From positions 1-64,000 of the forward strand of contig NZ_AUJX01000005.1 of assembly GCF_000424445.1 (NCBI RefSeq): DNA of 64,000 nt, read 5' to 3'. This DNA is from Oribacterium sp. NK2B42 (GTDB lineage Bacteria > Bacillota > Clostridia > Lachnospirales > Lachnospiraceae). Both the position numbers and the translations under genes were made by a program. Every line of letters begins with the position of its first letter. Position 1 is the stretch's first letter. Shown here one piece after another: positions 1 to 64,000 of this stretch. The notes beneath the pieces are model-generated. The model was given only the letters and a program-made list of their open reading frames with translations. It was not told the DNA's origin and searched no databases.

Positions 1-3
1 TAT

Positions 4-76
4 TCCTTCATAGCTCAGTCGGTAGAGCACGCGGCTGTTAACCGCGGTGTCGTTGGTTCAAGTCCAACTGGAGGAG
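4..76 (+). tRNA. tRNA-Asn (GTT)
   Basis: A cloverleaf is readable. The acceptor pairs TCCTTCA with TGGAGGA, the D-loop and a TTCAAGT T-loop are standard, and the anticodon is GTT. No CCA is encoded. It is the first of three closely spaced tRNA genes ending in a common terminator; the cluster may begin upstream of the window. Confidence 0.95.
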
Positions 77-80
77 TTAT

Positions 81-153
81 GCCGGTATAGCTCAGTTGGT
101 AGAGCAACTGATTTGTAATCAGTAGGTCTTCGGTTCGAGTCCGAATCCCGGCT
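81..153 (+). tRNA. tRNA-Thr (TGT)
   Basis: A cloverleaf with anticodon TGT and T-loop TTCGAGT. The acceptor pairs GCCGGTA with TCCCGGC and has one T-C mismatch at its sixth pair, which is unusual but common enough in real tRNAs. It lies 4 nt after tRNA-Asn and is presumably co-transcribed with it. Confidence 0.94.
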
Positions 154-176
154 TTTATCTTGTAAATCAAGATGAT

Positions 177-250
177 GGAACCGTAGCTCAGTTGGTTAGA
201 GCAGTCGGCTCATAACCGATCGGTCCAGGGTTCGAGTCCCCGCGGTTCCA
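177..250 (+). tRNA. tRNA-Met (CAT), elongator type
   Basis: A cloverleaf with acceptor GGAACCG/CGGTTCC and anticodon CAT. The first acceptor pair is G-C; an initiator would have a mismatch there, so an elongator tRNA-Met is favoured. A tRNA-Ile with lysidine-modified CAT cannot be fully excluded by eye. Confidence 0.9.
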
Positions 251-254
251 TTCC

Positions 255-283
255 AAGAGATGATTCAGGTCATCTCTTTTTTT
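255..283 (+). terminator. Rho-independent terminator of the tRNA cluster
   Basis: The stem AGAGATGA/TCATCTCT is followed by a run of T, 5 nt after tRNA-Met. Confidence 0.85.
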
Positions 284-390
284 ATTTTTACAATTAGGTC
301 ACTAATTTCATAGCATGTTCGCACGAGTATTCTTTTGGCAGACACCCCAGAACTGAGCAGAAGATTCTTTCCCCTACTCGATTTCTTCTT

Positions 391-468
391 TTATATCGAA
401 TGAATGGTAACAGTTCAGCCGGTGAACCATGGGGACGGGGCTCACCGGCTGAACTGTTATATCGAATG
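391..468. mobile_element. MITE-like palindromic element, copy 1, with 12-bp flanking repeats
   Basis: An 18-bp inverted repeat (408-425 and 442-459, ends TAACAGTTCAGCCGG) encloses a GGGGACGGGG core. The direct repeat TTATATCGAATG lies at 391-402 and 457-468, as expected of a target-site duplication. The same ends recur at 29279-29376 and 60602-60647. No coding capacity. The mobile interpretation is inference; the repeats are seen directly. Between 284 and 390 nothing else is recognisable. Confidence 0.6.
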
Positions 469-486
469 TGAATTAATTATGAATTG

Positions 487-513
487 TTAGCAGCTCGGCT
501 TGCAGAGTGCTAA
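487..513 (+). promoter_or_regulatory. CIRCE-like HrcA operator upstream of htpG
   Basis: The right arm GAGTGCTAA (505-513) is a perfect CIRCE half-site. The left arm TTAGCAGCT (487-495) keeps the first six bases, and the spacer is exactly 9 nt as in the consensus. It overlaps the -35 box, so HrcA binding would block polymerase and heat shock would induce htpG. Confidence 0.7.
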
Positions 514-528
514 TAACGGTGATATACT
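500..528 (+). promoter_or_regulatory. Sigma-A promoter of htpG
   Basis: The -35 box is TTGCAG (500-505), followed by a 17-nt spacer and -10 box TATACT (523-528). Transcription would begin near 535, about 30 nt before the htpG start codon. The -35 lies inside the CIRCE-like operator. Confidence 0.7.
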
Positions 529-563
529 ACATTCTATCGATTTTAGAAAAAAGAGGTGTTTAC

Positions 564-2660
564 ATGTCTAAGAAAGGTTCATTATCAATTAATTCTGAGA
601 ATATATTCCCAATCATTAAAAAATGGATGTATTCCGATCAGGATATTTTTGTTCGAGAGGTAATATCCAATGCCTGTGACGCTATCACAAAGCTTGAAAA
701 ATTAAGCCTTATCGGTGAGTTTACAAAACCGTCTGATTACAAAGGCAGAGTCGATGTTATCGTTGATTCCGATAAGCGTACAGTGACCATCAAAGATAAC
801 GGTCTCGGTATGACGGAAGAAGAAGTTGATAAATACATTAATCAAATTGCTTTTTCTGGTGCAACCGATTTCATCAATACCTATAAGGACAAGGCCAATG
901 ACGATCAGATCATAGGTCACTTCGGACTTGGTTTCTACAGTGTGTTTATGGTTTCTGATAAGGTTGAGATCGATACTCTTTCTTATAAAGAAGGTGCAAA
1001 GGCTGTTCACTGGGTTTGCAACGGCGGTACTGATTTTGAATTAACCGAAGGAAATAAGACTGATATCGGAACAGTTATCACCCTTCATCTCAATGATGAT
1101 TGTCTCAAGTATGACAATGAATGGGAGATGAGAGAGATTATTGATAAGTACTGTTCTTTCATGCCGGTTGAGATCTATATCACAAAGCTTCCAAAGGATA
1201 CAGAGACCATTGATGCTGATAAGAAGAACGATACTGACGTTGTTCTTGAGGAAATCCCTGAGAAGACAGAAACCGACAAGGATGGCAAGGAAACCAAGAC
1301 ACCTGCAAAGGTAAAGATCGAGAAGCGTCCTGTTCTTCTTAATGATACAACTCCGCTTTGGACAAAATCTCCAAGTGAGTGCAAGAAGGAAGATTACATC
1401 GATTTCTATCACAAGGTATTCCACGACTACAAAGAGCCTCTGTTCTGGATCCACCTCAATATGGATTATCCATATAACCTTAAGGGTATTCTTTACTTCC
1501 CTAAGATCAATATGGAATACGAGTCTGCCGAAGGAACCATCAAGCTCTACAACAACCAGGTGTTCGTTGCAGATAACATTAAGGAAGTTATCCCTGAGTA
1601 CCTGATGCTCCTTAAGGGTGTCATCGACTGTCCGGATCTTCCTCTCAATGTTTCAAGATCCCAGCTTCAGAATGACGGCTTCGTTAAGAAGATTTCTGAC
1701 TACATCACAAAGAAGGTTGCCGATAAGCTTTCCGGAATGTGCAAGGTGGATCGTGAGAACTACGAGAAGTATTGGGATGATATCGCACCATTCATTAAGT
1801 ATGGCTGTCTCCGTGACGAGAAATTCTGCAAGAAGATGACAGACTACATCCTCTTCAAGGACATCAACGGAAAGTATCTTGCTCTTCCTGAGTGTCTTGA
1901 AGTAAACAAGATTGATACTGAGAGTGATAATGCTGACGCAGCTTCAAATGATTCAGCTGAAACAACCGTAGAGAACACTGCAGCTTCCGAGACAAAGGAC
2001 GAAGACAACAAGGAATCTGCAGAAGCCGAAAAGGAAAAGAACAAGGTTATCTACTATGTGACCGATGCTGTACAGCAGAGTCAGTATATCGCAATGTTTA
2101 AGGAAGCCGGTAAAGATGCCGTTGTTCTTCCTGAGCGTATCGATCAGCCTTTCATTTCAGAACTTGAAGCAAAGAATCATGGGGTTCACTTCAGAAGAAT
2201 CGATGCCGACCTTACCGATGAGTTCAAGGCTGAAGTTTCAGAGGATGAGCAGAAGAACCTTGACGAACAGTCAAAAACTCTTGAAACAGAAATAAGAACA
2301 GCAACAAAGAAGGAAACCCTTACTGTTAAGCTTCAGAAGATGACTCAGGCTAAGACAGCAGCCATGCTTTCTATCTCAGAAGAAGGCCGTCGTATGAACG
2401 ACATGATGAAGATGTATGCTATGCAGGGCATGGGTATGGCCGATATGCCGGTTCAGGAAACTCTTATCCTTAACACAGAGCATCCTCTTGTAAAGTATCT
2501 TATGGAGAACGGCAAGGATGAGGCAAAGAAAGAGACTATCGATCTCATTTCAGAACAGCTTTACGATCTTGCAAGAATCCAGCAGTCACCGCTTCCTGCA
2601 GAAGAGATGACACAGTTCATTGAGAGATCAAATGACATACTTCTCAAGATGGCAGAATAA
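564..2660 (+). CDS. htpG: Molecular chaperone HtpG (Hsp90 family)
   Basis: A cytosolic ATP-dependent chaperone of 698 aa. The N-terminal GHKL ATPase domain shows the N-box (SNACDAI), DNGLGM and GHFGLGFYS motifs. The middle and C-terminal domains follow, including the NVSRSQLQ stretch. It is longer than the usual roughly 625 aa because of two charged insertions: a Lys/Glu/Asp-rich loop near residues 205-245 and an acidic Ser/Glu/Ala linker near 455-500. The start at 564 follows AGAGGTG with good spacing and lies downstream of the predicted transcription start, so an in-frame upstream extension from 507 is rejected. A promoter with a CIRCE-like operator points to HrcA heat-shock control. Confidence 0.97.
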   Translation: MSKKGSLSINSENIFPIIKKWMYSDQDIFVREVISNACDAITKLEKLSLIGEFTKPSDYKGRVDVIVDSDKRTVTIKDNGLGMTEEEVDKYINQIAFSGATDFINTYKDKANDDQIIGHFGLGFYSVFMVSDKVEIDTLSYKEGAKAVHWVCNGGTDFELTEGNKTDIGTVITLHLNDDCLKYDNEWEMREIIDKYCSFMPVEIYITKLPKDTETIDADKKNDTDVVLEEIPEKTETDKDGKETKTPAKVKIEKRPVLLNDTTPLWTKSPSECKKEDYIDFYHKVFHDYKEPLFWIHLNMDYPYNLKGILYFPKINMEYESAEGTIKLYNNQVFVADNIKEVIPEYLMLLKGVIDCPDLPLNVSRSQLQNDGFVKKISDYITKKVADKLSGMCKVDRENYEKYWDDIAPFIKYGCLRDEKFCKKMTDYILFKDINGKYLALPECLEVNKIDTESDNADAASNDSAETTVENTAASETKDEDNKESAEAEKEKNKVIYYVTDAVQQSQYIAMFKEAGKDAVVLPERIDQPFISELEAKNHGVHFRRIDADLTDEFKAEVSEDEQKNLDEQSKTLETEIRTATKKETLTVKLQKMTQAKTAAMLSISEEGRRMNDMMKMYAMQGMGMADMPVQETLILNTEHPLVKYLMENGKDEAKKETIDLISEQLYDLARIQQSPLPAEEMTQFIERSNDILLKMAE

Positions 2661-2726
2661 ATGTCAATGCAATATAATTCCAAATTAGTGTTTTAAATTC
2701 AGAAATATTACAGCGCTTTTACCGTC

Positions 2727-2755
2727 TTGACGGAAATATTTGCATTTAATATAAT
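2727..2755 (+). promoter_or_regulatory. Strong sigma-A promoter ahead of purE
   Basis: TTGACG (2727-2732), a 17-nt spacer and a consensus TATAAT (2750-2755). The transcript would begin near 2762 and run through a small ORF and a terminator hairpin before reaching purE. Confidence 0.75.
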
Positions 2756-2800
2756 TTTGAGTGTTATCGTTACAAGATTACGTTGAAAGGAATTGTAAGG

Positions 2801-2968
2801 ATGAAGCGAATGGGATTTTTAGATACTGTTCACTGTAAAGCATATTCTGCCCTCGTATCCTCAAGTCAGGCTGTTCTTCCTGCGATTTTCTGTGAGTCTG
2901 TTTTCGTGTGTGATATTTCCATCGGAAATAGTGTAATCTGCCGTAATGCAATCAATAATATAGTGTAA
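2801..2968 (+). CDS. Possible 55-aa leader ORF upstream of purE
   Basis: A small ORF starting ATGAAGCG, with GAAAGG 10 nt upstream. It lies between a consensus promoter and a terminator hairpin and ends 4 nt before that hairpin. The product is hydrophobic in the middle (LVSSSQAVLPAIF) with several Cys; no family is recognised. A leader peptide controlling read-through is conceivable, but the ORF could be chance. Confidence 0.25.
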   Translation: MKRMGFLDTVHCKAYSALVSSSQAVLPAIFCESVFVCDISIGNSVICRNAINNIV

Positions 2969-2971
2969 CCT

Positions 2972-3003
2972 AAGGGGAACAGCTTTATGCTGTTCCCCTT
3001 TTT
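2972..3003 (+). terminator. Terminator/attenuator hairpin between promoter and purE
   Basis: A perfect 12-bp stem (AAGGGGAACAGC and its complement) with a 5-nt loop and a short T run. It lies after a strong promoter and 24 nt before the purE start, so it may attenuate purE. It could instead simply end the small leader transcript. Confidence 0.7.
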
Positions 3004-3026
3004 AGTGCATAAGTCAAAGGAGAATT

Positions 3027-3518
3027 ATGAGAAAAGTTGCTGTCATCATGGGAAGCGATTCAGATCTTCCCGTTGTAGAAAAAGGCATTTCCGTACTTAA
3101 GGATTATGGGGTTCCTGTAGAAGTACATGTTTACAGTGCCCACAGAACTCCGGAAGAAGCCGCCGAGTTTTCAAAATCTGCAAGAAAGAACGGTTTTGGT
3201 GTCATCATTGCCGCAGCAGGCATGGCTGCACATCTTGCAGGTGCCATTGCAGCCAACACAACACTTCCTGTCATAGGAATCCCCTGTTCTTCCAAGGTCC
3301 TTGAGGGAATGGATGCACTTCTTTCCACAGTTATGATGCCACCGGGAATTCCTGTTGCCACAGTTGGTGTTAATACAGCTAAGAACGCAGCTCTTCTTGC
3401 AATAGAAATACTTGCGGTGGAAGATGAGAGTCTTGCCGAAAAGCTCCAGGCCGAACGTGATGAAAATCACAAAAAAATCATAGAAAAAAACGCAGCCATA
3501 GAAGCTCAATTTAATTGA
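3027..3518 (+). CDS. purE: N5-carboxyaminoimidazole ribonucleotide mutase PurE
   Basis: A cytosolic enzyme converting N5-CAIR to CAIR in de novo purine synthesis. The 163 aa match the class I family length. The N-terminal GSDSDLP phosphate-binding motif, the YSAHRTPE segment with the catalytic His, and the central AAAGMAAHLAG loop are present. AAAGGAG precedes the ATG. It opens a run of purine genes. Its usual partner purK, which makes the substrate, is not in the window; class I PurE needs PurK, so that gene should be elsewhere. Confidence 0.96.
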   Translation: MRKVAVIMGSDSDLPVVEKGISVLKDYGVPVEVHVYSAHRTPEEAAEFSKSARKNGFGVIIAAAGMAAHLAGAIAANTTLPVIGIPCSSKVLEGMDALLSTVMMPPGIPVATVGVNTAKNAALLAIEILAVEDESLAEKLQAERDENHKKIIEKNAAIEAQFN

Positions 3519-3557
3519 TCTTCACTTTATCTGCATTAAAAGCTACTGTGCAACCAC

Positions 3558-3575
3558 TTTTAAACCGGTTTAAAA
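3558..3575. promoter_or_regulatory. Perfect 18-bp palindrome between purE and purF
   Basis: TTTTAAACCGGTTTAAAA is perfectly symmetric around a central CG, the form of many LacI-family operators. It lies about 85 nt upstream of purF. A shorter AAAACCGGTTTT occurs at 49156-49167 ahead of the sugar ATPase gene. The regulator is unknown. Confidence 0.4.
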
Positions 3576-3659
3576 ATGAGCGTACACATTAGCTGACAGA
3601 TGTTTACAAGATGTAAGCATTAATCAACCACATAACAGTTTTAATTATTAAGGAGATTT

Positions 3660-5159
3660 ATGGGTAAACTTCATGAGGAGTGCGGTGTTTTTGGCATTTA
3701 CTCAAAAACCACCAAACCATTGGCGCGTCTTACATACTACGCACTTTATGCCCTGCAGCACAGAGGTCAGGAATCTGCAGGTATTGTTGTTAACGATGAG
3801 GGAATTTTCCGTTTCCGCCGTGAACTCGGTCTCGTAAGTGAGGCTATGCCGAACAGCGAGATAGAACGTCTCGGAAACGGTCAGATAGCTGTTGGTCACG
3901 TGCGTTATGCAACCAGCGGAATCACAAATCGTATCAACACTCAGCCTATCGTTGTGAATCATGTAAAAGGCCGTATGGCTCTTTGTCACAACGGCAATCT
4001 TGTAAATTCTTATGAGCTCCGTTCAGAGCTCGAAATGAACGGCTGTATCTTCCAGTCAACTACGGATACAGAAGCTATATCTTACATTATAACGAGAGAA
4101 CGTATCAAAACCGGTTCCATAGAGCAGGCTGTCAACAACGCTCTTGATAAACTGCATGGTGCTTATTCTCTTGTGATAATGTCTCCTTCCAAGCTTATAG
4201 CGGCGAGAGATGAGCATGGTTTCCATCCTCTCTGTTTCGGAAAACTCGAGGATGGTTCCGTGGTTTTTGCCAGTGAGTCCTGTGCCATTGAGTCAGTAGG
4301 CGGAAAGCTGGTTCGGGATGTAGAGCCGGGAGAGATCATAGTTGTAGACCACAACGGAATCCGCTCTATAAAAGATCACTGCAATAAAGTAAAGCGCTCC
4401 ATGTGCGTTTTTGAATATATCTATTTCGCACGTCCTGATTCGGTTCTTGACGGTGCCTCAGTTCATGAGGCGAGAGTGCAGGCCGGTCGTTTTCTTGCCC
4501 AGGAACACCCCGTTGACGCAGATGTAGTCATAGGTGTACCGGATTCCGGTCTGGACGCTGCAGTCGGTTATTCAAGAGAGTCAGGAATTCCTTACGGTAT
4601 CGGACTTCTCAAGAACAAATACATCGGTCGTACTTTCATCGCTCCGGGTCAGACTGAGCGTGAAAATCTGGTTCGTATCAAGCTTAACGCCATCCGATCC
4701 GAGATTGAAGGAAAGCGTGTGATCCTGGTAGATGACTCCATCGTCCGCGGAACCACCAGTGAACGTCTGGTTCGCATAGTGAGAGAAGCCGGAGCAAAGG
4801 AAGTTCACATGCGTATAACGGCACCTCCATTTATGAACCCCTGCTACTACGGCATAGACATTGACTCCCGTGACAACCTCATCGCCTGTCATCATTCGGT
4901 GGAAGAAACCGCAAAGATCATCGGTGCCGATTCACTGGGATATATATCAGTTGAGAATGTCATCAGGATAGCAGATCCCACAGGCCTAAAGGGCTTCTGT
5001 ACCGCCTGCTTCGACGGAAAGTATCCTACTGAGATTCCTTCCGTAACTTCAAAGAACCGTTTTGAGGAGAAGATTTCAAAGGATTGGAAAGACAGACATA
5101 CCGTTAAGTCTTCGGACAGAGTTCCGGAAGGTGAATATATCGAGAAGTTTGAATACTGA
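3660..5159 (+). CDS. purF: Amidophosphoribosyltransferase PurF
   Basis: Catalyses the committed step of purine synthesis: PRPP plus glutamine to phosphoribosylamine. 499 aa. The N-terminal class II glutaminase domain begins after a short propeptide: the sequence MGKLHEE is followed by CGVFGIY, so Cys8 would become the N-terminal nucleophile after processing, as in the Bacillus-type enzyme. The C-terminal phosphoribosyltransferase domain carries the PRPP loop VILVDDSIVRGTTS. Cysteines in CVFEYIYFARPDS, CHHSV and GFCTACFDGKYP fit the Bacillus-type 4Fe-4S cluster that makes the enzyme oxygen-sensitive. Start preceded by AAGGAG. Confidence 0.97.
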   Translation: MGKLHEECGVFGIYSKTTKPLARLTYYALYALQHRGQESAGIVVNDEGIFRFRRELGLVSEAMPNSEIERLGNGQIAVGHVRYATSGITNRINTQPIVVNHVKGRMALCHNGNLVNSYELRSELEMNGCIFQSTTDTEAISYIITRERIKTGSIEQAVNNALDKLHGAYSLVIMSPSKLIAARDEHGFHPLCFGKLEDGSVVFASESCAIESVGGKLVRDVEPGEIIVVDHNGIRSIKDHCNKVKRSMCVFEYIYFARPDSVLDGASVHEARVQAGRFLAQEHPVDADVVIGVPDSGLDAAVGYSRESGIPYGIGLLKNKYIGRTFIAPGQTERENLVRIKLNAIRSEIEGKRVILVDDSIVRGTTSERLVRIVREAGAKEVHMRITAPPFMNPCYYGIDIDSRDNLIACHHSVEETAKIIGADSLGYISVENVIRIADPTGLKGFCTACFDGKYPTEIPSVTSKNRFEEKISKDWKDRHTVKSSDRVPEGEYIEKFEY

Positions 5160-5271
5160 TAGCAAACTTTGATTTCTTATCAAATTATCCGTTTTTTTAC
5201 AAGCTTAACTATGGCGTCAGGATTTAATCCTTTGGAATATAAAAAATGACGCCTCATATAAAGGAGTAATC

Positions 5272-6321
5272 ATGAATACAAAGAGCTATAGCGAAGCATA
5301 CAAGGATGCAGGTGTTGATATCACAGCCGGATACAAATCCGTTGAGCTTATGAAACAGTACGTAGCAAGAACCATGACTGAGGGCGTTTGTTCGGGTCTC
5401 GGCGGTTTCGGCGGACTGTTCGAGCTTCCCGAGGGTTATAAGCACCCCGTTCTTGTTTCGGGAACCGACGGTGTAGGAACAAAGCTTAAGATTTCATTCC
5501 TTATGGAGAAATATGACACTGTTGGTATCGACTGTGTTGCCATGTGTGTGAATGATGTCATCTGCTGCGGTGCGAAGCCGCTTTTCTTCCTTGACTACAT
5601 TGCCTGCGGCAAGAATGTTCCTGAGAAGATTGCAGACATAGTTAAGGGTGTTGCAGAGGGCTGCGTACAGAGTGACAGTGCCCTCGTAGGCGGCGAGACT
5701 GCAGAGATGCCTGGCTTCTATCCTGAAGATGAGTTCGACCTTGCAGGTTTCTCCGTTGGTATCGTTGATAAGGAAAATATCATCGACAACAACTCTATGA
5801 AGGAGGGTGATGTGGTAATCGCCCTTCCAAGCTCCGGTGTTCATTCCAACGGTTTCTCACTGGTGAGAAAGGTTTTCGATATCGATAACATCAGTAAAGA
5901 AGAACTTACAAAGCCACTTGCAGGGCTTAACGGAAAGTCTCTCGGCGAAGCACTTCTCACTCCGACAGTCATCTACGTAAAACCGATTTTAAAGCTTCTT
6001 GAGAATGTTACGGTCAAAGGCATTAGCCACATCACAGGCGGCGGCTTCTACGAGAATATCCCAAGATCCATCCCTGACGGCTTCGGTGCAAAGATAAAAA
6101 TGGATGATGTTAAGGTTCTTCCTATATTCAAGCTCATTCAGAAGACCGGCGACATCTCAACCCGTGATATGTTCAATACCTACAACATGGGCGTCGGTAT
6201 GAGTGTTGTGGTTGCTAAAGAGGATGAAGTAAAGGCCATCGAGGTACTTAAAGCGAATGGAGTTGAGGCATATCACCTTGGTGAAATTGTTAAATCCGAG
6301 GACAAGGTAATTCTTGAATAG
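5272..6321 (+). CDS. purM: Phosphoribosylformylglycinamidine cyclo-ligase PurM (AIR synthetase)
   Basis: ATP-dependent ring closure of FGAM to AIR. 349 aa, normal family length. Signatures include the DGVGTKL motif, [11 protein letters not shown] and the C-terminal half with [20 protein letters not shown] lies 6 nt before the ATG. About 110 nt separate it from purF and no terminator is visible, so co-transcription is possible. Confidence 0.97.
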
Positions 6322-6340
6322 TATTCAGTCCTGATACTAT

Positions 6341-6402
6341 AGCCGGTTAGATATGCATCTGTGTGTCATCTATATAAAGCTCAAAAAACAGCGTTAATAG
6401 GT
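6341..6402. repeat. Dispersed intergenic repeat, copy A
   Basis: A stretch of about 60 nt starting AGCCGGTTAGATATGC and ending near AAAACAGCGTTAATAG. A similar stretch with the same start and end motifs is at 15251-15311, and a shorter match begins at 46706. It lies upstream of purO, well apart from the coding sequence. Function unknown. Confidence 0.4.
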
Positions 6403-6559
6403 GAAGAGATCCAGATGTATGATCTTTACCTTGTATTTCTTTAAGTATCAGATCAGTACTTCTTAAAGTTAAAGGCATCTATCGATTATCTAATGTTTAC
6501 ATGCAAAGGTCAGAATACTGTCCTATGCATCCTATATCTATGATTTTGGGAGGAAAATT

Positions 6560-7285
6560 ATGGCAACATATGATGTAGCAAATCTTGGCGAGCTTCTGAA
6601 AAATAACGAATATCCGGGTCGCGGTATCGTTATAGGTAAATCAGAGGATGGAAGATCCATCGCAATCGCATATTTCATTATGGGTCGCTCAGCGAACTCA
6701 AGAAACCGTGTGTTCACAGAGGATGGTGACACAGTGACCATTTATCCTGCTGATTCCAGCAAGGTTGAGGATCCGAGCCTCATCATTTACAGCCCCATAA
6801 GAAAGATCGGTGACAACCTCATCGTTACTAACGGCGATCAGACGGATACCATCTATGATTTTATGAAAGACGGAAATACCTTTGAGGAAGCTCTTGAGAC
6901 CAGAGAGTTTGAGCCTGACGGTCCTAACTGGACTCCGAGAATCAGCGGTGTTGTTACCCTTGACGAGTCAGAAAGCTACAAAATGTCCATCCTTAAGTCA
7001 CAGGACGCTGACGGTACAGACTGTGCGCGATATACATTTTCCTACAAACTCCAGAATGGTCTCGGACATTTCATTCACACCTACAAGGAGAATGGCAATC
7101 CTATCCCTACCTTCGAGGGTGAGCCTGAGCGTGTAGCCATCCCCAATACAGCAGAGGAGCTTAAGCAGCTTATCTGGAACAACTTAAATGAAGATAACAA
7201 AATCTCACTTTATGTTCGCTATATAGATGTTACCGGCAGAAGCATTGAAAATAAAATGGTTAATAAATTTGAGAAGGTAAACTGA
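6560..7285 (+). CDS. purO: IMP cyclohydrolase, archaeal PurO type
   Basis: Expected to close the final ring, FAICAR to IMP. 241 aa of the IMP_cyclohyd (PurO-like) family, recognised from the N-terminal NEYPGRGIVIGKSEDG and AYFIMGRSANSRNRVF segments. It sits directly before a purH gene that lacks the bacterial cyclohydrolase (MGS-like) domain, which supports the assignment: the two single-domain proteins replace bifunctional PurH. GGGAGGA precedes the start. Family recognition is by memory of the motif, so activity is inferred. Confidence 0.88.
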   Translation: MATYDVANLGELLKNNEYPGRGIVIGKSEDGRSIAIAYFIMGRSANSRNRVFTEDGDTVTIYPADSSKVEDPSLIIYSPIRKIGDNLIVTNGDQTDTIYDFMKDGNTFEEALETREFEPDGPNWTPRISGVVTLDESESYKMSILKSQDADGTDCARYTFSYKLQNGLGHFIHTYKENGNPIPTFEGEPERVAIPNTAEELKQLIWNNLNEDNKISLYVRYIDVTGRSIENKMVNKFEKVN

Positions 7286-7417
7286 CAGTGACAAATCAAA
7301 TTAACATCTTTACGTCATAATAAATGATGAAATTTGAGTCTGCGGTGAAGCCGATCAGATTAAAATCCTTATGCCAGAAAAAACTAAGATAATCCAGCGT
7401 TTACAGAGGAGAACACT

Positions 7418-8602
7418 ATGAAAGAATTTGAATTAAAGTATGGAATGAACCCAAACCAGAAGCCTGCAAAGATCTACATGCATGACGGATCCGAGCTTCC
7501 CATCGAAATCCTGAACGGCCGTCCCGGATACATTAACTTCCTGGATGCTCTTAACAGCTGGCAGCTGGTTTCCGACCTTAAGGAAGCTACAGGCCATGTG
7601 GCTGCTGCATCCTTCAAGCACGTTTCTCCTTCAGGCTCTGCCATCGGCAGAAAGCTTTCCGACAAGCTCAAGAAAGCCTGCTTCGTGGATGACATCGAGG
7701 GCCTCGATGATTCACTTCTTGCATGCGCCTACGCAAGAGCCCGCGGTGTGGACAGAATGTCTTCCTACGGTGACTTCATCGCTCTTTCTGACATCTGCGA
7801 TGCCACAACCGCAAAGATCATTCACCGTGAGGTTTCCGACGGTGTTATCGCTCCGGGATATACAGATGAGGCTCTTGAGATCCTTAAGTCAAAGAAGAAG
7901 GGCGCTTACAATGTAATTAAGATCGATCCTTCCTACAAGCCTGTTGCCGCAGAGCACAAGCAGGTATTCGGTGTGACCTTTGAGCAGGGCAGAAATGACT
8001 ACAAGGTTACGGATGAGGCATTTGCAAACATCGTAACAAAGAATAAGGACATCCCTGAAGAAGCTCGTCTCAACATGACCATCGCCCTTATCACTCTTAA
8101 GTATACTCAGTCAAACTCAGTAGCTTACGCTGAGGATGGCCAGACCATCGGTGTGGGTGCCGGACAGCAGTCAAGAATCCACTGCACACGTCTTGCGGGC
8201 GACAAGGCTGACCACTGGCATCTCCGTCAGAGCGACAGAGTCCTGAATCTTCCTTTCAAGGATGGTCTCCGCAGAGCCGATCGTGATAATGTTATCGACG
8301 TTTATCTCTCAGAGGAGTTTGAGGATGTCATCGGCGACGGCGCATGGCAGCAGTACTTCACTGAGCAGCCGACACCTTTCACAAGAAAGGAACAGAAGGA
8401 GTACCTCGGAAAGCTTACAGGTACAGCTCTCGGTTCTGATGCATTCTTCCCGTTTGGTGACAATATCGAGCGTGCACGTAAGTCCGGTGTGTCTTATGTG
8501 GCTGAGCCGGGCGGATCAATCAGAGATGATCACGTTATTGATACCGCAGACAAATACAACATGGTGGTTTGCTTCACCGGTATGAGGTTGTTCCACCACT
8601 AA
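7418..8602 (+). CDS. purH: AICAR formyltransferase, single-domain PurH
   Basis: Transfers formyl from 10-formyl-THF to AICAR, giving FAICAR. At 394 aa it covers only the transformylase part of bifunctional PurH (about 510 aa); the N-terminal inosinicase domain is absent. Family segments visible are KHVSPSGSAIG near residue 67, DRMSSYGDFIALSD, and the C-terminal FPFGDNIERA, EPGGSIRDD and MRLFHH. GAGGAG precedes the ATG. purO immediately upstream supplies the missing cyclohydrolase step. Confidence 0.95.
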   Translation: MKEFELKYGMNPNQKPAKIYMHDGSELPIEILNGRPGYINFLDALNSWQLVSDLKEATGHVAAASFKHVSPSGSAIGRKLSDKLKKACFVDDIEGLDDSLLACAYARARGVDRMSSYGDFIALSDICDATTAKIIHREVSDGVIAPGYTDEALEILKSKKKGAYNVIKIDPSYKPVAAEHKQVFGVTFEQGRNDYKVTDEAFANIVTKNKDIPEEARLNMTIALITLKYTQSNSVAYAEDGQTIGVGAGQQSRIHCTRLAGDKADHWHLRQSDRVLNLPFKDGLRRADRDNVIDVYLSEEFEDVIGDGAWQQYFTEQPTPFTRKEQKEYLGKLTGTALGSDAFFPFGDNIERARKSGVSYVAEPGGSIRDDHVIDTADKYNMVVCFTGMRLFHH

Positions 8603-8623
8603 TAAATGGGTCGAGAAAAATAT

Positions 8624-9214
8624 ATGAAAGAAAAAACGAAGATTGCGGTGTTGGTCAGTGGGGGCGGAACGAATCTGCAGGCGCTGATCGATGCGGAGAA
8701 GAGGGGCGAGATTCCTGATGGGGAAATCACTTTGGTGGTTGGATCGAAACCCGGAATATATGCTCTTGAGAGAGCGGATAATGCAGGGATAAAGCACGAA
8801 GTTGTTCAGAAGGATGAGGAGAGGCTCATAAAGGTTCTTGATGAGAACGGGATTGAGCTTATCATCCTTGCGGGATATCTCACAATTCTTAGTGAGGCTT
8901 TTACAAAGAAATATGCGGACAGGATCATTAACATCCACCCTTCACTGATTCCGAGTTTCTGCGGAAAGGGTATGTACGGACTTAAGCCTCATGAGGCGGC
9001 TCTCGCCAGAGGAGTTAAGGTTACCGGTGCCACGGTTCATCTTGTAAACGAGATTCCGGATGGCGGACGCATCCTGCTTCAAAAGGCTGTAGACATTGAG
9101 CCCGGTGATACTCCCGAGGTGCTTCAGAAGAGAGTCATGGAACAGGCTGAATGGAAGCTGCTTCCGAAGGCTGCTGAGATGATGAGCCGTGAAATCCGGG
9201 AAGCGAAGGCATAA
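8624..9214 (+). CDS. purN: Phosphoribosylglycinamide formyltransferase PurN
   Basis: Folate-dependent formylation of GAR to FGAR. About 196 aa from the ATG at 8624; an in-frame ATG at 8606 adds six residues and neither has a strong ribosome site. Signatures are the VLVSGGGTNLQAL N-terminus, the INIHPSLIPSF segment with catalytic Asn and His, and HLVNEIPDGGRILLQ with the catalytic Asp. It starts about 20 nt after purH stops, so the two are almost certainly co-transcribed. Confidence 0.95.
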   Translation: MKEKTKIAVLVSGGGTNLQALIDAEKRGEIPDGEITLVVGSKPGIYALERADNAGIKHEVVQKDEERLIKVLDENGIELIILAGYLTILSEAFTKKYADRIINIHPSLIPSFCGKGMYGLKPHEAALARGVKVTGATVHLVNEIPDGGRILLQKAVDIEPGDTPEVLQKRVMEQAEWKLLPKAAEMMSREIREAKA

Positions 9215-9337
9215 AGTAATTAAACAGACTGAGAAGATGCTCAAGCGGGCGCCTGCCCACTCCTGCATTTTCTCCCATTCTTAAAGTCATATCCCTGTCG
9301 GATCAACCAGACCTGTATATGACTTCGGAGGTAAGTT

Positions 9338-10603
9338 ATGAAGATTGGTGTTGTAGGTGGCGGAGGTCGTGAGCACGCCATCATTAAGACATTAAAGAAA
9401 AATGCTTCTATCGAGAAGATTTATGCGATTCCGGGTAACGGAGGTATCGCAAAGGACGCAGAGTGTGTTCCTGATATAAAGGCAACTGATGTGACTGCCG
9501 TTGTTGATTTCTGCAAGTCGGAGGCTCTTGACTATGTGGTTGTGGCTCCGGATGATCCACTTGTTGCCGGCACTGTTGATGCTCTCAAGGAAGCAGGCAT
9601 CCCTGCTTTCGGACCTGAGGCCAAGGCTGCCATCATAGAGGGTTCAAAGGTATTCTCCAAGAACCTTATGAAAAAATACAACATTCCTACTGCCGCTTAC
9701 GAGGTTTTCAATGACATCGAAAAGGCAGAGGAGTATGTTAAAACCTGTCCTATACCTACAGTCATCAAGGCTGACGGTCTCGCTCTCGGAAAGGGCGTCA
9801 TCATCGCCATGACCCGGGAAGAGGCACTTGACGGCATAAAAACCATCATGGAGGAAAAGAAGTTCGGAGCTTCCGGCGACCAGATAGTGATCGAGGAGTT
9901 CCTTGAGGGTCCTGAGGTTTCCGTTCTCAGCTTCACAGACGGAAACGTTGTGGTTCCCATGATCTCATCCATGGATCACAAGCGTATAAATGACAACGAC
10001 GAGGGTCTCAACACCGGAGGCATGGGCACCATCGCACCGAATCCTTACTACACAGACAGCGTAGCAGCAGAGTGCATGGAGAAAATATTCAAGCCTACCA
10101 TCGAGGCCATGAACAAAGAAGGCAGAACCTTCAAAGGCTGTCTCTACTTCGGTCTCATGATCACAAAGGATGGCCCGAAGGTTATCGAATACAACTGCCG
10201 TTTCGGCGATCCCGAGACTCAGGTTGTACTTCCCCTTCTGGACTCTGACCTTCTCACCATCATGCAGGCCACAACCAACGGCACACTTGCCGAAACTGAA
10301 GTCAAGTGGAAGTCCGGCGCTGCCTGCTGCATCGTAGAAGCCTCCGGCGGATATCCCCTTTCCTACAAGTCCGGCTACGAAATCACCGGCATTGATGAAG
10401 TGGATAATGTCTTCGTCGCAGGTGCTGACCTGAAGGACGGCAAACTCTACACCCACGGCGGCCGCGTCCTAGGCGTAGTGGAAATCGCCCCCACCCTCAA
10501 AGAAGCCATCGACAAGGCCTACGATAGTGCAGCGAAGGTCACCTTCAAAGATATGCACATGAGAAAAGACATCGGTCAAAGGGCACTGAAGGCTCTTCAC
10601 TAA
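9338..10603 (+). CDS. purD: Phosphoribosylamine-glycine ligase PurD
   Basis: ATP-grasp enzyme joining glycine to phosphoribosylamine to give GAR. 421 aa. The N-terminus VGGGGREHAI is typical, the ATP-grasp core shows KADGLALGKGV and EEFLEGPEVS, and the metal-binding NCRFGDPETQ lies near residue 288. GGAGGTAAG precedes the start. It follows purN after 123 nt with no visible terminator. Confidence 0.97.
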   Translation: MKIGVVGGGGREHAIIKTLKKNASIEKIYAIPGNGGIAKDAECVPDIKATDVTAVVDFCKSEALDYVVVAPDDPLVAGTVDALKEAGIPAFGPEAKAAIIEGSKVFSKNLMKKYNIPTAAYEVFNDIEKAEEYVKTCPIPTVIKADGLALGKGVIIAMTREEALDGIKTIMEEKKFGASGDQIVIEEFLEGPEVSVLSFTDGNVVVPMISSMDHKRINDNDEGLNTGGMGTIAPNPYYTDSVAAECMEKIFKPTIEAMNKEGRTFKGCLYFGLMITKDGPKVIEYNCRFGDPETQVVLPLLDSDLLTIMQATTNGTLAETEVKWKSGAACCIVEASGGYPLSYKSGYEITGIDEVDNVFVAGADLKDGKLYTHGGRVLGVVEIAPTLKEAIDKAYDSAAKVTFKDMHMRKDIGQRALKALH

Positions 10604-10723
10604 CATCAGTACATCAAATAATAAATATCTACACATTCTATAACTGCATCATCGTAGAAATACCAAGTTAGCATGATAGCTATGATGTATCAGATATTTA
10701 ATTTTACCGCCCGACACAGTGTA

Positions 10724-10912
10724 GGAAAATGTTCGGGATGGGTGACTAGGCTTGCGAGATTCATCAGCGTTTCGTAAGAAATGCTGATGCCCCCAGGCGG
10801 CGAGGCTGTTTCGGCGTAAGCCGAAATCAAACGAAAATGCCTGCGCGTAGCGCATTTCAATGGCATTTTCTCCTCGTATCTCGTGGGCCGGCGCACATCC
10901 CGAACATTTTCC
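10724..10912. repeat. Large nested-palindrome element, copy 1 (purD-purL gap)
   Basis: A 17-bp perfect outer inverted repeat (10724-10740 and 10896-10912) encloses a conserved pair, GGCTTGCGAG and CTCGTGGGCC, that can pair fully only if G-U is allowed. Several inner hairpins follow: CATCAGC/GCTGATG, TTTCGGC/GCCGAAA, TGCGC/GCGCA and GAAAATGCC/GGCATTTTC. Copy 2 is at 21044-21198. The G-U pairs suggest an RNA structure. It fills the purD-purL gap, and the purL ribosome site follows it. Confidence 0.6.
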
Positions 10913-10944
10913 GGACGGTCCAACACAAATATAAGGAGAAACAA

Positions 10945-13900
10945 ATGGTAAATCGAGTTTATGTTGAGAAAAAGGAAGGCCTCCGTCACGAGGCCCAGGG
11001 ACTTCGCCATGACATCCGCCACATACTACTCATTAAGAATCTCACAGACGTACGTCTTCTGAATCGTTACGATGTTGAGGGACTGGATAAAGAAACATTT
11101 GAAAAGGCTACAAGTCTGGTTCTCAGTGAGCCTCAGCTTGATAATGTTTACGCAGAGCTTCCCGAGCATAAGAATGCCTATGTGTTTGCTGTAGAGTTCC
11201 TTCCGGGACAGTTTGACCAGAGAGCCGACTCAGCTGCCCAGTGCATACAGATCCTTACAACCGGAGACCGTCCAAAGGTTCGTTCCGCCAAGGTTTACCT
11301 TCTCTACGGAAACCTCACAGATCAGGAGATCGCCGACATTAAGAAGTATGTCATCAACCCTGTGGAGGCAAGAGAGGCTTCCCTCGAAACCTTCGACACC
11401 CTGGATGTCAAGTATGATATCCCTGAGTCTGTTGATACACTTAACGGCTTTATCACAGCTTCTGAGGATAAGCTCAAGGATATCCTGAAGGATATGGGAC
11501 TGGCAATGGACCTGGATGACCTTAAGTTCTGCCAGAATTATTTCAAAACAGAGGATCGTGATCCTTCCATCACTGAGATCCGCATGATCGATACCTACTG
11601 GTCAGATCATTGCCGTCATACAACCTTCCTTACAACCATAGATGATGTTTCCTTTGAAGATGAGCAGCTCAAGGCTTCCTGGGAGCGTTACATTAATTCC
11701 CGCAAGGAGCTTAACCGCACAAAACCCATCAACCTTATGGATATCGGAACTCTTGCTGCCAAGGTTCTCAAGAAGGAAGGAAAGCTTCCGAAGCTTGATG
11801 AGTCTGAGGAGATCAATGCCTGCACCGTTAAGATAAAGGTTACGGTGGACGGCGAAGCCCAGGACTGGCTCCTTCTTTTCAAGAACGAGACCCACAACCA
11901 TCCTACCGAGATCGAGCCCTTCGGTGGCGCTGCAACCTGTATCGGCGGTGCTATCCGCGATCCTCTTTCAGGAAGATCCTATGTATATCAGGCAATGCGC
12001 GTGACCGGTGCTGCCGATCCTACAGTTTCCGTTAAGGACACCATGACAGGAAAGCTTCCTCAGAGAAAGCTTGTTACCACAGCTGCTGACGGTTACTCAA
12101 GCTACGGCAACCAGATCGGTCTCGCAACAGGTCTTGTAGACGAGCTCTATCATCCGGGCTATGCCGCAAAGCGCATGGAGATAGGTGCAGTCGTTGCTGC
12201 CGCTCCCGCAGAGAATGTCCGCCGCGAAGTGCCTGCTGCCGGGGACGTAGTCATTCTCCTTGGCGGTCGTACAGGCCGTGACGGTATCGGCGGTGCAACC
12301 GGTTCCTCCAAGTCACATAATGTTGAGTCTCTTGAGAAGGATGGCGCAGAGGTTCAGAAGGGTAATGCTCCCGAAGAGCGTAAGCTTCAGCGTCTTTTCC
12401 GTAATGCAGAGGCATCAAGACTTATCAAGCGCTGCAACGATTTCGGTGCCGGCGGAGTTTCCGTTGCCATCGGTGAGCTTGCAGACGGCCTGGACATTGA
12501 CCTTAACAAGGTTCCCAAGAAATATGAAGGTCTCGACGGAACAGAGCTTGCCATCTCAGAGTCACAGGAGAGAATGGCTGTAGTTGTTGAAGCCGGGGAT
12601 ATGGATCGTTTCATGGAGCTTGCCCATGAGGAAAACCTTGAGGCTACACATGTTGCCACGGTAACAGATACAAACAGACTTATCGCACATTGGAACGGCA
12701 AAGACATTATCAATCTGTCACGTGACTTCCTTAACTCAAACGGTGCAGAGAAGCACATTACAGTCAAGGCTGCTGCCGGCGAAAGCATTTACCGGGAGGT
12801 TAAGGGCAGCTTCAGTGAGAACATGACAGCTCTTTCAGAGGATCTCAATGTCTGCTCAAAGAGAGGTCTCAGCGAGCGTTTCGACTCTACCATCGGTGCA
12901 GGAACAGTACTGATGCCCTTCGGCGGAAAGCATCAGCGTACACCTATACAGGCAATGGCCGCAAAGATATCCGTTGAGAAGGGTCACACAGATGACACCT
13001 CGGTTATGGCTTACGGCTACAATCCTTTCATCACTGAGAAGAACTGCTATAAGGGTGCATATCTTGCAGTAGTTGAGTCTGCCGCAAAGCTTATCGCAGC
13101 AGGTGCCGGCTTCGAGGACACTTACCTTACTTTCCAGGAGTACTTCGGAAAGCCGGGTCATGACAGCACACGTTGGGGACAGCCTCTTGAGGCACTTCTC
13201 GGTGCCTTTGATGCACAGCTCGACCTCGGAATCGCTGCCATCGGCGGTAAGGATTCCATGTCCGGAACCTTTGAGAAGCTGGATGTTCCTCCAACACTTG
13301 TTTCCTTCGCCATCACAACAGAGGATGCGAAGTACATCACAAGTCCTGAATTCAAGGGTGCGACCCACAAGGTACTATGGCTGAAGCCTGAGTACAGAAA
13401 TGAGCTTCCCACAAAGGAAAGTCTCCTTACACTTTTCGACTATGTTCATAAGCTCGTGACAGACGGAAAGCTTGCTTCCATTTACACACCGACTTACGGA
13501 GGCGCAGCTGAAGCAGTTCTCAAGCAGTGCATGGGTAATGATTTCGGCTTCGCATTTGCCGGAAGCCTTTCAGTTCAGGATATCTTCGGATATCAGTACG
13601 GAAGCTTCATCCTCGAGCTTAATGAGAAGTCTACTCTTGATGAGATTTATGCAGCATCTGAGCTTAAGGATAAGGGAATCATAGTTGCTGACCTCGGTGA
13701 GACAACAGAAGATTCGGAGATCCGTTACAATAACGAGGTTCTGAAGCTTTCAGACCTTTGTGAGGCTTACGAGGATAAGCTTGAGAAGGTATTTAAGTGC
13801 AACATGAATCTTGATAAGGATGCAGAGCCGGAAGAGGCTGATGTTACAATAGCTGATTACACAGAGGAGAACTGGGTTGCACCTGCTGTATCGGTTGCAA

Positions 13901-14697
13901 AGCCGAAGGTTCTTATCCCTGTGTTCCCTGGCAACAACTGTGAATACGATTCCGCAAAGGCTATGGCTGATGCAGGTCTTGAGCCTGAAATAGTTGTAGT
14001 CAGAAACATGACAAAGCAGGATATCGCAGAGTCTGTCAATGAAGTTGCAAAGCGTATCGAAGAGTCACAGCTTATCTTTATCCCGGGCGGTTTCTCAGGC
14101 GGAGATGAGCCGGATGGTTCCGCTAAATTCATTACCTCTTTCTTCAGAAATGAAGCAGTAAAAACAGCTACCATGGATATGCTCACAAAGCGAGACGGTC
14201 TCATGCTTGGTATCTGCAATGGTTTCCAGGCACTTATAAAGCTTGGTCTTGTGCCCTTTGGTGAGATACGGGATACTGATGAGCATTGCCCGACCCTTAC
14301 CTTCAACACCATCGGCCGTCACCAGTCAAAGATTGTTAATGTCAGGATCGCTTCCAATATGTCTCCATGGCTTCAGGATTCTGAGCCGGGTGACATCTAC
14401 AGTGTTCCTGTCTCACATGGTGAAGGACGTTTCATTTGCGAGCCGGAGCTTTTCAAAAAGCTTGTTGAAAACGGTCAGATCGCAACTCAGTACGTGGATC
14501 TCAGTGGCCACCCGACTATGGACATCCAGTACAACCCCAACGGCTCTTATTATGCGGTTGAGGGTATCACCTCACCTGACGGAAGAGTGCTGGGTAAGAT
14601 GGGACATGCCGAGAGATGGGGGCACAGCCTCTACAAGAATGTACCCGGAAATTACGATATGGGTCTCTTCAAGGCAGCAAAAGAGTATTTTGAATGA
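10945..14697 (+). CDS. purL: Phosphoribosylformylglycinamidine synthase PurL (long, single-chain)
   Basis: Converts FGAR to FGAM using glutamine. 1250 aa, the long form with synthetase and glutaminase in one chain, unlike the PurS/Q/L split form of Bacillus. The synthetase part shows DTYWSDHCRHTTF, ETHNHPTEIEPFGGAAT and GGKDSMSG. The C-terminal class I glutaminase shows FIPGGFSGGDEPDGSAKF and LGICNGFQAL with the nucleophilic Cys, plus the C-terminal SHGEGRF segment. The start at 10945 follows AAGGAG; the longer in-frame start at 10837 lies inside the palindromic element and is rejected. Confidence 0.97.
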   Translation: MVNRVYVEKKEGLRHEAQGLRHDIRHILLIKNLTDVRLLNRYDVEGLDKETFEKATSLVLSEPQLDNVYAELPEHKNAYVFAVEFLPGQFDQRADSAAQCIQILTTGDRPKVRSAKVYLLYGNLTDQEIADIKKYVINPVEAREASLETFDTLDVKYDIPESVDTLNGFITASEDKLKDILKDMGLAMDLDDLKFCQNYFKTEDRDPSITEIRMIDTYWSDHCRHTTFLTTIDDVSFEDEQLKASWERYINSRKELNRTKPINLMDIGTLAAKVLKKEGKLPKLDESEEINACTVKIKVTVDGEAQDWLLLFKNETHNHPTEIEPFGGAATCIGGAIRDPLSGRSYVYQAMRVTGAADPTVSVKDTMTGKLPQRKLVTTAADGYSSYGNQIGLATGLVDELYHPGYAAKRMEIGAVVAAAPAENVRREVPAAGDVVILLGGRTGRDGIGGATGSSKSHNVESLEKDGAEVQKGNAPEERKLQRLFRNAEASRLIKRCNDFGAGGVSVAIGELADGLDIDLNKVPKKYEGLDGTELAISESQERMAVVVEAGDMDRFMELAHEENLEATHVATVTDTNRLIAHWNGKDIINLSRDFLNSNGAEKHITVKAAAGESIYREVKGSFSENMTALSEDLNVCSKRGLSERFDSTIGAGTVLMPFGGKHQRTPIQAMAAKISVEKGHTDDTSVMAYGYNPFITEKNCYKGAYLAVVESAAKLIAAGAGFEDTYLTFQEYFGKPGHDSTRWGQPLEALLGAFDAQLDLGIAAIGGKDSMSGTFEKLDVPPTLVSFAITTEDAKYITSPEFKGATHKVLWLKPEYRNELPTKESLLTLFDYVHKLVTDGKLASIYTPTYGGAAEAVLKQCMGNDFGFAFAGSLSVQDIFGYQYGSFILELNEKSTLDEIYAASELKDKGIIVADLGETTEDSEIRYNNEVLKLSDLCEAYEDKLEKVFKCNMNLDKDAEPEEADVTIADYTEENWVAPAVSVAKPKVLIPVFPGNNCEYDSAKAMADAGLEPEIVVVRNMTKQDIAESVNEVAKRIEESQLIFIPGGFSGGDEPDGSAKFITSFFRNEAVKTATMDMLTKRDGLMLGICNGFQALIKLGLVPFGEIRDTDEHCPTLTFNTIGRHQSKIVNVRIASNMSPWLQDSEPGDIYSVPVSHGEGRFICEPELFKKLVENGQIATQYVDLSGHPTMDIQYNPNGSYYAVEGITSPDGRVLGKMGHAERWGHSLYKNVPGNYDMGLFKAAKEYFE

Positions 14698-14809
14698 TAT
14701 AATAAACTCATTACCTGTACTCCGGATTTACCGGAGTGCAGGAGAGCATGATCATCCCGGGTCCAGATATGAGACCTTTCCGGATATAAGGCTGTTCAGG
14801 ATATGAGAA

Positions 14810-15000
14810 ATGAGAGAAATAAGCAGCGATAAGATAAAAGAATTTATAAATATTGCAATTCCCGCTATTTTCACACGATCCTGAAAACTGCCATTATTCT
14901 ATCGGTGATTCTGGGAGTGGTGCTGTTCTTTCTGTCGGAACCTATCATGAGGCTTTGCAATCGTCAGCCTGACACCCTGCATATTACCGACTTTCTCTGA
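14810..15000 (+). pseudogene. Remnant of a MATE-family efflux transporter
   Basis: Two short reading frames in different phases resemble parts of a MATE transporter. The first (14810-14884) reads as an N-terminus with IKEFINIAIPAIFTRS. The second (14881-15000) gives a membrane segment like the third helix region, with AIILSVILGVVLFFLSEPIM. The two overlap by 4 nt, the intervening sequence is deleted and the C-terminal three quarters are missing. The family call rests on a short match. Confidence 0.5.
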
Positions 15001-15017
15001 TCCCCATGTAATCCCTC

Positions 15018-15049
15018 AACTTCCGCATTATGCGGAAGTTATTTTTTTA
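15018..15049 (+). terminator. Rho-independent terminator after the MATE remnant
   Basis: The stem AACTTCCGCA/TGCGGAAGTT with a 3-nt loop is followed by a T-rich tail. It may end the purL transcript. Confidence 0.85.
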
Positions 15050-15143
15050 TTCAATGGAACCATGGGTCAGATGAGGCCAGACTGTCAAACTACCGACGAA
15101 TAATCTCCTTCGTGAAAGAACCCTGGGCAGAAACATCTCTGTA

Positions 15144-15171
15144 TTGCAATATTTCAAAATCTTGATATAAT
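15144..15171 (+). promoter_or_regulatory. Promoter upstream of the HlyIII-family gene
   Basis: TTGCAA (15144-15149), a 16-nt spacer and TATAAT (15166-15171), preceded by TGA as an extended -10. It leaves a leader of about 165 nt that contains the dispersed repeat at 15251. Confidence 0.65.
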
Positions 15172-15250
15172 TATATGTAGTAATCGAAACTACGTTATGT
15201 AGAGTCGATAGCTTGACTTGGCAGGCTATCATTTGTGTAACAGATATAAC

Positions 15251-15311
15251 AGCCGGTCAGATTTACATTTGTGTATAAGATATTACGGCTTGAAAAACAG
15301 CGTTAATTAGA
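15251..15311. repeat. Dispersed intergenic repeat, copy B
   Basis: Starts AGCCGGTCAGATTTAC and ends near AAAACAGCGTTAATTAG, matching copy A at 6341 over about 60 nt. An internal partial duplication of ATTTGTGTAnnAGATAT overlaps its left side. It lies in the untranslated leader of the next gene. Confidence 0.4.
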
Positions 15312-15340
15312 TAATACGGCTTTTACAGAGGGAGGCATAT

Positions 15341-16012
15341 ATGTTTAAAAAAGGAAATTCTTTACTGCTTAAGATCAAGGATCCAGGCAGTTTCTTGACG
15401 CACTACATCGCTATGATCCTTTCCATGATCGCTGCGATCCCATTGTTTTACAGAGTAGCTCAGCATCCGAGCCTCGAGCGCATACTTGCTTTCGGAGTAT
15501 TTGCTTTAAGCATAGTTCTCCTCTATGCCGCAAGCTCCACCTATCATCTCATAGATATCTCTCCCAAGGTAAACGACACCTTGAAGAAGATCGACCATAT
15601 GATGATCTATATGCTCATCGCCGGAAGCTACACCCCCATTTGCGCCATAGCCCTCGGGGACAGCACAGGCTGGCTGCTGCTTCTGGTTGTATGGATTTTG
15701 TCAGCAATAGGTATGGCCGTAAACATTATCTATATCCATACTCCTAAGTGGCTCAATGCTCTCATTTATATCGCTCTCGGCTGGTTATGTGTCACTGCCA
15801 TCATGAAGATAAGGGCTTCTCTTACGGATGCTGAGTTTTCTCTGCTTTTCTGGGGAGGCGTGATCTACACCATCGGCGGCATCATATATGCACTTAAGCT
15901 TCCTGTATTTGAGCGATTCCCTAAGTATTTCAGAAATCATGAAATATTCCACTGCTTCGTCATCGCAGGTTCCATGTGTCACTACGGCGTTATGATCCTG
16001 CTGGCCGGCTGA
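15341..16012 (+). CDS. Hemolysin III (HlyIII/YqfA, PAQR) family membrane protein
   Basis: 223 aa with about seven hydrophobic helices across residues 22-220. It carries the family's conserved metal-ligand pattern: STYHLID near residue 66 and the C-terminal HEIFHCF with two His. These proteins are inner-membrane relatives of PAQR receptors; the cytolytic name is historical and the physiological role is unclear. It starts ATG after GGGAGG, has its own promoter and a strong terminator, and so forms a single-gene unit. Confidence 0.9.
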   Translation: MFKKGNSLLLKIKDPGSFLTHYIAMILSMIAAIPLFYRVAQHPSLERILAFGVFALSIVLLYAASSTYHLIDISPKVNDTLKKIDHMMIYMLIAGSYTPICAIALGDSTGWLLLLVVWILSAIGMAVNIIYIHTPKWLNALIYIALGWLCVTAIMKIRASLTDAEFSLLFWGGVIYTIGGIIYALKLPVFERFPKYFRNHEIFHCFVIAGSMCHYGVMILLAG

Positions 16013-16027
16013 ATCCATAAAATTCTG

Positions 16028-16061
16028 CTCCATGCACTCTACAGTGCATGGAGTTTTTTTT
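16028..16061 (+). terminator. Rho-independent terminator of the HlyIII-family gene
   Basis: The 11-bp stem CTCCATGCACT/AGTGCATGGAG is followed by a run of eight T. Confidence 0.92.
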
Positions 16062-16194
16062 CTTAACAGTTCTTCTGATGTTTCCACAAAATAGTTTTTG
16101 AAATCTCTATGAAAACCGCATTAACCTATGTTATATTTAAAGGACATATGGACGTATTGATGTCTATTTATTTCCAGACAAATGGGGGACTAAA

Positions 16195-17754
16195 ATGAAA
16201 CAGAACAATATGATCGCTCTTGGAGTTATCGCTGTTGGTATCGTTGCGGCAGCGGTTACAGGTATGCAGTCAAAGGATCTCGGAACCTCAAGCAGTGCTC
16301 CGAAAAGCAAGATTCCTTCAGATGCTGTCACTGTAGAAGGTGTAGCTCAGGGCATGGACGGGGACGTAAAGGTTGAGCTTATCCTTACTAAGGATAAGAT
16401 TTATTCCATCAATGTTACAGAACAGAACGAGACACCAAATATCGGTACACTTGCAGTTGACCAGCTTCCTGCAAGCATCTTTGAGGCAAACAGCATTGAC
16501 GTTGATGCAGTAACAGGTGCCACCGTTACATCAACAGCTATTAAGAATGCTACAGTTGAGGCCATCAAGGCTGCAGGATTTGATCCGACAGCTTTCGGTT
16601 ATGTAGAGAAGGAGACTGTAGAAGTTAATCTTGCAGATATCCCTGCTGACGCAGTTACAGCTTCCGGTGAAGCTCAGGGTCTTGGAGGTCCTGTAACTGT
16701 TGAGATCACAGCTACTGCCGATAAGATCTACAACGTTGTTGCCACAGGCGAAAATGAGACTCCTAACATCGGAACCATGGCTCTCGAGCAGCTTCCGGGA
16801 GAGATCATTACAAAGAATACAATTGATGTTGACGCGGTTTCAGGTGCTACCATTACATCCGATGCCATCAAGGAAGCCGCAAAGAAGGCTCTTGAGAGTG
16901 CAGGTTTTGATGTATCTAAGTTTGGTGCCAGTGCTGATGCAAAGGATACTCCTGCCGAGACCAAGGAGACTGAAGCTGAAACCACAAGTGCCGCAGCCGA
17001 GAAAAAAGACATTCCTGCCGATGCAGTAACTGTTACAGGCGAGGCTCAGGGTCTTGGCGGTCCTGTAACTGTTGAAATCACAGCTACTGCAGACAAGATT
17101 TACGATCTTGTTGCAAAGGGAGAAAACGAGACACCAAATATCGGTACCAATGCTCTTGAAGAGCTTCCGGGAAAGATCATTTCTGCAAACAGCCTTGATG
17201 TTGATGCCATTTCAGGCGCTACCATCACATCTGATGCCATCAAGGAAGCTGCAAAGAAGGCCCTTGAGAGTGCAGGCTTTGATAAGGCAGATGCAGATGA
17301 GAGTAAAGCCGGAGAGGATCAAGCTGAGGGAAGTGAAGCTGAAAAGAGCGAATCCGGAGAGAACAAAGCCGAAGTGAGTGAGTCCGGAGAAAATGAAGCT
17401 GAGAAGACCAAAGCTGAAGCAAGTGAAGCCGAAGCCAAAAATGATGATGCCTCAAAAGAAGCTGCTGCCGATGAGGTTACAGCTACCGGCGAGGCTCAGG
17501 GTCTGGGCGGTCCTGTAACTGTTGAAATCACAGCAATCGCAGACAAGATCATCAAGCTTGTTGCAACAGGCGACAAGGAGACAGTCGGTATAGGTACCAA
17601 GGCTCTTGAAGAGCTTCCGGAAAAGATCCTCTCTGCAAACAGTCTCAATGTTGATGCCATTTCAGGCGCTACCATTACATCTGATGCTATCAAGGAAGCT
17701 GCAAAGAAGGCCCTTGAAAGCGCAGGCTTAGATCCATCCGTATTTATTAAGTAA
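16195..17754 (+). CDS. Membrane-anchored protein with four tandem FMN-binding domains
   Basis: 519 aa. A single N-terminal hydrophobic segment (residues 6-23) acts as signal or anchor, followed by four FMN_bind domains of about 80-90 aa. Each carries the covalent flavinylation motif DAxSGAT or DAVTGAT, with candidate acceptor Thr110, Thr219, Thr343 and Thr493. Repeats 2-4 are nearly identical, indicating recent duplication; repeat 1 is diverged. An acidic Glu/Ala/Ser/Lys linker (about 364-427) separates repeats 3 and 4. Such proteins are extracytoplasmic electron carriers matured by ApbE, which is encoded at 39490. The role here, perhaps extracellular electron transfer, is inferred. Confidence 0.88.
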   Translation: MKQNNMIALGVIAVGIVAAAVTGMQSKDLGTSSSAPKSKIPSDAVTVEGVAQGMDGDVKVELILTKDKIYSINVTEQNETPNIGTLAVDQLPASIFEANSIDVDAVTGATVTSTAIKNATVEAIKAAGFDPTAFGYVEKETVEVNLADIPADAVTASGEAQGLGGPVTVEITATADKIYNVVATGENETPNIGTMALEQLPGEIITKNTIDVDAVSGATITSDAIKEAAKKALESAGFDVSKFGASADAKDTPAETKETEAETTSAAAEKKDIPADAVTVTGEAQGLGGPVTVEITATADKIYDLVAKGENETPNIGTNALEELPGKIISANSLDVDAISGATITSDAIKEAAKKALESAGFDKADADESKAGEDQAEGSEAEKSESGENKAEVSESGENEAEKTKAEASEAEAKNDDASKEAAADEVTATGEAQGLGGPVTVEITAIADKIIKLVATGDKETVGIGTKALEELPEKILSANSLNVDAISGATITSDAIKEAAKKALESAGLDPSVFIK

Positions 17755-17760
17755 CATGTA

Positions 17761-17791
17761 ACCGTCCGACGTTCTTGTCGGACGGTTTTTT
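17761..17791 (+). terminator. Rho-independent terminator of the FMN-binding protein gene
   Basis: The stem ACCGTCCGAC/GTCGGACGGT with a 6-nt loop is followed by T residues. Confidence 0.92.
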
Positions 17792-17925
17792 ATAAAAATG
17801 TGACCCATTAACTTCATTTCCTGTGTATTAGGATGAAGAACATAAGGATAACATCGGAAACCTGATATGCCGCATAAAACTATATTTGACAACCCGATTA
17901 TCCAAATCAGAAACGAGGACATTAT

Positions 17926-18492
17926 ATGACCGATCAGGAAATACTGGATCTATATTTTTCAAGATCAGAATCTGCAATAACCGAAACCGCAGCAAAGTAT
18001 GGCAGCTACTGTACCTACATAGCCATGAACATTCTTTACAACAGAGAAGACAGTGAGGAATGTGTAAATGACACCTGGCTGAATACATGGAATGCCATAC
18101 CACCCAGGCAGCCTTCTGTTCTCAGAACTTTCCTGGGAAAGATAACGAGGAATCTGGCATTGAACATTTACGAAAAACAAACTGCCGCAAAACGCGGAAA
18201 TGGTGAAACCACAGCTGTTCTGGAGGAGCTTTCAGAGTGTCTTGCCGACACGAAATCCTCACGACCCGAGGATATACCCGAGAAGATAACATTAACCGAC
18301 TGTATCAACCGGTTTCTGGAAAACCAAAAGCCTGATCAAAGAAAAATCTTCGTCAGAAGATACTGGTATATGTCTCCCGTAAGCGAGATAGCAGAGGAAT
18401 ACGGTTTCACCGAGAGCAAGGTAAAGATGGCTCTCAGCCGCATGAGAGCAGCACTTCTTACAGAACTTGAAAGTGAGGGGATATCGCTATGA
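17926..18492 (+). CDS. RNA polymerase sigma factor, ECF type
   Basis: 188 aa. Region 2 shows AMNILYNREDSEECVNDTWLNTWNAIPP, near residues 28-60, and region 4 shows EIAEEYGFTESKVKMALSRMRAAL as the -35-binding helix-turn-helix. Its stop overlaps the start of the next gene by 4 nt (ATGA), a layout typical of an ECF sigma factor co-translated with its anti-sigma factor. No ribosome site is strong (ACGAGG upstream). The target regulon is not deducible here. Confidence 0.9.
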   Translation: MTDQEILDLYFSRSESAITETAAKYGSYCTYIAMNILYNREDSEECVNDTWLNTWNAIPPRQPSVLRTFLGKITRNLALNIYEKQTAAKRGNGETTAVLEELSECLADTKSSRPEDIPEKITLTDCINRFLENQKPDQRKIFVRRYWYMSPVSEIAEEYGFTESKVKMALSRMRAALLTELESEGISL

Positions 18493-19631
18493 AAAAGGAA
18501 ACAGAACTTTTAAAAGCCATCGGTGATATCGATGAGAAATATATACTTGAAGCCATGCCGAAGGCTTCGGACAAAATACAGTCAGATGCCAATGTCTCTG
18601 CCGCATCCGGATCTGAACTATCTTCAGTCACCTCCTCCGGCAGGGAAAGGGATCAGGAGTCCCCGAATGAAAGCCATGCCGGAGTCTCTTCATCAAAAGA
18701 CATGTCAGGTGAGAAACGCTCCGCTGCAGAAAATGGAAACGACAAAGTGATACATATAACAAATAAACGGTATTATAAACCCATCGGTACCATTGCAGCC
18801 GCCCTCATCATCGTTCTGGGATTCAGTGCCTATATGACAGTCTTCAACGGAAACAAGGAAACATTGGCACCCCAGGCTGTTATGCAGGATACAACTTCTG
18901 CAGAAGCAATTTCCGGCAATAACATTTCAAAAGATGCCCTTTCTGATGAAGAAGCAGAGGAATCCATGATACTGAAAAGTGCCGATGTAACTCAGAAAAC
19001 CAACATTGCCAATGACATTTCCCCTGAAAAGCCGGAAGTCGGTGCCGCACCGGAAGCTGTATCAGACAAAACCTTCACCGAAAATGCCGGATCAGAAGAA
19101 AATGCTGCAAGGAATTCGGTAAGAACCGGGGTAGCCGGAGAAGCTTCCAATGAAAACACGGCAAGGGATGCATTAAAAACCGAAGGAGTGGGTGAAGCTT
19201 CCGGGGAAAAGAAATCTGTTATGACTATGATTGCAAATCCCTGGCATGACAGCAGCACCCTGTCTGAGGCAGAAAAAGATGCCGGATTTGATATCACAAT
19301 ACCGGAAAGCTTTTTGGACAGTAAGCCTGAAAGCTTCAGATCCATGACAGACGATATGCTGGAAATAATTTACCGCGATACAGCATCCCTCGAAGTCTTC
19401 CGTGTACGTAAATCCAATGCTGCAGGCGAAGATATCAGCGGCGATTACAACAGCTATGATAACGAGAGAACTGTCAGCATAGACGGCACAGAGGTGACTC
19501 TCAAGGGCACAGGTGACAATGTTTATGTCGCCACCTGGACAAAGAACGGTTACAGCTTCGCCATAGACATTGACAGTGAACAAACTATTGAAGCTTCAGA
19601 AATCCCGGAACTTATAAATCAGATTTCATAA
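18489..19631 (+). CDS. Membrane protein translationally coupled to the ECF sigma factor; likely anti-sigma factor
   Basis: 380 aa. A cytosolic N-terminal part of about 95 residues is followed by one transmembrane helix (around residues 98-120, GTIAAALIIVLGFSAYMTVF). Then comes a long Ala/Ser/Glu-rich extracellular linker with repeated SGEASNENTARDALK-like units, and a C-terminal domain resembling DUF4367 (NPWHDSSTLSEAEKDAGF onward). The ATGA overlap with the sigma gene and the topology fit an anti-sigma factor, though no zinc-binding anti-sigma motif is visible. The role is inferred from context. Confidence 0.65.
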   Translation: MKKETELLKAIGDIDEKYILEAMPKASDKIQSDANVSAASGSELSSVTSSGRERDQESPNESHAGVSSSKDMSGEKRSAAENGNDKVIHITNKRYYKPIGTIAAALIIVLGFSAYMTVFNGNKETLAPQAVMQDTTSAEAISGNNISKDALSDEEAEESMILKSADVTQKTNIANDISPEKPEVGAAPEAVSDKTFTENAGSEENAARNSVRTGVAGEASNENTARDALKTEGVGEASGEKKSVMTMIANPWHDSSTLSEAEKDAGFDITIPESFLDSKPESFRSMTDDMLEIIYRDTASLEVFRVRKSNAAGEDISGDYNSYDNERTVSIDGTEVTLKGTGDNVYVATWTKNGYSFAIDIDSEQTIEASEIPELINQIS

Positions 19632-19774
19632 AAGCTTTTAAAAATTTCATCCATTTCATTTGCAGAAATGAGATATAATATTTATTACGAACAGAGATTG
19701 TCAGGCTTAAGGGCTTTAGCCCCTCTGAAAAACTCAAAGAGAACCGGACAATCTAACAGGAAGGAGAGGAAGTC

Positions 19775-20956
19775 ATGAAAAAAAGCTCTATCAAATTAAC
19801 CCGTAAAAAGATAACAGCCGTTGCTGCTGCATTTGTCTTATCAGCCATGACGCTGGTGGCCTGCGGACACAGTTCTTCCGCAAGCAGTGACAGTATAAAA
19901 AGTTCCGGCTCTAACTATATGGCAGAAGCCGGCATGCCAATGGAAGAGGCTGATGCAGGATCAAGTATGTTCGCAGCCAGATCTGCATCAAAAAACAGCG
20001 CCGATATGGATATGTATACAGATATGGAAGCACCGGAAATGGTTGCCGAAACCGCTGCATCCGGAGAATCTGCCAATTCTGATGTAGCTACAGAGAAAAT
20101 CCCTGATGATCGTAAACTCATAAGAAATGTAAACCTCTCTTTTGAAACTACAGATTTTGACACCTTTGTAAGAGACATCCAGAACAGAACCACTGAGCTT
20201 GGAGGTTACATAGAATCCAGTGACATTAACGGAAACGAAAAAACAAGTTCAAGCCGTTATGCATACTTCACTCTGCGTATTCCCAAACCTCAGGTAGATG
20301 CCTTTCTTGATTTTGCCGAAGGAAGCGCCAACCTCACAAGAAAATACGAGAATACTCAGGATATAACATTAAAATATCATGACACCGAATCCAGAAAGAA
20401 AGCCCTGAAGGAAGAGTATGACCGACTTCTGGAGCTCATGGCCCAGGCTGAATCAGTGGATGCCATCATTACCATCGAAGCACGCTTATCAGATATCAGA
20501 TATGAGCTTGATAACTATGAGTCTGACCTTCGCTCCTATGACAATCAGGTGGATTATTCAACCGTAACCGTAGATGTTACCGAAAAATCTGTTTACACAC
20601 CTACACCGAAGACCACCTTCTGGGGACGTGTATCAGCAAATCTCGAGTCCAATATAGAAGAGCTTGCCGAAGCAGTTACAGATTTCCTTGTATGGTTCAT
20701 ATCAAGCCTTCCTATATTCCTGTTCCTTGCCTTTGTAGCCGGAATCGTTTTGTTTATCGTGATCAGCATCGTGAAACTCCACAGCAAAAAAGCCGCAAAG
20801 AAAGCCGCAAAGATGGCCGGAATCCAAACTGCTGGAGCTCCAACCGCTGACACAAACACCAAACCTGCAGCTGCTGCAACCACCGATACCAAAGTTGACG
20901 CGACAGCCCCAAAAGAACCGGAAACCAAAAAAACTACTGATGAAGCAAAAAAATAA
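19775..20956 (+). CDS. DUF4349 lipoprotein with a C-terminal membrane helix
   Basis: 393 aa. A lipoprotein signal peptide ends at Cys30 (TLVACG). A poorly conserved linker leads to a DUF4349 domain (about residues 112-285) with a coiled-coil segment around 190-250. A transmembrane helix (about 305-335, FLVWFISSLPIFLFLAFVAGI) is followed by a Lys/Ala/Thr-rich tail. GGAAGGAGAGG precedes the start. It follows the sigma/anti-sigma pair by 143 nt and may be a target of that sigma factor. Function unknown. Confidence 0.82.
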   Translation: MKKSSIKLTRKKITAVAAAFVLSAMTLVACGHSSSASSDSIKSSGSNYMAEAGMPMEEADAGSSMFAARSASKNSADMDMYTDMEAPEMVAETAASGESANSDVATEKIPDDRKLIRNVNLSFETTDFDTFVRDIQNRTTELGGYIESSDINGNEKTSSSRYAYFTLRIPKPQVDAFLDFAEGSANLTRKYENTQDITLKYHDTESRKKALKEEYDRLLELMAQAESVDAIITIEARLSDIRYELDNYESDLRSYDNQVDYSTVTVDVTEKSVYTPTPKTTFWGRVSANLESNIEELAEAVTDFLVWFISSLPIFLFLAFVAGIVLFIVISIVKLHSKKAAKKAAKMAGIQTAGAPTADTNTKPAAAATTDTKVDATAPKEPETKKTTDEAKK

Positions 20957-21043
20957 ATAACATTCTCGAAAATCATCAGCTAAATTTTTATTCAACTGAA
21001 GAAAAACAGATAACCCAAAACAAGTAAATATTTAAGTAACGGA

Positions 21044-21198
21044 AGAAAATGCAAGGGATGTGTGACTAGGCTTGCGAGTTGAAAGAACATCCCGCTTTAC
21101 ATGTACGTCGCAGATGCACGTCAGTGCAGCTGAGGCGAACATGTAAAGCGGGATGTTCTTTCAATCTCGTGGGCCGCCACGCATCCCTTGCATTTTCT
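21044..21198. repeat. Large nested-palindrome element, copy 2 (upstream of glmS)
   Basis: The 17-bp outer inverted repeat (21044-21060 and 21182-21198) is AGAAAATGCAAGGGATG and its exact complement. The conserved core TGACTAGGCTTGCGAG ... ATCTCGTGGGCC is shared with copy 1. A 24-bp perfect inner stem starts GAAAGAACATCCCGC. Between the copies the outer stem changed on both sides compensatorily (TTC/GAA versus CAA/TTG). It lies just upstream of the glmS promoter. Confidence 0.6.
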
Positions 21199-21224
21199 GT
21201 ACCATTTCACAATGTTTCCAACAG

Positions 21225-21253
21225 TTGCCGTAATTTTTATTTTATGCTATAGT
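21225..21253 (+). promoter_or_regulatory. Promoter of the glmS ribozyme-glmS transcript
   Basis: TTGCCG (21225-21230), a 17-nt spacer and TATAGT (21248-21253), with an extended -10 TG two bases upstream. Transcription would start near 21260, about 38 nt before the ribozyme cleavage site. Confidence 0.7.
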
Positions 21254-21284
21254 ACCAACAAACTTGGGACCACGCAGAGGAACA

Positions 21285-21430
21285 GCGTCTCAGGTTAGCG
21301 CCAGGACCGTAATTGGTCGACGAGGATGACAGTTATCGAAAGACTCGGCGGATGCTGTCACGGATTTGTGAATCGAAAGAGAAAAAAGAAAAAGCGGAAT
21401 CAAAACCGTAACAGAGATTTTCTCACTCAC
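21285..21430 (+). ncRNA. glmS ribozyme-riboswitch (GlcN6P-activated self-cleaving)
   Basis: Conserved core segments of the glmS ribozyme are readable: AGCGCC at the cleavage site, GACGAGGATGAC, then GTTATCGAAAGACTCGGCGG and GATGCTGTCAC. The P1-P2 and pseudoknot strands are in the expected order. Cleavage is predicted between A21297 and G21298. With glucosamine-6-phosphate bound, the RNA cleaves and the glmS mRNA is destabilised, giving feedback control. The 3' limit (P3-P4 region) is approximate; the glmS start codon lies about 325 nt downstream of the cleavage site. Confidence 0.93.
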
Positions 21431-21623
21431 TGATGAACTGATGAAAGAGTTGTATAACAGACTTGTGCCATTGCCGCAGTAATCATTTTTACTTCAGAAA
21501 AGGCAGGTTAAGTCTTGTTTCGTGATGATGTCATGGCAAAAACATTGGCCTGAACATCACCACCGGTTTTTGTATGAATGAAACTCTTCATCCCGTAGGT
21601 TTTATCAGAGAGGAGATTTTTTT

Positions 21624-23462
21624 ATGTGTGGAATAGTTGGTTTTGTAGGAAATAAGCAGGCAGCGCCTATACTTTTGGACGGACTCAGCAAGCTTGAGTA
21701 CAGAGGTTATGATTCAGCGGGAATCGCCGTAAGAAACGAAAAAAACGAAATAAAAGTAGTAAAGGCCAAAGGCCGTCTCAAAAACCTTTCAGAAAAGACA
21801 GATGACGGAAAAGCTCTGAAGGGTGAGTGCGGAATCGGTCATACAAGATGGGCAACCCACGGTGAGCCGAGTGAGACCAATGCACATCCTCACGTAAGCT
21901 TCCATAAGCAGGTAGTTGCCGTTCACAACGGTATCATCGAAAACTTCCAGGAGATAAAGGATAAGCTTCTGAAAAAAGGCTATGAGTTCCACTCTGAGAC
22001 CGATACAGAGGTAGCCGTAAATCTGGTTGATTACTATTATCAGAAGTACGGTCAGGGCCCTATCGATGCCATATCCCGCGCCATGGTTCGTATCCGCGGA
22101 TCATACGCCCTCGAGTTTATGTTTACAGACTATCCCGGAGAGGTCTATGTTGCCCGTAAGGATGCCCCTATGATCATCGGTATCCAGGATGGATCAACCT
22201 ATATCGCATCTGATGTTCCTGCCATCCTCAAGTACTGCAGAAATGTTTATTACATTGACAATCAGGAAATCGCAAAGCTTACAGCCGGAACCGCAGAGTT
22301 CTTCAGTCTCGATCAGGAGCCTGTAACAAAGGAACTGGTTGAGATCAAGATGGATGCTCAGGCAGCAGAGAAGGGCGGCTTTGAGCACTTCATGATGAAG
22401 GAAATACATGAACAGCCGAAGTCGGTTCGTGACACCATCAACTCTGTTGTAAAAGACGGCAGGATCGATCTCAGCGGCGTTGGTCTCAGTGAAGCTGAGA
22501 TTAAAAACATTTCCCAGATTTACATCGTTGCCTGCGGCTCAGCATATCATGTCGGAGTAGTATGCCAGTACGTTCTGGAAGGACTTGCACGTATACCTGT
22601 CCGCGTAGAGCTTGCTTCCGAGTTCCGTTACCGTAATCCTATCCTTGATCCTAACGGTCTCGTTATCATCATCAGCCAGTCGGGAGAAACTGCTGACTCA
22701 CTTGCGGCTCTCCGTGAAGCAAAGGAGAGAGGCGTTAAGACTCTGGGAATCGTTAATGTTATCGGTTCTTCCATTGCCCGTGAAGCCGACAATGTGTTCT
22801 ATACCTTAGCAGGTCCTGAAATCGCGGTTGCCACCACAAAGGCATATTCAACACAGCTCATTGCAGGTTACACTCTTGCGGTTGAATTTGCAAAGGTACG
22901 TGGGGAGATCGACGCAGAACGTTATTCAGCACTTATCTCCGAGATGGAAGCATTACCGCAGAAGATAGAAGATATCCTCAAGGACAAAGAACGTATCCAG
23001 TGGTTTGCAGCCAAGCAGGCCAATGCTCAGGACGTTTTCTTCATCGGAAGAGGAATCGACTATGCCATCGGCCTCGAGGGTTCACTTAAGCTTAAGGAAA
23101 TAAGCTATATCCACTCAGAAGCCTATGCTGCGGGAGAACTTAAGCACGGAACCATTTCTCTTATTGAAAAAGGCATCCTGGTTGTAGGTATACTGTCACA
23201 GCCTGAGCTTTTTGAAAAAACTGTTTCCAATATGGTTGAAGTCAAGGCCAGAGGAGGATATCTCATGGGACTTACCACCTACGGAAACTACAATATAGAA
23301 GATACAGCCGACTTCACGGTTTATGTTCCCACCACAGATCCTTACTTTGCAACCTCCCTTGCTGTAATTCCGTTACAGCTCCTTGCATACTATGTAAGTG
23401 TTGCCAAGGGTCTCGATGTTGATAAACCAAGAAATCTTGCAAAATCAGTTACTGTAGAATAA
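21624..23462 (+). CDS. glmS: Glutamine-fructose-6-phosphate aminotransferase GlmS
   Basis: Makes glucosamine-6-phosphate from fructose-6-phosphate and glutamine, the entry to amino-sugar and peptidoglycan synthesis. 612 aa. Cys2 of MCGIVGFVG is the glutaminase nucleophile after removal of Met1. The N-terminal class II glutaminase shows GHTRWATHG. Two SIS domains follow, with VACGSAYHVG, SQSGETADSL and the C-terminal LAKSVTVE tail. GAGAGGAG precedes the ATG. It is controlled by the ribozyme in its own leader. Confidence 0.98.
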   Translation: MCGIVGFVGNKQAAPILLDGLSKLEYRGYDSAGIAVRNEKNEIKVVKAKGRLKNLSEKTDDGKALKGECGIGHTRWATHGEPSETNAHPHVSFHKQVVAVHNGIIENFQEIKDKLLKKGYEFHSETDTEVAVNLVDYYYQKYGQGPIDAISRAMVRIRGSYALEFMFTDYPGEVYVARKDAPMIIGIQDGSTYIASDVPAILKYCRNVYYIDNQEIAKLTAGTAEFFSLDQEPVTKELVEIKMDAQAAEKGGFEHFMMKEIHEQPKSVRDTINSVVKDGRIDLSGVGLSEAEIKNISQIYIVACGSAYHVGVVCQYVLEGLARIPVRVELASEFRYRNPILDPNGLVIIISQSGETADSLAALREAKERGVKTLGIVNVIGSSIAREADNVFYTLAGPEIAVATTKAYSTQLIAGYTLAVEFAKVRGEIDAERYSALISEMEALPQKIEDILKDKERIQWFAAKQANAQDVFFIGRGIDYAIGLEGSLKLKEISYIHSEAYAAGELKHGTISLIEKGILVVGILSQPELFEKTVSNMVEVKARGGYLMGLTTYGNYNIEDTADFTVYVPTTDPYFATSLAVIPLQLLAYYVSVAKGLDVDKPRNLAKSVTVE

Positions 23463-23523
23463 TAGCAGGAGAGGGGGCAGTCCCCATCACAAAACTCTCA
23501 GCATATATTCAGAATATTGTAAG

Positions 23524-23536
23524 GGGGTCTGACCCC
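23524..23536. repeat. Short GGGGTC-T-GACCCC palindrome after glmS
   Basis: GGGGTCTGACCCC is a perfect 13-nt palindrome extended by AA/TT on the outside. It lacks a T tail, so it is not an ordinary terminator. It sits 60 nt downstream of glmS. Confidence 0.4.
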
Positions 23537-23574
23537 TTTACTTGCAACAATTAATATATTTAGCAGAATATAAT

Positions 23575-23616
23575 CCACCGGGGACGGTTCTCTCCGGCGA
23601 GAACCGTCCCCGGTGG
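23575..23616. repeat. 42-nt GGGGACGG palindrome, copy 1
   Basis: Starts CCACCGGGGACGGTTCTC and ends with the complement. One mismatch in 21 bp. It is almost identical to 45637-45678, which is perfect. No flanking direct repeat is obvious. It lies between glmS and rnfC and could also act as a bidirectional stem. Confidence 0.65.
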
Positions 23617-23669
23617 TCCTATGTATAACGGATTCCTAAGGGACTCTAAGAGCTCCGGGGGATCCGGTT

Positions 23670-23699
23670 TTTGTATACACCATGCAATCTTTGTATACA
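23670..23699. promoter_or_regulatory. Paired TTTGTATACA motifs upstream of rnf
   Basis: TTTGTATACA occurs at 23670-23679 and 23690-23699, exactly 20 bp (two helical turns) apart. The inner TGTATACA is self-complementary, as for a dimeric regulator. The same TTGTATACA occurs at 29451 upstream of the V-ATPase genes. The regulator is unknown. Confidence 0.4.
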
Positions 23700-23731
23700 A
23701 TACTTCGTCATGTTTGTGGCTTTTGTTGAAT

Positions 23732-23749
23732 GTGACAAATTTTTAACAA
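23732..23749. promoter_or_regulatory. Rex-like operator upstream of rnf
   Basis: GTGACAAATTTTTAACAA compares with the Rex consensus TTGTTAA-N4-TTAACAA: a perfect right half and a left half with three differences. Rex is a redox sensor of the NADH/NAD ratio; Rnf reduces NAD, so control of this operon would make sense. Inference from sequence only. Confidence 0.45.
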
Positions 23750-23799
23750 CATTTTTGTGGAAAATATGCACTAAATGTCATACACAAATAGGTTTTTTA

Positions 23800-23828
23800 T
23801 TGTTATGATTCTTTAATTTTGTTATATT
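23800..23828 (+). promoter_or_regulatory. Promoter of the rnf operon
   Basis: TTGTTA (23800-23805), a 17-nt spacer and TATATT (23823-23828), about 40 nt before the rnfC start codon. The Rex-like site lies 50 nt upstream of the -35. Confidence 0.6.
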
Positions 23829-23867
23829 ATTAAAAGTCTATGAAATTATTTTTGGAGGTATACGAAT

Positions 23868-25262
23868 ATGGGTGTTACCACATTTAAAGGTGGCGTCCAT
23901 CCCTACGACGGCAAGGATCTTGCAAAGGATCAGGCTATTGTAGAGCTTAAGCCGCAGGGGGTTATGGTTTATCCGGTATCTCAGCACATAGGTGCTCCCG
24001 CAAAACCTGTAGTGGAAAAGGGAGATCATGTCCTTGTGGGGCAGAAGATTGCTGAGGCAGGCGGATTCGTTTCCAGCCCGGTTATCTGTTCAGTTTCAGG
24101 TACCGTAAAGGCTATTGAGAAGCGACTCACAGCCGGTGGAGCCGTAGTGGATGCTATCGTCGTTGACAACGACCAGAATTATGAAGCTATTGAAGGTTTC
24201 GGTCAGGCAAGAGACTATACAAAGTTAAGCCGTGATGAGATCGTCAACATCGTCAAGGAGGCTGGTATCGTTGGTCTTGGAGGTGCCGGATTCCCGACAT
24301 CAGTTAAACTCATGCCCAAAAACATTGACAAGATTGATTATTTCCTTGTTAATGCCGCAGAGTGTGAGCCATATCTTACATCTGATTACAGAGATATGAT
24401 GGAGACTCCCGAAAAGATCATCGGCGGTCTCAAGGTCATCCTCTCTATTTTCCCTAACGCTAAAGGTGTTATCTGTGTAGAAGACAACAAGCCCGATGCC
24501 ATCAGGCTTCTTACAGAGAAGGCTCAGGGCGAGTCAAACATAGAGGTTGCCGCTCTTCAGACAAAGTACCCTCAGGGTGGTGAGCGTCAGCTTATCTATG
24601 CTGTAACAGGCAGAAAGATCAACTCCTCCATGCTTCCTGCAGATGCAGGCTGCGTAGTTGACAATGCAGACACCGTAGTTGCTATCTATGAAGCTGTATG
24701 CGAGTCAAAGCCTCTCGTCAGAAAGATCGTAACTGTTACAGGCGATGCAGTGGCAAAGCCGGGTAACTTTAAAGTACCTCTCGGTATGAACTACCAGGAG
24801 ATCATCGATCAGGCAGGCGGATTCAAGGCAGATCCCGAAAAAATCATCTGCGGCGGTCCCATGATGGGTATCCCTCTTTTCAAGCTCGATATCCCGGTTG
24901 CCAAGAATTCATCATCAATTCTTGCACTGCTTCATGATCCTGTATCTTCAGAGCCCACAACAGCATGTATCAACTGTGGACGCTGCGTTGAAGCATGTCC
25001 CGAGAATCTTGTTCCCACAATGCTTATGAAAGCAGGTCTCAGCAAGGATACATCAAAGTTCGCAGAGCTTTACGGTATGGAGTGTATTGAGTGCGGCTGC
25101 TGTTCATATGTATGCCCTGCCAAGAGACCTCTTACCCAGGCTTTCAAACAGATGAAGCGCCTTGTCAATGCAGAGAAGAGAGCTGCTGCCGCAAAGGCAA
25201 AGGCTGAAGCCGAAGCAAAGGCAAAAGAAGAAACAAAATCTACTGAGGAGGTGAAGAAATGA
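23868..25262 (+). CDS. rnfC: Rnf complex subunit RnfC
   Basis: Peripheral subunit thought to interact with NAD and pass electrons within the ferredoxin:NAD oxidoreductase. 464 aa. The NADH-binding region shows GLGGAGFPTSVKLMP and the FMN-type YFLVNAAECEPYLTSDYR. Two 4Fe-4S motifs lie near the C-terminus: CINCGRCVEACP and CIECGCCSYVCP. The C-terminus is a short Lys/Ala/Glu-rich coiled tail. TTGGAGG precedes the ATG. It opens the clostridial operon order C-D-G-E-A-B, with a 4-nt overlap into rnfD. Confidence 0.96.
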   Translation: MGVTTFKGGVHPYDGKDLAKDQAIVELKPQGVMVYPVSQHIGAPAKPVVEKGDHVLVGQKIAEAGGFVSSPVICSVSGTVKAIEKRLTAGGAVVDAIVVDNDQNYEAIEGFGQARDYTKLSRDEIVNIVKEAGIVGLGGAGFPTSVKLMPKNIDKIDYFLVNAAECEPYLTSDYRDMMETPEKIIGGLKVILSIFPNAKGVICVEDNKPDAIRLLTEKAQGESNIEVAALQTKYPQGGERQLIYAVTGRKINSSMLPADAGCVVDNADTVVAIYEAVCESKPLVRKIVTVTGDAVAKPGNFKVPLGMNYQEIIDQAGGFKADPEKIICGGPMMGIPLFKLDIPVAKNSSSILALLHDPVSSEPTTACINCGRCVEACPENLVPTMLMKAGLSKDTSKFAELYGMECIECGCCSYVCPAKRPLTQAFKQMKRLVNAEKRAAAAKAKAEAEAKAKEETKSTEEVKK

Positions 25263-26206
25263 ATAAGATGTTGAATCTTTCCTCAAATCCTCACATTCGT
25301 GATGAAGTTACCACTTCCGAGATCATGCGTGATGTTGTTATCGCCATGATTCCCACAACTCTCTACGGTATCATACAGTGGGGCTTTAATGCTGCCCTGG
25401 TTGTTATTCTGACAGTGGCATTTGCAGTACTTTCAGAGTATGCCTATGAGAAATTCATGAAGATGACTGTTACCGTAGGTGACTGGTCAGCTGCGGTAAC
25501 AGGTCTTATCCTTGCACTTAACTGCCCGCCGGATATCCCTGTATGGATTCCCTGCGTAGGTGCTGTTTTCGCCATCATCGTTATCAAGATGCTTTACGGC
25601 GGACTCGGAAAGAACTGGATGAACCCGGCTCTTGGTGCAAGATGTTTCCTTCTTATCTCTTTCGCAGGAAAGATGACGGGTTGGACAGTAGTAGGACCGG
25701 ACGCCATGTCAGGTGCAACACCGCTTGCTTTCATGAAGGCCGGCGGAGATATGGCCAAGGTAGACCTTATGAACCTTTTCCTTGGACGCATCCCCGGAAC
25801 CATCGGTGAGGTTTCAAAGCTCTGTCTCCTTTTAGGTGCAGCTTACCTTATCATTAAGAAGGTAATATCTCCAAAGATACCTTGTATCTATATCGCAACA
25901 GTAGCAGTCTTCACACTGCTTTTCGGCGGACACGGATTTGATATCAACTATGTCCTGTGCGAGATCCTTGGCGGTGGACTTATCTTCGGTGCCTTCTTCA
26001 TGGCAACTGATTATGTTACATCACCTATCACTCCGAAGGGACAGATTGTTTACGCAATCATCCTTGGTGTCATGACAGGACTTTTCCGTCTGTTCGGTGG
26101 TTCTGCAGAGGGCGTTTCCTATGCGATCATCCTTACAAACATTATCGTTCCTGTTATAAACCTTAAGACTATTCCAAAGGCATTCGGAAGGGAGGGTGAG
26201 AAGTAA
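25259..26206 (+). CDS. rnfD: Rnf complex subunit RnfD (flavinylated membrane subunit)
   Basis: An integral membrane subunit related to NqrB. 315 aa with about nine hydrophobic helices. The covalent FMN motif DAMSGAT gives a candidate acceptor Thr154. Other family segments are GGLGKNWMNPALGARCFL and TDYVTSPITPKGQ. The start overlaps rnfC (ATGA) and the stop overlaps the rnfG start by one base. Maturation would need ApbE. Confidence 0.96.
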   Translation: MNKMLNLSSNPHIRDEVTTSEIMRDVVIAMIPTTLYGIIQWGFNAALVVILTVAFAVLSEYAYEKFMKMTVTVGDWSAAVTGLILALNCPPDIPVWIPCVGAVFAIIVIKMLYGGLGKNWMNPALGARCFLLISFAGKMTGWTVVGPDAMSGATPLAFMKAGGDMAKVDLMNLFLGRIPGTIGEVSKLCLLLGAAYLIIKKVISPKIPCIYIATVAVFTLLFGGHGFDINYVLCEILGGGLIFGAFFMATDYVTSPITPKGQIVYAIILGVMTGLFRLFGGSAEGVSYAIILTNIIVPVINLKTIPKAFGREGEK

Positions 26207-26814
26207 TGAAGAAAGAATCTTTTGTAAAAGACGCCCTCATCCTTACAGCCATCACTCTTGTATCAGGATTACTCCTTGGTGCGGTTTACGGAATGACAAA
26301 GGACCAGATCGATGCTATTAAGAATGCTTCCACCATCGCTTCTTATCAGGCGGTTATGGCAGCAGAATCCTATGATGATGAGACCTACGCAGAAACTTTG
26401 GAAACAGCGAAATCAGAAGGAACCGTATCCGCAGACAACGGCGGAGCAGAGCTCCTTTCCGTAGTTGCCGCAAAGGATGCATCCGGCGCAGAGATCGGAT
26501 ACATCGTGAAGGCACAGGCTGCAGGTTACGGCGGAAACGTTGTAGTTGTTATCGGTGTTGACAGTGACTTAAAGGTCACAGGCATTTCCTTCCCTGAAAC
26601 ACTCCCTGAGACTGCCGGTCTCGGACAGAGAGCTCTGGAGCCTCAGTTCTATGAGCAGTTTGCAGGCAAGGGAACAAACTTAAGTGTCAAGAAGGGCGGC
26701 GGAGCAGGAGAGAGCGAAATCGATGCCATCTCAGGTGCTACCATGACTTCTACAGCGGTTGTTAACTCAACCAATGCTGCAACTGAGTTTGTTCAGAAAT
26801 ACATCGTAAAGTGA
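26206..26814 (+). CDS. rnfG: Rnf complex subunit RnfG (flavinylated)
   Basis: 202 aa with one N-terminal membrane helix (residues 8-30) and an extracytoplasmic FMN_bind domain. The flavinylation motif DAISGAT gives candidate Thr179. The family segment LPETAGLGQRA lies near residue 135. It relays electrons across or along the membrane in Rnf. GGGAGG precedes the start. Its FMN_bind fold is the same as the four repeats of the protein at 16195. Confidence 0.95.
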   Translation: MKKESFVKDALILTAITLVSGLLLGAVYGMTKDQIDAIKNASTIASYQAVMAAESYDDETYAETLETAKSEGTVSADNGGAELLSVVAAKDASGAEIGYIVKAQAAGYGGNVVVVIGVDSDLKVTGISFPETLPETAGLGQRALEPQFYEQFAGKGTNLSVKKGGGAGESEIDAISGATMTSTAVVNSTNAATEFVQKYIVK

Positions 26815-26829
26815 AGGAGGTCGTGATAA

Positions 26830-27531
26830 ATGAATAATAAATATCTTGAAAGAATTTATAACGGCATTATCAAGGAAAATCCTACCTTCATCCTTATGCT
26901 TGGTATGTGTCCTACACTTGCTACAACAACAAGTGCGTTCAATGCCATCGGTATGGGTCTTTCCACTACTGCCGTTCTTATGTTTTCAAACATGGTGATC
27001 TCCGGACTCAGAAATATCATCCCCAACAGAGTGAGACTTCCGGGCGAGATCGTAGTTATAGCATCCCTCGTTACCATAGTACAGCTTCTCATGCAGGCCT
27101 ATACACCTGCTGTATACGAGGCACTGGGAATCTATATCCCTCTCATCGTAGTTAACTGTATCATCCTCGGAAGAGCAGAGGCGTATGCGCTTTTCAATAC
27201 TCCTGTCCTTTCCTTCTGTGACGGTCTCGGCATGGGTATCGGATTTACACTTGCATTAACAGTTCTCGGTTCAGTTCGTGAGCTCATCGGAAAGGGTTCG
27301 ATCTTCGGATTCCAGCTTATCCCTGAGGAGTTCAGCATCGGTATCTTTGCTCTTGCTCCCGGTGCGTTCATCGTGCTTGCGTTCCTTTCAGCCATCCAGA
27401 ACAAACTTAAGCTTCCTTCAGCCACAAACGGCGGAGAAGAAGTCCCTGAGTTCGTTACTTCAGGCGATCTGCTTGGCGCATTTAATAAGATAGAAGAAGC
27501 TCCAGCTTCTGAAGTTAAGAAGGAGGCGTGA
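26830..27531 (+). CDS. rnfE: Rnf complex subunit RnfE
   Basis: An integral membrane subunit paired with RnfA, related to NqrD/E. 233 aa and about six helices. The family-typical N-terminus (NPTFILMLGMCPTLATTTSA), the central VNCIILGRAEAYA and the segment DGLGMGIGFTLAL are present. AAGGAGG lies 10 nt before the ATG. The C-terminal 35 residues form a polar cytosolic tail longer than usual. Confidence 0.95.
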   Translation: MNNKYLERIYNGIIKENPTFILMLGMCPTLATTTSAFNAIGMGLSTTAVLMFSNMVISGLRNIIPNRVRLPGEIVVIASLVTIVQLLMQAYTPAVYEALGIYIPLIVVNCIILGRAEAYALFNTPVLSFCDGLGMGIGFTLALTVLGSVRELIGKGSIFGFQLIPEEFSIGIFALAPGAFIVLAFLSAIQNKLKLPSATNGGEEVPEFVTSGDLLGAFNKIEEAPASEVKKEA

Positions 27532-27533
27532 GC

Positions 27534-28148
27534 ATGTTAGATCTGTTATTGATTGCAATTAAATATTCACTCGTATCAAACGTTGTACTGTCCCAGTTCC
27601 TCGGAATCTGTGCTTTCCTTGGTGTTTCCAAGAAGGTCGATTCTTCAAAGGGTATGGGCGCAGCCGTTATCTTCGTTATCGTGCTTGCATCCCTGGTTTC
27701 CCACGCAATCTACGTGGTATTCATGGCTGCATCATCACCTTTGTGCAAGGCTCTGGGTCTTAAGGATGGTCTTGAGTATCTCACAACCATCGTTTTCATC
27801 CTGGTAATCGCTGCGCTGGTTCAGCTGGTTGAGATGTTTATGAAGAAGAATATGAAGGGTCTCTATGACGCTCTCGGTGTTTTCCTTCCGCTTATCACAA
27901 CAAACTGTGCCGTTCTCGGTGTTGCATTGAATAACGTAACTTATGGATACAATTTCGCAGAATGTCTCGTATACGGCCTCGGTATCTCCATCGGATTTGC
28001 ACTTGCTCTTATCCTTATGGCATTTATCAGAGAGAACGTTATCGAGGGCAATGACAGCATCCCGAAGTCATTCCAGGGATCACCTATCGTGCTCCTCACA
28101 GCCGGACTTATGGCTATAGCATTCTTCGGATTTGCCGGTCTTGTATAA
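27534..28148 (+). CDS. rnfA: Rnf complex subunit RnfA
   Basis: An integral membrane subunit homologous to RnfE with opposite topology. 204 aa from the ATG at 27534, which has AAGGAGG at ideal spacing; a GTG at 27528 would add two residues. Conserved segments are NVVLSQFLGICAFLGVS and LITTNCAVLGVALNN, the latter including a Cys that in the family helps bind the intramembrane iron centre between RnfA and RnfE. Confidence 0.95.
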   Translation: MLDLLLIAIKYSLVSNVVLSQFLGICAFLGVSKKVDSSKGMGAAVIFVIVLASLVSHAIYVVFMAASSPLCKALGLKDGLEYLTTIVFILVIAALVQLVEMFMKKNMKGLYDALGVFLPLITTNCAVLGVALNNVTYGYNFAECLVYGLGISIGFALALILMAFIRENVIEGNDSIPKSFQGSPIVLLTAGLMAIAFFGFAGLV

Positions 28149-28160
28149 GGAGGTAACGAC

Positions 28161-29090
28161 GTGATAGTAACATTTATTTTGGTCGCTGCCGTACTTGTAG
28201 GTGCGACCGGACTTATCCTTGGCTTGTTCCTCGGAGTAGCATCCGAAAAGTTCAAGGTAGAAGTTGATGAAACAGAAGCAAACGTAAGAGCAGCTCTTCC
28301 CGGCAACAACTGCGGTGCCTGCGGTTTCCCGGGTTGTGACGGTTGTGCAAAGGCTATCGCATCAGGCGAAGCTCCCGTAGATCAGTGTCCTGTAGGCGGT
28401 CCTGCTGTTGCAGCAAAAATTGCTGCAATCATGGGTACAAACGCATCAGGCGAACAGGCTGATAAGAAGGTTGCTTACGTAAGATGCCAGGGTGATTGTG
28501 ATAAGGCAAAGCAAGCCTACCACTACACCGGAATCGCAGACTGCCGTGACCTCTCGGTTGTACCTAACGGTTCAGAAAAAGAGTGTCCTTACAGCTGCTG
28601 CGGATACGGAACCTGCGTTAAGGCATGTAAGTTCGATGCCATCCACATCGTAAACGGAGTGGCAAAGGTTGATAAGGAAAAGTGTGTTGCCTGCGGAGCC
28701 TGCGTTAAGGCATGTCCAAAGAACATCATCGCCATCGTTCCTTATAAGAAGAAGCACATCGTTTCCTGCCAGAATCATTTGAAGGGTAAGCAGGTTAAGG
28801 ATTCCTGCTCCATCGGATGTATCGCCTGCGGAATGTGCGAAAAGAATTGTCCTTTCGATGCGATCCATGTCATTGATGGTCTTGCAGTTATGAATGATAA
28901 GTGTAAGGACTGTGGTATCTGTGCCCAGAAGTGTCCTACAGGTGCTATTACAGGCAAGCGTCCTGTAAAGCCTGCCGCACCAAAGGCACCGGCTGCAGCT
29001 CCTGCCGCTACAGAAGCCAAGGCTTCGGCACCCGCTCCGGCAGAAAAACCTGCAGAGCAGCCTAAAGATACAACATCTGCCAATGCCTGA
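28161..29090 (+). CDS. rnfB: Rnf complex subunit RnfB (ferredoxin-like)
   Basis: The entry point for ferredoxin electrons. 309 aa, GTG start after AAGGAGG. An N-terminal membrane helix (residues 3-25) leads to a 4Fe-4S motif, NNCGACGFPGCDGCA, and CPVGGPAVA. Then come several ferredoxin CxxCxxCxxxCP clusters, including CCGYGTCVKACKFDA, CVACGACVKACPKN, CIACGMCEKNCPFDA and CKDCGICAQKCPTGA. An Ala/Pro/Lys-rich tail of about 40 residues ends the protein. It is the last gene of the operon and is followed by a strong terminator. Confidence 0.96.
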   Translation: MIVTFILVAAVLVGATGLILGLFLGVASEKFKVEVDETEANVRAALPGNNCGACGFPGCDGCAKAIASGEAPVDQCPVGGPAVAAKIAAIMGTNASGEQADKKVAYVRCQGDCDKAKQAYHYTGIADCRDLSVVPNGSEKECPYSCCGYGTCVKACKFDAIHIVNGVAKVDKEKCVACGACVKACPKNIIAIVPYKKKHIVSCQNHLKGKQVKDSCSIGCIACGMCEKNCPFDAIHVIDGLAVMNDKCKDCGICAQKCPTGAITGKRPVKPAAPKAPAAAPAATEAKASAPAPAEKPAEQPKDTTSANA

Positions 29091-29119
29091 TAGAAAATAA
29101 TTTCTATAGACCAAGATGG

Positions 29120-29160
29120 AAAAACCCCTCACCTCATAAGAGGTGAGGGGTTTTTCTTTT
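29120..29160 (+). terminator. Rho-independent terminator of the rnf operon
   Basis: The stem AAAACCCCTCACCTC and its complement around a 4-nt loop, followed by T-rich sequence. Confidence 0.95.
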
Positions 29161-29267
29161 GCCATCGTTCCTTTACCGATGTCTGCATCAGCATTAATCA
29201 CCACCTGTAAAAATCACGTTCTGATTCCCATAAGTTAATTTCAAAACTCAATTTACAATTTGGGGGA

Positions 29268-29387
29268 AATTATACGTAACAGTTCAGTCGGTGGGCCAGG
29301 GGGACGGGGTTGGTGGTCCATTTTAGGAAAATGGACCACCAACCCCGTCCCCCTGGCCCACCGACTGAGCTGTTACAATTATACGTA
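29268..29387. mobile_element. MITE-like palindromic element, copy 2, with 11-bp flanking repeats
   Basis: Near-perfect 49-bp arms (29276-29324 and 29328-29376) with a 3-nt loop start GTAACAGTTCAGTCGG and contain GGGGGACGGGG. The direct repeat AATTATACGTA flanks it at 29268-29278 and 29377-29387. The same terminal sequence as at 408 and 60606 and the flanking duplication argue for insertion of a small mobile element. It lies between the rnf terminator and the V-ATPase operon. Confidence 0.65.
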
Positions 29388-29450
29388 TTTTATTCATTCT
29401 AACTCAACAGAATTATTGCCTTTGACGGAGAATTAGTGTAAAATTTAACA

Positions 29451-29459
29451 TTGTATACA
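29451..29459. promoter_or_regulatory. TTGTATACA motif upstream of the V-ATPase operon
   Basis: The third TTGTATACA in the window; the other two lie upstream of rnf. A Rex-like half-site TTAACA is immediately upstream. No clear promoter was found in 29388-29703; the rest of this 316-nt gap shows nothing recognisable. Confidence 0.3.
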
Positions 29460-29703
29460 TAGGGATTCCGAAATTTATTTTTCTATTATCCTCATATAAA
29501 GCGTATCGAACAATATTTGCCAACCACTTACGGATACGCAGAAATACACTCACACATCCGTATGTTTCTTCCCGGAAAACAGCGAATGGCAGAGTGTTTT
29601 ATTTTACAGTGCGGAAACTAATTATATTTTGGAAATTGCCGAAAATACGAAGGTAGAAAAGTTTTATCAAAAAGCATGTCGACTTTTTACTAGGAGGAAA
29701 CTT

Positions 29704-30264
29704 ATGGAATTACAGATTCAGGATTTGGTCACATCGATCCGTAAAGAGGGTATCGATGCTGCCAACACAGAGGCAGAATCTATCATTGCAGAAGCTAAGA
29801 AAAAAGCTGCTGCGATTGTTTCCGATGCCAAGGCAGAAGCAGCAAATGCCAAAGCCGCAGCAGAAAAGGAAATCGGGATCATGAAGGAAAGTGCTTCTGT
29901 CAGCGCCGAGCAGGCAAAACGGGATGCCATGCTTGCATTTAAAACAGAAGTCCAGACCGTGTTTGAGAACATACTCAAAAATGATGTAAAAAAATCACTG
30001 TCTGAAAAGTCACTCGCAAAGCTCATTCGCGCAGCGGTTGCCGGCGAAGACGTATCCAAGTATACCGCCGAAGTAGCCGATGTTTCAGACGCTTTAAAGA
30101 GCGAGCTTGCGGAGGAGATCAGGAACGGACTTGAGATCAAACCCACAAAGAACGTGAAAGCAGGCTTCCGTCTTGCGGCTAATGACGGATCCGGATATTT
30201 TGATTGTACCGAAGATGAAATTGCCGAGATGATGATGCCGTACTTCAGAAACCTTGAGATTTAA
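29704..30264 (+). CDS. atpE: V-type ATPase subunit E (peripheral stalk)
   Basis: 186 aa. The N-terminal two thirds are a long Ala/Lys/Glu-rich helix typical of the stator stalk, and the C-terminal globular part ends with PYFRNLEI. TAGGAGGAAACTT precedes the ATG at 29704; the upstream in-frame codons are an extension without a ribosome site. First gene of a seven-gene operon. Confidence 0.9.
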   Translation: MELQIQDLVTSIRKEGIDAANTEAESIIAEAKKKAAAIVSDAKAEAANAKAAAEKEIGIMKESASVSAEQAKRDAMLAFKTEVQTVFENILKNDVKKSLSEKSLAKLIRAAVAGEDVSKYTAEVADVSDALKSELAEEIRNGLEIKPTKNVKAGFRLAANDGSGYFDCTEDEIAEMMMPYFRNLEI

Positions 30265-30277
30265 ACGGAGGTAAAAG

Positions 30278-30799
30278 ATGGCTGCATATTATTATCTGAT
30301 ATCAAGCCTGCCTGACCTCAAAAGCGACGGAGATATGCCTCTGAGCTACCAGGAATTCCTTGACCTTTGTGAATCACAGGTAAGTGAATCCAATTATAAG
30401 CTTCTAAAGGATTTAACATTATCCTCAACAGATGGTCCTCTTATCAAGGAGTGGAACCGGGTTTACGGGTCTCTCACGAAAGAGCTTAACTATCAGCGAA
30501 GCATGAAGCTTGGAAAGACTTACCCGACACCCGAAACAAAGGATTTCATGACCACCCAGGTTGTCAGCTCCGCTCTTGCAGCGAAGGATCCTCTGGAAGC
30601 AGAAAAGATCTTGCTGGACTATGAATTCCAACAGCTTGATGAACTTGTAGGTTTACACATGTTCGACGATCAAGTATTGTTCGGATATGCAGTAAAGCTA
30701 AAATTACTGGAGCGTCAGGGCTGCTTTGATCACGATAAGGGCAGTACGGAATTCCGACAGCTACTTGGTGAGGTACAGCAGCGCGTTTACAATTTGTAA
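30278..30799 (+). CDS. DUF2764 protein of the V-ATPase operon
   Basis: 173 aa, beginning AAYYYLISSLPDLKSDGD, which matches the DUF2764 family found between subunits E and A in spirochaete and Bacteroides V-ATPase operons. Its function is not established; it may take the place of the missing C subunit. The predicted fold is mostly helical. Spacing to both neighbours is 13-27 nt, so it is part of the operon. Confidence 0.8.
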   Translation: MAAYYYLISSLPDLKSDGDMPLSYQEFLDLCESQVSESNYKLLKDLTLSSTDGPLIKEWNRVYGSLTKELNYQRSMKLGKTYPTPETKDFMTTQVVSSALAAKDPLEAEKILLDYEFQQLDELVGLHMFDDQVLFGYAVKLKLLERQGCFDHDKGSTEFRQLLGEVQQRVYNL

Positions 30800-30826
30800 T
30801 TAATATAAATAAATCGGGAGACTTAT

Positions 30827-32557
30827 ATGGAAACAGTAACAGGACATGTGACTGGCATCAATAGTAACATGGCGAATGTAAGCTTCGACGGAGCTGTGCG
30901 CAAGAATGAAGTAGGTTATATTCTTGTGGGCGACAAGCGTCTGAAGGGCGAGGTCATTCGTATTACTAACGGCGTAGCCAGCATGCAGATTTATGAGATG
31001 TCAAACGGCATCAAAGTCGGTGATCCGGTAGAATTCACCGGAGAGCTGATGAGCGTTGATCTGGGCCCGGGCATCCTGACTCAGATTTATGACGGACTTC
31101 AGAACCCACTTCCTGAACTAGCAGAGCAGTGCGGTTTCTTCTTACAGAGAGGTGTTTACCTTGACGCTATCCCTAACCGCGACTGGGAGTTTACTCCGGT
31201 AGCCAAGGTTGGTGATAATGTTGTTGCCGGTGACACCATCGGTACCGTACCTGAGGGTATATTTACCCACAAGATCATGGTTCCCTTTACATTAAAGGGC
31301 GAAGACTGGGTTGTTAAATCCATCAAGGATAAAGGCTCCTACAATGTTCGTTCAACCATTTGCGTTATCGGAAATGGAGCAGGAGAGGAAAAAGAGCTTT
31401 CCATGGTCATCACCCAGCCTATCAAGCAGCCTATCAAGTGCTATGAAGAGAGGCTGAGACCTGATGAACCTCTTATTATGAAGCTCCGCTGCGTGGATGC
31501 ATTCCTTCCTGTAGCAAAGGGCGGAACCTTCTGTGTTCCCGGACCCTTCGGAGCAGGAAAAACCGTTCTCCAGCACATGGAGGCAAAAAACGGTGAAGCA
31601 GATATCGTTGTTATCGCAGCCTGCGGAGAGCGTGCAGGTGAGGTAGTTGAAGTTCTTACAGAGTTCCCTGAGTTGGATGATCCACGTACAGGTCGTTCAC
31701 TTATGGAAAGAACCATCATCATCTGTAACACCTCTTCAATGCCTGTTGCAGCGAGAGAAGCATCCTGCTACACAGCCGTAACAATCGCAGAGTATTACAG
31801 ACAGATGGGACTTAACGTTCTCCTTCTTGCAGACTCAACTTCACGTTGGGCTCAGGCCATGAGAGAGATGAGCGGACGTCTCGAGGAGATTCCGGGAGAG
31901 GAAGCTTTCCCTGCATATCTGGAGTCAACCATCGCTTCCTTCTATGAAAGAGCCGGAAAGGTTCGTCTTAAGGACGGTTCTATCGGTTCCGTAACCATCG
32001 GTGGAACAGTATCCCCTGCCGGCGGTAACTTCGAGGAACCTGTTACTCAGGCAACTCTTAAGGTTGTAGGTGCATTCCACGGTCTTTCCCGTGAGAGATC
32101 CGATGCCCGTAAGTATCCGGCCATCCACCCTATGGATTCCTGGTCAAAATATACAGGAATCATCGACATGGAACTCGTAGAGAAGGCAAGAGCTATCCTC
32201 CGCAGAAGTATCGAGATCAACCAGATGATGAAGGTTGTCGGCGAAGAAGGTACCACAGCGGAAGATTATATCACCTATCAGAAGGGTGAACTTCTCGATG
32301 CGGTTTATCTGCAGCAGAACTCCTTCGATCCTATCGATGCAGCCTGCCCTCCGGAGAGACAGATAATCGAGTTTAATGTCCTTTATGATGCATTGATGCA
32401 GAAGTATGACCTCGAAGATAAAGACGAGATCCGTTCTTTCTTCAACCAGTTAAGACAGGAATTCCTTGATTGGCATGGAACTGTTTTTGAAACACCTGAG
32501 TTTGAAGCACAGAAGACCAAGATCACGGATTTATATAAATCGAAGGCATTAGCTTAG
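30827..32557 (+). CDS. atpA: V-type ATPase catalytic subunit A
   Basis: The ATP-hydrolysing or synthesising subunit, 576 aa. Walker [12 protein letters not shown] lies near residue 240; the catalytic Glu lies in GERAGEV, followed by [33 protein letters not shown]. The non-homologous insert that distinguishes A subunits from F-type beta is present before the P-loop. Preceded by GGGAGAC. Confidence 0.97.
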
Positions 32558-32565
32558 GAGGTCTT

Positions 32566-33858
32566 ATGCAGAAAGTATATACAAAAATCGAGTCAATCGT
32601 CGGCAACGTTGTTACCGTCAAGGCAGAGGGAGTCAAAAACGGTGACCTTGCTTTGGTAGGAGACAGCTATGCCAATGTTATAAAACTGGACAAGGATATC
32701 GTTTCGCTTCAGGTCTTTGCGGGCGCACAGGGCGTTAGCACAAATGACCCGGTTCGTTTCCTTGGCAGACCGATGCAGGTTTCCTTCTCATCACACCTTT
32801 TAGGTCGTATATTTGACGGTGCCGGCATCCCGAGAGACAATGGGCCTGCTCTTACAGAAAATATGATAGATATCGGCGGTCCTTCCTTTAACCCTGCAAA
32901 GCGTATCGTTCCGAAGAAGATGATCCGTACCGGTATCCCTATGATCGATATGTTCAACACTCTCGTTGAGAGTCAGAAGCTTCCGATCTTCTCCGTATCC
33001 GGAGAACCTTATAATCAGCTTCTTTCACGTATCGCCATGCAGGCAGAGGTTGACGTTATCGTTCTTGGCGGAATGGGTCTCAAGTATGATGACTACCTGG
33101 CATTCCGTGACACTCTTGAAAAAGGCGGTGCCATGAGCCACACAGTTATGTTCATACATACTGCTGCGGATCCTACCGTTGAGAGTACACTTGTTCCCGA
33201 TATGTCACTTGCAGTAGCAGAGCAGTTCGCTCTTGAAGGAAAGAAAGTACTTGTACTCCTTACAGATATGACAAGCTACTGTGATGCTCAGAAAGAGCTT
33301 GCCATCACCATGGAGCAGGTTCCTTCAAACCGTGGTTACCCGGGAGACCTTTACAGTACACTTGCTTCCCGTTATGAGAAGGCAGTTGCCATCGAAGGTG
33401 CAGGTTCCATCACTATCCTTGGTGTAACCACCATGCCGGGTGATGACGTAACCCACCCTGTTCCTGATAATACGGGATACATCACAGAGGGTCAGTTCTA
33501 TCTTAAGAACGGACACATCGAGCCCTTCGGTTCACTGTCCAGACTTAAGCAGAACGTTAACGGCACAACCCGTGATGACCACAGAGCACTTATGGATGGT
33601 ATGATCAAGCTCTATGCACAGTACAAGGAAAGTCTTGAGAAAAAGTCCATGGGCTTTACCATGAGTGCATGGGATGACAAGCTTCTTAAGTATGGTGAGA
33701 TGTTCGAGTCCAAGCTTATGGACCTTAGTGTTAACATTCCGCTGGAAGCTGCTCTTGATCTTGGCTGGGAGATCCTTGCCGATTGTTTTGAGCCTAATGA
33801 GACAGGTCTCAAGACAAACCTCATCAAGGAAAGATGGCCAAAGAAGTTGGATGATTAA
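32566..33858 (+). CDS. atpB: V-type ATPase regulatory subunit B
   Basis: 430 aa. As expected for subunit B, the P-loop position is degenerate ([16 protein letters not shown] in place of GxxGxGKT), so it binds nucleotide at the interface without catalysis. ADMSLAV-type and [15 protein letters not shown] segments are present. It starts 8 nt after atpA with AGGAGG. Confidence 0.96.
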
Positions 33859-33869
33859 AGGAGCGGTTT

Positions 33870-34484
33870 ATGGCGATCAAACTCACTAAAAACGAACAGA
33901 AAGTGCAGAAGGATCACCTGAAACAGTATCAACGTTATCTTCCTACCCTGCAGCTAAAAAAACAGCAGCTGCAATCGGTTATCATGCAGATAAAGGCTGA
34001 CCTTGAAGAGAAGGAAGCCGAACGTGAAGGAATGATAGGCAATTTGGATGACTGGGTTGCTGTTTTCGCCGAGAACGAACAGTTCGTCAAGGAATTACAG
34101 CTGAACAACCTGGTGCAGCCGGACAAGGTTCTGGTAACAACAGAAAATGTTGCGGGCGTAAAACTTCCGGCCTTTAAAGAATTGACCTTTAAGGATATTT
34201 CCTACAACGTTGATGATTACCCGCTGTGGGTCGACACTGCACTTGTAAAGCTGCGTGAGATTGCCCGTCTTGATGCATTGGTTTCTACACTTCGCAAACA
34301 AGTATCGCTTTTGGAGAAAGAGCTCCGCTCAACCTCCCAGAGAGTAAACCTGTTCGAGAAGGTAAAGATCCCGGAGGCAAAGGAGAATATCCGTGTCATC
34401 GGTGTTTATCTCGGAGACCAGCAGACGGCTGCAGTTGTACGTGGTAAGATCTCGAAGAAAAAACTTGTGGGGGCAGAACGATGA
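33870..34484 (+). CDS. atpD: V-type ATPase subunit D (central stalk)
   Basis: 204 aa, the rotor shaft. Long N- and C-terminal helices that would form the coiled coil are evident (KQQLQSVIMQIKADLEEKE and the RRVNLFEKVKIP-like stretch near residue 165). AAAGGAG precedes the ATG. The stop overlaps the start of the next gene by 4 nt. Confidence 0.93.
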   Translation: MAIKLTKNEQKVQKDHLKQYQRYLPTLQLKKQQLQSVIMQIKADLEEKEAEREGMIGNLDDWVAVFAENEQFVKELQLNNLVQPDKVLVTTENVAGVKLPAFKELTFKDISYNVDDYPLWVDTALVKLREIARLDALVSTLRKQVSLLEKELRSTSQRVNLFEKVKIPEAKENIRVIGVYLGDQQTAAVVRGKISKKKLVGAER

Positions 34485-36322
34485 TAGAAAAAATGAAAAT
34501 GGTTCACGTCGTTACTACTGTTTCACATAAAGATGAAATGCTGGAGGGCTTACGTGATGTGGGTCTTCTGCATCTGGCGGAGAGAAAGAGTGCTGATCAT
34601 GCTGCCATAGAAAAGTTCACCGAGCTTTCCAAGACAGTATCACGCCTCCAGGACTACGCGCCGGATAAATCAAAGGAAACCACAACTCCTCCGGTTCTTT
34701 CTGACGACGAATTTAATAAAATGTATATGAGAGCCAAAGAGGCTCTTAACAAAAAGGACAGTCTTAATCAGGAAATCTCCTCAACAAAAGCCGAGATCGA
34801 AAGGATTGAAGCGTGGGGTGATTTTTCACCGGCTGATGTTAAAGAACTGCAGAAGCAAGGATTTGACCTTCACTTTTATCGTGTAGGTACTGCCGAGTGC
34901 GAGCAGATCATGCAGGATGAAAGCATTAAAGCCATCAAACTGGCATCAGTTGAAAAGACAGACACCTTAGCTGTTTTAGGCACACTCCCTCCGGATATTC
35001 AGGCAACAGAGTTTTCACTCCCTGCCAAGGGTCTTAAGGAGCTGAAAAGTGATATCGAAAGATTCACGAAAGAAAGCGACGAGTGTGTTGAATTCCTTAA
35101 AAAGGCAGCAACCTACGAAAACAGTTTCCATGATCAGCTCATAAAGGCACAAAACGAAGAAAACTATTCTTCAGCCAGTGAGACGGCAACCACCGAGGAT
35201 CGACTGGTATGGATTTCAGGTTATGTACCTGAGGCAGATCTGGGAACCTTTAAATCAGCAGCAACCAGAAATAACTGGGCATATGCAATAGGCGATGTTT
35301 CACCTGAGGATGAGACCATACCTACCAAGCTCCGCTATAATAAGGTTACAAAACTGATTGAACCGCTCTACGATATGCTTGGAATACTTCCGGGCTACAG
35401 AGAAGCAGATATCTCACTTTGGTTCCTGCTTTTCTTCGCATTATTCTTTGCGATGATCATCGGAGACGGCGGATACGGACTTATATTCCTTATAGCTGCG
35501 ATAGTCATTATCAAGAAGACAAAGAAGATAACAACACCTGTTTTCCTTCTTTTGGTTCTGTCGATCTCTACCGTTATCTGGGGTGCCATAACAGGAACCT
35601 GGTTCGGTATGGAATCCGCTATGAATGTTCCGTTCCTGAGGGCTCTGGTCATTCCTTCCTTTGCAAACTACGCAGAGAAGTTCGGAGTGGCTACGGCAAC
35701 GCAGCAAAACAACATTATGAAGTTCTCATTCACCATAGGTGCTATGCAGATGGAACTTGGTAGTTTACTTGCTGCTAAAAAGAAGATGGACAATAAAGAT
35801 TTGAGCTTTGTTGCAGATTTAGGATGGATGGTCACGATAGTTGCAATGTATCTCCTGTCACTGGTTCTGGTACTTGGAGAATCGATGTCTGTCACACCTA
35901 TCTTCATAGCAATAGCGATCGGCTTCGTGCTTGTAGTACTTTTCAGTGGCATGGCTCCCGGAGTCAGCTTCGCTGACGGTGTTAAAGCAGGATTGGGAGG
36001 AGCCTTTACAAGCTTCCTCAACACCATAAGCTGTTTCGGTAACGTAATGAGTTACATAAGACTCTTTGCGGTAGGAATGGCAGGTCTTGCGATAGCGCAG
36101 AGCTTCAATAACATGGCGGCAGGTCTTGCACACGGACCTCTCGTGATAGTGGCAGCTATCATTGTAATAATCGGACACGTAATCAATATAGTTATGTGTA
36201 TCCTTTCAGTAGTAGTACATGGTGTACGTCTTAACGTGCTTGAGTTCTCCGGACAGGTAGGTCTCGAGTGGACGGGTATAGCGTACGATCCATTTAAAAT
36301 GAACGACAAAATAAAAGACTAA
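34481..36322 (+). CDS. atpI: V-type ATPase subunit I (a-subunit homologue)
   Basis: 613 aa. The soluble N-terminal half (to about residue 300) with coiled-coil arms contacts the stator; the C-terminal half holds about seven to eight membrane helices, ending near residue 590. It provides the ion half-channels next to the K ring. The FGNVMSYIRLFAVGMAGLAIA segment carries the essential membrane Arg. It overlaps atpD by 4 nt. Confidence 0.94.
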   Translation: MIEKMKMVHVVTTVSHKDEMLEGLRDVGLLHLAERKSADHAAIEKFTELSKTVSRLQDYAPDKSKETTTPPVLSDDEFNKMYMRAKEALNKKDSLNQEISSTKAEIERIEAWGDFSPADVKELQKQGFDLHFYRVGTAECEQIMQDESIKAIKLASVEKTDTLAVLGTLPPDIQATEFSLPAKGLKELKSDIERFTKESDECVEFLKKAATYENSFHDQLIKAQNEENYSSASETATTEDRLVWISGYVPEADLGTFKSAATRNNWAYAIGDVSPEDETIPTKLRYNKVTKLIEPLYDMLGILPGYREADISLWFLLFFALFFAMIIGDGGYGLIFLIAAIVIIKKTKKITTPVFLLLVLSISTVIWGAITGTWFGMESAMNVPFLRALVIPSFANYAEKFGVATATQQNNIMKFSFTIGAMQMELGSLLAAKKKMDNKDLSFVADLGWMVTIVAMYLLSLVLVLGESMSVTPIFIAIAIGFVLVVLFSGMAPGVSFADGVKAGLGGAFTSFLNTISCFGNVMSYIRLFAVGMAGLAIAQSFNNMAAGLAHGPLVIVAAIIVIIGHVINIVMCILSVVVHGVRLNVLEFSGQVGLEWTGIAYDPFKMNDKIKD

Positions 36323-36353
36323 GTTTATAATTTTAAATTAAAGGAGAAATACT

Positions 36354-36806
36354 ATGAATATCGCTTATATTGGTATGGCAGCAGCACTTGGTTTGTCTGC
36401 ATTAGGTTCAGCATTTGGTGCCGGTATGGCAGGTCAGGCCGCTGTAGGAGCATGGAAGAAGTGCTACGCAGCCGGCAAGCAGGCACCGTTCATTATGACT
36501 GCATTTGCAGGTGCTCCTCTTACACAGACTATCTACGGATTCCTTCTTATGAACTTCATCGCAAGTGCATATAAGGCAGGAACCATCGATCCGGCACTTT
36601 CACTCGGTATCGGTATATTCGGCGGAATCGCCATCGGATTCTCAGCATATTTCCAGGGCAAGGCTGCAGCAGCATCTGCTGACGCTCTTGGCGCTACCGG
36701 AAAGGGTACCGCAAACTACTTCGTTGTGATCGGTGTCATCGAGACAGTTGCTCTTTTCGCACTGGTATTCTGCATGCTGCTTCTCAGCGCTGCTTCAATC
36801 GCATAA
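36354..36806 (+). CDS. atpK: V-type ATPase subunit K (proteolipid ring)
   Basis: 150 aa with four membrane helices, a duplicated hairpin. The ion-carrying Glu is present only in the last helix (Glu130 in GVIETVALFAL), as in Enterococcus NtpK. The other Na+ ligands known from NtpK are matched: Thr57 and Gln58 in APLTQTIYG and Gln101 in FQGKAAAAS. This suggests a Na+-coupled enzyme. AAAGGAG precedes the ATG. It is the last gene of the operon. Confidence 0.95.
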   Translation: MNIAYIGMAAALGLSALGSAFGAGMAGQAAVGAWKKCYAAGKQAPFIMTAFAGAPLTQTIYGFLLMNFIASAYKAGTIDPALSLGIGIFGGIAIGFSAYFQGKAAAASADALGATGKGTANYFVVIGVIETVALFALVFCMLLLSAASIA

Positions 36807-36821
36807 GAATCGAGCTAAGGT

Positions 36822-36861
36822 CGGAAGGCATCCTTTTAAAAACGGGATGCCTTCCGTTTTT
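36822..36861 (+). terminator. Rho-independent terminator of the V-ATPase operon
   Basis: The stem CGGAAGGCATCC/GGATGCCTTCCG with an A/T-rich loop is followed by TTTTT. Confidence 0.92.
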
Positions 36862-36945
36862 GGACCAAGGGGACGGGGTTAGTGGTTCATTTTAAAAAAA
36901 ATGAACCACTAACCCCGTCCCCTTGGTTCACCGGCTAAACTGCCA
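36861..36945. repeat. GGGGACGGGG palindrome, truncated relative of the MITE-like element
   Basis: 33-bp arms (36861-36893 and 36898-36930) with one mismatch contain CAAGGGGACGGGGTTAG. The right side continues into CCGGCTAAACTG, the element's terminal motif, but the left terminal motif is missing and no flanking repeat is seen. It abuts the operon terminator, which may have been affected by the insertion. Confidence 0.5.
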
Positions 36946-36960
36946 TCATCAATTTCCCCA

Positions 36961-36989
36961 TTGACACAATGCATATTATTTTGTATTAT
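36961..36989 (+). promoter_or_regulatory. Promoter of tRNA-Leu
   Basis: A consensus TTGACA (36961-36966), a 17-nt spacer and TATTAT (36984-36989). Transcription would begin just before the tRNA at 37001. Confidence 0.75.
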
Positions 36990-37000
36990 AATTTGGTGCT

Positions 37001-37086
37001 GCCGGTATGGCGGAATAGGCAGACGCTCGGGACTTAAAATCCCGTGCCCAGTGATGGGCGTGCCGGTTCGACCCCGGCTACCGGCA
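37001..37086 (+). tRNA. tRNA-Leu (TAA)
   Basis: 86 nt with a long variable arm as in class II tRNAs. Acceptor GCCGGTA/TACCGGC, anticodon TAA, T-loop TTCGACC. No encoded CCA. Confidence 0.95.
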
Positions 37087-37089
37087 TAA

Positions 37090-37127
37090 AGTCAGTATTC
37101 AGAGTTTTCTGGATGCTGGCTTTTTTT
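37090..37127 (+). terminator. Terminator of tRNA-Leu
   Basis: The stem AGTCAGTATTCAGA pairs with TCTGGATGCTGGCT using some G-U pairs, followed by seven T. Confidence 0.8.
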
Positions 37128-37325
37128 ATTAATAACATTTCCGTTTCTGTCGATATTCCTTACATAGTTTTAATATTAATTTTAGAGAATGATATTAAAT
37201 TCGCTTATATTTTTGTGACACTAATGTGATATATATAATTATACATTATATAAACGTGGGGTACTCTGCGTTTATTCAGAAACCAGCTGTTATTTTCAAC
37301 AGAGAGCAAGTAGGGGAGTAGTACG

Positions 37326-39086
37326 ATGGATGCTTTCAATTCTCGCGAAAACAATCCGGATCGTCCTGATATAGTTCCTAAGGAAGTCAGGACTGAGCCG
37401 GTAAAAGATGACAAAAAAACAGAATATAGCGCCATCCCGGCAAGTCGCCTGGACAAACTTAACCAGTTGTTTGAATCCTTTGCCATAGTTTCAGAGGGAG
37501 CAGATGTATTCCTCTGTGACATGAAATATGATTATTCAAGATGGTCAAAATCCTTTATTGATTTCTTCAACCTCGATTCTGAGTACATGTTTGAAGCAGG
37601 AAAGATTTGGGAAGAGCATATCCATCCGGAGGATCGGGAGGTTTACCGAAAGAGCATAGAAGACATTTTTTCGGGTGCAGCCAATGGCCATGATATGCAG
37701 TATCGTGCAGCTGACGGTCAGGGCAGATACTACATGTGTACTTGTCGCGGCATCATATTAAGAGACCCCGATGGAAATCCCGAGTATTTCGGAGGTGCCA
37801 TCAGAAACCAGACCATCGGCGGCGGAATAGATCCCCTTACGGGTCTCGGAAATCAGATGAGTTTCTTTAAAGAAGTCGGCTTGTGTCTTGAAAAACATAT
37901 ACCGATCAATATAGTCATGTACGGACCCACCCATTTCTCCAGAATAAATGATCTTTATGGCTATGATTTCGGAAATATGCTGCTTCAGCATGTTTCAAGA
38001 TATCTCTTTGAGGCTTACAGAAATGTCGGTAATGTTTACAGGCTTGATGGGATCCGGATCGCCTTTGTGACCAAATCCCTTACCATGGAGCAGCTCGCAG
38101 CGCAATATGAGGGATATCGTAAACGGTTGAAGGAAGGAATCTCTTTCAACGGAGAATATATCGATATGCCCATAAATGCGGGAGCATTATCCCTTAACCG
38201 TTTTGACATAGACAAGGATACACTGTTTTCCTGTCTGACTCAGGCTTACTATCAGTCTAAAAATGATTATCAGGGTGCATTCCGCGAGTTCAACAATGAC
38301 CCTCAAAGTCAAAAGCGGTATCGGATCGATCTCATAAACAAGATCAGAAAAGATGTCCATGAAGGTTGTAACCATTTCCATTTGTATTATCAGCCGGTGG
38401 TTGATTCCGAAACAGGGAAGCTTAAAGGAGCAGAAGCACTGATCCGCTGGGCGGATGACGACGGAACCGTGGTTCCGCCCAATGATTTTATTCCTGTGCT
38501 TGAGAATGATGCTCTTTTCCCGACACTTGGTGAGTGGATACTGTTTACCGCCATGAAGGAAGGCAAAAAAATTCTTGAAAAGTATCCTGCCTTTGTTTTA
38601 AATGTCAACCTTTCCTATGCACAGCTTCAGGATGATAGCTTTATATACAGAGTGCATAAAAGCTTGAGAAACACAGGATATCCTCCAAAGAACCTGTGTC
38701 TTGAGATCACGGAAAGGTGCCGTCTCATAGATATAAGACGACTCCAGAACCTGAACGAACAGCTTCAGCTTGAGGGCATAAGGTTTGCACTGGACGATTT
38801 CGGAACCGGCTTTTCATCCCTTGGACTGCTCAAGGATCTCAGCATCGATACCCTTAAAGTTGATCGACAGTTTATCCTTGAAGTAGACCATGACAAACAG
38901 CAGCTTGACTTGGTTTCAGTCATTTCAAAGCTTGCCAAGGTTTACGGATGCACAACTTGTGTTGAAGGCGTTGAAACAGAGGGAATGGAAAGTGCCTTGA
39001 GGACCTGTAATGTGGATTCCTTCCAGGGATATTACTATTCGAAGCCTTTGCCGTATCAGAGCTTTTTAGACAAATACGGATGTTGA
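37326..39086 (+). CDS. PAS / degenerate GGDEF / EAL protein, probable c-di-GMP phosphodiesterase
   Basis: 586 aa, no membrane helix. A PAS-like domain (about 55-150) has the PAC-type ending GNPEYFGGAIRN. The GGDEF domain (about 160-310) has lost its signature: the position reads RLDGIRIAF, so it cannot be a normal cyclase. The EAL domain (about 335-580) keeps the catalytic set: Glu in GAEALIRW, Asn in NVNLS, Glu in LEITER, Asp-Asp in DDFGTGFSS, Lys in LKVDRQF, Glu in EGVETEG and Gln in FQGYYYSKP. It is therefore likely an active phosphodiesterase, perhaps modulated by the inactive GGDEF. GGGGAG precedes the start. Confidence 0.9.
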   Translation: MDAFNSRENNPDRPDIVPKEVRTEPVKDDKKTEYSAIPASRLDKLNQLFESFAIVSEGADVFLCDMKYDYSRWSKSFIDFFNLDSEYMFEAGKIWEEHIHPEDREVYRKSIEDIFSGAANGHDMQYRAADGQGRYYMCTCRGIILRDPDGNPEYFGGAIRNQTIGGGIDPLTGLGNQMSFFKEVGLCLEKHIPINIVMYGPTHFSRINDLYGYDFGNMLLQHVSRYLFEAYRNVGNVYRLDGIRIAFVTKSLTMEQLAAQYEGYRKRLKEGISFNGEYIDMPINAGALSLNRFDIDKDTLFSCLTQAYYQSKNDYQGAFREFNNDPQSQKRYRIDLINKIRKDVHEGCNHFHLYYQPVVDSETGKLKGAEALIRWADDDGTVVPPNDFIPVLENDALFPTLGEWILFTAMKEGKKILEKYPAFVLNVNLSYAQLQDDSFIYRVHKSLRNTGYPPKNLCLEITERCRLIDIRRLQNLNEQLQLEGIRFALDDFGTGFSSLGLLKDLSIDTLKVDRQFILEVDHDKQQLDLVSVISKLAKVYGCTTCVEGVETEGMESALRTCNVDSFQGYYYSKPLPYQSFLDKYGC

Positions 39087-39108
39087 TGATTGCTAAGATC
39101 ATCTGAAA

Positions 39109-39142
39109 GAAAAAACGCCGGGATAAAACCCGGCGTTTTTTA
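39109..39142. terminator. Bidirectional terminator between the EAL gene and tRNA-Ser
   Basis: The stem AACGCCGGG/CCCGGCGTT is flanked by A on the left and T on the right, so it can end both the EAL transcript and the converging tRNA-Ser. Confidence 0.9.
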
Positions 39143-39143
39143 G

Positions 39144-39229
39144 CGGAGATGCAGGGATTTGAACCCTGGCGCCGTTTCCGACCTAGCGCATTTCGAGTGC
39201 GCCCCCTTCGGCCTCTTGGGTACATCTCC
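39144..39229 (-). tRNA. tRNA-Ser (CGA)
   Basis: Read on the minus strand: acceptor GGAGATG/CATCTCC, anticodon CGA, a long variable arm and T-loop TTCAAAT. 86 nt, no encoded CCA. Confidence 0.93.
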
Positions 39230-39277
39230 AAAAAATCGTACCTAAAAAATATAATACACCATAACAGCAAAGTCAAA

Positions 39278-39427
39278 TGGGAAATCGTTGGTAACGGCTA
39301 AACCGGGGCATGAGCAGGCTTGAGCCGTAGGACATACATTTATATATGGGTAGCCTGCGTCATAAAAATCTGAAAGCAGCTCCCTAAGCGGTTTTGCCCA
39401 TGCCCCGGCTGAACTGTTGGGAAAATC
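39278..39427. repeat. Diverged CCGGCTGAACTG-ended element before apbE
   Basis: Outer motifs CGGCTAAACCGGGGCATG (39294-39311 region) and CATGCCCCGGCTGAACTG (39399-39416 region) are inverted, enclosing about 90 nt of unrelated sequence. Imperfect flanking direct repeats TGGGAAATC (39278-39286) and TGGGAAAATC (39418-39427) are present. It resembles the MITE-like family with a different interior. Its right end supplies the -35 region of the apbE promoter. Confidence 0.4.
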
Positions 39428-39446
39428 CCGTATCCTGTGTTATAAT
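39417..39446 (+). promoter_or_regulatory. Promoter of apbE
   Basis: A consensus TATAAT (39441-39446) with TTGGGA (39417-39422) at an 18-nt spacer. The start of transcription falls near 39453, which excludes ATG starts further upstream in the apbE frame. Confidence 0.55.
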
Positions 39447-39489
39447 GTGCCGGTGTTTAACTTATCATCCAAAAGTAAAGAGGCAGAAT

Positions 39490-40617
39490 TTGAAAAAAGC
39501 AAAATTTAACAACAATTTCAGAAAAGCAGTTGCTTTGTTTTCGGCAGCTGTTCTCACCATAACCACAGGCTGTGCATCCGTACCTGTTTCGGCACCCGAA
39601 AAGAAGGAGCGTTTCACTGCTCAGTTTCTTGATGTGTTCGATACTATCTCCATGGAGATCGGCTATGAAGCAACCGAAGAAACCTTCAAGGAGCGCTATA
39701 ATGCTTCCCATGAGCTTCTTCTTAAGGAGCATCAGCTTTTTGATATTTACAATGACTACGACGGTATCAATAATCTGAAGACCGTCAATGACAACGCAGG
39801 CATTCAGCCGGTAAAGGTTGACGAAAAACTGATAGAGCTTATTAAATGGGGCAAGGATATCTATTCCCTTACGGATGGTAAAGTAAACATTGCCTATGGC
39901 GCAGTTTTGAGGCTCTGGCACGAAAAGCGGGAGATAGGTATGGCAAATCCCGAAAAGGGTGAACTGCCGGATGAGGAGGCATTGAAAGAGGCCGCTAAAC
40001 ATACTGACATAAATGATATCATCATCGACGAAGCTGCAGGAACCATCTACCTTCAGGATCCCGAAATGAGTCTGGATGTAGGCGGCATAGCAAAGGGCTA
40101 CGCAACAGAAGATGCAGCAAGGCTGCTTGAGTCCGCAGGCTCTGACAGCTTTATGCTTAATCTTGGAGGAAACCTCCGGGCCATAGGACTAAAGGACAAT
40201 AAAGATAAATGGGTATGTCCGGTTGAAAACCCCACTTACCGTGACTCACAGACTGGAGACCAGTATTCGGCCATAACTTATCTTGATGGTATGTCTCTGG
40301 TTACTTCCGGGGATTACGAACGCTACTATGTTGTGGACGGAAAGCGTTATCATCATATCATTGATCCCGATACACTTTATCCCGCAGCTTACCACCGAAG
40401 CGTCACGATCCTTACCCATGATTCGGCACTGGCAGATGCGCTGTCCACTGCACTTTTCAGTATGAGCATTGAAGACGGAAAGAAACTCATACAATCTGTT
40501 TCCGACGGCAGCAGCGTTCTGAGAAAAAGCGACAGAGTGGGAAGGGTAGAAGTAATGTGGATCTCTGAAGATGGGACGAAAACCTTTACAGACGGATTTG
40601 AGGATTTCACTAAATAA
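39490..40617 (+). CDS. apbE: FAD:protein FMN transferase ApbE (lipoprotein)
   Basis: Attaches FMN from FAD to Thr in SGAT-type motifs outside the membrane. 375 aa from a TTG start at 39490, which has AAAGAGG at 6-nt spacing and lies after the promoter; the longer ATG frame at 39394 starts upstream of it. The signal peptide ends at Cys28 (TITTGC), a slightly weak lipobox. Family segments are DVFDTISMEI, LDVGGIAKGYATEDAA, NLGGNLRAIG and the C-terminal HHIIDPDT with metal ligands. Likely clients in this window are RnfD, RnfG and the four-domain protein at 16195. Confidence 0.93.
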   Translation: MKKAKFNNNFRKAVALFSAAVLTITTGCASVPVSAPEKKERFTAQFLDVFDTISMEIGYEATEETFKERYNASHELLLKEHQLFDIYNDYDGINNLKTVNDNAGIQPVKVDEKLIELIKWGKDIYSLTDGKVNIAYGAVLRLWHEKREIGMANPEKGELPDEEALKEAAKHTDINDIIIDEAAGTIYLQDPEMSLDVGGIAKGYATEDAARLLESAGSDSFMLNLGGNLRAIGLKDNKDKWVCPVENPTYRDSQTGDQYSAITYLDGMSLVTSGDYERYYVVDGKRYHHIIDPDTLYPAAYHRSVTILTHDSALADALSTALFSMSIEDGKKLIQSVSDGSSVLRKSDRVGRVEVMWISEDGTKTFTDGFEDFTK

Positions 40618-40624
40618 CAAAAAA

Positions 40625-40858
40625 TTATTTACTGAGACGGTTCTCGTCGAGACGGAAGTCCGTCGACACATCAAAGTATTTGGCGATCCGGATGATATAA
40701 CCATCACCCTGGTTCGTTGTCCGCCCCTAAAGATACCGGCTGAGGGTACTGCTTGAAAGGCCGACTCTTTCGGCAAGTTCGGCCTGGATGATTTTCCTGC
40801 TTTTGATAAGGTCCTGGATACGCTGTCGGGTATCGCCGGGAAGATAAGTGTCAGACAT
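40625..40858 (-). pseudogene. XRE-type helix-turn-helix regulator interrupted by a stop codon
   Basis: Minus-strand frame starting ATG at 40858 with GGAGG at 6-nt spacing. The HTH region IQAELAERVGLSSSTLSRYL is clear, but codon 44 is TAG (40727-40729), and the frame continues to residue 77 with GDGYIIRIAKYFDVSTDF, which is the normal downstream part of such proteins. A CAG-to-TAG change would explain it. After STDF the frame ends within 10 residues, so it may also be truncated. A translated 43-aa HTH peptide is possible. Confidence 0.7.
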
Positions 40859-40885
40859 GGCAGCCTCCTCTCGTTGCAGTTTGTG

Positions 40886-42112
40886 TCAGAACAGCTGATT
40901 TTCTTTCATAAACGGCGCGATATTCACATGAACAATTCCGCTGCGATGCTGAATCAAATCGTTCCGAGTGATTACATATTTCGGATAATTATCTTTGATG
41001 CTTTCTAGAGGCCGGTATTCTCGATCCTCTGTGTCGATGCTGTTCATGATTGTCATAGCAACCTGGATATAGGAGTAATCTGTATTGTTTCGTTCGAGAA
41101 TAAAATCGCATTCCAGCTTCCCAATTCGGCCGACGCTGATGTTATAGCCTTTGGATCTAGCGTAGGTATAAACGATGTTTTCCAGCGCTGGACCGTAATT
41201 GATTCGTTTGTCAGTATTCAGAGCAAAGTAAAAACCCAGATCAGCAAGATAGTATTTCTGCTCTCCGGAAATCGATTTGCGGGATTTTAAATCAAATCTT
41301 TCGCAGGGGTAAATGATCTTTGCTTCCTCTAAGATGTGAATATAACGGTTCAGCGTTTCCCTGCGGATTGGGCATCCATTTCTCTTCAGGTCCTCAAGGA
41401 TGTTGGTCAGGCTCATGGTAGCACCAAAATTATTGATGATATACCGCTGAACGTTTTCGAAGACAGATACCTTGCGGACCTTTACTCTCTTACGAATATC
41501 TTTCTCAAAGATTTCCTTAATTACGCCTCGGATATAGGCCTGTTTATCAGCCCCTTCATACGACAGTGCTTTCGGGAATCCGCCTTCAGTAAGATATAAG
41601 TCAAACTCCGAGGTCAGATCCGGCGACACCGGTTTTTTCAGAAAGGTTTTCATTCCAAGATATTCTGAAAAACTCAGCGTAAAAACCTCAAATTCCAGAT
41701 AGCGGCCGGTTAGTTTAGTGGCAAGCTCGCCACTTAAAAGATATGAATTGGAACCCGTGATGAAGATAGAGTACTCTTCCTCCTCCCGGTATCCGTTGAT
41801 CACTTCTTCAAAATCATTGACATTCTGGATCTCATCGATAAACAAATACTTCGTTCCCTCTGCAGCAGACCGCTCTTCGATCAATGCATCAAGCTGGTCA
41901 GCTGTTTTTATTTTTCGAAAGCCACGTTTATCAAGGTTCAGGTAGATGATATTTTCATCACGGACACCATTCTCCTTAAGCTCCATGGAGATCGTTTCCA
42001 TCAGGCAGGATTTTCCACACCGCCTGACGCCCGTAATGACTTTGATAATACCGGTGTCATGATAAAACCCTCTGATCTTCTGCAGGTAGTCTTCCCGTCT
42101 GTAAAGCTTCAT
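40886..42112 (-). CDS. AAA ATPase with C-terminal DUF4143 domain
   Basis: 408 aa. The N-terminal AAA_14-type ATPase has Walker A GVRRCGKSCLM and Walker B YLFIDEIQN, and a sensor region with FITGSNSYLLSGELAT. The C-terminal DUF4143 domain includes the GRIGKLECDFILERN segment, which resembles a nuclease-fold Asp/Glu motif. Such proteins are common, often horizontally acquired, and of unknown function. GGAGG lies 9 nt before the ATG at 42112; in-frame ATGs further upstream lack a ribosome site. The interrupted HTH gene follows on the same strand. Confidence 0.88.
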   Translation of the reverse strand: MKLYRREDYLQKIRGFYHDTGIIKVITGVRRCGKSCLMETISMELKENGVRDENIIYLNLDKRGFRKIKTADQLDALIEERSAAEGTKYLFIDEIQNVNDFEEVINGYREEEEYSIFITGSNSYLLSGELATKLTGRYLEFEVFTLSFSEYLGMKTFLKKPVSPDLTSEFDLYLTEGGFPKALSYEGADKQAYIRGVIKEIFEKDIRKRVKVRKVSVFENVQRYIINNFGATMSLTNILEDLKRNGCPIRRETLNRYIHILEEAKIIYPCERFDLKSRKSISGEQKYYLADLGFYFALNTDKRINYGPALENIVYTYARSKGYNISVGRIGKLECDFILERNNTDYSYIQVAMTIMNSIDTEDREYRPLESIKDNYPKYVITRNDLIQHRSGIVHVNIAPFMKENQLF

Positions 42113-42160
42113 CTGAATCAGCCTCCATGTCATTTCGTCTTCCTGATGTTTTGCGATGCC

Positions 42161-42189
42161 ATCATAGCACAAACACGCGTTATTCGCAA
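42161..42189 (-). promoter_or_regulatory. Promoter of the AAA/DUF4143 ATPase gene
   Basis: On the minus strand TTGCGA (42189-42184), a 17-nt spacer and TATGAT (42166-42161). Confidence 0.6.
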
Positions 42190-42236
42190 GTTAAAGCGGT
42201 AACTTTTGAAAAAAATATAAAAGCAACCGCTTTAAC
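42190..42236. promoter_or_regulatory. 11-bp inverted repeat upstream of the ATPase promoter
   Basis: GTTAAAGCGGT (42190-42200) and its exact complement ACCGCTTTAAC (42226-42236) flank an A/T-rich 25-nt centre. It lies immediately upstream of the minus-strand -35 box and could be an operator for the neighbouring HTH protein. Inference. Confidence 0.4.
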
Positions 42237-42318
42237 TGCCACTTTTACTCGCTCGTGGTTTTGCTGGCGGAAAAGAAGCTGGGAAGCTGGGGATCCATCA
42301 GTTTTTTTAAAAATCCTG

Positions 42319-42347
42319 TTGACAAGATTTGTGCCTTCATGTAGTAT
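42319..42347 (+). promoter_or_regulatory. Promoter of the tRNA-Gln pair
   Basis: A consensus TTGACA (42319-42324), a 17-nt spacer and TAGTAT (42342-42347), about 30 nt before the first tRNA. Confidence 0.7.
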
Positions 42348-42378
42348 ATACAAGTCGCTTGAAGCGACGAATTATTTT

Positions 42379-42450
42379 AGCGCTGTCGCCAAGTGGTAAG
42401 GCAACGGATTCTGATTCCGTCATTCCCAGGTTCGAATCCTGGTAGCGCTG
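42379..42450 (+). tRNA. tRNA-Gln (CTG), copy 1
   Basis: 72 nt. Acceptor AGCGCTG/TAGCGCT with a terminal G-U pair, anticodon CTG, T-loop TTCGAAT. Confidence 0.93.
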
Positions 42451-42483
42451 CTCTTGTAGCCTTACAAGTAAACAATTTCATAT

Positions 42484-42555
42484 AGCGCTGTCGCCAAGTG
42501 GTAAGGCAACGGATTCTGATTCCGTCATTCCCAGGTTCGAATCCTGGTAGCGCTG
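42484..42555 (+). tRNA. tRNA-Gln (CTG), copy 2
   Basis: Identical over its full length to the copy at 42379, 33 nt downstream. A recent tandem duplication or one kept identical by gene conversion. Confidence 0.93.
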
Positions 42556-42560
42556 CTTAT

Positions 42561-42592
42561 TCCGGTTCACACCATGTGAATCGGATTTTTTT
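42561..42592 (+). terminator. Terminator of the tRNA-Gln pair
   Basis: The stem CCGGTTCACA/TGTGAATCGG with a 3-nt loop (one G-U or mismatch), followed by TTTTTTT. Confidence 0.85.
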
Positions 42593-42742
42593 ATTCCATT
42601 AGCCAGATTTCAAAACAGTTCAGCCAGAGATATGACCAGCCGAAACCGGCGGGTATCCATTTAAAAGCGTTAAGCTCGACACTCAACTTTTACATTTTTC
42701 TGAAAACAATCAAAAATGTCTTGTTTTATTCCAATTAGGTAG

Positions 42743-42774
42743 TACAGTTAATACAGATGGTACAAGTGATACAG
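42743..42774. promoter_or_regulatory. Four TACA(G/A) repeats in 9-bp phase upstream of the GntR gene
   Basis: TACAG, TACAG, TACAA and TACAG begin at 42743, 42752, 42761 and 42770. They lie within 50 nt of the GntR start codon, in the presumed promoter region, so autoregulation by the GntR protein is plausible. Confidence 0.45.
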
Positions 42775-42789
42775 TTTTAGAGGTGAACC

Positions 42790-43149
42790 ATGTTTTTATT
42801 GAACCTTCAAAGCAAGGAGCCCATATTTGAACAAATCCAGGCTCAGATACTAAGCTTTATCGAAGCCGGCGTACTGAATCCCGGCGACAAGCTCCCCTCT
42901 GTCAGACAGCTGGCTACGGAAAACGGCATTAATCCAAATACGGTTGCCAAGGCCTATGCTCTGCTGGAACAAAAGGGGTATGTTTACAATCTGCCTAAAA
43001 AAGGCGTTTATGTTGCAGAGGTCAATCCGGAAAACTCCAGACTCATCCAGATAGAGACTCTGCTCAAACCTCTTAAAAATAGCGGCATAACAAAAGAGGA
43101 GATCCTAAAAGCCATCGATAAACTTTATGAGGAGGCTCAAAATGCTTAA
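42790..43149 (+). CDS. GntR-family transcriptional regulator, YtrA type
   Basis: 119 aa. The N-terminal winged helix shows PIFEQIQAQILSFIEAG, KLPSVRQLATENGINPNTVAKAY and the LEQKGYVYNLPKKGVYVA wing. Only a short C-terminal dimerisation segment follows, which defines the YtrA subfamily. These regulators usually repress the ABC transporter operon they head, as here. Its stop lies within the start region of the next gene. Confidence 0.93.
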   Translation: MFLLNLQSKEPIFEQIQAQILSFIEAGVLNPGDKLPSVRQLATENGINPNTVAKAYALLEQKGYVYNLPKKGVYVAEVNPENSRLIQIETLLKPLKNSGITKEEILKAIDKLYEEAQNA

Positions 43150-44014
43150 GATTGAACATTTATCCAAAAGCTTTGGAAAAAAAGAGGTACTGAAGGATTT
43201 AAATCTGACAGTCAATGATAAATCCATCGTGGGCCTGGTGGGCATCAACGGGGCAGGAAAATCCACCTTACTCCGTTCCATAGCGGGAGTTTACGAACCC
43301 GAAACGGGCAGCATAATGCTGGACGGAAGAAGCACCTATCATGACATGGAAACAAAAAAGATGATTGCCTTTGTCAGCGATGAGGCTTATTTCCCCATTG
43401 GATCCACTATCGAAAGTCTGAAGCTTTTTTATGAATCCATGTACAACTTTGATCCCGATGCCTTCAGGAAATATCTCGATATGTTCGAGCTAAGCCCAAA
43501 AGCCTCCATCTCAACCTTTTCAAAGGGAATGAAGAGAAGGGTATCCCTGCTTTTTGCATTAGCCATCCATCCCAAGCTCCTTCTTTTGGACGAAGCTTAC
43601 GACGGACTGGAGCCTCTTGCCAGACTTCATTTTAAACAGGCTCTCACAGACCTTTTGGAGGATGAAGAGGTGTCAGTAGTCATATCCTCACACAGCCTTA
43701 AAGAGCTGGAGGATATCTGCGACAGCTTCGCAATGCTTGAAAACGGAAGCATAATGAGAGGCGGAGACCTGGCAGAATCAAAGGAAAATATCAACAAATA
43801 CCAGCTGGCCTTCACAGATGAACACACAAAGGATGATTTCAAGGATCTGGACGTACTCCAGTTTGAAAAGGAAGGTCAGGTATACAAGCTGATAATCCGG
43901 GGCGATATGGAATCTACAGAAACAAGGCTCCGTGAAATGAACCCCATACTTCTCAATGTCCTTCCGATAAACTTTGAAGAACTATTCATTTACGAGCTTG
44001 AAAAAAAGCATTGA
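43142..44014 (+). CDS. ABC transporter ATP-binding protein
   Basis: 290 aa from the ATG at 43142 (GAGGAGG upstream), overlapping the gntR stop. Walker A GINGAGKST, signature FSKGMKRRVSLL (atypical SKG in place of SGG) and Walker B LLLLDEAYDGLE are clear. The order GntR-ATPase-permease resembles ytrABC and bcr-type exporters of antimicrobial peptides; the substrate is unknown. Confidence 0.92.
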   Translation: MLKIEHLSKSFGKKEVLKDLNLTVNDKSIVGLVGINGAGKSTLLRSIAGVYEPETGSIMLDGRSTYHDMETKKMIAFVSDEAYFPIGSTIESLKLFYESMYNFDPDAFRKYLDMFELSPKASISTFSKGMKRRVSLLFALAIHPKLLLLDEAYDGLEPLARLHFKQALTDLLEDEEVSVVISSHSLKELEDICDSFAMLENGSIMRGGDLAESKENINKYQLAFTDEHTKDDFKDLDVLQFEKEGQVYKLIIRGDMESTETRLREMNPILLNVLPINFEELFIYELEKKH

Positions 44015-44086
44015 TCCAACGAATGCCTAAGCTGTTTAAATATACAAAACTTTTTACCGGGAACCATGCACCGGAATGGAGATATT

Positions 44087-45619
44087 ATGAATAAAAATTA
44101 TTTCAAATGGCTGATAAAAAGCAGAAAAGTATCCCTCCTGTTTTTCATTCTGATCTACATAGGATTTCAGCTTATTCCCTTCACAAGCTTCGATCCCGCA
44201 TACCCCAAAGACACCTTTATAGCCGGCGCCAACATCGGCTGTGTTTTGTCCATACTGCTCACCATGGCGATGCCTGTATATCTGTTTGCATACATCCACA
44301 GAAAAAGCAGTGTCGACATGTATTTTTCACTGCCGGTTTCACGTAAAGAGCAGCTCATCACGAATCTTCTTTTGACATGGCTTTTATCCTACGGTTGCTT
44401 TTTTGCAGGAACCACCCTTATATGGCTCGTCCATGCCCGTGACGTCATACTCATGAGAACCTTTGTGTCTCTGCAGCTTTTTTCCGCCTTTTCCATTGCT
44501 GTCCTCATCTTATTCCACTCAGCTGTCTATGCACTCACAAATTCCGTATTTGACGGTGTGGTTATGATAGGAGCATATACAGTTCTTCCGGGAATAGTAG
44601 CTATCTCGGTCATGTCATTTTTGTACTCCATGATCGCCGGCCGGAACATCCCATCAGACAGCCTTGTGAACCAGATAGGCATACTGTTGTCCCCCATATC
44701 CATGTTTTTTATAAACACCGGAGCACTTCTTGAACCTGAATACAGCGACACCGGCTTCATGACACTTTATCTGCTGCCAATGTCTTTCATCATGGTTATA
44801 TCCATGATCCTTCTAAGGCATCACTTTATAAACAGAAAAGCAGAACGTGCCGAGCAGTTGTCCGATGACATCCTTGCATATCCTTTCATCATCAATGTTT
44901 ACCTCCTGCTGATCCTTCTGGACCTTTCATGGACGGTAGTATCAGACAGCTTTGAAGGCCTGCAATTCGTGTACCTGCTTTTGTTCTTTATCTACATCGT
45001 GGCTTCTTTTGTTTATAAAAGATCAATTAAGATTTCCTATAAGCCCATTGTTCTGTTCCTGATCTTTTGTATCGGCACCATGGGCTTTGCAAAACTTGGT
45101 TGGGCAACGGAAGGCTTTGGTCTCAGCAGCCTGCCCTACAACCTTTACTCAGAAAAATACCTTTGTTACCAGTACAGGGCAGACGTAAAGCTTGAAGATC
45201 TAAGCCTTGATAATTCTGACAATTATGATGAGAATTATGCCAATGTCTCCTTCATCCTCACGATACCCACGGAAAACAAGGCGGATTACAAAGACATAAT
45301 TGAGAAGCTGGAAGCCTACCGCAAACAATCCAGATCCAGATTCTATAACCGGAATACCGGTTACAGCTCCGTCTGCTTTGAGGTTTACAATAAAAAAGCA
45401 GAAGATGACTATCGTGAATACAATGACTACAGCTACACCGGCGCTTATCCTTTTTCAGAAGAGGAGCTGAAAGAGATTAGCAGATATTGTGATGTAACCG
45501 TTTATCCCATCATAAACAAAGAATCCGGAAGCCTGAAGTCAGGTGATCTTGAAACAATGACTTTAAAGGATTTCCTGGATTTCCGGACTGAACACAAAGA
45601 AATAACCAAAACCGAATAA
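44087..45619 (+). CDS. ABC-2 type permease, large
   Basis: 510 aa from the ATG at 44087 with GGAG at good spacing. About ten hydrophobic helices cover residues 8-340, followed by a polar extracytoplasmic C-terminal domain rich in Tyr, Asp and Glu. It is the membrane partner of the preceding ATPase. No homologue of known substrate is recognised. Confidence 0.85.
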   Translation: MNKNYFKWLIKSRKVSLLFFILIYIGFQLIPFTSFDPAYPKDTFIAGANIGCVLSILLTMAMPVYLFAYIHRKSSVDMYFSLPVSRKEQLITNLLLTWLLSYGCFFAGTTLIWLVHARDVILMRTFVSLQLFSAFSIAVLILFHSAVYALTNSVFDGVVMIGAYTVLPGIVAISVMSFLYSMIAGRNIPSDSLVNQIGILLSPISMFFINTGALLEPEYSDTGFMTLYLLPMSFIMVISMILLRHHFINRKAERAEQLSDDILAYPFIINVYLLLILLDLSWTVVSDSFEGLQFVYLLLFFIYIVASFVYKRSIKISYKPIVLFLIFCIGTMGFAKLGWATEGFGLSSLPYNLYSEKYLCYQYRADVKLEDLSLDNSDNYDENYANVSFILTIPTENKADYKDIIEKLEAYRKQSRSRFYNRNTGYSSVCFEVYNKKAEDDYREYNDYSYTGAYPFSEEELKEISRYCDVTVYPIINKESGSLKSGDLETMTLKDFLDFRTEHKEITKTE

Positions 45620-45636
45620 ACTAATCTGCCGGTTAT

Positions 45637-45678
45637 CCACCGGGGACGGTTCTCGCCGGCGAGAACCGTCCCCGGTGG
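45637..45678. repeat. 42-nt GGGGACGG palindrome, copy 2 (perfect)
   Basis: 21-bp arms are exactly complementary, starting CCACCGGGGACGGTTCTCG. It differs from 23575-23616 at only one base. It follows the permease gene; without a T tail it is a weak terminator candidate. Confidence 0.65.
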
Positions 45679-45848
45679 TTTACATTGTGCTGAACTTTTT
45701 TTATAAAAATATCTACTTTTTAATTAATTCTTCGATAAAGGTTTTCAAAAATCCCTTTCTTGTATTATCATTAATCATGGGTTTAAAAAAGGGATTCAAA
45801 TATTTTGTCCCTTTATTCTAGAGGGTAGAACCCGGTATGGAGGAAACA

Positions 45849-46700
45849 ATGAAATTAAGAAAATTATCAGCTGTTATGATGGCAGCAATTCTCGCAACCT
45901 CATCACCTGTAAGCTCATATCTCGGTGAGATTACGGCATTTGCAAAGAAAGATGAAGATGAGGATGAAAAAGACTATTCCATAGGAGATGCATCCTGGGA
46001 TACTACTGAAGATTCTGATGGTAAGACACATGTTTATGCTACCTGGTCAGAGGCTTCGGATAAGTCCACCGGTACCATCACAATTTATGTTGATGACAAA
46101 AACCGTACAAGCGATGCTACAAGCGGAAGCATAAGTGCATCCACAACCTCAGGCAAAAAAGAACTTACAAGCTATATCAAAAAGATAAATCGTACAGGAG
46201 AATACACCTTTAAGATTACCGCAGGAAAGAAGAATAAAGGAGAAGACGAAAAGTCATCATCAGAATCTGATGTTCTCGAAGTTGACAGTGACTTCCTTAA
46301 GTCACTTGCTTCATCATCCAGCTCATCAAGTTCTTCAAGTTCATCAAGCTCAGGTTCCTCATCATCTACACCTGGCAGGAGTTCTTCAAGCTCATCAAGT
46401 TCAACACCGGCTTCCGGATCTTCACCTGCAGATGCAATGAACGGTGGTTCTCAGAATTCTTCACAGAATTCATCCCAGGCTCCTAACCAGGAGTCTACAT
46501 CAAGAGACCAGTGGCAGAATTGGGCGCCATACGGATGGGTATATATCGAGAACGGCATTCCCGTAACCAACAGATGGGTTGTGGAAAGCGACGGAAAGTG
46601 GTATCACATTGGCACTAACGGATTCATGGATGTGGATAAATTTGTCGATGACGAATATGGACATCATTACGTTGGAGCTGACGGAGCACTGATGTACTGA
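45849..46700 (+). CDS. Secreted Ser-rich protein with C-terminal cell-wall-binding-like repeats
   Basis: 283 aa. Starts ATG after GGAGG. The signal peptide (about 1-32) ends near AFAKK. A mature N-terminal beta-like domain (about 45-130) is followed by a Ser-rich linker with long runs of Ser (about 152-205). The C-terminus (about 225-283) shows Trp/Tyr/Gly-rich units (GWVYIENGIPVTNRWV, GKWYHIGTNGFM, YGHHYVGADGALMY) like choline- or glucan-binding repeats. Likely cell-surface; function unknown. The Ser run uses mainly TCA, TCT and AGC codons. Confidence 0.75.
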   Translation: MKLRKLSAVMMAAILATSSPVSSYLGEITAFAKKDEDEDEKDYSIGDASWDTTEDSDGKTHVYATWSEASDKSTGTITIYVDDKNRTSDATSGSISASTTSGKKELTSYIKKINRTGEYTFKITAGKKNKGEDEKSSSESDVLEVDSDFLKSLASSSSSSSSSSSSSSGSSSSTPGRSSSSSSSSTPASGSSPADAMNGGSQNSSQNSSQAPNQESTSRDQWQNWAPYGWVYIENGIPVTNRWVVESDGKWYHIGTNGFMDVDKFVDDEYGHHYVGADGALMY

Positions 46701-46705
46701 TTATC

Positions 46706-46736
46706 AGCCGGTCAGGCCGACATATCTGTGTCAGAT
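46706..46736. repeat. Short match to the dispersed intergenic repeat, copy C
   Basis: AGCCGGTCAGGCCGACATAT followed by CTGTGT matches the first half of copies A and B at 6341 and 15251. It lies just after the stop of the secreted protein. Confidence 0.3.
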
Positions 46737-46832
46737 ATCCAGGTTTAGTTACTCACCTAAACAGATGAGAAAATGTATATTATTTTTATAGCTCTTTGAG
46801 ATTTTAAAATCTTAGGGCAAAAGGGGGAAAAT

Positions 46833-47312
46833 ATGAAGGATTTCATAAAAGAGTTCAAGGAATTTGCGATCAAAGGCAATATGATCGACCTGGCTGTAGG
46901 TATGATCATCGGTTCTGCTTTTACCTCTTTGGTAAAGGGCATCGTTGATTATCTGGTTATGCCGCTGCTTTCCATCTTTACCGGAAAGCTGGATTTCAGC
47001 AATATGTTCGTACCGCTTGCAGGTCAGACCACAAAGGTTTTTTCAGAAGCAGTAGAGCAGGGTGCGGTTTTTGCTTACGGTAAATTTATTACAGAGGCTA
47101 TTTCATTCCTTATCATGGCTTTTGTTGTATTTCTTTTTGTAAAGGGCATCAACAAGCTCCGCAAAGAAGAGGAAGCTTCTGCTGAAGAGCCTGCAAAGAC
47201 CAAGGAGTGTCCATACTGCAAGTCAGAGATCAGCATCGAAGCAACAAGATGCCCGCACTGTACATCAAAGCTTGAGGGCTTCAAGATCGATCCTGCTGAG
47301 CTCAATGCCTGA
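46833..47312 (+). CDS. mscL: Large-conductance mechanosensitive channel MscL with C-terminal zinc ribbon
   Basis: 159 aa. The N-terminal amphipathic helix, first pore helix (NMIDLAVGMIIGSAFTSLVKGIVDYLVMPLL) and second helix (about 77-100) match MscL, which opens under membrane tension and saves cells from osmotic shock. The C-terminus continues past the usual helical bundle into KECPYCKSEISIEATRCPHC, a double CxxC zinc ribbon of the rubredoxin-knuckle type. This extension is not part of classical MscL. GGGGGAAAAT precedes the ATG. Confidence 0.95.
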   Translation: MKDFIKEFKEFAIKGNMIDLAVGMIIGSAFTSLVKGIVDYLVMPLLSIFTGKLDFSNMFVPLAGQTTKVFSEAVEQGAVFAYGKFITEAISFLIMAFVVFLFVKGINKLRKEEEASAEEPAKTKECPYCKSEISIEATRCPHCTSKLEGFKIDPAELNA

Positions 47313-47326
47313 TATATAAAAAAGCA

Positions 47327-47352
47327 TAACAGCCCACCCGGCTGAACTGTTA
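47327..47352. repeat. Short TAACAG...CTGTTA remnant of the palindromic element
   Basis: TAACAGCCCACCCGGCTGAACTGTTA has the element's right end and a shortened left end. It overlaps the region just before the mscL terminator. Confidence 0.4.
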
Positions 47353-47355
47353 CAA

Positions 47356-47388
47356 AAAGATCGCCGCGCAATGCGGCGGTCTTTTTTC
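47356..47388 (+). terminator. Rho-independent terminator of mscL
   Basis: The stem AAGATCGCCGC/GCGGCGGTCTT with a short loop is followed by T residues. Confidence 0.9.
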
Positions 47389-47439
47389 TTATATACAGCT
47401 TATGCGCCAATATACAAAAAATCGGCAGTTCTTTTTTCC

Positions 47440-47468
47440 TTGATTTTATTTCAATCAGCGTTTAATAT
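47440..47468 (+). promoter_or_regulatory. Promoter of the acyl-ACP thioesterase gene
   Basis: TTGATT (47440-47445), a 17-nt spacer and TAATAT (47463-47468). It gives a leader of about 165 nt. Confidence 0.6.
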
Positions 47469-47475
47469 ACTTTAA

Positions 47476-47622
47476 ACGCCTTGGAAAGACCGTATCAGGC
47501 GATACTGACTTTCCGGGCATGTAACTACTGTTGGACAGGATAACAGGCACCTTAAGGAACGGAACACCCATAAACCAGAGACTTTCAGGCAGGTTTTACG
47601 GGAACGTAGAACCTGCCTTTTC
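47476..47622 (+). promoter_or_regulatory. Structured leader ending in a terminator hairpin ahead of the thioesterase gene
   Basis: A first stem GGAAAG/CTTTCC encloses TATC/GATA. The leader ends in a 14-bp stem (47587-47600 and 47605-47618) with a GGAA tetraloop and a T tail. The hairpin ends about 18 nt before the start codon, so transcription must read through it to express the gene. No known riboswitch or T-box motif was recognised. An attenuator is inferred. Confidence 0.5.
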
Positions 47623-47639
47623 AGATTCAGGAGACATTT

Positions 47640-48365
47640 ATGTACGAAATAAAAGAGAGAGTAAGATATTCGGAAGTGGGAGGGTCACAGGACATCACCA
47701 TAACTGCACTGGTCAATTATCTTCAGGACTGCAGTACCTTTCATAGCGCCGACATTGGACTTACACTGGACAGGCTGAATGAACTCCATAAGGCATGGCT
47801 GCTCAGCTACTGGGATATTTACGTAGAAAGGATGCCCAGATTATATGAGAACATCACCGTGGGTACAAGCCCTCATGCTTTCAGAGGAGTGCTTGGCCGC
47901 AGAAATTTCTGGATAAAGAATTCTGAGGGAAATTACCTGTTAAGGGCCGACAGCATTTGGTTCTGTTTTGACACGGAACGCCAGCGTCCGGTCAAGATAG
48001 ATGAAGAAATGGTTAGTTCTTTCGGAGAACTGGAGGATGTTCTTAAGCTCACTGCCGGAGACCGCAAGGTTCAGGAACCGGAGGAAATGGTTGAGGCACC
48101 TGCCATTAAGATCGAGCCCCATCACATCGATACCAACCACCATGTGAACAATGCCCGGTATCTTCAGATTGCGGACGATGTGCTTTCAGCGGTAACTGAA
48201 GGAAAGGAGAGCTTCACTTCCGGCCGTATAAGAGCAGAATACCGAAAAGCAGCCGTTCTCGGAGACATTATGATCCCCATGTACGGAAAGAGTGCCAATG
48301 GCGGGATAGTAGTCAGTCTCCGGTCAGAAACAGGAGATGTATTCTGTAACATAGAATTTCTGTAA
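47640..48365 (+). CDS. Acyl-ACP thioesterase (FatA/FatB-like)
   Basis: Releases fatty acids from acyl carrier protein. 241 aa forming two hot-dog domains. The N-terminal repeat shows VNYLQDCSTFHSADIG, and the second shows EPHHIDTNHHVNNARYLQ with the catalytic Asn and His. AGGAGA precedes the ATG. It has its own promoter and a possible attenuator leader. Confidence 0.9.
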   Translation: MYEIKERVRYSEVGGSQDITITALVNYLQDCSTFHSADIGLTLDRLNELHKAWLLSYWDIYVERMPRLYENITVGTSPHAFRGVLGRRNFWIKNSEGNYLLRADSIWFCFDTERQRPVKIDEEMVSSFGELEDVLKLTAGDRKVQEPEEMVEAPAIKIEPHHIDTNHHVNNARYLQIADDVLSAVTEGKESFTSGRIRAEYRKAAVLGDIMIPMYGKSANGGIVVSLRSETGDVFCNIEFL

Positions 48366-48503
48366 AATGGTTTTTCACCGGGAATTCCGGTTTCACACGT
48401 TCATGTATATTGCAGCTTCAAGAGCATTATTTACATAAACTTTTATTTTAGTCCGACTGCACCGGTAAATATCGGCAGTTAAGTTTTTCAGAAAGGTTTA
48501 ATC

Positions 48504-49154
48504 ATGATCGAATTAGGAAAGAATCAGACATTAAAGATTGCAAGAGAAAAGGATTTCGGAGTTTATCTTGAAGACAATGAAGGCGCTTCCGTTCTTCTTC
48601 CGAAAAAGCAGGTTCCCAACGGAAAAACCATAGGGGATGAATTATCGGTTTTTGTTTACAAGGATTCCAGAGACCGCCTTATAGCAACCACCCAGAAGCC
48701 ACTTGTGTCAGTGGGAGAGATAGCAAAGGTAATGGTCAAGGATGTTACCAAGATCGGTGCTTTTGTAGACATTGGACTGGAGAGAGACGTGCTGCTTCCA
48801 TATCACGAAATGAGATATGAAGTAAAAAAAGGTGATTCTGTGGAAGTATATCTTTATGTGGATCACTCACAGCGTCTCGCCGCTACCATGTACACAAAGA
48901 AGCATGCAAACGCAACCGTTATTAAAAATGACGAAATTAAGAGCTATTTTTATGAGCAAAATGCCGATGAGGTTTTGAGGATATTGACAGAAAAGTTCGA
49001 AGGACATGTACCGTACACCGACAAAACTGTACAACCTGACGAAATTCAGCGGGATTTCGGTATGTCAAAGGCTGCTTTCAAGCGTTCTGTAGGCAAATTG
49101 CTGAAAGAAGGCAAGATTAAGATAACAAAAACTTCGATTTTTTGTCTTTATTAA
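48504..49154 (+). CDS. S1-domain RNA-binding protein, CvfB/YitL-like
   Basis: 216 aa. An S1-like domain at the N-terminus and a second clear S1 domain (about 72-135, GEIAKVMVKDVTKIGAFVDIGL) are followed by a C-terminal winged helix (about 158-216). This order is that of CvfB/YitL, a virulence- and expression-related RNA binder; the present protein is shorter than the usual 280-300 aa because the third S1 domain appears to be missing. GAAAGG precedes the start. Confidence 0.85.
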   Translation: MIELGKNQTLKIAREKDFGVYLEDNEGASVLLPKKQVPNGKTIGDELSVFVYKDSRDRLIATTQKPLVSVGEIAKVMVKDVTKIGAFVDIGLERDVLLPYHEMRYEVKKGDSVEVYLYVDHSQRLAATMYTKKHANATVIKNDEIKSYFYEQNADEVLRILTEKFEGHVPYTDKTVQPDEIQRDFGMSKAAFKRSVGKLLKEGKIKITKTSIFCLY

Positions 49155-49155
49155 C

Positions 49156-49167
49156 AAAACCGGTTTT
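49156..49167. promoter_or_regulatory. AAAACCGGTTTT palindrome upstream of the sugar ATPase gene
   Basis: A perfect 12-bp palindrome centred on CG, like a LacI-family operator. It shares its AAACCGGTTT core with the purE-purF palindrome at 3558. It lies 165 nt upstream of the ATPase start. Confidence 0.35.
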
Positions 49168-49330
49168 CCTGTCGGACACTTTGTCTAAATATTCACATCT
49201 TTTTTTGGGTAGCTGTGCCGTAGAGATTAAATATTTGTTGGAGTATCATACACATTGTCACAAAGAGCTGGTGATTGAATCTCTTTGTCAACTAAGCAAC
49301 GTATTTAACTCAGTAAGGAGACATGTAACT

Positions 49331-50443
49331 ATGGCAAGTGTAGTTCTTAAAGATGTAACCAAGAAATACTCAAACGGTTTTGAAGCCGTTAAGAAGTTCA
49401 ACCTTGATGTAAAGGATCAGGAGTTTATCATTTTCGTAGGTCCTTCAGGATGTGGAAAGTCAACCACACTTCGTATGATCGCAGGTCTTGAGGATATCTC
49501 AAGCGGTGACCTTCTCATCGATGGCAAGAGAATGAATGATGTAGAGCCTAAGGACAGAGATATCGCAATGGTATTCCAGAACTACGCTCTGTATCCTCAT
49601 ATGTCAGTATATGATAACATGGCATTTGGTCTTAAGCTTCGTAAGGTTCCTAAGGATGAGATCGATCAGAAGGTACATGAGGCAGCAAGAATCCTTGACC
49701 TTGAGCACCTTCTTGACAGAAAGCCAAAGGCTCTTTCAGGTGGACAGAGACAGCGTGTTGCCATGGGACGTGCAATCGTTCGTAGACCTAAGGTATTCCT
49801 TATGGACGAGCCTCTTTCAAACCTTGATGCTAAGCTTCGTGCACAGATGCGTGTAGAGATCGCAAAGCTTCACAAGTCTCTTGAGACAACTATCATCTAT
49901 GTAACACACGATCAGACAGAGGCTATGACTCTCGGAACAAGAATCGTTGTTCTTAAGGATGGTATCATTCAGCAGGTTGATTCTCCTGAGAATCTTTATG
50001 ACACACCTTGCAACAAGTTCGTTGCCGGATTCATCGGTTCTCCTCAGATGAACATGATCGATGCAGAGTGCGGCGAGTCAAACGGAGAGGTAACTCTTAC
50101 ATTTGCAGGTCACACAATCGCTCTTAGCCCTGCTAAGGCTGCAAAGCTTAAGGAAGGCGGATACATCGGAAAGACTGTTACTCTTGGAATCAGACCTGAG
50201 CACATCCATGACGAGGCTGATTTCGTAGCATCCCACCAGAAGCAGACAGTACAGGCCGAGATCAAGGTATACGAGATGCTCGGTGCAGAGACACTCCTTT
50301 ACTTCGATTTAGGAGACGCTTCATGGGTAGCACGAGTTAACCCTAAGACAGCAGCTCGTACAGGATCTACTGTTACATTCGCTATCGACGAGTCAAAGAT
50401 CCACGTATTCGACAAGGATACAGAGAAGACCATCACAAACTAA
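49331..50443 (+). CDS. ugpC: Carbohydrate ABC transporter ATP-binding protein (MsmK/UgpC type)
   Basis: 370 aa. Walker A GPSGCGKST, signature LSGGQRQRVAMGRAI and Walker B VFLMDEPLSNLDA, followed by a C-terminal TOBE/MalK regulatory domain. The start at 49331 follows AAGGAG, 12 nt upstream; the long in-frame upstream extension is leader sequence. No permease or binding-protein genes are adjacent, which fits a shared ATPase that energises several sugar importers, as known for MsmK. Its leader contains an 8-bp hairpin ACAAAGAG/CTCTTTGT. Confidence 0.93.
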   Translation: MASVVLKDVTKKYSNGFEAVKKFNLDVKDQEFIIFVGPSGCGKSTTLRMIAGLEDISSGDLLIDGKRMNDVEPKDRDIAMVFQNYALYPHMSVYDNMAFGLKLRKVPKDEIDQKVHEAARILDLEHLLDRKPKALSGGQRQRVAMGRAIVRRPKVFLMDEPLSNLDAKLRAQMRVEIAKLHKSLETTIIYVTHDQTEAMTLGTRIVVLKDGIIQQVDSPENLYDTPCNKFVAGFIGSPQMNMIDAECGESNGEVTLTFAGHTIALSPAKAAKLKEGGYIGKTVTLGIRPEHIHDEADFVASHQKQTVQAEIKVYEMLGAETLLYFDLGDASWVARVNPKTAARTGSTVTFAIDESKIHVFDKDTEKTITN

Positions 50444-50473
50444 TTTGGATCAATCCCTTCATAAAAGATTTCA

Positions 50474-50506
50474 AACCCCGGAACCTAATCGTTCCGGGGT
50501 TATTTA
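50474..50506 (+). terminator. Rho-independent terminator of the sugar ATPase gene
   Basis: The stem AACCCCGGAAC/GTTCCGGGGTT with a 6-nt loop is followed by an A/T tail. Confidence 0.88.
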
Positions 50507-50654
50507 ATTCAGCTGGCAACAGTTCAGCCAGGCTCCTCCGCAAAAAAAATAAAATTCCGGGAAATCTTGCACTTGAAAGTTGATTTTAGTAAAATAATTG
50601 TAATTATGTGTAGTAGAAGACGATACTACATCTTTCATTCAGATAGGAGTTACT

Positions 50655-51746
50655 ATGATATCAAATCAGGTCTTACAGAGCACGATTGACTCACTTAAAG
50701 GCATTACAAGAGTTGATATTGCTATCGCTGATATTGATGGCAAAATTCTTGCTTCAACTTTCTCAGATGATCAGTATACAGAAGCTATGGTTTCTTCCTT
50801 TGCAGAGTCTCAGGCAGACAGCCAGGCCGTGGGAGGATACCAGTTCTTCAAGATTTTTGATGAACATCAGCTTGAATATGTTCTTATAGCAAAGGGCGAC
50901 ACCGATGATGTTTATATGGTAGGCAAGCTTGCAGCTTTCCAGATCCAGACACTTCTCGTTGCCTATAAGGAGAAGTTCGATAAGGACAACTTTGTAAAGA
51001 ACCTTCTTCTCGATAACCTTCTTCTGGTTGACATTTATAACCGTGCAAAGAAACTCCACATCGATATCGGTGTAAAGCGCGTGGTTTACATCATTGAGAC
51101 AGACAAGGGCACCAACGATTCCGGCGCACTTGATGCATTAAAAACTCTTTTCGCTACAAAGACAAAGGACTTCGTAACTGCTGTAGATGAAAAGAATGTT
51201 ATCGTCGTTAAGGAAGTCAAGCCCAATGAAACCTCCGAAGAAATCTATCATGTAGGAGAAACCATCCTCGACATGCTTGAGACAGAGGCTATGATCCAGG
51301 CCCGTGTAAGCTTCGGTACCGTTGTTAACGAGATCAAGGATGTATCAAAGTCATACAAAGAAGCGAAGATGGCTCTTGAGGTTGGCAAGATTTTCTACGA
51401 AGACAGAAACATCATTGCCTATAACCGTCTGGGTATCGGACGTCTGATCTATCAGCTCCCGCTTCCTCTTTGCAAGATGTTCATCAAGGAAATCTTTACA
51501 AGCATTTCTCCGGATGAGTTTGACGAGGAAACCCTCACAACCATCAACAAGTTCTTTGAGAACAACCTTAATGTTTCAGAGACTTCAAGACAGCTTTATA
51601 TCCATAGAAACACTCTTGTTTACAGACTGGACAAGCTTCAGCGCTCCACCGGTCTTGACCTGAGAGTATTTGACGATGCCATAACCTTCAAGATCGCACT
51701 TATGGTAGTTAAATACATGAAGTATATGGAGTCCATAAACTACTGA
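50655..51746 (+). CDS. CdaR/PucR-type transcriptional regulator
   Basis: 363 aa. The N-terminal half resembles a sensor domain (DIAIADIDGKILAST onward), with a GGDEF-like middle common to this family. The C-terminal PucR-type HTH_30 reads NLNVSETSRQLYIHRNTLVYRLDKLQ near residue 310-340. TAGGAG precedes the ATG. It lies directly after the shared sugar ATPase and may control it or sugar uptake genes elsewhere. Confidence 0.85.
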   Translation: MISNQVLQSTIDSLKGITRVDIAIADIDGKILASTFSDDQYTEAMVSSFAESQADSQAVGGYQFFKIFDEHQLEYVLIAKGDTDDVYMVGKLAAFQIQTLLVAYKEKFDKDNFVKNLLLDNLLLVDIYNRAKKLHIDIGVKRVVYIIETDKGTNDSGALDALKTLFATKTKDFVTAVDEKNVIVVKEVKPNETSEEIYHVGETILDMLETEAMIQARVSFGTVVNEIKDVSKSYKEAKMALEVGKIFYEDRNIIAYNRLGIGRLIYQLPLPLCKMFIKEIFTSISPDEFDEETLTTINKFFENNLNVSETSRQLYIHRNTLVYRLDKLQRSTGLDLRVFDDAITFKIALMVVKYMKYMESINY

Positions 51747-51775
51747 TTTTAAAAATAGTAAGAAAATCAAAAGAT

Positions 51776-51817
51776 AAAAAGCCGGTTATTGGTGTTTACA
51801 CAATAGCCGGCTTTTTC
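51776..51817 (+). terminator. Rho-independent terminator of the CdaR-type gene
   Basis: AAAAAGCCGGTTATTG pairs with CAATAGCCGGCTTTTT around a short loop, followed by T residues. Confidence 0.93.
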
Positions 51818-51866
51818 TTATGATATAGGTGCACTTTAAAAATCGAAACAGAAAGAATCCCTTTAA

Positions 51867-52886
51867 ATGATAGAATTCACTAATGTTACAAAAACTTATA
51901 AGACCGGCGTCACTGCACTGAACAATATAAACCTCAGGATACAGGATGGTGAATTTTGCTTTATTGTCGGACGAAGCGGTTCCGGCAAATCAACATTGGT
52001 CCGCCTCCTCACCAAGGAATTGGATCCCAACGAGGGCTCAATCCTTGTTAATGATATCGACCTCACACATCTTCGCAGACGTCACATACCTAAGTACCGC
52101 AGACGTCTCGGAGTGGTTTTTCAGGACTTCAGACTTCTGGAAGACCGGACAGTATATGAAAACATCGCCTTTGCCCAGCTCATCATCGGTAAGTCCAATG
52201 CTGAGATAGATGAAAATGTTTCAAAGATCATGAAGCTCACCGGATTAAGCTCCAAGGGCAGTTCGTATCCAAGACAGCTTAGCGGAGGAGAGCAGCAGCG
52301 TACAGCCATTGCAAGAGCTCTCGTAAACCGCCCTGAGATTCTCATTGCCGATGAACCAACAGGAAACCTCGACCATGAAAACGCGCAGGAGATCATGAGT
52401 CTTCTTGAACGTATAAATGCCCAGGGAACAACCGTAATCGTCATCACCCACGACCGTGAAATGGTGAATCGCATGAAAAAGCGCACCGTCCGTATGTCAC
52501 TGGGGGAGATAATATCGGATACCATGCCGGAGGAGTTTGAAAATACCGGGAAAAACTTCGAAAAGGATTTCAAAGAAGATACTTTCGAAGAAAATGATGA
52601 TTCTTCCGAGGATGATTTCGATGAGAGTTATGAAGAAGCTGAAAAAGGAAATTGGGAAGACGATTGGGACGAAGACTGGACGGAACCTGAGCCTCCCGAA
52701 ACGACTGATGACTCTGTAACCGAATCACACGACGTACCTGATAGCAAGGCCGGGAAGGCTCTTCAGCGCTCTGAAGAACCGAAGCGACACCTGCCTGAAG
52801 CCAAACCCGGACCGGCAGAAAAGCCCCGCCGCGGTCTGAAGGGCTCACACCGCCCACATCACAGAATCGGAAAGGAGGATGCATAA
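51867..52886 (+). CDS. ftsE: Cell division ATP-binding protein FtsE with acidic C-terminal extension
   Basis: 339 aa. The first 220 residues are normal FtsE: Walker [10 protein letters not shown], signature LSGGEQQR and Walker [13 protein letters not shown]. About 115 extra residues follow: first very acidic ([16 protein letters not shown], then WEDDWDEDW), then Pro-rich and basic ([13 protein letters not shown]). Typical FtsE ends near 230 aa. The start at 51867 is a plain ATG with weak AGAAAG upstream. It overlaps nothing, and ftsX begins at the base after its stop. Confidence 0.95.
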
Positions 52887-53798
52887 ATGATGAAACCAAA
52901 TGCCTGGGGCTATTGCATCCGCTCCGGTTTTAAAAACATGGGTCATAACTTCCTTTTTTCTGCGGCCTCAACGGCAACCATAGCCGCCTGTATTTTTCTT
53001 TTCTGCCTTTTCTTTGCCATCGTTTCCAATGTTCAGAACATGGCACAAAATGCGGAAACCACAGTAGGTATCACCGTCTTTTTCAATGATGATGCATCTC
53101 CCGAAACTGTACAGTCTGTGGGACAGGCCATCATCGAAAGAGAAGAGGTAAAAAGTGCACATTATACTTCTGCCGAAGATGCATGGGCAGAATTCAAGTC
53201 AGATTATTTTGCCAACAACGAACTGCTGGCTCAGGCATTTGCCGAGGATAATCCTCTTGCAGGTTCCCAGAGCTATGAGCTGTTCCTTAATGATATCGAG
53301 GATCAAAAGACCATAGTTGACTGGCTATACACTTTTGATTCAGTGAGACAGGTTAACTTCTCCAATGCAGCCGTAAAGGGACTGAGCACCGTAAACAATA
53401 TCATTTCCTCCCTGAGTATCATCATCATAGGGATACTTTTGGCAGTGTCAGTGTTTCTGATCTCCAATACCATCACAGTTGCGGCCCGGTTCCGCAGAAG
53501 AGAAAATGAGATCATGAAAATAATCGGAGCCACCAACTTTATGATCCGTCTGCCTTTCCTTGTGGAAGGTGTGGTGCTTGGATTTGTCGGGTCTGTCATT
53601 CCTTTGATAGGAATATACTTTATTTATGAAAAAGCCGTTACTTATGTGAATGCTCACTTCTTAAGCATAAGCACACTTTTTGCCCCCATCCCAATCACAA
53701 CGATCTTCCCTGTGATGGTAATCGTTGCTCTGGGTCTCGGCGTGGGCGTAGGCTTCATAGTTTCATTTTTCACCATAAGAAAGTCCTTGAGGGTATGA
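52887..53798 (+). CDS. ftsX: Cell division permease-like protein FtsX
   Basis: 303 aa with four membrane helices (about 24-45, 175-195, 220-245 and 270-295) and a large extracellular loop between the first two, which in relatives binds the partner hydrolase. The tail shows NEIMKIIGATNFMIRLPFLVEG. AAAGGAGG precedes tandem ATG codons; 52887 is the first. FtsEX transmits ATP-driven motion to an extracellular peptidoglycan hydrolase, here probably the next gene, which overlaps by 4 nt. Confidence 0.95.
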   Translation: MMKPNAWGYCIRSGFKNMGHNFLFSAASTATIAACIFLFCLFFAIVSNVQNMAQNAETTVGITVFFNDDASPETVQSVGQAIIEREEVKSAHYTSAEDAWAEFKSDYFANNELLAQAFAEDNPLAGSQSYELFLNDIEDQKTIVDWLYTFDSVRQVNFSNAAVKGLSTVNNIISSLSIIIIGILLAVSVFLISNTITVAARFRRRENEIMKIIGATNFMIRLPFLVEGVVLGFVGSVIPLIGIYFIYEKAVTYVNAHFLSISTLFAPIPITTIFPVMVIVALGLGVGVGFIVSFFTIRKSLRV

Positions 53799-55093
53799 GA
53801 AAAAATCACTTTAGAAAAATACAGCTTCTGCCGTTTGTCATGGCACTGTCTCTCTGTTTCACCGCCACACCTAACCTTGCGGCAGAAAAAGAAAAGCAGT
53901 CCATAAACAACTCAAAGCAGAAAATCGATGAGAATAAAGCGAAAATAGATACCTTGGAAGCTGAGCAGAAAAAGGTCAATGAAAAGATCAAGGATCTCGA
54001 ATCCCTGAAGTCCGATACCGTCGCTTATATCAAAGCCCTGGATCAGAACATGACCGAGGTAACCAATGAGCTTGTCACCATCAACAATTACATTACACAA
54101 AAGCAGCTGGATATACAGTTCACACAGGATCAGCTTGCAAAGGCAACCCAGACCGAATCAGACCAGTATGCCAGCATGAAGCTCCGCATCAAATTCATGT
54201 ATGAGAAGGGCGACACCAATTTCATTGACATGATCCTGAACGCAAAGAGCTGGTCAGACCTTCTTAATAAAGCAGAGTACATCAGCAAGATAACAAAGTA
54301 CGACAGGGATAAACTTGCAGAATATGAATCCACCCGTCAGCTGGTAAACGACACCCAGACTCAGCTTCAGGCAGAAAACGCCCAGCTTCTGGATCTTCAA
54401 AATCAGGAGGTTGCAAAGCAGCAGAGTCTCCAGGCACTTCTGGACCAGAAAAATCAGGAACTGGCCGCCTACAAGAAAAAAATCTCAAGTGCTCAAAGCG
54501 AGATTGCAAGTCAGCAAAGTAAGATAGATGACCTCTATGAGGATATCAGTGCCCAGGAGGCCAATATCGAGGCCATGGAGCGGGAGATAGAGCGTCAGGA
54601 AGAGGAAGCCCGCAAGAAGGCCGAAGAAGAGGCCCGCAGAAAAGCTGAGGCAGAAGGAAAGGATCCGAACAGCGCAAAATCGGATTACAAAGCAAGGACC
54701 ATGACCGGTGGATTCACCTGGCCCGTTCCAAGCAGCGGCAGGATCTCCAGCGGTTTCGGCGACAGAGAATCCCCCACGGAGGGTGCCAGCTCCAACCATA
54801 AAGGCATTGACATCGCAGCACCAACCGGTTCCAATGTCATTGCTTCGGCAGCAGGCACGGTAGTTATCGCAACTTATTCCGCAAGTGCCGGAAATTACGT
54901 CATGATAAGTCACGGAAGCGGTTCCTACACTGTTTATATGCACATGTCCCGTCTCAATGTTTCGGAAGGAGATGAAGTGTCCCAGGGCGAGAGCATCGGA
55001 GCTGTCGGCTCGACAGGCTACTCAACCGGACCCCATCTGCACTTCGGAATACGTAAAAACGGTTCCTATGTAAATCCGGAGAATTATCTGTGA
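53795..55093 (+). CDS. Coiled-coil M23 (LytM) peptidase, FtsX partner
   Basis: 432 aa. The signal peptide (about 1-28) is followed by a long coiled coil (about 30-275) like EnvC or PcsB. The M23 domain (about 305-430) has intact zinc ligands: His335 and Asp339 in HKGIDIA, and His414 and His416 in HLHFG. EnvC lacks catalytic residues and only activates amidases, so this protein should itself cut peptide cross-bridges. Its ATG overlaps the ftsX stop. Confidence 0.92.
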   Translation: MRKNHFRKIQLLPFVMALSLCFTATPNLAAEKEKQSINNSKQKIDENKAKIDTLEAEQKKVNEKIKDLESLKSDTVAYIKALDQNMTEVTNELVTINNYITQKQLDIQFTQDQLAKATQTESDQYASMKLRIKFMYEKGDTNFIDMILNAKSWSDLLNKAEYISKITKYDRDKLAEYESTRQLVNDTQTQLQAENAQLLDLQNQEVAKQQSLQALLDQKNQELAAYKKKISSAQSEIASQQSKIDDLYEDISAQEANIEAMEREIERQEEEARKKAEEEARRKAEAEGKDPNSAKSDYKARTMTGGFTWPVPSSGRISSGFGDRESPTEGASSNHKGIDIAAPTGSNVIASAAGTVVIATYSASAGNYVMISHGSGSYTVYMHMSRLNVSEGDEVSQGESIGAVGSTGYSTGPHLHFGIRKNGSYVNPENYL

Positions 55094-55099
55094 TAAATA

Positions 55100-55135
55100 A
55101 AACTCCCACTTGATACAACACAAGTGGGAGTTTTT
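55100..55135 (+). terminator. Rho-independent terminator after the M23 gene
   Basis: AACTCCCACTTG pairs with CAAGTGGGAGTT around an 8-nt loop, followed by T residues. Confidence 0.9.
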
Positions 55136-55214
55136 GACTCCAAAACATCACCACCAAACAACTTTATAAAATTTTTCTTTGTATAATAAGCCCTGACAAC
55201 ATATAATAACCCTT

Positions 55215-56759
55215 ATGCAAAACGATAATAATAATTTAAATCAAACAGACAATCAAAACGAAACCACACAGAAACCCGAAAAGCCGAAAAATCATTTATT
55301 TGGAAATTTCGATTTTGTTTACGGCTTCCTCCTTGGACTTTTTATCATGTTCACCATAGGAGGCAGTACTTTCTATGTGTATTATTTCGGCATCCCGCCT
55401 TTTATCAATGATTACATCAATCACAGAGGCTCGGGTAATGCTTACCTTTCTCTGGCGAGCGCTTCAGAACTTCAGGCCGGTGATAAAGGTACGGTTTCAG
55501 AGAACCCTTCCACAGGTGAAACAGCCCCTTCCGAAGGCGGCACTTCAACCATTATAGATGGTTCTATCGATATGGCGGCTCTCACCAGAAAGCTTGGCAT
55601 TCTCCAGACTCTTATCGATCAGAATTATCTTTTCCCTGAGGATCCCGGAAAAGCCGAAACCTACATCTATAAAGGTCTTCTTGCCTCACTTACAGACGAG
55701 GATCCTTATGCACACTACTATAGTGTGGAGGAGATGAACGACAGGAAATCCAAGCAGCAGGGAACCTACTACGGAATAGGTGCCATAGTTCATCAGATGG
55801 AGGATACCAATGAGTGCATCGTTATAGAAGTATATCCCGGAAGCCCTGCCGAAAATGCAGGAATGCAGATCGGGGATATACTTTACAAGGTTAACGGCAT
55901 AGACATTTCCGACATGTCCCTTTCCTATGTGGTTCAGAATATGATACAGGGTGATAAAGGCACCTCTCTCGAATGCGTTGTAAAGAGAGGGGATAGGGAA
56001 GTCTCCATGCGTATCATAAGAGGCGATGTAGAAGTTCCTAAGGTAACAAGCGGTACTCTGTCACGACTTGGTATAGCTATACCGGATTCTGTTCTTTCAG
56101 CTTCCGGAACCACAGGTCTTTCAGGAGACGATATAGGCTATATATCCTTCGGTAATTTCTACGGCACAGAAGGAAAACAGACTAAAGCAGCACTGGACAA
56201 GCTTATCAACGAAGATCACATAAAAGCACTTATCATTGACCTGAGAGGCAATACCGGCGGAGACATTGAGATTGCTTCATCGCTCCTTGACTATATACTT
56301 CCGGATAACCTGACAACCTTCACAGAAGGAAACAAGGAGTTCCAGCAGGGAAAGACACTTTTTGCCTATACAAGAAACAAAAACGGAAAGGGGCAGGAGT
56401 GGTATGCAGGCGACGGTCACGAGATAAATATCCCTATCATAGTTTTACAGAACCAGAATTCAGCTTCTGCTGCAGAGCTTTTCTCAGGATGCCTTCATGA
56501 CTACGGTTTCGCAAAGGTTGTCGGTACCACCTCTTACGGCAAAGGCATAGTTCAGACAGTGACTACACTTGCCGACGGTTCTGCCGTTGAGTTCACAACC
56601 CATTACTACTACATACCATCAGGGCTCAACATTCATAAGGTAGGTATAGTTCCTGACATCGAGATCCAGCTTGGCAGCACATCAGATGAGTATATGGTTT
56701 CCCTGGAGGATGACCTTCAGATGCAAAAGGCCATCGAAATACTGGTAACCGGCAATTGA
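55215..56759 (+). CDS. S41 carboxyl-terminal processing protease (Ctp family)
   Basis: 514 aa. A membrane anchor (about 34-58) is followed by a PDZ domain (about 190-270, with YPGSPAENAGMQIGDILYKVNG) and the S41 protease domain. The catalytic dyad is Ser418 in QNSASAAE and Lys443 in YGKGIVQ, spaced as in known Ctp enzymes. In relatives Ctp proteases process cell-wall hydrolases, fitting its place after FtsEX and the M23 peptidase. Confidence 0.93.
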   Translation: MQNDNNNLNQTDNQNETTQKPEKPKNHLFGNFDFVYGFLLGLFIMFTIGGSTFYVYYFGIPPFINDYINHRGSGNAYLSLASASELQAGDKGTVSENPSTGETAPSEGGTSTIIDGSIDMAALTRKLGILQTLIDQNYLFPEDPGKAETYIYKGLLASLTDEDPYAHYYSVEEMNDRKSKQQGTYYGIGAIVHQMEDTNECIVIEVYPGSPAENAGMQIGDILYKVNGIDISDMSLSYVVQNMIQGDKGTSLECVVKRGDREVSMRIIRGDVEVPKVTSGTLSRLGIAIPDSVLSASGTTGLSGDDIGYISFGNFYGTEGKQTKAALDKLINEDHIKALIIDLRGNTGGDIEIASSLLDYILPDNLTTFTEGNKEFQQGKTLFAYTRNKNGKGQEWYAGDGHEINIPIIVLQNQNSASAAELFSGCLHDYGFAKVVGTTSYGKGIVQTVTTLADGSAVEFTTHYYYIPSGLNIHKVGIVPDIEIQLGSTSDEYMVSLEDDLQMQKAIEILVTGN

Positions 56760-56861
56760 TACAAAAACACAAATATAGTTCCTGAATCCGGGATTGCCAT
56801 CGGATCAGAAACCCATGTGTAGTTTGGGCTGCCGGAAAAGGCGGCGGAAGGGAGATAAAAA

Positions 56862-57335
56862 ATGAGAATAGGTACAGGCTATGATGTTCACAAACTGGTT
56901 CCCGGAAGAAAGCTTATCCTCGGCGGAGTAACAGTGCCTTACGAGCTGGGACTTGACGGTCACAGCGATGCAGACGTTATCGTTCACGCCATCATGGACG
57001 CACTTTTAGGTGCTGCTGCACTGGGGGATATCGGTCAGCATTTTCCTGACAACGACCCTGAATATAAAGGTGCAGATTCCATTGAGCTTTTGAAGGAAGT
57101 GGGAAATATCCTCAGGAAAGAAGGGTATAAGGTAGGAAACATCGACTCCACCATCATTGCCCAAAGACCAAAGCTCATGACCTTCCTTCCTGAAATGAGG
57201 AAGAATGTTGCGGCCGCTTTAGGCATCGACGTAAATCAGGTTTCCATAAAAGCCACCACAGAAGAGCATCTCGGCTTCACCGGCAGGGGTGAAGGCATTA
57301 GTTCACAGGCAGTGGCGCTGATAGATAATCTGTAA
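56862..57335 (+). CDS. ispF: 2-C-methyl-D-erythritol 2,4-cyclodiphosphate synthase IspF
   Basis: 157 aa, the normal length. The metal-binding DVHKLVPGR, the LDGHSDADV segment and the [15 protein letters not shown] end are conserved. It is part of the MEP isoprenoid pathway. GGGAG precedes the ATG. Confidence 0.97.
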
Positions 57336-57346
57336 ATACAAACTAA

Positions 57347-57389
57347 GGGGGATGGTTTCCTTCATGAAGGAAACCATCCCCCGGATTTT
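57347..57389 (+). terminator. Terminator after ispF
   Basis: A 36-nt perfect palindrome starting GGGGGATGGTTTCCTTCAT, followed by GGATTTTATT. It may also end the converging toxin remnant. Confidence 0.8.
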
Positions 57390-57390
57390 A

Positions 57391-57542
57391 TTATTCAACA
57401 AATTCAAATAGTTTCAGTTTGTCTTCTATTTCCTTAATAAGCTTAAAATGCTTATCTCTTCATCCATGAAAATCTGCTTCATCTTTTCAGACGGTCTTTT
57501 CATATAGTCAATCATGACATTAGTATCAACCAGTATTTTCAA
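57391..57542 (-). pseudogene. Truncated PIN-domain toxin (VapC-like) remnant
   Basis: Minus-strand frame from a TTG at 57542 reads KILVDTNVMIDYMKRPSEK, the PIN N-terminus with its first Asp. It stops after about 38 codons. A second frame carries IKEIEDKLKLFEFVE, a C-terminal tail ending at 57391. The central catalytic part is deleted, so no activity is expected. It is overlapped or adjoined by the antitoxin gene. Confidence 0.65.
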
Positions 57543-57567
57543 ATCATGCTCTCCATTCTAAGTGATT

Positions 57568-57756
57568 CTACTGCCTTTTCATCGAAATCATATTTTCCCG
57601 CCATTGCCATGACCTTTTTTTTCTGTCTTCAGCTTTTATAACAGCCGGAGATGGGTTTATCTTATCTATAATACTAATTATAAGTCGTACATCATCATCT
57701 GGTAACATATCTATCTTTCTATATGCTTCCATCTGTAAATCTCTTGTAGCTATCAT
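57568..57756 (-). pseudogene. Antitoxin gene of the PIN remnant, frameshifted in an A8 run
   Basis: 62 aa in the intact frame, starting IATRDLQMEAYRKIDMLPDDD, like antitoxins paired with small PIN toxins. AAAGGAG precedes the ATG. At the A8 run (57613-57620 on the plus strand, as T8) the frame diverges. One extra A, or a -1 slip at A-AAA-AAA, restores a conserved-looking tail, MAMAGKYDFDEKAVESLRME, which ends next to the toxin start. It is therefore either a frameshift mutation or an unusual programmed slip. Confidence 0.6.
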
Positions 57757-57818
57757 CGTTTCAGTCTCCTTTCACTAAGTCCTATTATAAACCAATAAGA
57801 GACGATTATCTAACAAAT

Positions 57819-58748
57819 TCATATCCTCAATTTCAGCTTCTGAGGAATACAGTTCAATGTAAAATCCTTCTGCTTCCCGATGGACTCGCCGTCCACGTGG
57901 GCGGGGAGTGCCTCTGTCATGTGGATTTCTGCCGACTTGCAGCGGTAGAGATGTACCCCGGTGCGGGTCACATGAAGTCCGAAAATGCTTGAAAACAGAA
58001 TGATATACCAGCGCCACTTCTGTTTGGTGCTGACTATACACACATCCAGCCAGCCATCATTGCCGCTGGCACCCGGGCACACCATGTATCCGCCGTCATA
58101 AGGATGAACGTGACAGGAAATGAACAAAACATTGTTAAACTCATGCTTCTTTCCATCCAGGATAACATAACCTTTTGTAGGCTTTGTTCTGAAAAGCTCC
58201 CTTATGACCGTTCTCACATAATTGAATCTCTGTATCCGGTCAAGCTTTTTTTTCTGCTTTTCACACGCACACTTTTCATCATAAAGATCAAGGAAAATGG
58301 CCGCATCAAGTCCTATTCCGGAGCTGACGGCAAATCTTCTGTTCATGGTAGAGCAGTTTAACACTCCGTAATCCAGAAGCACTTCATCCGAATCACTAAA
58401 AAGTCTCTTAAGCTGTGCCTTCAGGTTGTATTTTCTCCGGAAGGAGCGGGCAATGTCATTGTCCGAATTTGTGGGGATGTAAGCGAGGGAAATATTATCC
58501 CCATCCATATTTACCCCGTCCACAACCTCGTTAAAAGTTCCCTCACCGCCTATAACGGTAATGGTTTTTGTTTCTTGAACATCTTCTGATAATTTATGTG
58601 CATAATCCCGGGCGTCACCGGATTTTTCTGTTATATAAGCCTCATATTTTTCGGCATTGTCAGTCTTATTAAGATATCTGAGAACCTTATCCCAGATAAT
58701 ACGTCCACGACCATTGGTGGCCGCAGGATTTACAATAAAATAATACAT
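57819..58748 (-). CDS. Diacylglycerol/lipid kinase family protein (YegS/DgkB-like)
   Basis: 309 aa. The N-terminal catalytic domain shows YYFIVNPAATNGRGR and GGEGTFNEVVDG, a variant of the GGDGT nucleotide motif with Glu for Asp. The C-terminal beta-sandwich includes LPAHVDGE. It would phosphorylate diacylglycerol or a similar lipid at the membrane. GGAGG lies 4 nt before the ATG. Confidence 0.9.
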   Translation of the reverse strand: MYYFIVNPAATNGRGRIIWDKVLRYLNKTDNAEKYEAYITEKSGDARDYAHKLSEDVQETKTITVIGGEGTFNEVVDGVNMDGDNISLAYIPTNSDNDIARSFRRKYNLKAQLKRLFSDSDEVLLDYGVLNCSTMNRRFAVSSGIGLDAAIFLDLYDEKCACEKQKKKLDRIQRFNYVRTVIRELFRTKPTKGYVILDGKKHEFNNVLFISCHVHPYDGGYMVCPGASGNDGWLDVCIVSTKQKWRWYIILFSSIFGLHVTRTGVHLYRCKSAEIHMTEALPAHVDGESIGKQKDFTLNCIPQKLKLRI

Positions 58749-59010
58749 TTGTCCTCCAAGCTGTAACTAACAGTGAGTATAGCATCGAAAAAACTGTTCA
58801 TGTATAAAAAGACTATTAAATAAGTCGAAATTCAAACTTCAGCCGGACATCATAAAAAATCCTCCGATTAGACACAAATTGAACACAGAAAGTAAGTATG
58901 ATACACATTATCAAATGAAAATTAATCAAACTGTTCTCCCGGGTTTCACGAAATCCGGGAGGGGCAGTAAGATCCACATACAGTAACATTCATATAACCA
59001 GGAGGGAAAA

Positions 59011-60453
59011 ATGAAACGAGTAGCGGGAATCATTGCAGGAGCTCTTTTATTCGGCGCTGTGGCCGGCGCTTCTATGGTAGGAGTAAATATTGCCGCGCAG
59101 CAGGCAGGAATTGCCTATCATAAATCTGCCAATGTTGTCACCGAAACGGCTCCGGCTGCAGAGGAGAAAACAGAAAAAATCGAAAAACCGGCAGAAACCG
59201 AAGCCGCACCGGTGACCGAAAACACACCGTCCACTGTTCAGCAGGCACCTGTCAGTTCGTCAGTTACCAGCGTAACCGAGGTGGCAAAGAATGCCATGCC
59301 TTCAGTTGTTGCCATCACAAATATGGTCAAGTATCGCCAGAATGGGTACTCTATATTCGGAAACTATCAGGATTTTGAAACCGAAGTACCCGCCAGCGGT
59401 TCAGGCGTGATCGTGCAGAAAACAGACACTGAGCTTCTCATTCTTACAAATAATCACGTAATTGAGTCCTCAGAGTCGCTTTCTGTAACCTTTATAGATG
59501 ACGAATCGGTTGATGCTGTTGTCAAAGGATCAGATGCTGCTGCAGACCTGGCCCTTATCGCCATAAAGCTTGAGAACATCCCTACGAAGACCATGGAAGC
59601 CATTTCCATCGCAACTCTCGGAGACAGTGATGCTCTGGAAGTAGGAGATCAGGTAGTGGCTATCGGTAATGCTCTCGGCTATGGTCAGTCGGTTACCACA
59701 GGTATCATCTCAGCAAAGAACAGAGACGTTGCCACAAGCAAGGGAACTTCCTCAGGTCTTCTCCAGACAGATGCTGCCATTAACCCGGGTAATTCCGGCG
59801 GAGCTCTTCTCAACATGAAGGGTGAGGTTATAGGCATTAACGTTGCAAAGTACACCTCCACCTCTATAGAAGGTATGGGTTACTCCATTCCATCCTCAAA
59901 GGCAAAGAAGATCGTTGAATCACTGTCTACCCTTGAAACACGTGAGGAGATTCCCGAATCCGAAAGAGGCTACCTCGGCGTTATGGTAAAGAACATTGAC
60001 GCTCAGACAGCCGAAAGCTTCGGAATGCCTCAGGGTGTATTTATCTACAAGTTCATCGAGGGCTCAACAGCCAAAAACGAGGGGCTTCACGAGAAAGACA
60101 TTATCACCGCAATGAACGGACAGGGTGTGACAAACTTCACGGATCTTTCTTCAATACTTTCAAAGTACCGCGTAGGCGAAACCGTAACTCTCACAGTTCA
60201 GAGACCTAACGGCGATAAGTATGACGAGATCAATGTTGACGTTGTGCTGGGACAGTCACCATCCTCAAATAATACTTCCTCCGACGACCAGAAGGGTGGT
60301 ATCGATCCTTTCTCAAGAAACAACGGTGAGTCAGGAAATGATGGCAGCAACAGCGGAAACAACAACGACAATCAGAATTCCAGGGAATTCTCCATCGATA
60401 CCGATGAGCTTTGGAAAACCTTCCAGGAGTTCTTCAACCAGTATCAGAGATAA
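59011..60453 (+). CDS. HtrA-type serine protease (S1C) with PDZ domain
   Basis: 480 aa. An N-terminal membrane anchor (about 4-26) and an Ala/Pro/Glu-rich linker lead to the protease domain with the triad His149 (TNNHVIES), Asp179 (AADLALI) and Ser262 (NPGNSGGAL). A PDZ domain (about 315-415) is followed by an Asn/Ser/Gly-rich segment and a short amphipathic tail. It degrades misfolded proteins outside the membrane. CAGGAGGG precedes the ATG. Confidence 0.95.
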   Translation: MKRVAGIIAGALLFGAVAGASMVGVNIAAQQAGIAYHKSANVVTETAPAAEEKTEKIEKPAETEAAPVTENTPSTVQQAPVSSSVTSVTEVAKNAMPSVVAITNMVKYRQNGYSIFGNYQDFETEVPASGSGVIVQKTDTELLILTNNHVIESSESLSVTFIDDESVDAVVKGSDAAADLALIAIKLENIPTKTMEAISIATLGDSDALEVGDQVVAIGNALGYGQSVTTGIISAKNRDVATSKGTSSGLLQTDAAINPGNSGGALLNMKGEVIGINVAKYTSTSIEGMGYSIPSSKAKKIVESLSTLETREEIPESERGYLGVMVKNIDAQTAESFGMPQGVFIYKFIEGSTAKNEGLHEKDIITAMNGQGVTNFTDLSSILSKYRVGETVTLTVQRPNGDKYDEINVDVVLGQSPSSNNTSSDDQKGGIDPFSRNNGESGNDGSNSGNNNDNQNSREFSIDTDELWKTFQEFFNQYQR

Positions 60454-60524
60454 TTAATACGCCAAAACCGGTGGCATCCATTGAAAAACGAGTCACTGTG
60501 GCGGAAGAATCTAAAGCAAGCCTC

Positions 60525-60570
60525 AGAGTCTCATCTATGCGCAGAAACATAGGTGAGGCTCTATTTATTT
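60525..60570 (+). terminator. Terminator of the HtrA-type gene
   Basis: A 15-bp stem (60525-60539 and 60548-60562, with two G-U pairs) with an 8-nt loop, followed by an A/T tail. Confidence 0.75.
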
Positions 60571-60593
60571 GAATGAATGATCCGGGCGGTTTG

Positions 60594-60655
60594 CACTCGA
60601 TGTGACAGTTCAGCCGGGTCACAAGCAGTATCGGGCTGAACTGCTGCCACTCGAT
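60594..60655. mobile_element. MITE-like palindromic element, copy 3, with 8-bp flanking repeats
   Basis: CAGTTCAGCC (60606-60615) and GGCTGAACTG (60634-60643) are exact inverted ends. The direct repeat CACTCGAT flanks them at 60594-60601 and 60648-60655. At 46 nt it is a short version of the elements at 391-468 and 29268-29387, lacking the GGGGACGGGG core. Confidence 0.55.
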
Positions 60656-60787
60656 TGGCATAAAGGTTTCATAACACGCATATCATATTGACGCAAAACC
60701 GGTTAAAGACTACAATAAACTTCATGTAGTCTGCGGGCAGCTTCGCTTTTAAGGCGTAAAACCGGACCCTCAGACAAAGGAGATATT

Positions 60788-62194
60788 ATGAAGATTTTTA
60801 ATTCCATGTCACGCATGAAGGAAGAGTTTAAACCCATAGAGCCCGGCAAGATCCGTATGTATGTCTGCGGTCCTACGGTTTACAATTTCATTCATATCGG
60901 CAATGCCCGTCCCATGATCGTCTTTGATACCTTCAGAAGGTATATGGAATATCAGGGTTATAAGGTGACCTACGTTTCCAACTACACCGATGTAGATGAC
61001 AAGATTATAAAAGAGGCTAATGAAGAGGGCGTTGAGTGCTCCGACATTACCAAGAGATATATAGCAGAAGTTGAGAAGGATATGGCTGACTTAAATATCG
61101 AGGAAGCTATCCATCCCCGTGCCACAGAAGAGATTCAGGGCATGATCGACCTTATCGATACCCTTGTTAAAAAGGACAGTGCTTATGTTGCAAAGGACGG
61201 AACCGTTTACTTCGATACAACATCATTTAAGGATTACGGCAAACTCAGCCACAAAAACATTGACGAGCTTCAGTCAGGTTTCCGTGATCTGAAGGTTTCC
61301 GGCGAGGACGGCAAGAGAACTTCAACAGACTTCGTTCTCTGGAAGCCAAAGAAGATGGGAGAGCCTTACTGGGAGTCACCATGGTGCGAAGGCCGTCCGG
61401 GCTGGCACACAGAATGCTGCGTTATGGCTCCCAAGTACTGTGGTGGACGTCTTGACATCCATGCCGGCGGTGAGGACCTTATTTTCCCTCATCATGAGAA
61501 TGAAATCGCCCAGTATGAGGTGGCTCACGGCGAAAAATTCGCAAATTACTGGATGCACAACGCATTTATAAACATTAACAACCAGAAGATGTCCAAGTCC
61601 CTGGGCAACTTCTTCACGGTCAGAGACATTACTTCACAGTATGATCCACGTGTTCTCAGATTCTACATGCTGAGCGCACACTATCGTAATCCGCTTAACT
61701 TCTCAAGGGATCTTATGGACAGCGCCAAGACTTCTCTCGAACGTATACAGACTGCCATCGAGCGTCTCCGCGAGCTTAGCGCAAAGTTAACCGGCAGCGA
61801 CATGTCAGCAGCCGAGCTTGAGACAGTAAAGAGCGTGGATGCACAGCAGGATATGTTCAACCAGAAGATGGATGATGATCTCAATACTGCCGATGCCATC
61901 ACAGCCATCTTCGAGCTTGTGAAGATTGCCAATGTTTCTGTCACAGAAGAAAGCACCAAGGCATTTGCAGACTACGTACTTGAAAAGATCGAACTTCTTA
62001 TGAGCGTTCTCGGAATCAAGACAGTGGTTGCAAAGGACGATCTCGATTCAGAGGTTGAGAAGCTCATTGAAGAGCGTCAGGCAGCACGTAAGGCAAAGGA
62101 TTTTGCAAAGGCAGACGAAATAAGAGACAAGCTTCTCGAAATGGGCATCGTTCTCAAGGATACCCGTGAAGGCGTGAAGTGGAGCAGAGCATGA
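60788..62194 (+). CDS. cysS: Cysteinyl-tRNA synthetase CysS
   Basis: 468 aa class I synthetase. HIGN in FIHIGNARP and KMSKS in [10 protein letters not shown] are the ATP signatures. The zinc ligands include Cys28 in [10 protein letters not shown] and the [11 protein letters not shown] and [13 protein letters not shown] region. AAAGGAG precedes the ATG. The next gene starts inside its stop codon region. Confidence 0.97.
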
Positions 62195-62841
62195 TGCCCA
62201 TGACAGAATCCTTTATCAAACTTTACAAAGAAAAACTTGATCTTAAGGCGGTGGATGTCCAGACAACATCCCCGCTTATTCTTGCGTATATCGGGGACTG
62301 CATCTATGATTTTGCAGTCAGGGAGTATGTGGTCACCCATTTCCCCGGTTCCATCAATGCCATTAACCGGAAGAAAACCGAATTTGTATGTGCCCATGCC
62401 CAGTCGGAGATCATGGGGTATATGATCGCACAGGAAATGCTGACACCTGAAGAAATGTCTGTCTACAGACGGGGCCGTAACCAGAAGTCCGTGACCCACA
62501 GCAAAAACAGCTCCATACAGGAGTACCGCCGTGCCACAGGCTTTGAGGCCCTTATAGGATATCTGTACCTGACAGAGCAGTATGAGCGCCTTCTGGAGAT
62601 AGAAGCCCTGGGAATACATCATCTCAGGGAATTGCATGACAAATACGGAAAGATAATACATTCTGAGAAGCCGGAGCTTCCTGATTCCGATTATGCTTCT
62701 GTCACTGAAAGTCCGATTTCCGTTGATGCTTCAGCGTCTGAGAATACGGCTTCCGATATTGTTCCCGCCCCTGAGGATCCTGATTCAGGTGATGTTTCAA
62801 CACCTGCGGATACGGCTTCAGTTAATGATTCAGCCACCTGA
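62191..62841 (+). CDS. mrnC: Mini-ribonuclease III MrnC with an extended acidic tail
   Basis: 216 aa. The first 140 residues are a lone RNase III domain without a dsRNA-binding domain: LAYIGDCIYDFAVREYV with the catalytic Asp, and EALIGYLYL with the catalytic Glu. Mini-III matures 23S rRNA ends in Bacillus. About 65 extra Ser/Asp/Glu/Thr-rich residues follow, absent from typical members. The start overlaps the cysS stop by 4 nt (62191 or 62194; GGAG upstream). It sits between cysS and rlmB as in many Firmicutes. Confidence 0.93.
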   Translation: MMPMTESFIKLYKEKLDLKAVDVQTTSPLILAYIGDCIYDFAVREYVVTHFPGSINAINRKKTEFVCAHAQSEIMGYMIAQEMLTPEEMSVYRRGRNQKSVTHSKNSSIQEYRRATGFEALIGYLYLTEQYERLLEIEALGIHHLRELHDKYGKIIHSEKPELPDSDYASVTESPISVDASASENTASDIVPAPEDPDSGDVSTPADTASVNDSAT

Positions 62842-62876
62842 TAATATGGCTTCCATTAATGTTTCAGCCCTATGAG
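62809..62876 (+). repeat. Imperfect tandem repeat at the end of mrnC
   Basis: GATACGGCTTCAGTTAATG, then ATTCAGCC, is repeated about 33 nt later as AATATGGCTTCCATTAATG, then TTTCAGCC. The second copy lies beyond the stop codon, so the coding tail may have grown or shrunk by repeat slippage. Confidence 0.55.
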
Positions 62877-62959
62877 GAATAGGTTTCCGTCGAATCTCAG
62901 GAAATCTCCTCACAGGATTTTCAATGTCAATATAATCAACTTTTTTGAAAGGTCTATAT

Positions 62960-63703
62960 ATGAGAGACGAACAATTTACCATCATCGGACGTAATCCTGT
63001 TATAGAAGCCTTCCGTGCAGGAAAGGCAGTTGACCGCCTGTTTCTTCAGGACGGTGTGCATGACGGTCCTGTTTCCACCATCATAAGAGAAGCAAAGAAG
63101 GCCGGTATCAAGCCGGAATTCGTCAAAAAGGAAAGACTGGATGAAATCGCCGGTCAGGGTTCGCACCAGGGTGCTATAGCATATCTTGCTGCTTTCCATT
63201 ACAGCACGGTCGAAGAGATTCTGGACTATGCCAGGGAGAAAAATGAGAGCCCGTTTCTTTTTATCCTGGACGGCATAGAAGATCCTCACAATCTCGGTGC
63301 CATGATACGTACTGCGAATCTTGCAGGAGCTCACGGTGTTATCATTCGCGAAAGACGTGCTGTGGGGCTCACTTCAACAGTTGCCAAGACTTCAGCCGGT
63401 GCCCTGGAGTACACAAAGGTTGCCAAGGTCACAAATATCGGTCAGACCATCGAGGATCTAAAAAAGGAAGGACTTTGGTTCGTTTGTGCCGACATGGATG
63501 GCGAGCAGATGTATAAGCTGAATCTGAAGGGTGCCATCGGTCTCGTTATCGGAAATGAAGGCGAGGGCGTTTCACGACTCGTAAAGGAGAAGTGTGATAT
63601 GATTGCTTCCATTCCAATGTTCGGAAACATTGATTCACTCAATGCTTCTGTGGCCTGCGGAGTTCTCGCTTATGAGATAGTGCGCCAGAGACTTAACGGA
63701 TAA
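62960..63703 (+). CDS. rlmB: 23S rRNA (guanosine-2'-O-)-methyltransferase RlmB (SpoU family)
   Basis: 247 aa from the ATG at 62960 (GAAAGG upstream). An N-terminal substrate-binding domain (IIGRNPVIEAFRAG) and a SPOUT domain with the trefoil-knot motifs NLGAMIRTANLAGAHGV, GNEGEGVSRL and SLNASVACGVLAYE. Methylates the ribose of a 23S rRNA guanosine. Third gene after cysS and mrnC. Confidence 0.95.
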   Translation: MRDEQFTIIGRNPVIEAFRAGKAVDRLFLQDGVHDGPVSTIIREAKKAGIKPEFVKKERLDEIAGQGSHQGAIAYLAAFHYSTVEEILDYAREKNESPFLFILDGIEDPHNLGAMIRTANLAGAHGVIIRERRAVGLTSTVAKTSAGALEYTKVAKVTNIGQTIEDLKKEGLWFVCADMDGEQMYKLNLKGAIGLVIGNEGEGVSRLVKEKCDMIASIPMFGNIDSLNASVACGVLAYEIVRQRLNG

Positions 63704-63734
63704 GGTATAAGATACCAAGCATAATAGGAGCTAT

Positions 63735-63764
63735 AAAAGCCGGGTATGTTTCCCGGCTTTTATT
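63735..63764 (+). terminator. Rho-independent terminator after rlmB
   Basis: AAAAGCCGGG pairs with CCCGGCTTTT around a 6-7 nt loop, followed by A/T sequence. Confidence 0.9.
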
Positions 63765-63859
63765 TTGCGAAAAAAAAGGGTATTCTAGGGGAGACATTTA
63801 TTTTATTCTGGAGAATTTACGGAAACTCTCCGGAAGTTAACAGCGGAAAGTGATTTATC

Positions 63860-64000
63860 ATGGAAATATCAGGTAAAACCAAAATGATCTGCCTTCTGGG
63901 CAGCCCCGTATCACACAGCCTTTCACCTGCCATGCACAACGAAGGCTTCAAGCAGCTTGACCTTGACTACTGTTACCTTGCCTTTGACGTAAAAGAGGGG
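63860..64000 (+). CDS. aroE: Shikimate dehydrogenase AroE, 5' part
   Basis: The first 47 codons are visible before the window ends. The N-terminal shikimate-binding motif [17 protein letters not shown] is diagnostic of AroE, which reduces 3-dehydroshikimate with NADPH. GGAAAG lies 9 nt before the ATG. The remainder, including the NADP domain, lies outside. Confidence 0.9.

Follow-up and report, generated by a model that had tools for sequence, protein, structure and literature searches.

An interspersed hairpin element family in Oribacterium whose fold is conserved on one strand

Oribacterium genomes contain dozens of dispersed copies of a single-hairpin element of about 155 nt, here called family A, and its selected form is one folded strand. 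Two copies are members found in the window, which refers to the whole 64,000-nt stretch of Oribacterium sp. NK2B42 DNA analyzed here. With moderate confidence, we regard family A as a non-autonomous interspersed element of the MITE or BOX kind, whose selected strand would most probably be RNA folded into a rod and serving as a processing or stability barrier.

A rod-forming RNA would be made when a copy is transcribed together with its neighboring gene. The outer stem, a two-base bulge, and a U·G/U·G/G·U core would form a fixed socket, which would normally hold an inner hairpin to complete a nearly continuous double-stranded rod. Alternative hairpins, either family B or another hairpin element, could stand in the inner-hairpin place. 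In transcripts, the rod would most likely be a barrier of the RNase III or exonuclease kind. The copies would have spread by enzyme-mediated mobilization, and a number of them would now be inherited in place.

Table 1 Parts of the two family A copies and of a relic in the window
Feature	Position	Strand	Basis
Copy 1 outer stem 5′ arm, 17 nt, GGAAAATGTTCGGGATG	10724–10740	+	sequence
Copy 1 lower helix continuation and TA bulge ahead of core	10741–10748	+	sequence
Copy 1 wobble core 5′ strand GGCTTGCGAG	10749–10758	+	sequence
Copy 1 inner domain, family B repeat replacing canonical inner hairpin	10759–10879	+	B unit in other copies; divergent standalone versions L006–L008
Copy 1 wobble core 3′ strand CTCGTGGGCC	10880–10889	+	sequence
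Copy 1 outer stem 3′ arm, 17 nt, CATCCCGAACATTTTCC	10896–10912	+	sequence
Copy 2 outer stem 5′ arm, 17 nt, AGAAAATGCAAGGGATG	21044–21060	+	sequence
Copy 2 wobble core 5′ strand GGCTTGCGAG	21069–21078	+	sequence
Copy 2 conserved TTGAAAGAACA, base of canonical inner hairpin	21079–21089	+	69-copy alignment
Copy 2 variable paired block, 5′ side, conserved TGT at end	21090–21104	+	sequence
Copy 2 apical part, hairpin GATGCACGTCAGTGCA	21105–21138	+	69-copy alignment
Copy 2 variable paired block, 3′ side	21139–21153	+	sequence
Copy 2 conserved TGTTCTTTCAA, pairing with 21079–21089	21154–21164	+	69-copy alignment
Copy 2 wobble core 3′ strand CTCGTGGGCC	21166–21175	+	sequence
Copy 2 outer stem 3′ arm, 17 nt, CATCCCTTGCATTTTCT	21182–21198	+	sequence
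Copy 2 right end CTGTACCATTTCA, common to many copies at unrelated sites	21197–21209	+	right-end comparison
Relic, right end of lost copy in purH-like gene/purN spacer, 17 nt	8604–8620	−	16/17 bases as L132/L135, by-eye comparison

Copy 1 lies between purD (9338–10603) and purL (starting at 10945). Copy 2 has a DUF4349 gene (19775–20956) on one side, and the glmS riboswitch/ribozyme (21286–21434) and glmS gene (21624–23462) on the other. The spacer between purD and copy 1 contains about 120 nt (10600–10720) with short inverted repeats, which are also present in strain KHPX15 and absent in JC7, and which are perhaps another small repeat.

When the NK2B42 genome (G000) was searched at the DNA level with copy 1, 25 places were found, with partial arms and family B matches counted in. 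With copy 2 as the DNA query, family A was present in 8 of 17 congeneric genomes, and we take the carrier strains to be of rumen origin. A pattern filter requiring both arms and the canonical inner hairpin was applied to 115 loci and retained 69 copies from 8 congeneric genomes, leaving out plugged, truncated, and strongly diverged copies. A covariance model (R1) was built from these 69 aligned copies. Among the matches listed, R1 found at least 22 distinct places in the NK2B42 genome and at least 30 in Oribacterium sp. KHPX15 (G012), the genome richest in R1 matches; in the respective totals of 57 and 69, a palindromic copy is counted once per strand. Another genome, G011, had 6 R1 matches (best E 1.5e-17) and 0 DNA matches to copy 2.

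R1 was also run with stricter filters against 200 genomes of the taxonomic family Lachnospiraceae (199 genera), a search suggested by the earlier note. It returned the NK2B42 genome and G090 only, and a convincing match was found in NK2B42 alone, as the G090 match is a long hairpin without the conserved motifs and was rejected as a family A member. This G090 locus (L117), from another genus, is a GC-rich long hairpin of 26 bp or more that scores 73 bits with R1 without sharing the motifs. R1 matches on long hairpins need a motif check. One conserved motif gave 44 loci in GTDB contigs, namely 37 in Oribacterium, 5 in Lachnospiraceae JC7, 1 in an uncultured Lachnospiraceae bin, and 1 in a Bacteroidetes MAG, the last being dismissed as chance because the remainder of the element is absent there. 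Phages and plasmids had 0 matches to the copy 2 query, and viral contigs had 0 matches to the conserved motif.

That no described RNA has this signature, as first supposed, agrees with Rfam. At gathering score, the window matches only tRNAs and glmS, and family A matches no family. A lax scan of four copies gave 10 matches, all far below gathering (8 microRNA-precursor models, RAGATH-18, and SpR10). The titles and abstract starts of the open-licence papers that were listed contained no description of family A.

From the outside in, the canonical element consists of the outer stem, the bulge, the core AGGCTTGCGAG, TTGAAAGAACA, a variable block, TGTACG, the apical hairpin GATGCACGnnnGTGCA, and the return strand. 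The outer stem, with the consensus GAAAATGCAAGGGATG and a covarying continuation, has 11 consensus pairs with 97.5% of cells paired in the 69 copies, and constitutes the terminal inverted repeats. In many copies the stem is followed by the right end CTGTACCATTTCA. The two-base bulge inside the stem is TA in 42 copies, AA in 19, and other in 8, and the variable paired block of the inner hairpin is about 12 bp long.

The rod is nearly perfect in many NK2B42 and KHPX15 copies. Copies of JC7, C9, WCC10, and others have small internal loops in the rod, including tandem GA/GA steps, which exchange with Watson-Crick steps. Among the 69 copies, the core step is GA/GA in 18 versus GA/TC in 39, and the inner step is GA/GA in 19 versus TC/GA in 21.

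The earlier note had described a core shared by the two copies that pairs fully only with three G-U pairs, and 17-bp outer stems that differ in step. Both descriptions hold, and the coordinates given are exact. The core of each copy needs the three G-U pairs for full pairing, and both outer stems are perfect while differing at 4 of 17 positions on both arms. The proposed check with a covariance model extends this to the family. Both sides changed in 34 of 55 pairs, and in 521 cells versus 136.5 in shuffles, although these controls do not remove relatedness among the 69 copies. Standard pairs make up 95.4% of pair cells versus 34–48% when partners are slid by 1–3 columns. None of 500 shuffles reaches the observed value in any of five measures, the 34 pairs included. 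Pitfalls of covariation analysis are the topic of a separate article (PMC11234323).

The stronger argument is the asymmetry of mismatches, because a decaying DNA palindrome should give G·T and A·C equally. Over all pairs of the 69 copies, G·T occurs in 348 mismatch cells and A·C in 24. The difference persists without the three core pairs (154 versus 24), with four further positions of common G·U also dropped (64 versus 22), and in 13 representatives under 75% identity (33 versus 5). Per position, G·T leads in 23 and A·C in 7 (sign test, p = 0.005). Two wobble pairs, 33–143 and 34–142, are invariant (69/69), and the third, 32–144, is U-G in 56 copies, U-A in 8, and C-G in 5. With RNA parameters, the given strand is more stable than its complement in 69/69 (−110.6 versus −94.0). 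The excess of G·U over A·C and this stability thus indicate one folded strand under selection.

Selection on RNA structure had been read from the two copies. Compensatory change beyond the shuffled and slid controls and strand-specific G·U sustain the selection part of that reading, but the RNA part is not singled out by energies, as DNA parameters favor the same strand in 69/69 (−64.8 versus −56.0). While folding energies would fit both, RNA is probably to be preferred to single-stranded DNA. The RNA rod is supported by the kept fold, which also persists in same-site copies of several species, the G·T excess, the invariant wobbles, the GA/GA exchange, and a sense bias of 25 versus 11 copies.

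The main rival to the RNA rod is mobility at the level of single-stranded DNA, which we rate as unlikely. The selected form would then be a folded DNA strand, a substrate for strand-selective recombination or transposition comparable to integron attC sites and REP/IS200 hairpins, and the bulge, the wobble core, and the variable top would be recognition features. The dispersal and nesting of copies look mobile, their orientation relative to genes is mixed, and the fold is strand-specific under DNA parameters too. The bulge and variable upper part of family A resemble features of attC sites, in which the upper part is variable. On the other hand, one would sooner expect wobble pairs without variation and GA/GA exchanges in an RNA. 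No recombinase was linked to family A. For Y1 transposase (PF01797), half of the carriers (4 of 8) gave no match, namely JC7 (G004), C9 (G006), UBA4274 (G007), and WCC10 (G013), one of which is only 73% complete, and it does match in genomes without DNA matches to family A (G001, G002, G011, G014, and G016, where G011 has weak model matches).

REP/BIME repeats, associated with RAYT transposases, are dispersed imperfect palindromes with structural irregularities marking one strand. Family A is longer, and Y1 transposase does not track it. As far as the consulted part of one account goes, integron attC sites are poorly conserved in sequence and are recognized through their structure, with one strand being selected (PMC2727003). 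Family A copies are dispersed singly, and the likeness to attC is by description only.

Genomic context bears on both the RNA rod and transcription termination. With orthologous sites included and with crude ORF-based gene calls, 51 copies were assigned to spacers flanked by ORFs of 100 aa or more. Co-directional genes flank 25 of them in sense and 11 in antisense orientation (p = 0.029), convergent genes flank 10, and divergent genes flank 5. ORFs covering the copy were set aside, and the count was restricted in this way because short ORFs overlapped 24 of 52 copies. The antisense share between co-directional genes, 11 of 36, does not sit easily with an mRNA role that is exclusively cis-acting.

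Another explanation, which appears quite unlikely to us, would have the outer stem serve in essence to terminate transcription or protect 3′ ends, with the remainder as baggage. Copies of the 51 are indeed nearer to gene 3′ ends (median 50.5 nt) than to 5′ ends (126.5 nt). In the region preceding glmS, WCC10 and UBA4274 have an ordinary terminator-like hairpin with a T-run, and the element or its short form takes that place in other genomes: NK2B42 has copy 2 and only half of a terminator-like hairpin, and KHPX15 and RUI013 (G010) have a short hairpin equal to the outer stem alone. Neither the element nor a terminator-like hairpin was found there in JC7, P6A1 (G005), and C9. However, the invariant wobble core and the inner structure would be left unexplained, and the T-run consists of four T's; no terminator was detected at copy 2 by a scan restricted to loops of 3–8 nt and thus blind to longer ones. 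Strong termination is also argued against by copies that occupy two spacers of the pur gene cluster, the one separating purD from purL and, in antisense, the one separating a purH-like gene from purN, where it should be harmful provided that these genes are a single operon. Going by the glmS site, the outer stem could have an additional part in terminating or protecting transcripts.

At these pur sites, the fold is kept across species while the sequence changes in step. Upstream of purL, a copy occupies the same place in five genomes with outer stems differing in step, and its inside is the canonical hairpin in RUI013 and P6A1 and family B in NK2B42, KHPX15, and WCC10. No copy was found at this site in JC7, C9, UBA4274, and G011. 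Incidentally, the purD–purL spacer of UBA4274 (L182, ~1210–1500) carries no family A; another insert, bounded by the inverted sequences GGGTCAAAAGT...ACTTTTGACACTC, is present there. In the spacer between the purH-like gene and purN, five species have an antisense full copy and RUI013 has none. Orthologous grouping is seen for the copies of JC7/C9 and for those of WCC10/UBA4274, but the KHPX15 copy is nearest to further copies within the KHPX15 genome. NK2B42 itself has the relic of Table 1, within which lies the listed ATG start (8606) of the purN ORF; the next in-frame ATG is at 8624.

Other shared sites differ in how they changed. L168 and L170 have two differences in the whole element versus flanks 82–89% identical. 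L017 and L100, with flanks 94.6% identical, differ by both-side changes in five consensus pairs, four of them in the variable block. The inner hairpin itself differs at the shared sites L012/L153, L035/L127, and L017/L152; L019/L043 was dropped as a further example because L043 is itself nested. Such swapping of the inner hairpin, rather than its conservation, counts against the RNA rod. Judging from these comparisons, copies seem to be inherited in place, to undergo exchange with one another, and to be rewritten rapidly in a matched fashion. The absences examined are deletion remnants or diverged spacers with no clean empty site, so that they reveal no target duplication and give no proof of recent movement.

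The swapped hairpins and the L017/L100 changes, a kind of cluster that arm-to-arm correction makes, would suit a passive DNA palindrome with matched changes arising from template switching or gene conversion between arms or copies and no selection on a folded strand, but arm correction should erase wobbles, two of which are invariant, and is strand-blind against the G·T excess outside the core, so that this explanation is already disfavored by the strand asymmetry and is in our judgment quite unlikely.

The core had also been described as a fixed joint with variable arms, and the joint indeed accepts different inner domains. That the inner domains are unrelated is true of the two window copies; copy 1 is exceptional in containing family B, and the 69 aligned copies share a homologous inner hairpin. 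Just inside the core, four states were seen. First, the joint holds the canonical inner hairpin, as in the 69 aligned copies. Second, family B replaces the inner hairpin, as in copy 1 and others, or stands beside it (e.g., L003–L005). Third, a complete copy is enclosed by the arms of a second hairpin of its kind (L027, L043, L131, and L262); L050 is nested too by a shorter match, and the host of L131 has a diverged arm. Fourth, the inside is almost empty, leaving a short hairpin.

Family B is a second multi-hairpin repeat of about 121 nt, longer in L007 and L008. A scan for it yielded 17 rows; 12 of these were placed within a joint and 5 by themselves. It covered loci fetched for family A and so overstates the frequency of B in A. 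Of the 5, L277 appears to be plugged and one row of L136 overlaps with a plugged row, so that L006, L007, and L008 are left. When plugged into family A, family B is very similar in sequence across species. The three standalone units are divergent, and their first hairpins have different yet still paired stems.

Short forms by one strict pattern number 0–3 per genome, and three of them (L248, L249, and L250) have an identical GGG/GGG deletion junction, as expected of slippage across a palindrome. For these reasons, we did not accept as a general account that the outer stem is a terminator repeat in its own right whose loop received the rest of the element. A larger inverted repeat around the element was also considered. 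The longest complementary flank word averages 6.8 versus 5.5 with re-paired flanks, and words of at least 7 occur in 16 of 64 copies versus 8.2. The candidate was dropped since 5 of 6 flank words of at least 10 come from copies nested in another hairpin. Tentatively, and with considerable doubt, we conceive that the wobble-core joint could be recognized as a folded strand to exchange hairpins like a socket with plugs, and that the inner paired block could be rewritten on both sides to give each copy a self-complementary tag.

In size, dispersal, and modularity, family A resembles the known BOX and MITE kinds, as judged by analogy. Compared by description, BOX of Streptococcus pneumoniae is likewise a small intergenic interspersed repeat with a strongly folded predicted RNA and a modular inside; in the part consulted, the source states that about half of the insertions are common to all strains and that the mobilizer is uncertain, and reports no compensatory change or strand test (PMC3049150). 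By the same kind of comparison, family A differs in its invariant wobble core, variable paired block, and exchangeable plug. According to the consulted portion of a second source, the MITEs Correia, ERIC, and QMITE are shorter than 500 bp with inverted ends and a predicted stable stem-loop transcript, some being processed by RNase III (PMC10969869). Family A is like MITEs in being about 155 nt long, dispersed, and intergenic, with terminal inverted repeats and no gene of its own. Neither a related insertion sequence nor a target duplication was found for it, and the conservation of its fold concerns one strand.

The common view of interspersed repeats in bacteria is that they are DNA parasites and that they fold as a consequence of having inverted ends. 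In family A, a one-strand fold is conserved over dozens of paralogues and over shared sites between species, down to invariant wobbles. It is thus a test case for repeats as folded RNA or folded single-stranded DNA, and for the ways in which hairpin elements become nested and trade parts.

Dispersal in both orientations, and nested, plugged, and reduced copies, fit a mobile element. RAYT was rejected as the mobilizer because Y1 transposase and family A do not correlate, though it may have mobilized copies in the past. A SINE-like reverse transcriptase was rejected because KHPX15 (98% complete) has no PF00078 match. A pattern for an autonomous IS with the same right end gave 58 places in 17 genomes, and the 30 read were copies, fragments, and chance matches with no transposon recognized. 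The NK2B42 genome has 30 Y1 transposase matches, many of them cut at contig ends, and IS200-like copies probably break its assembly.
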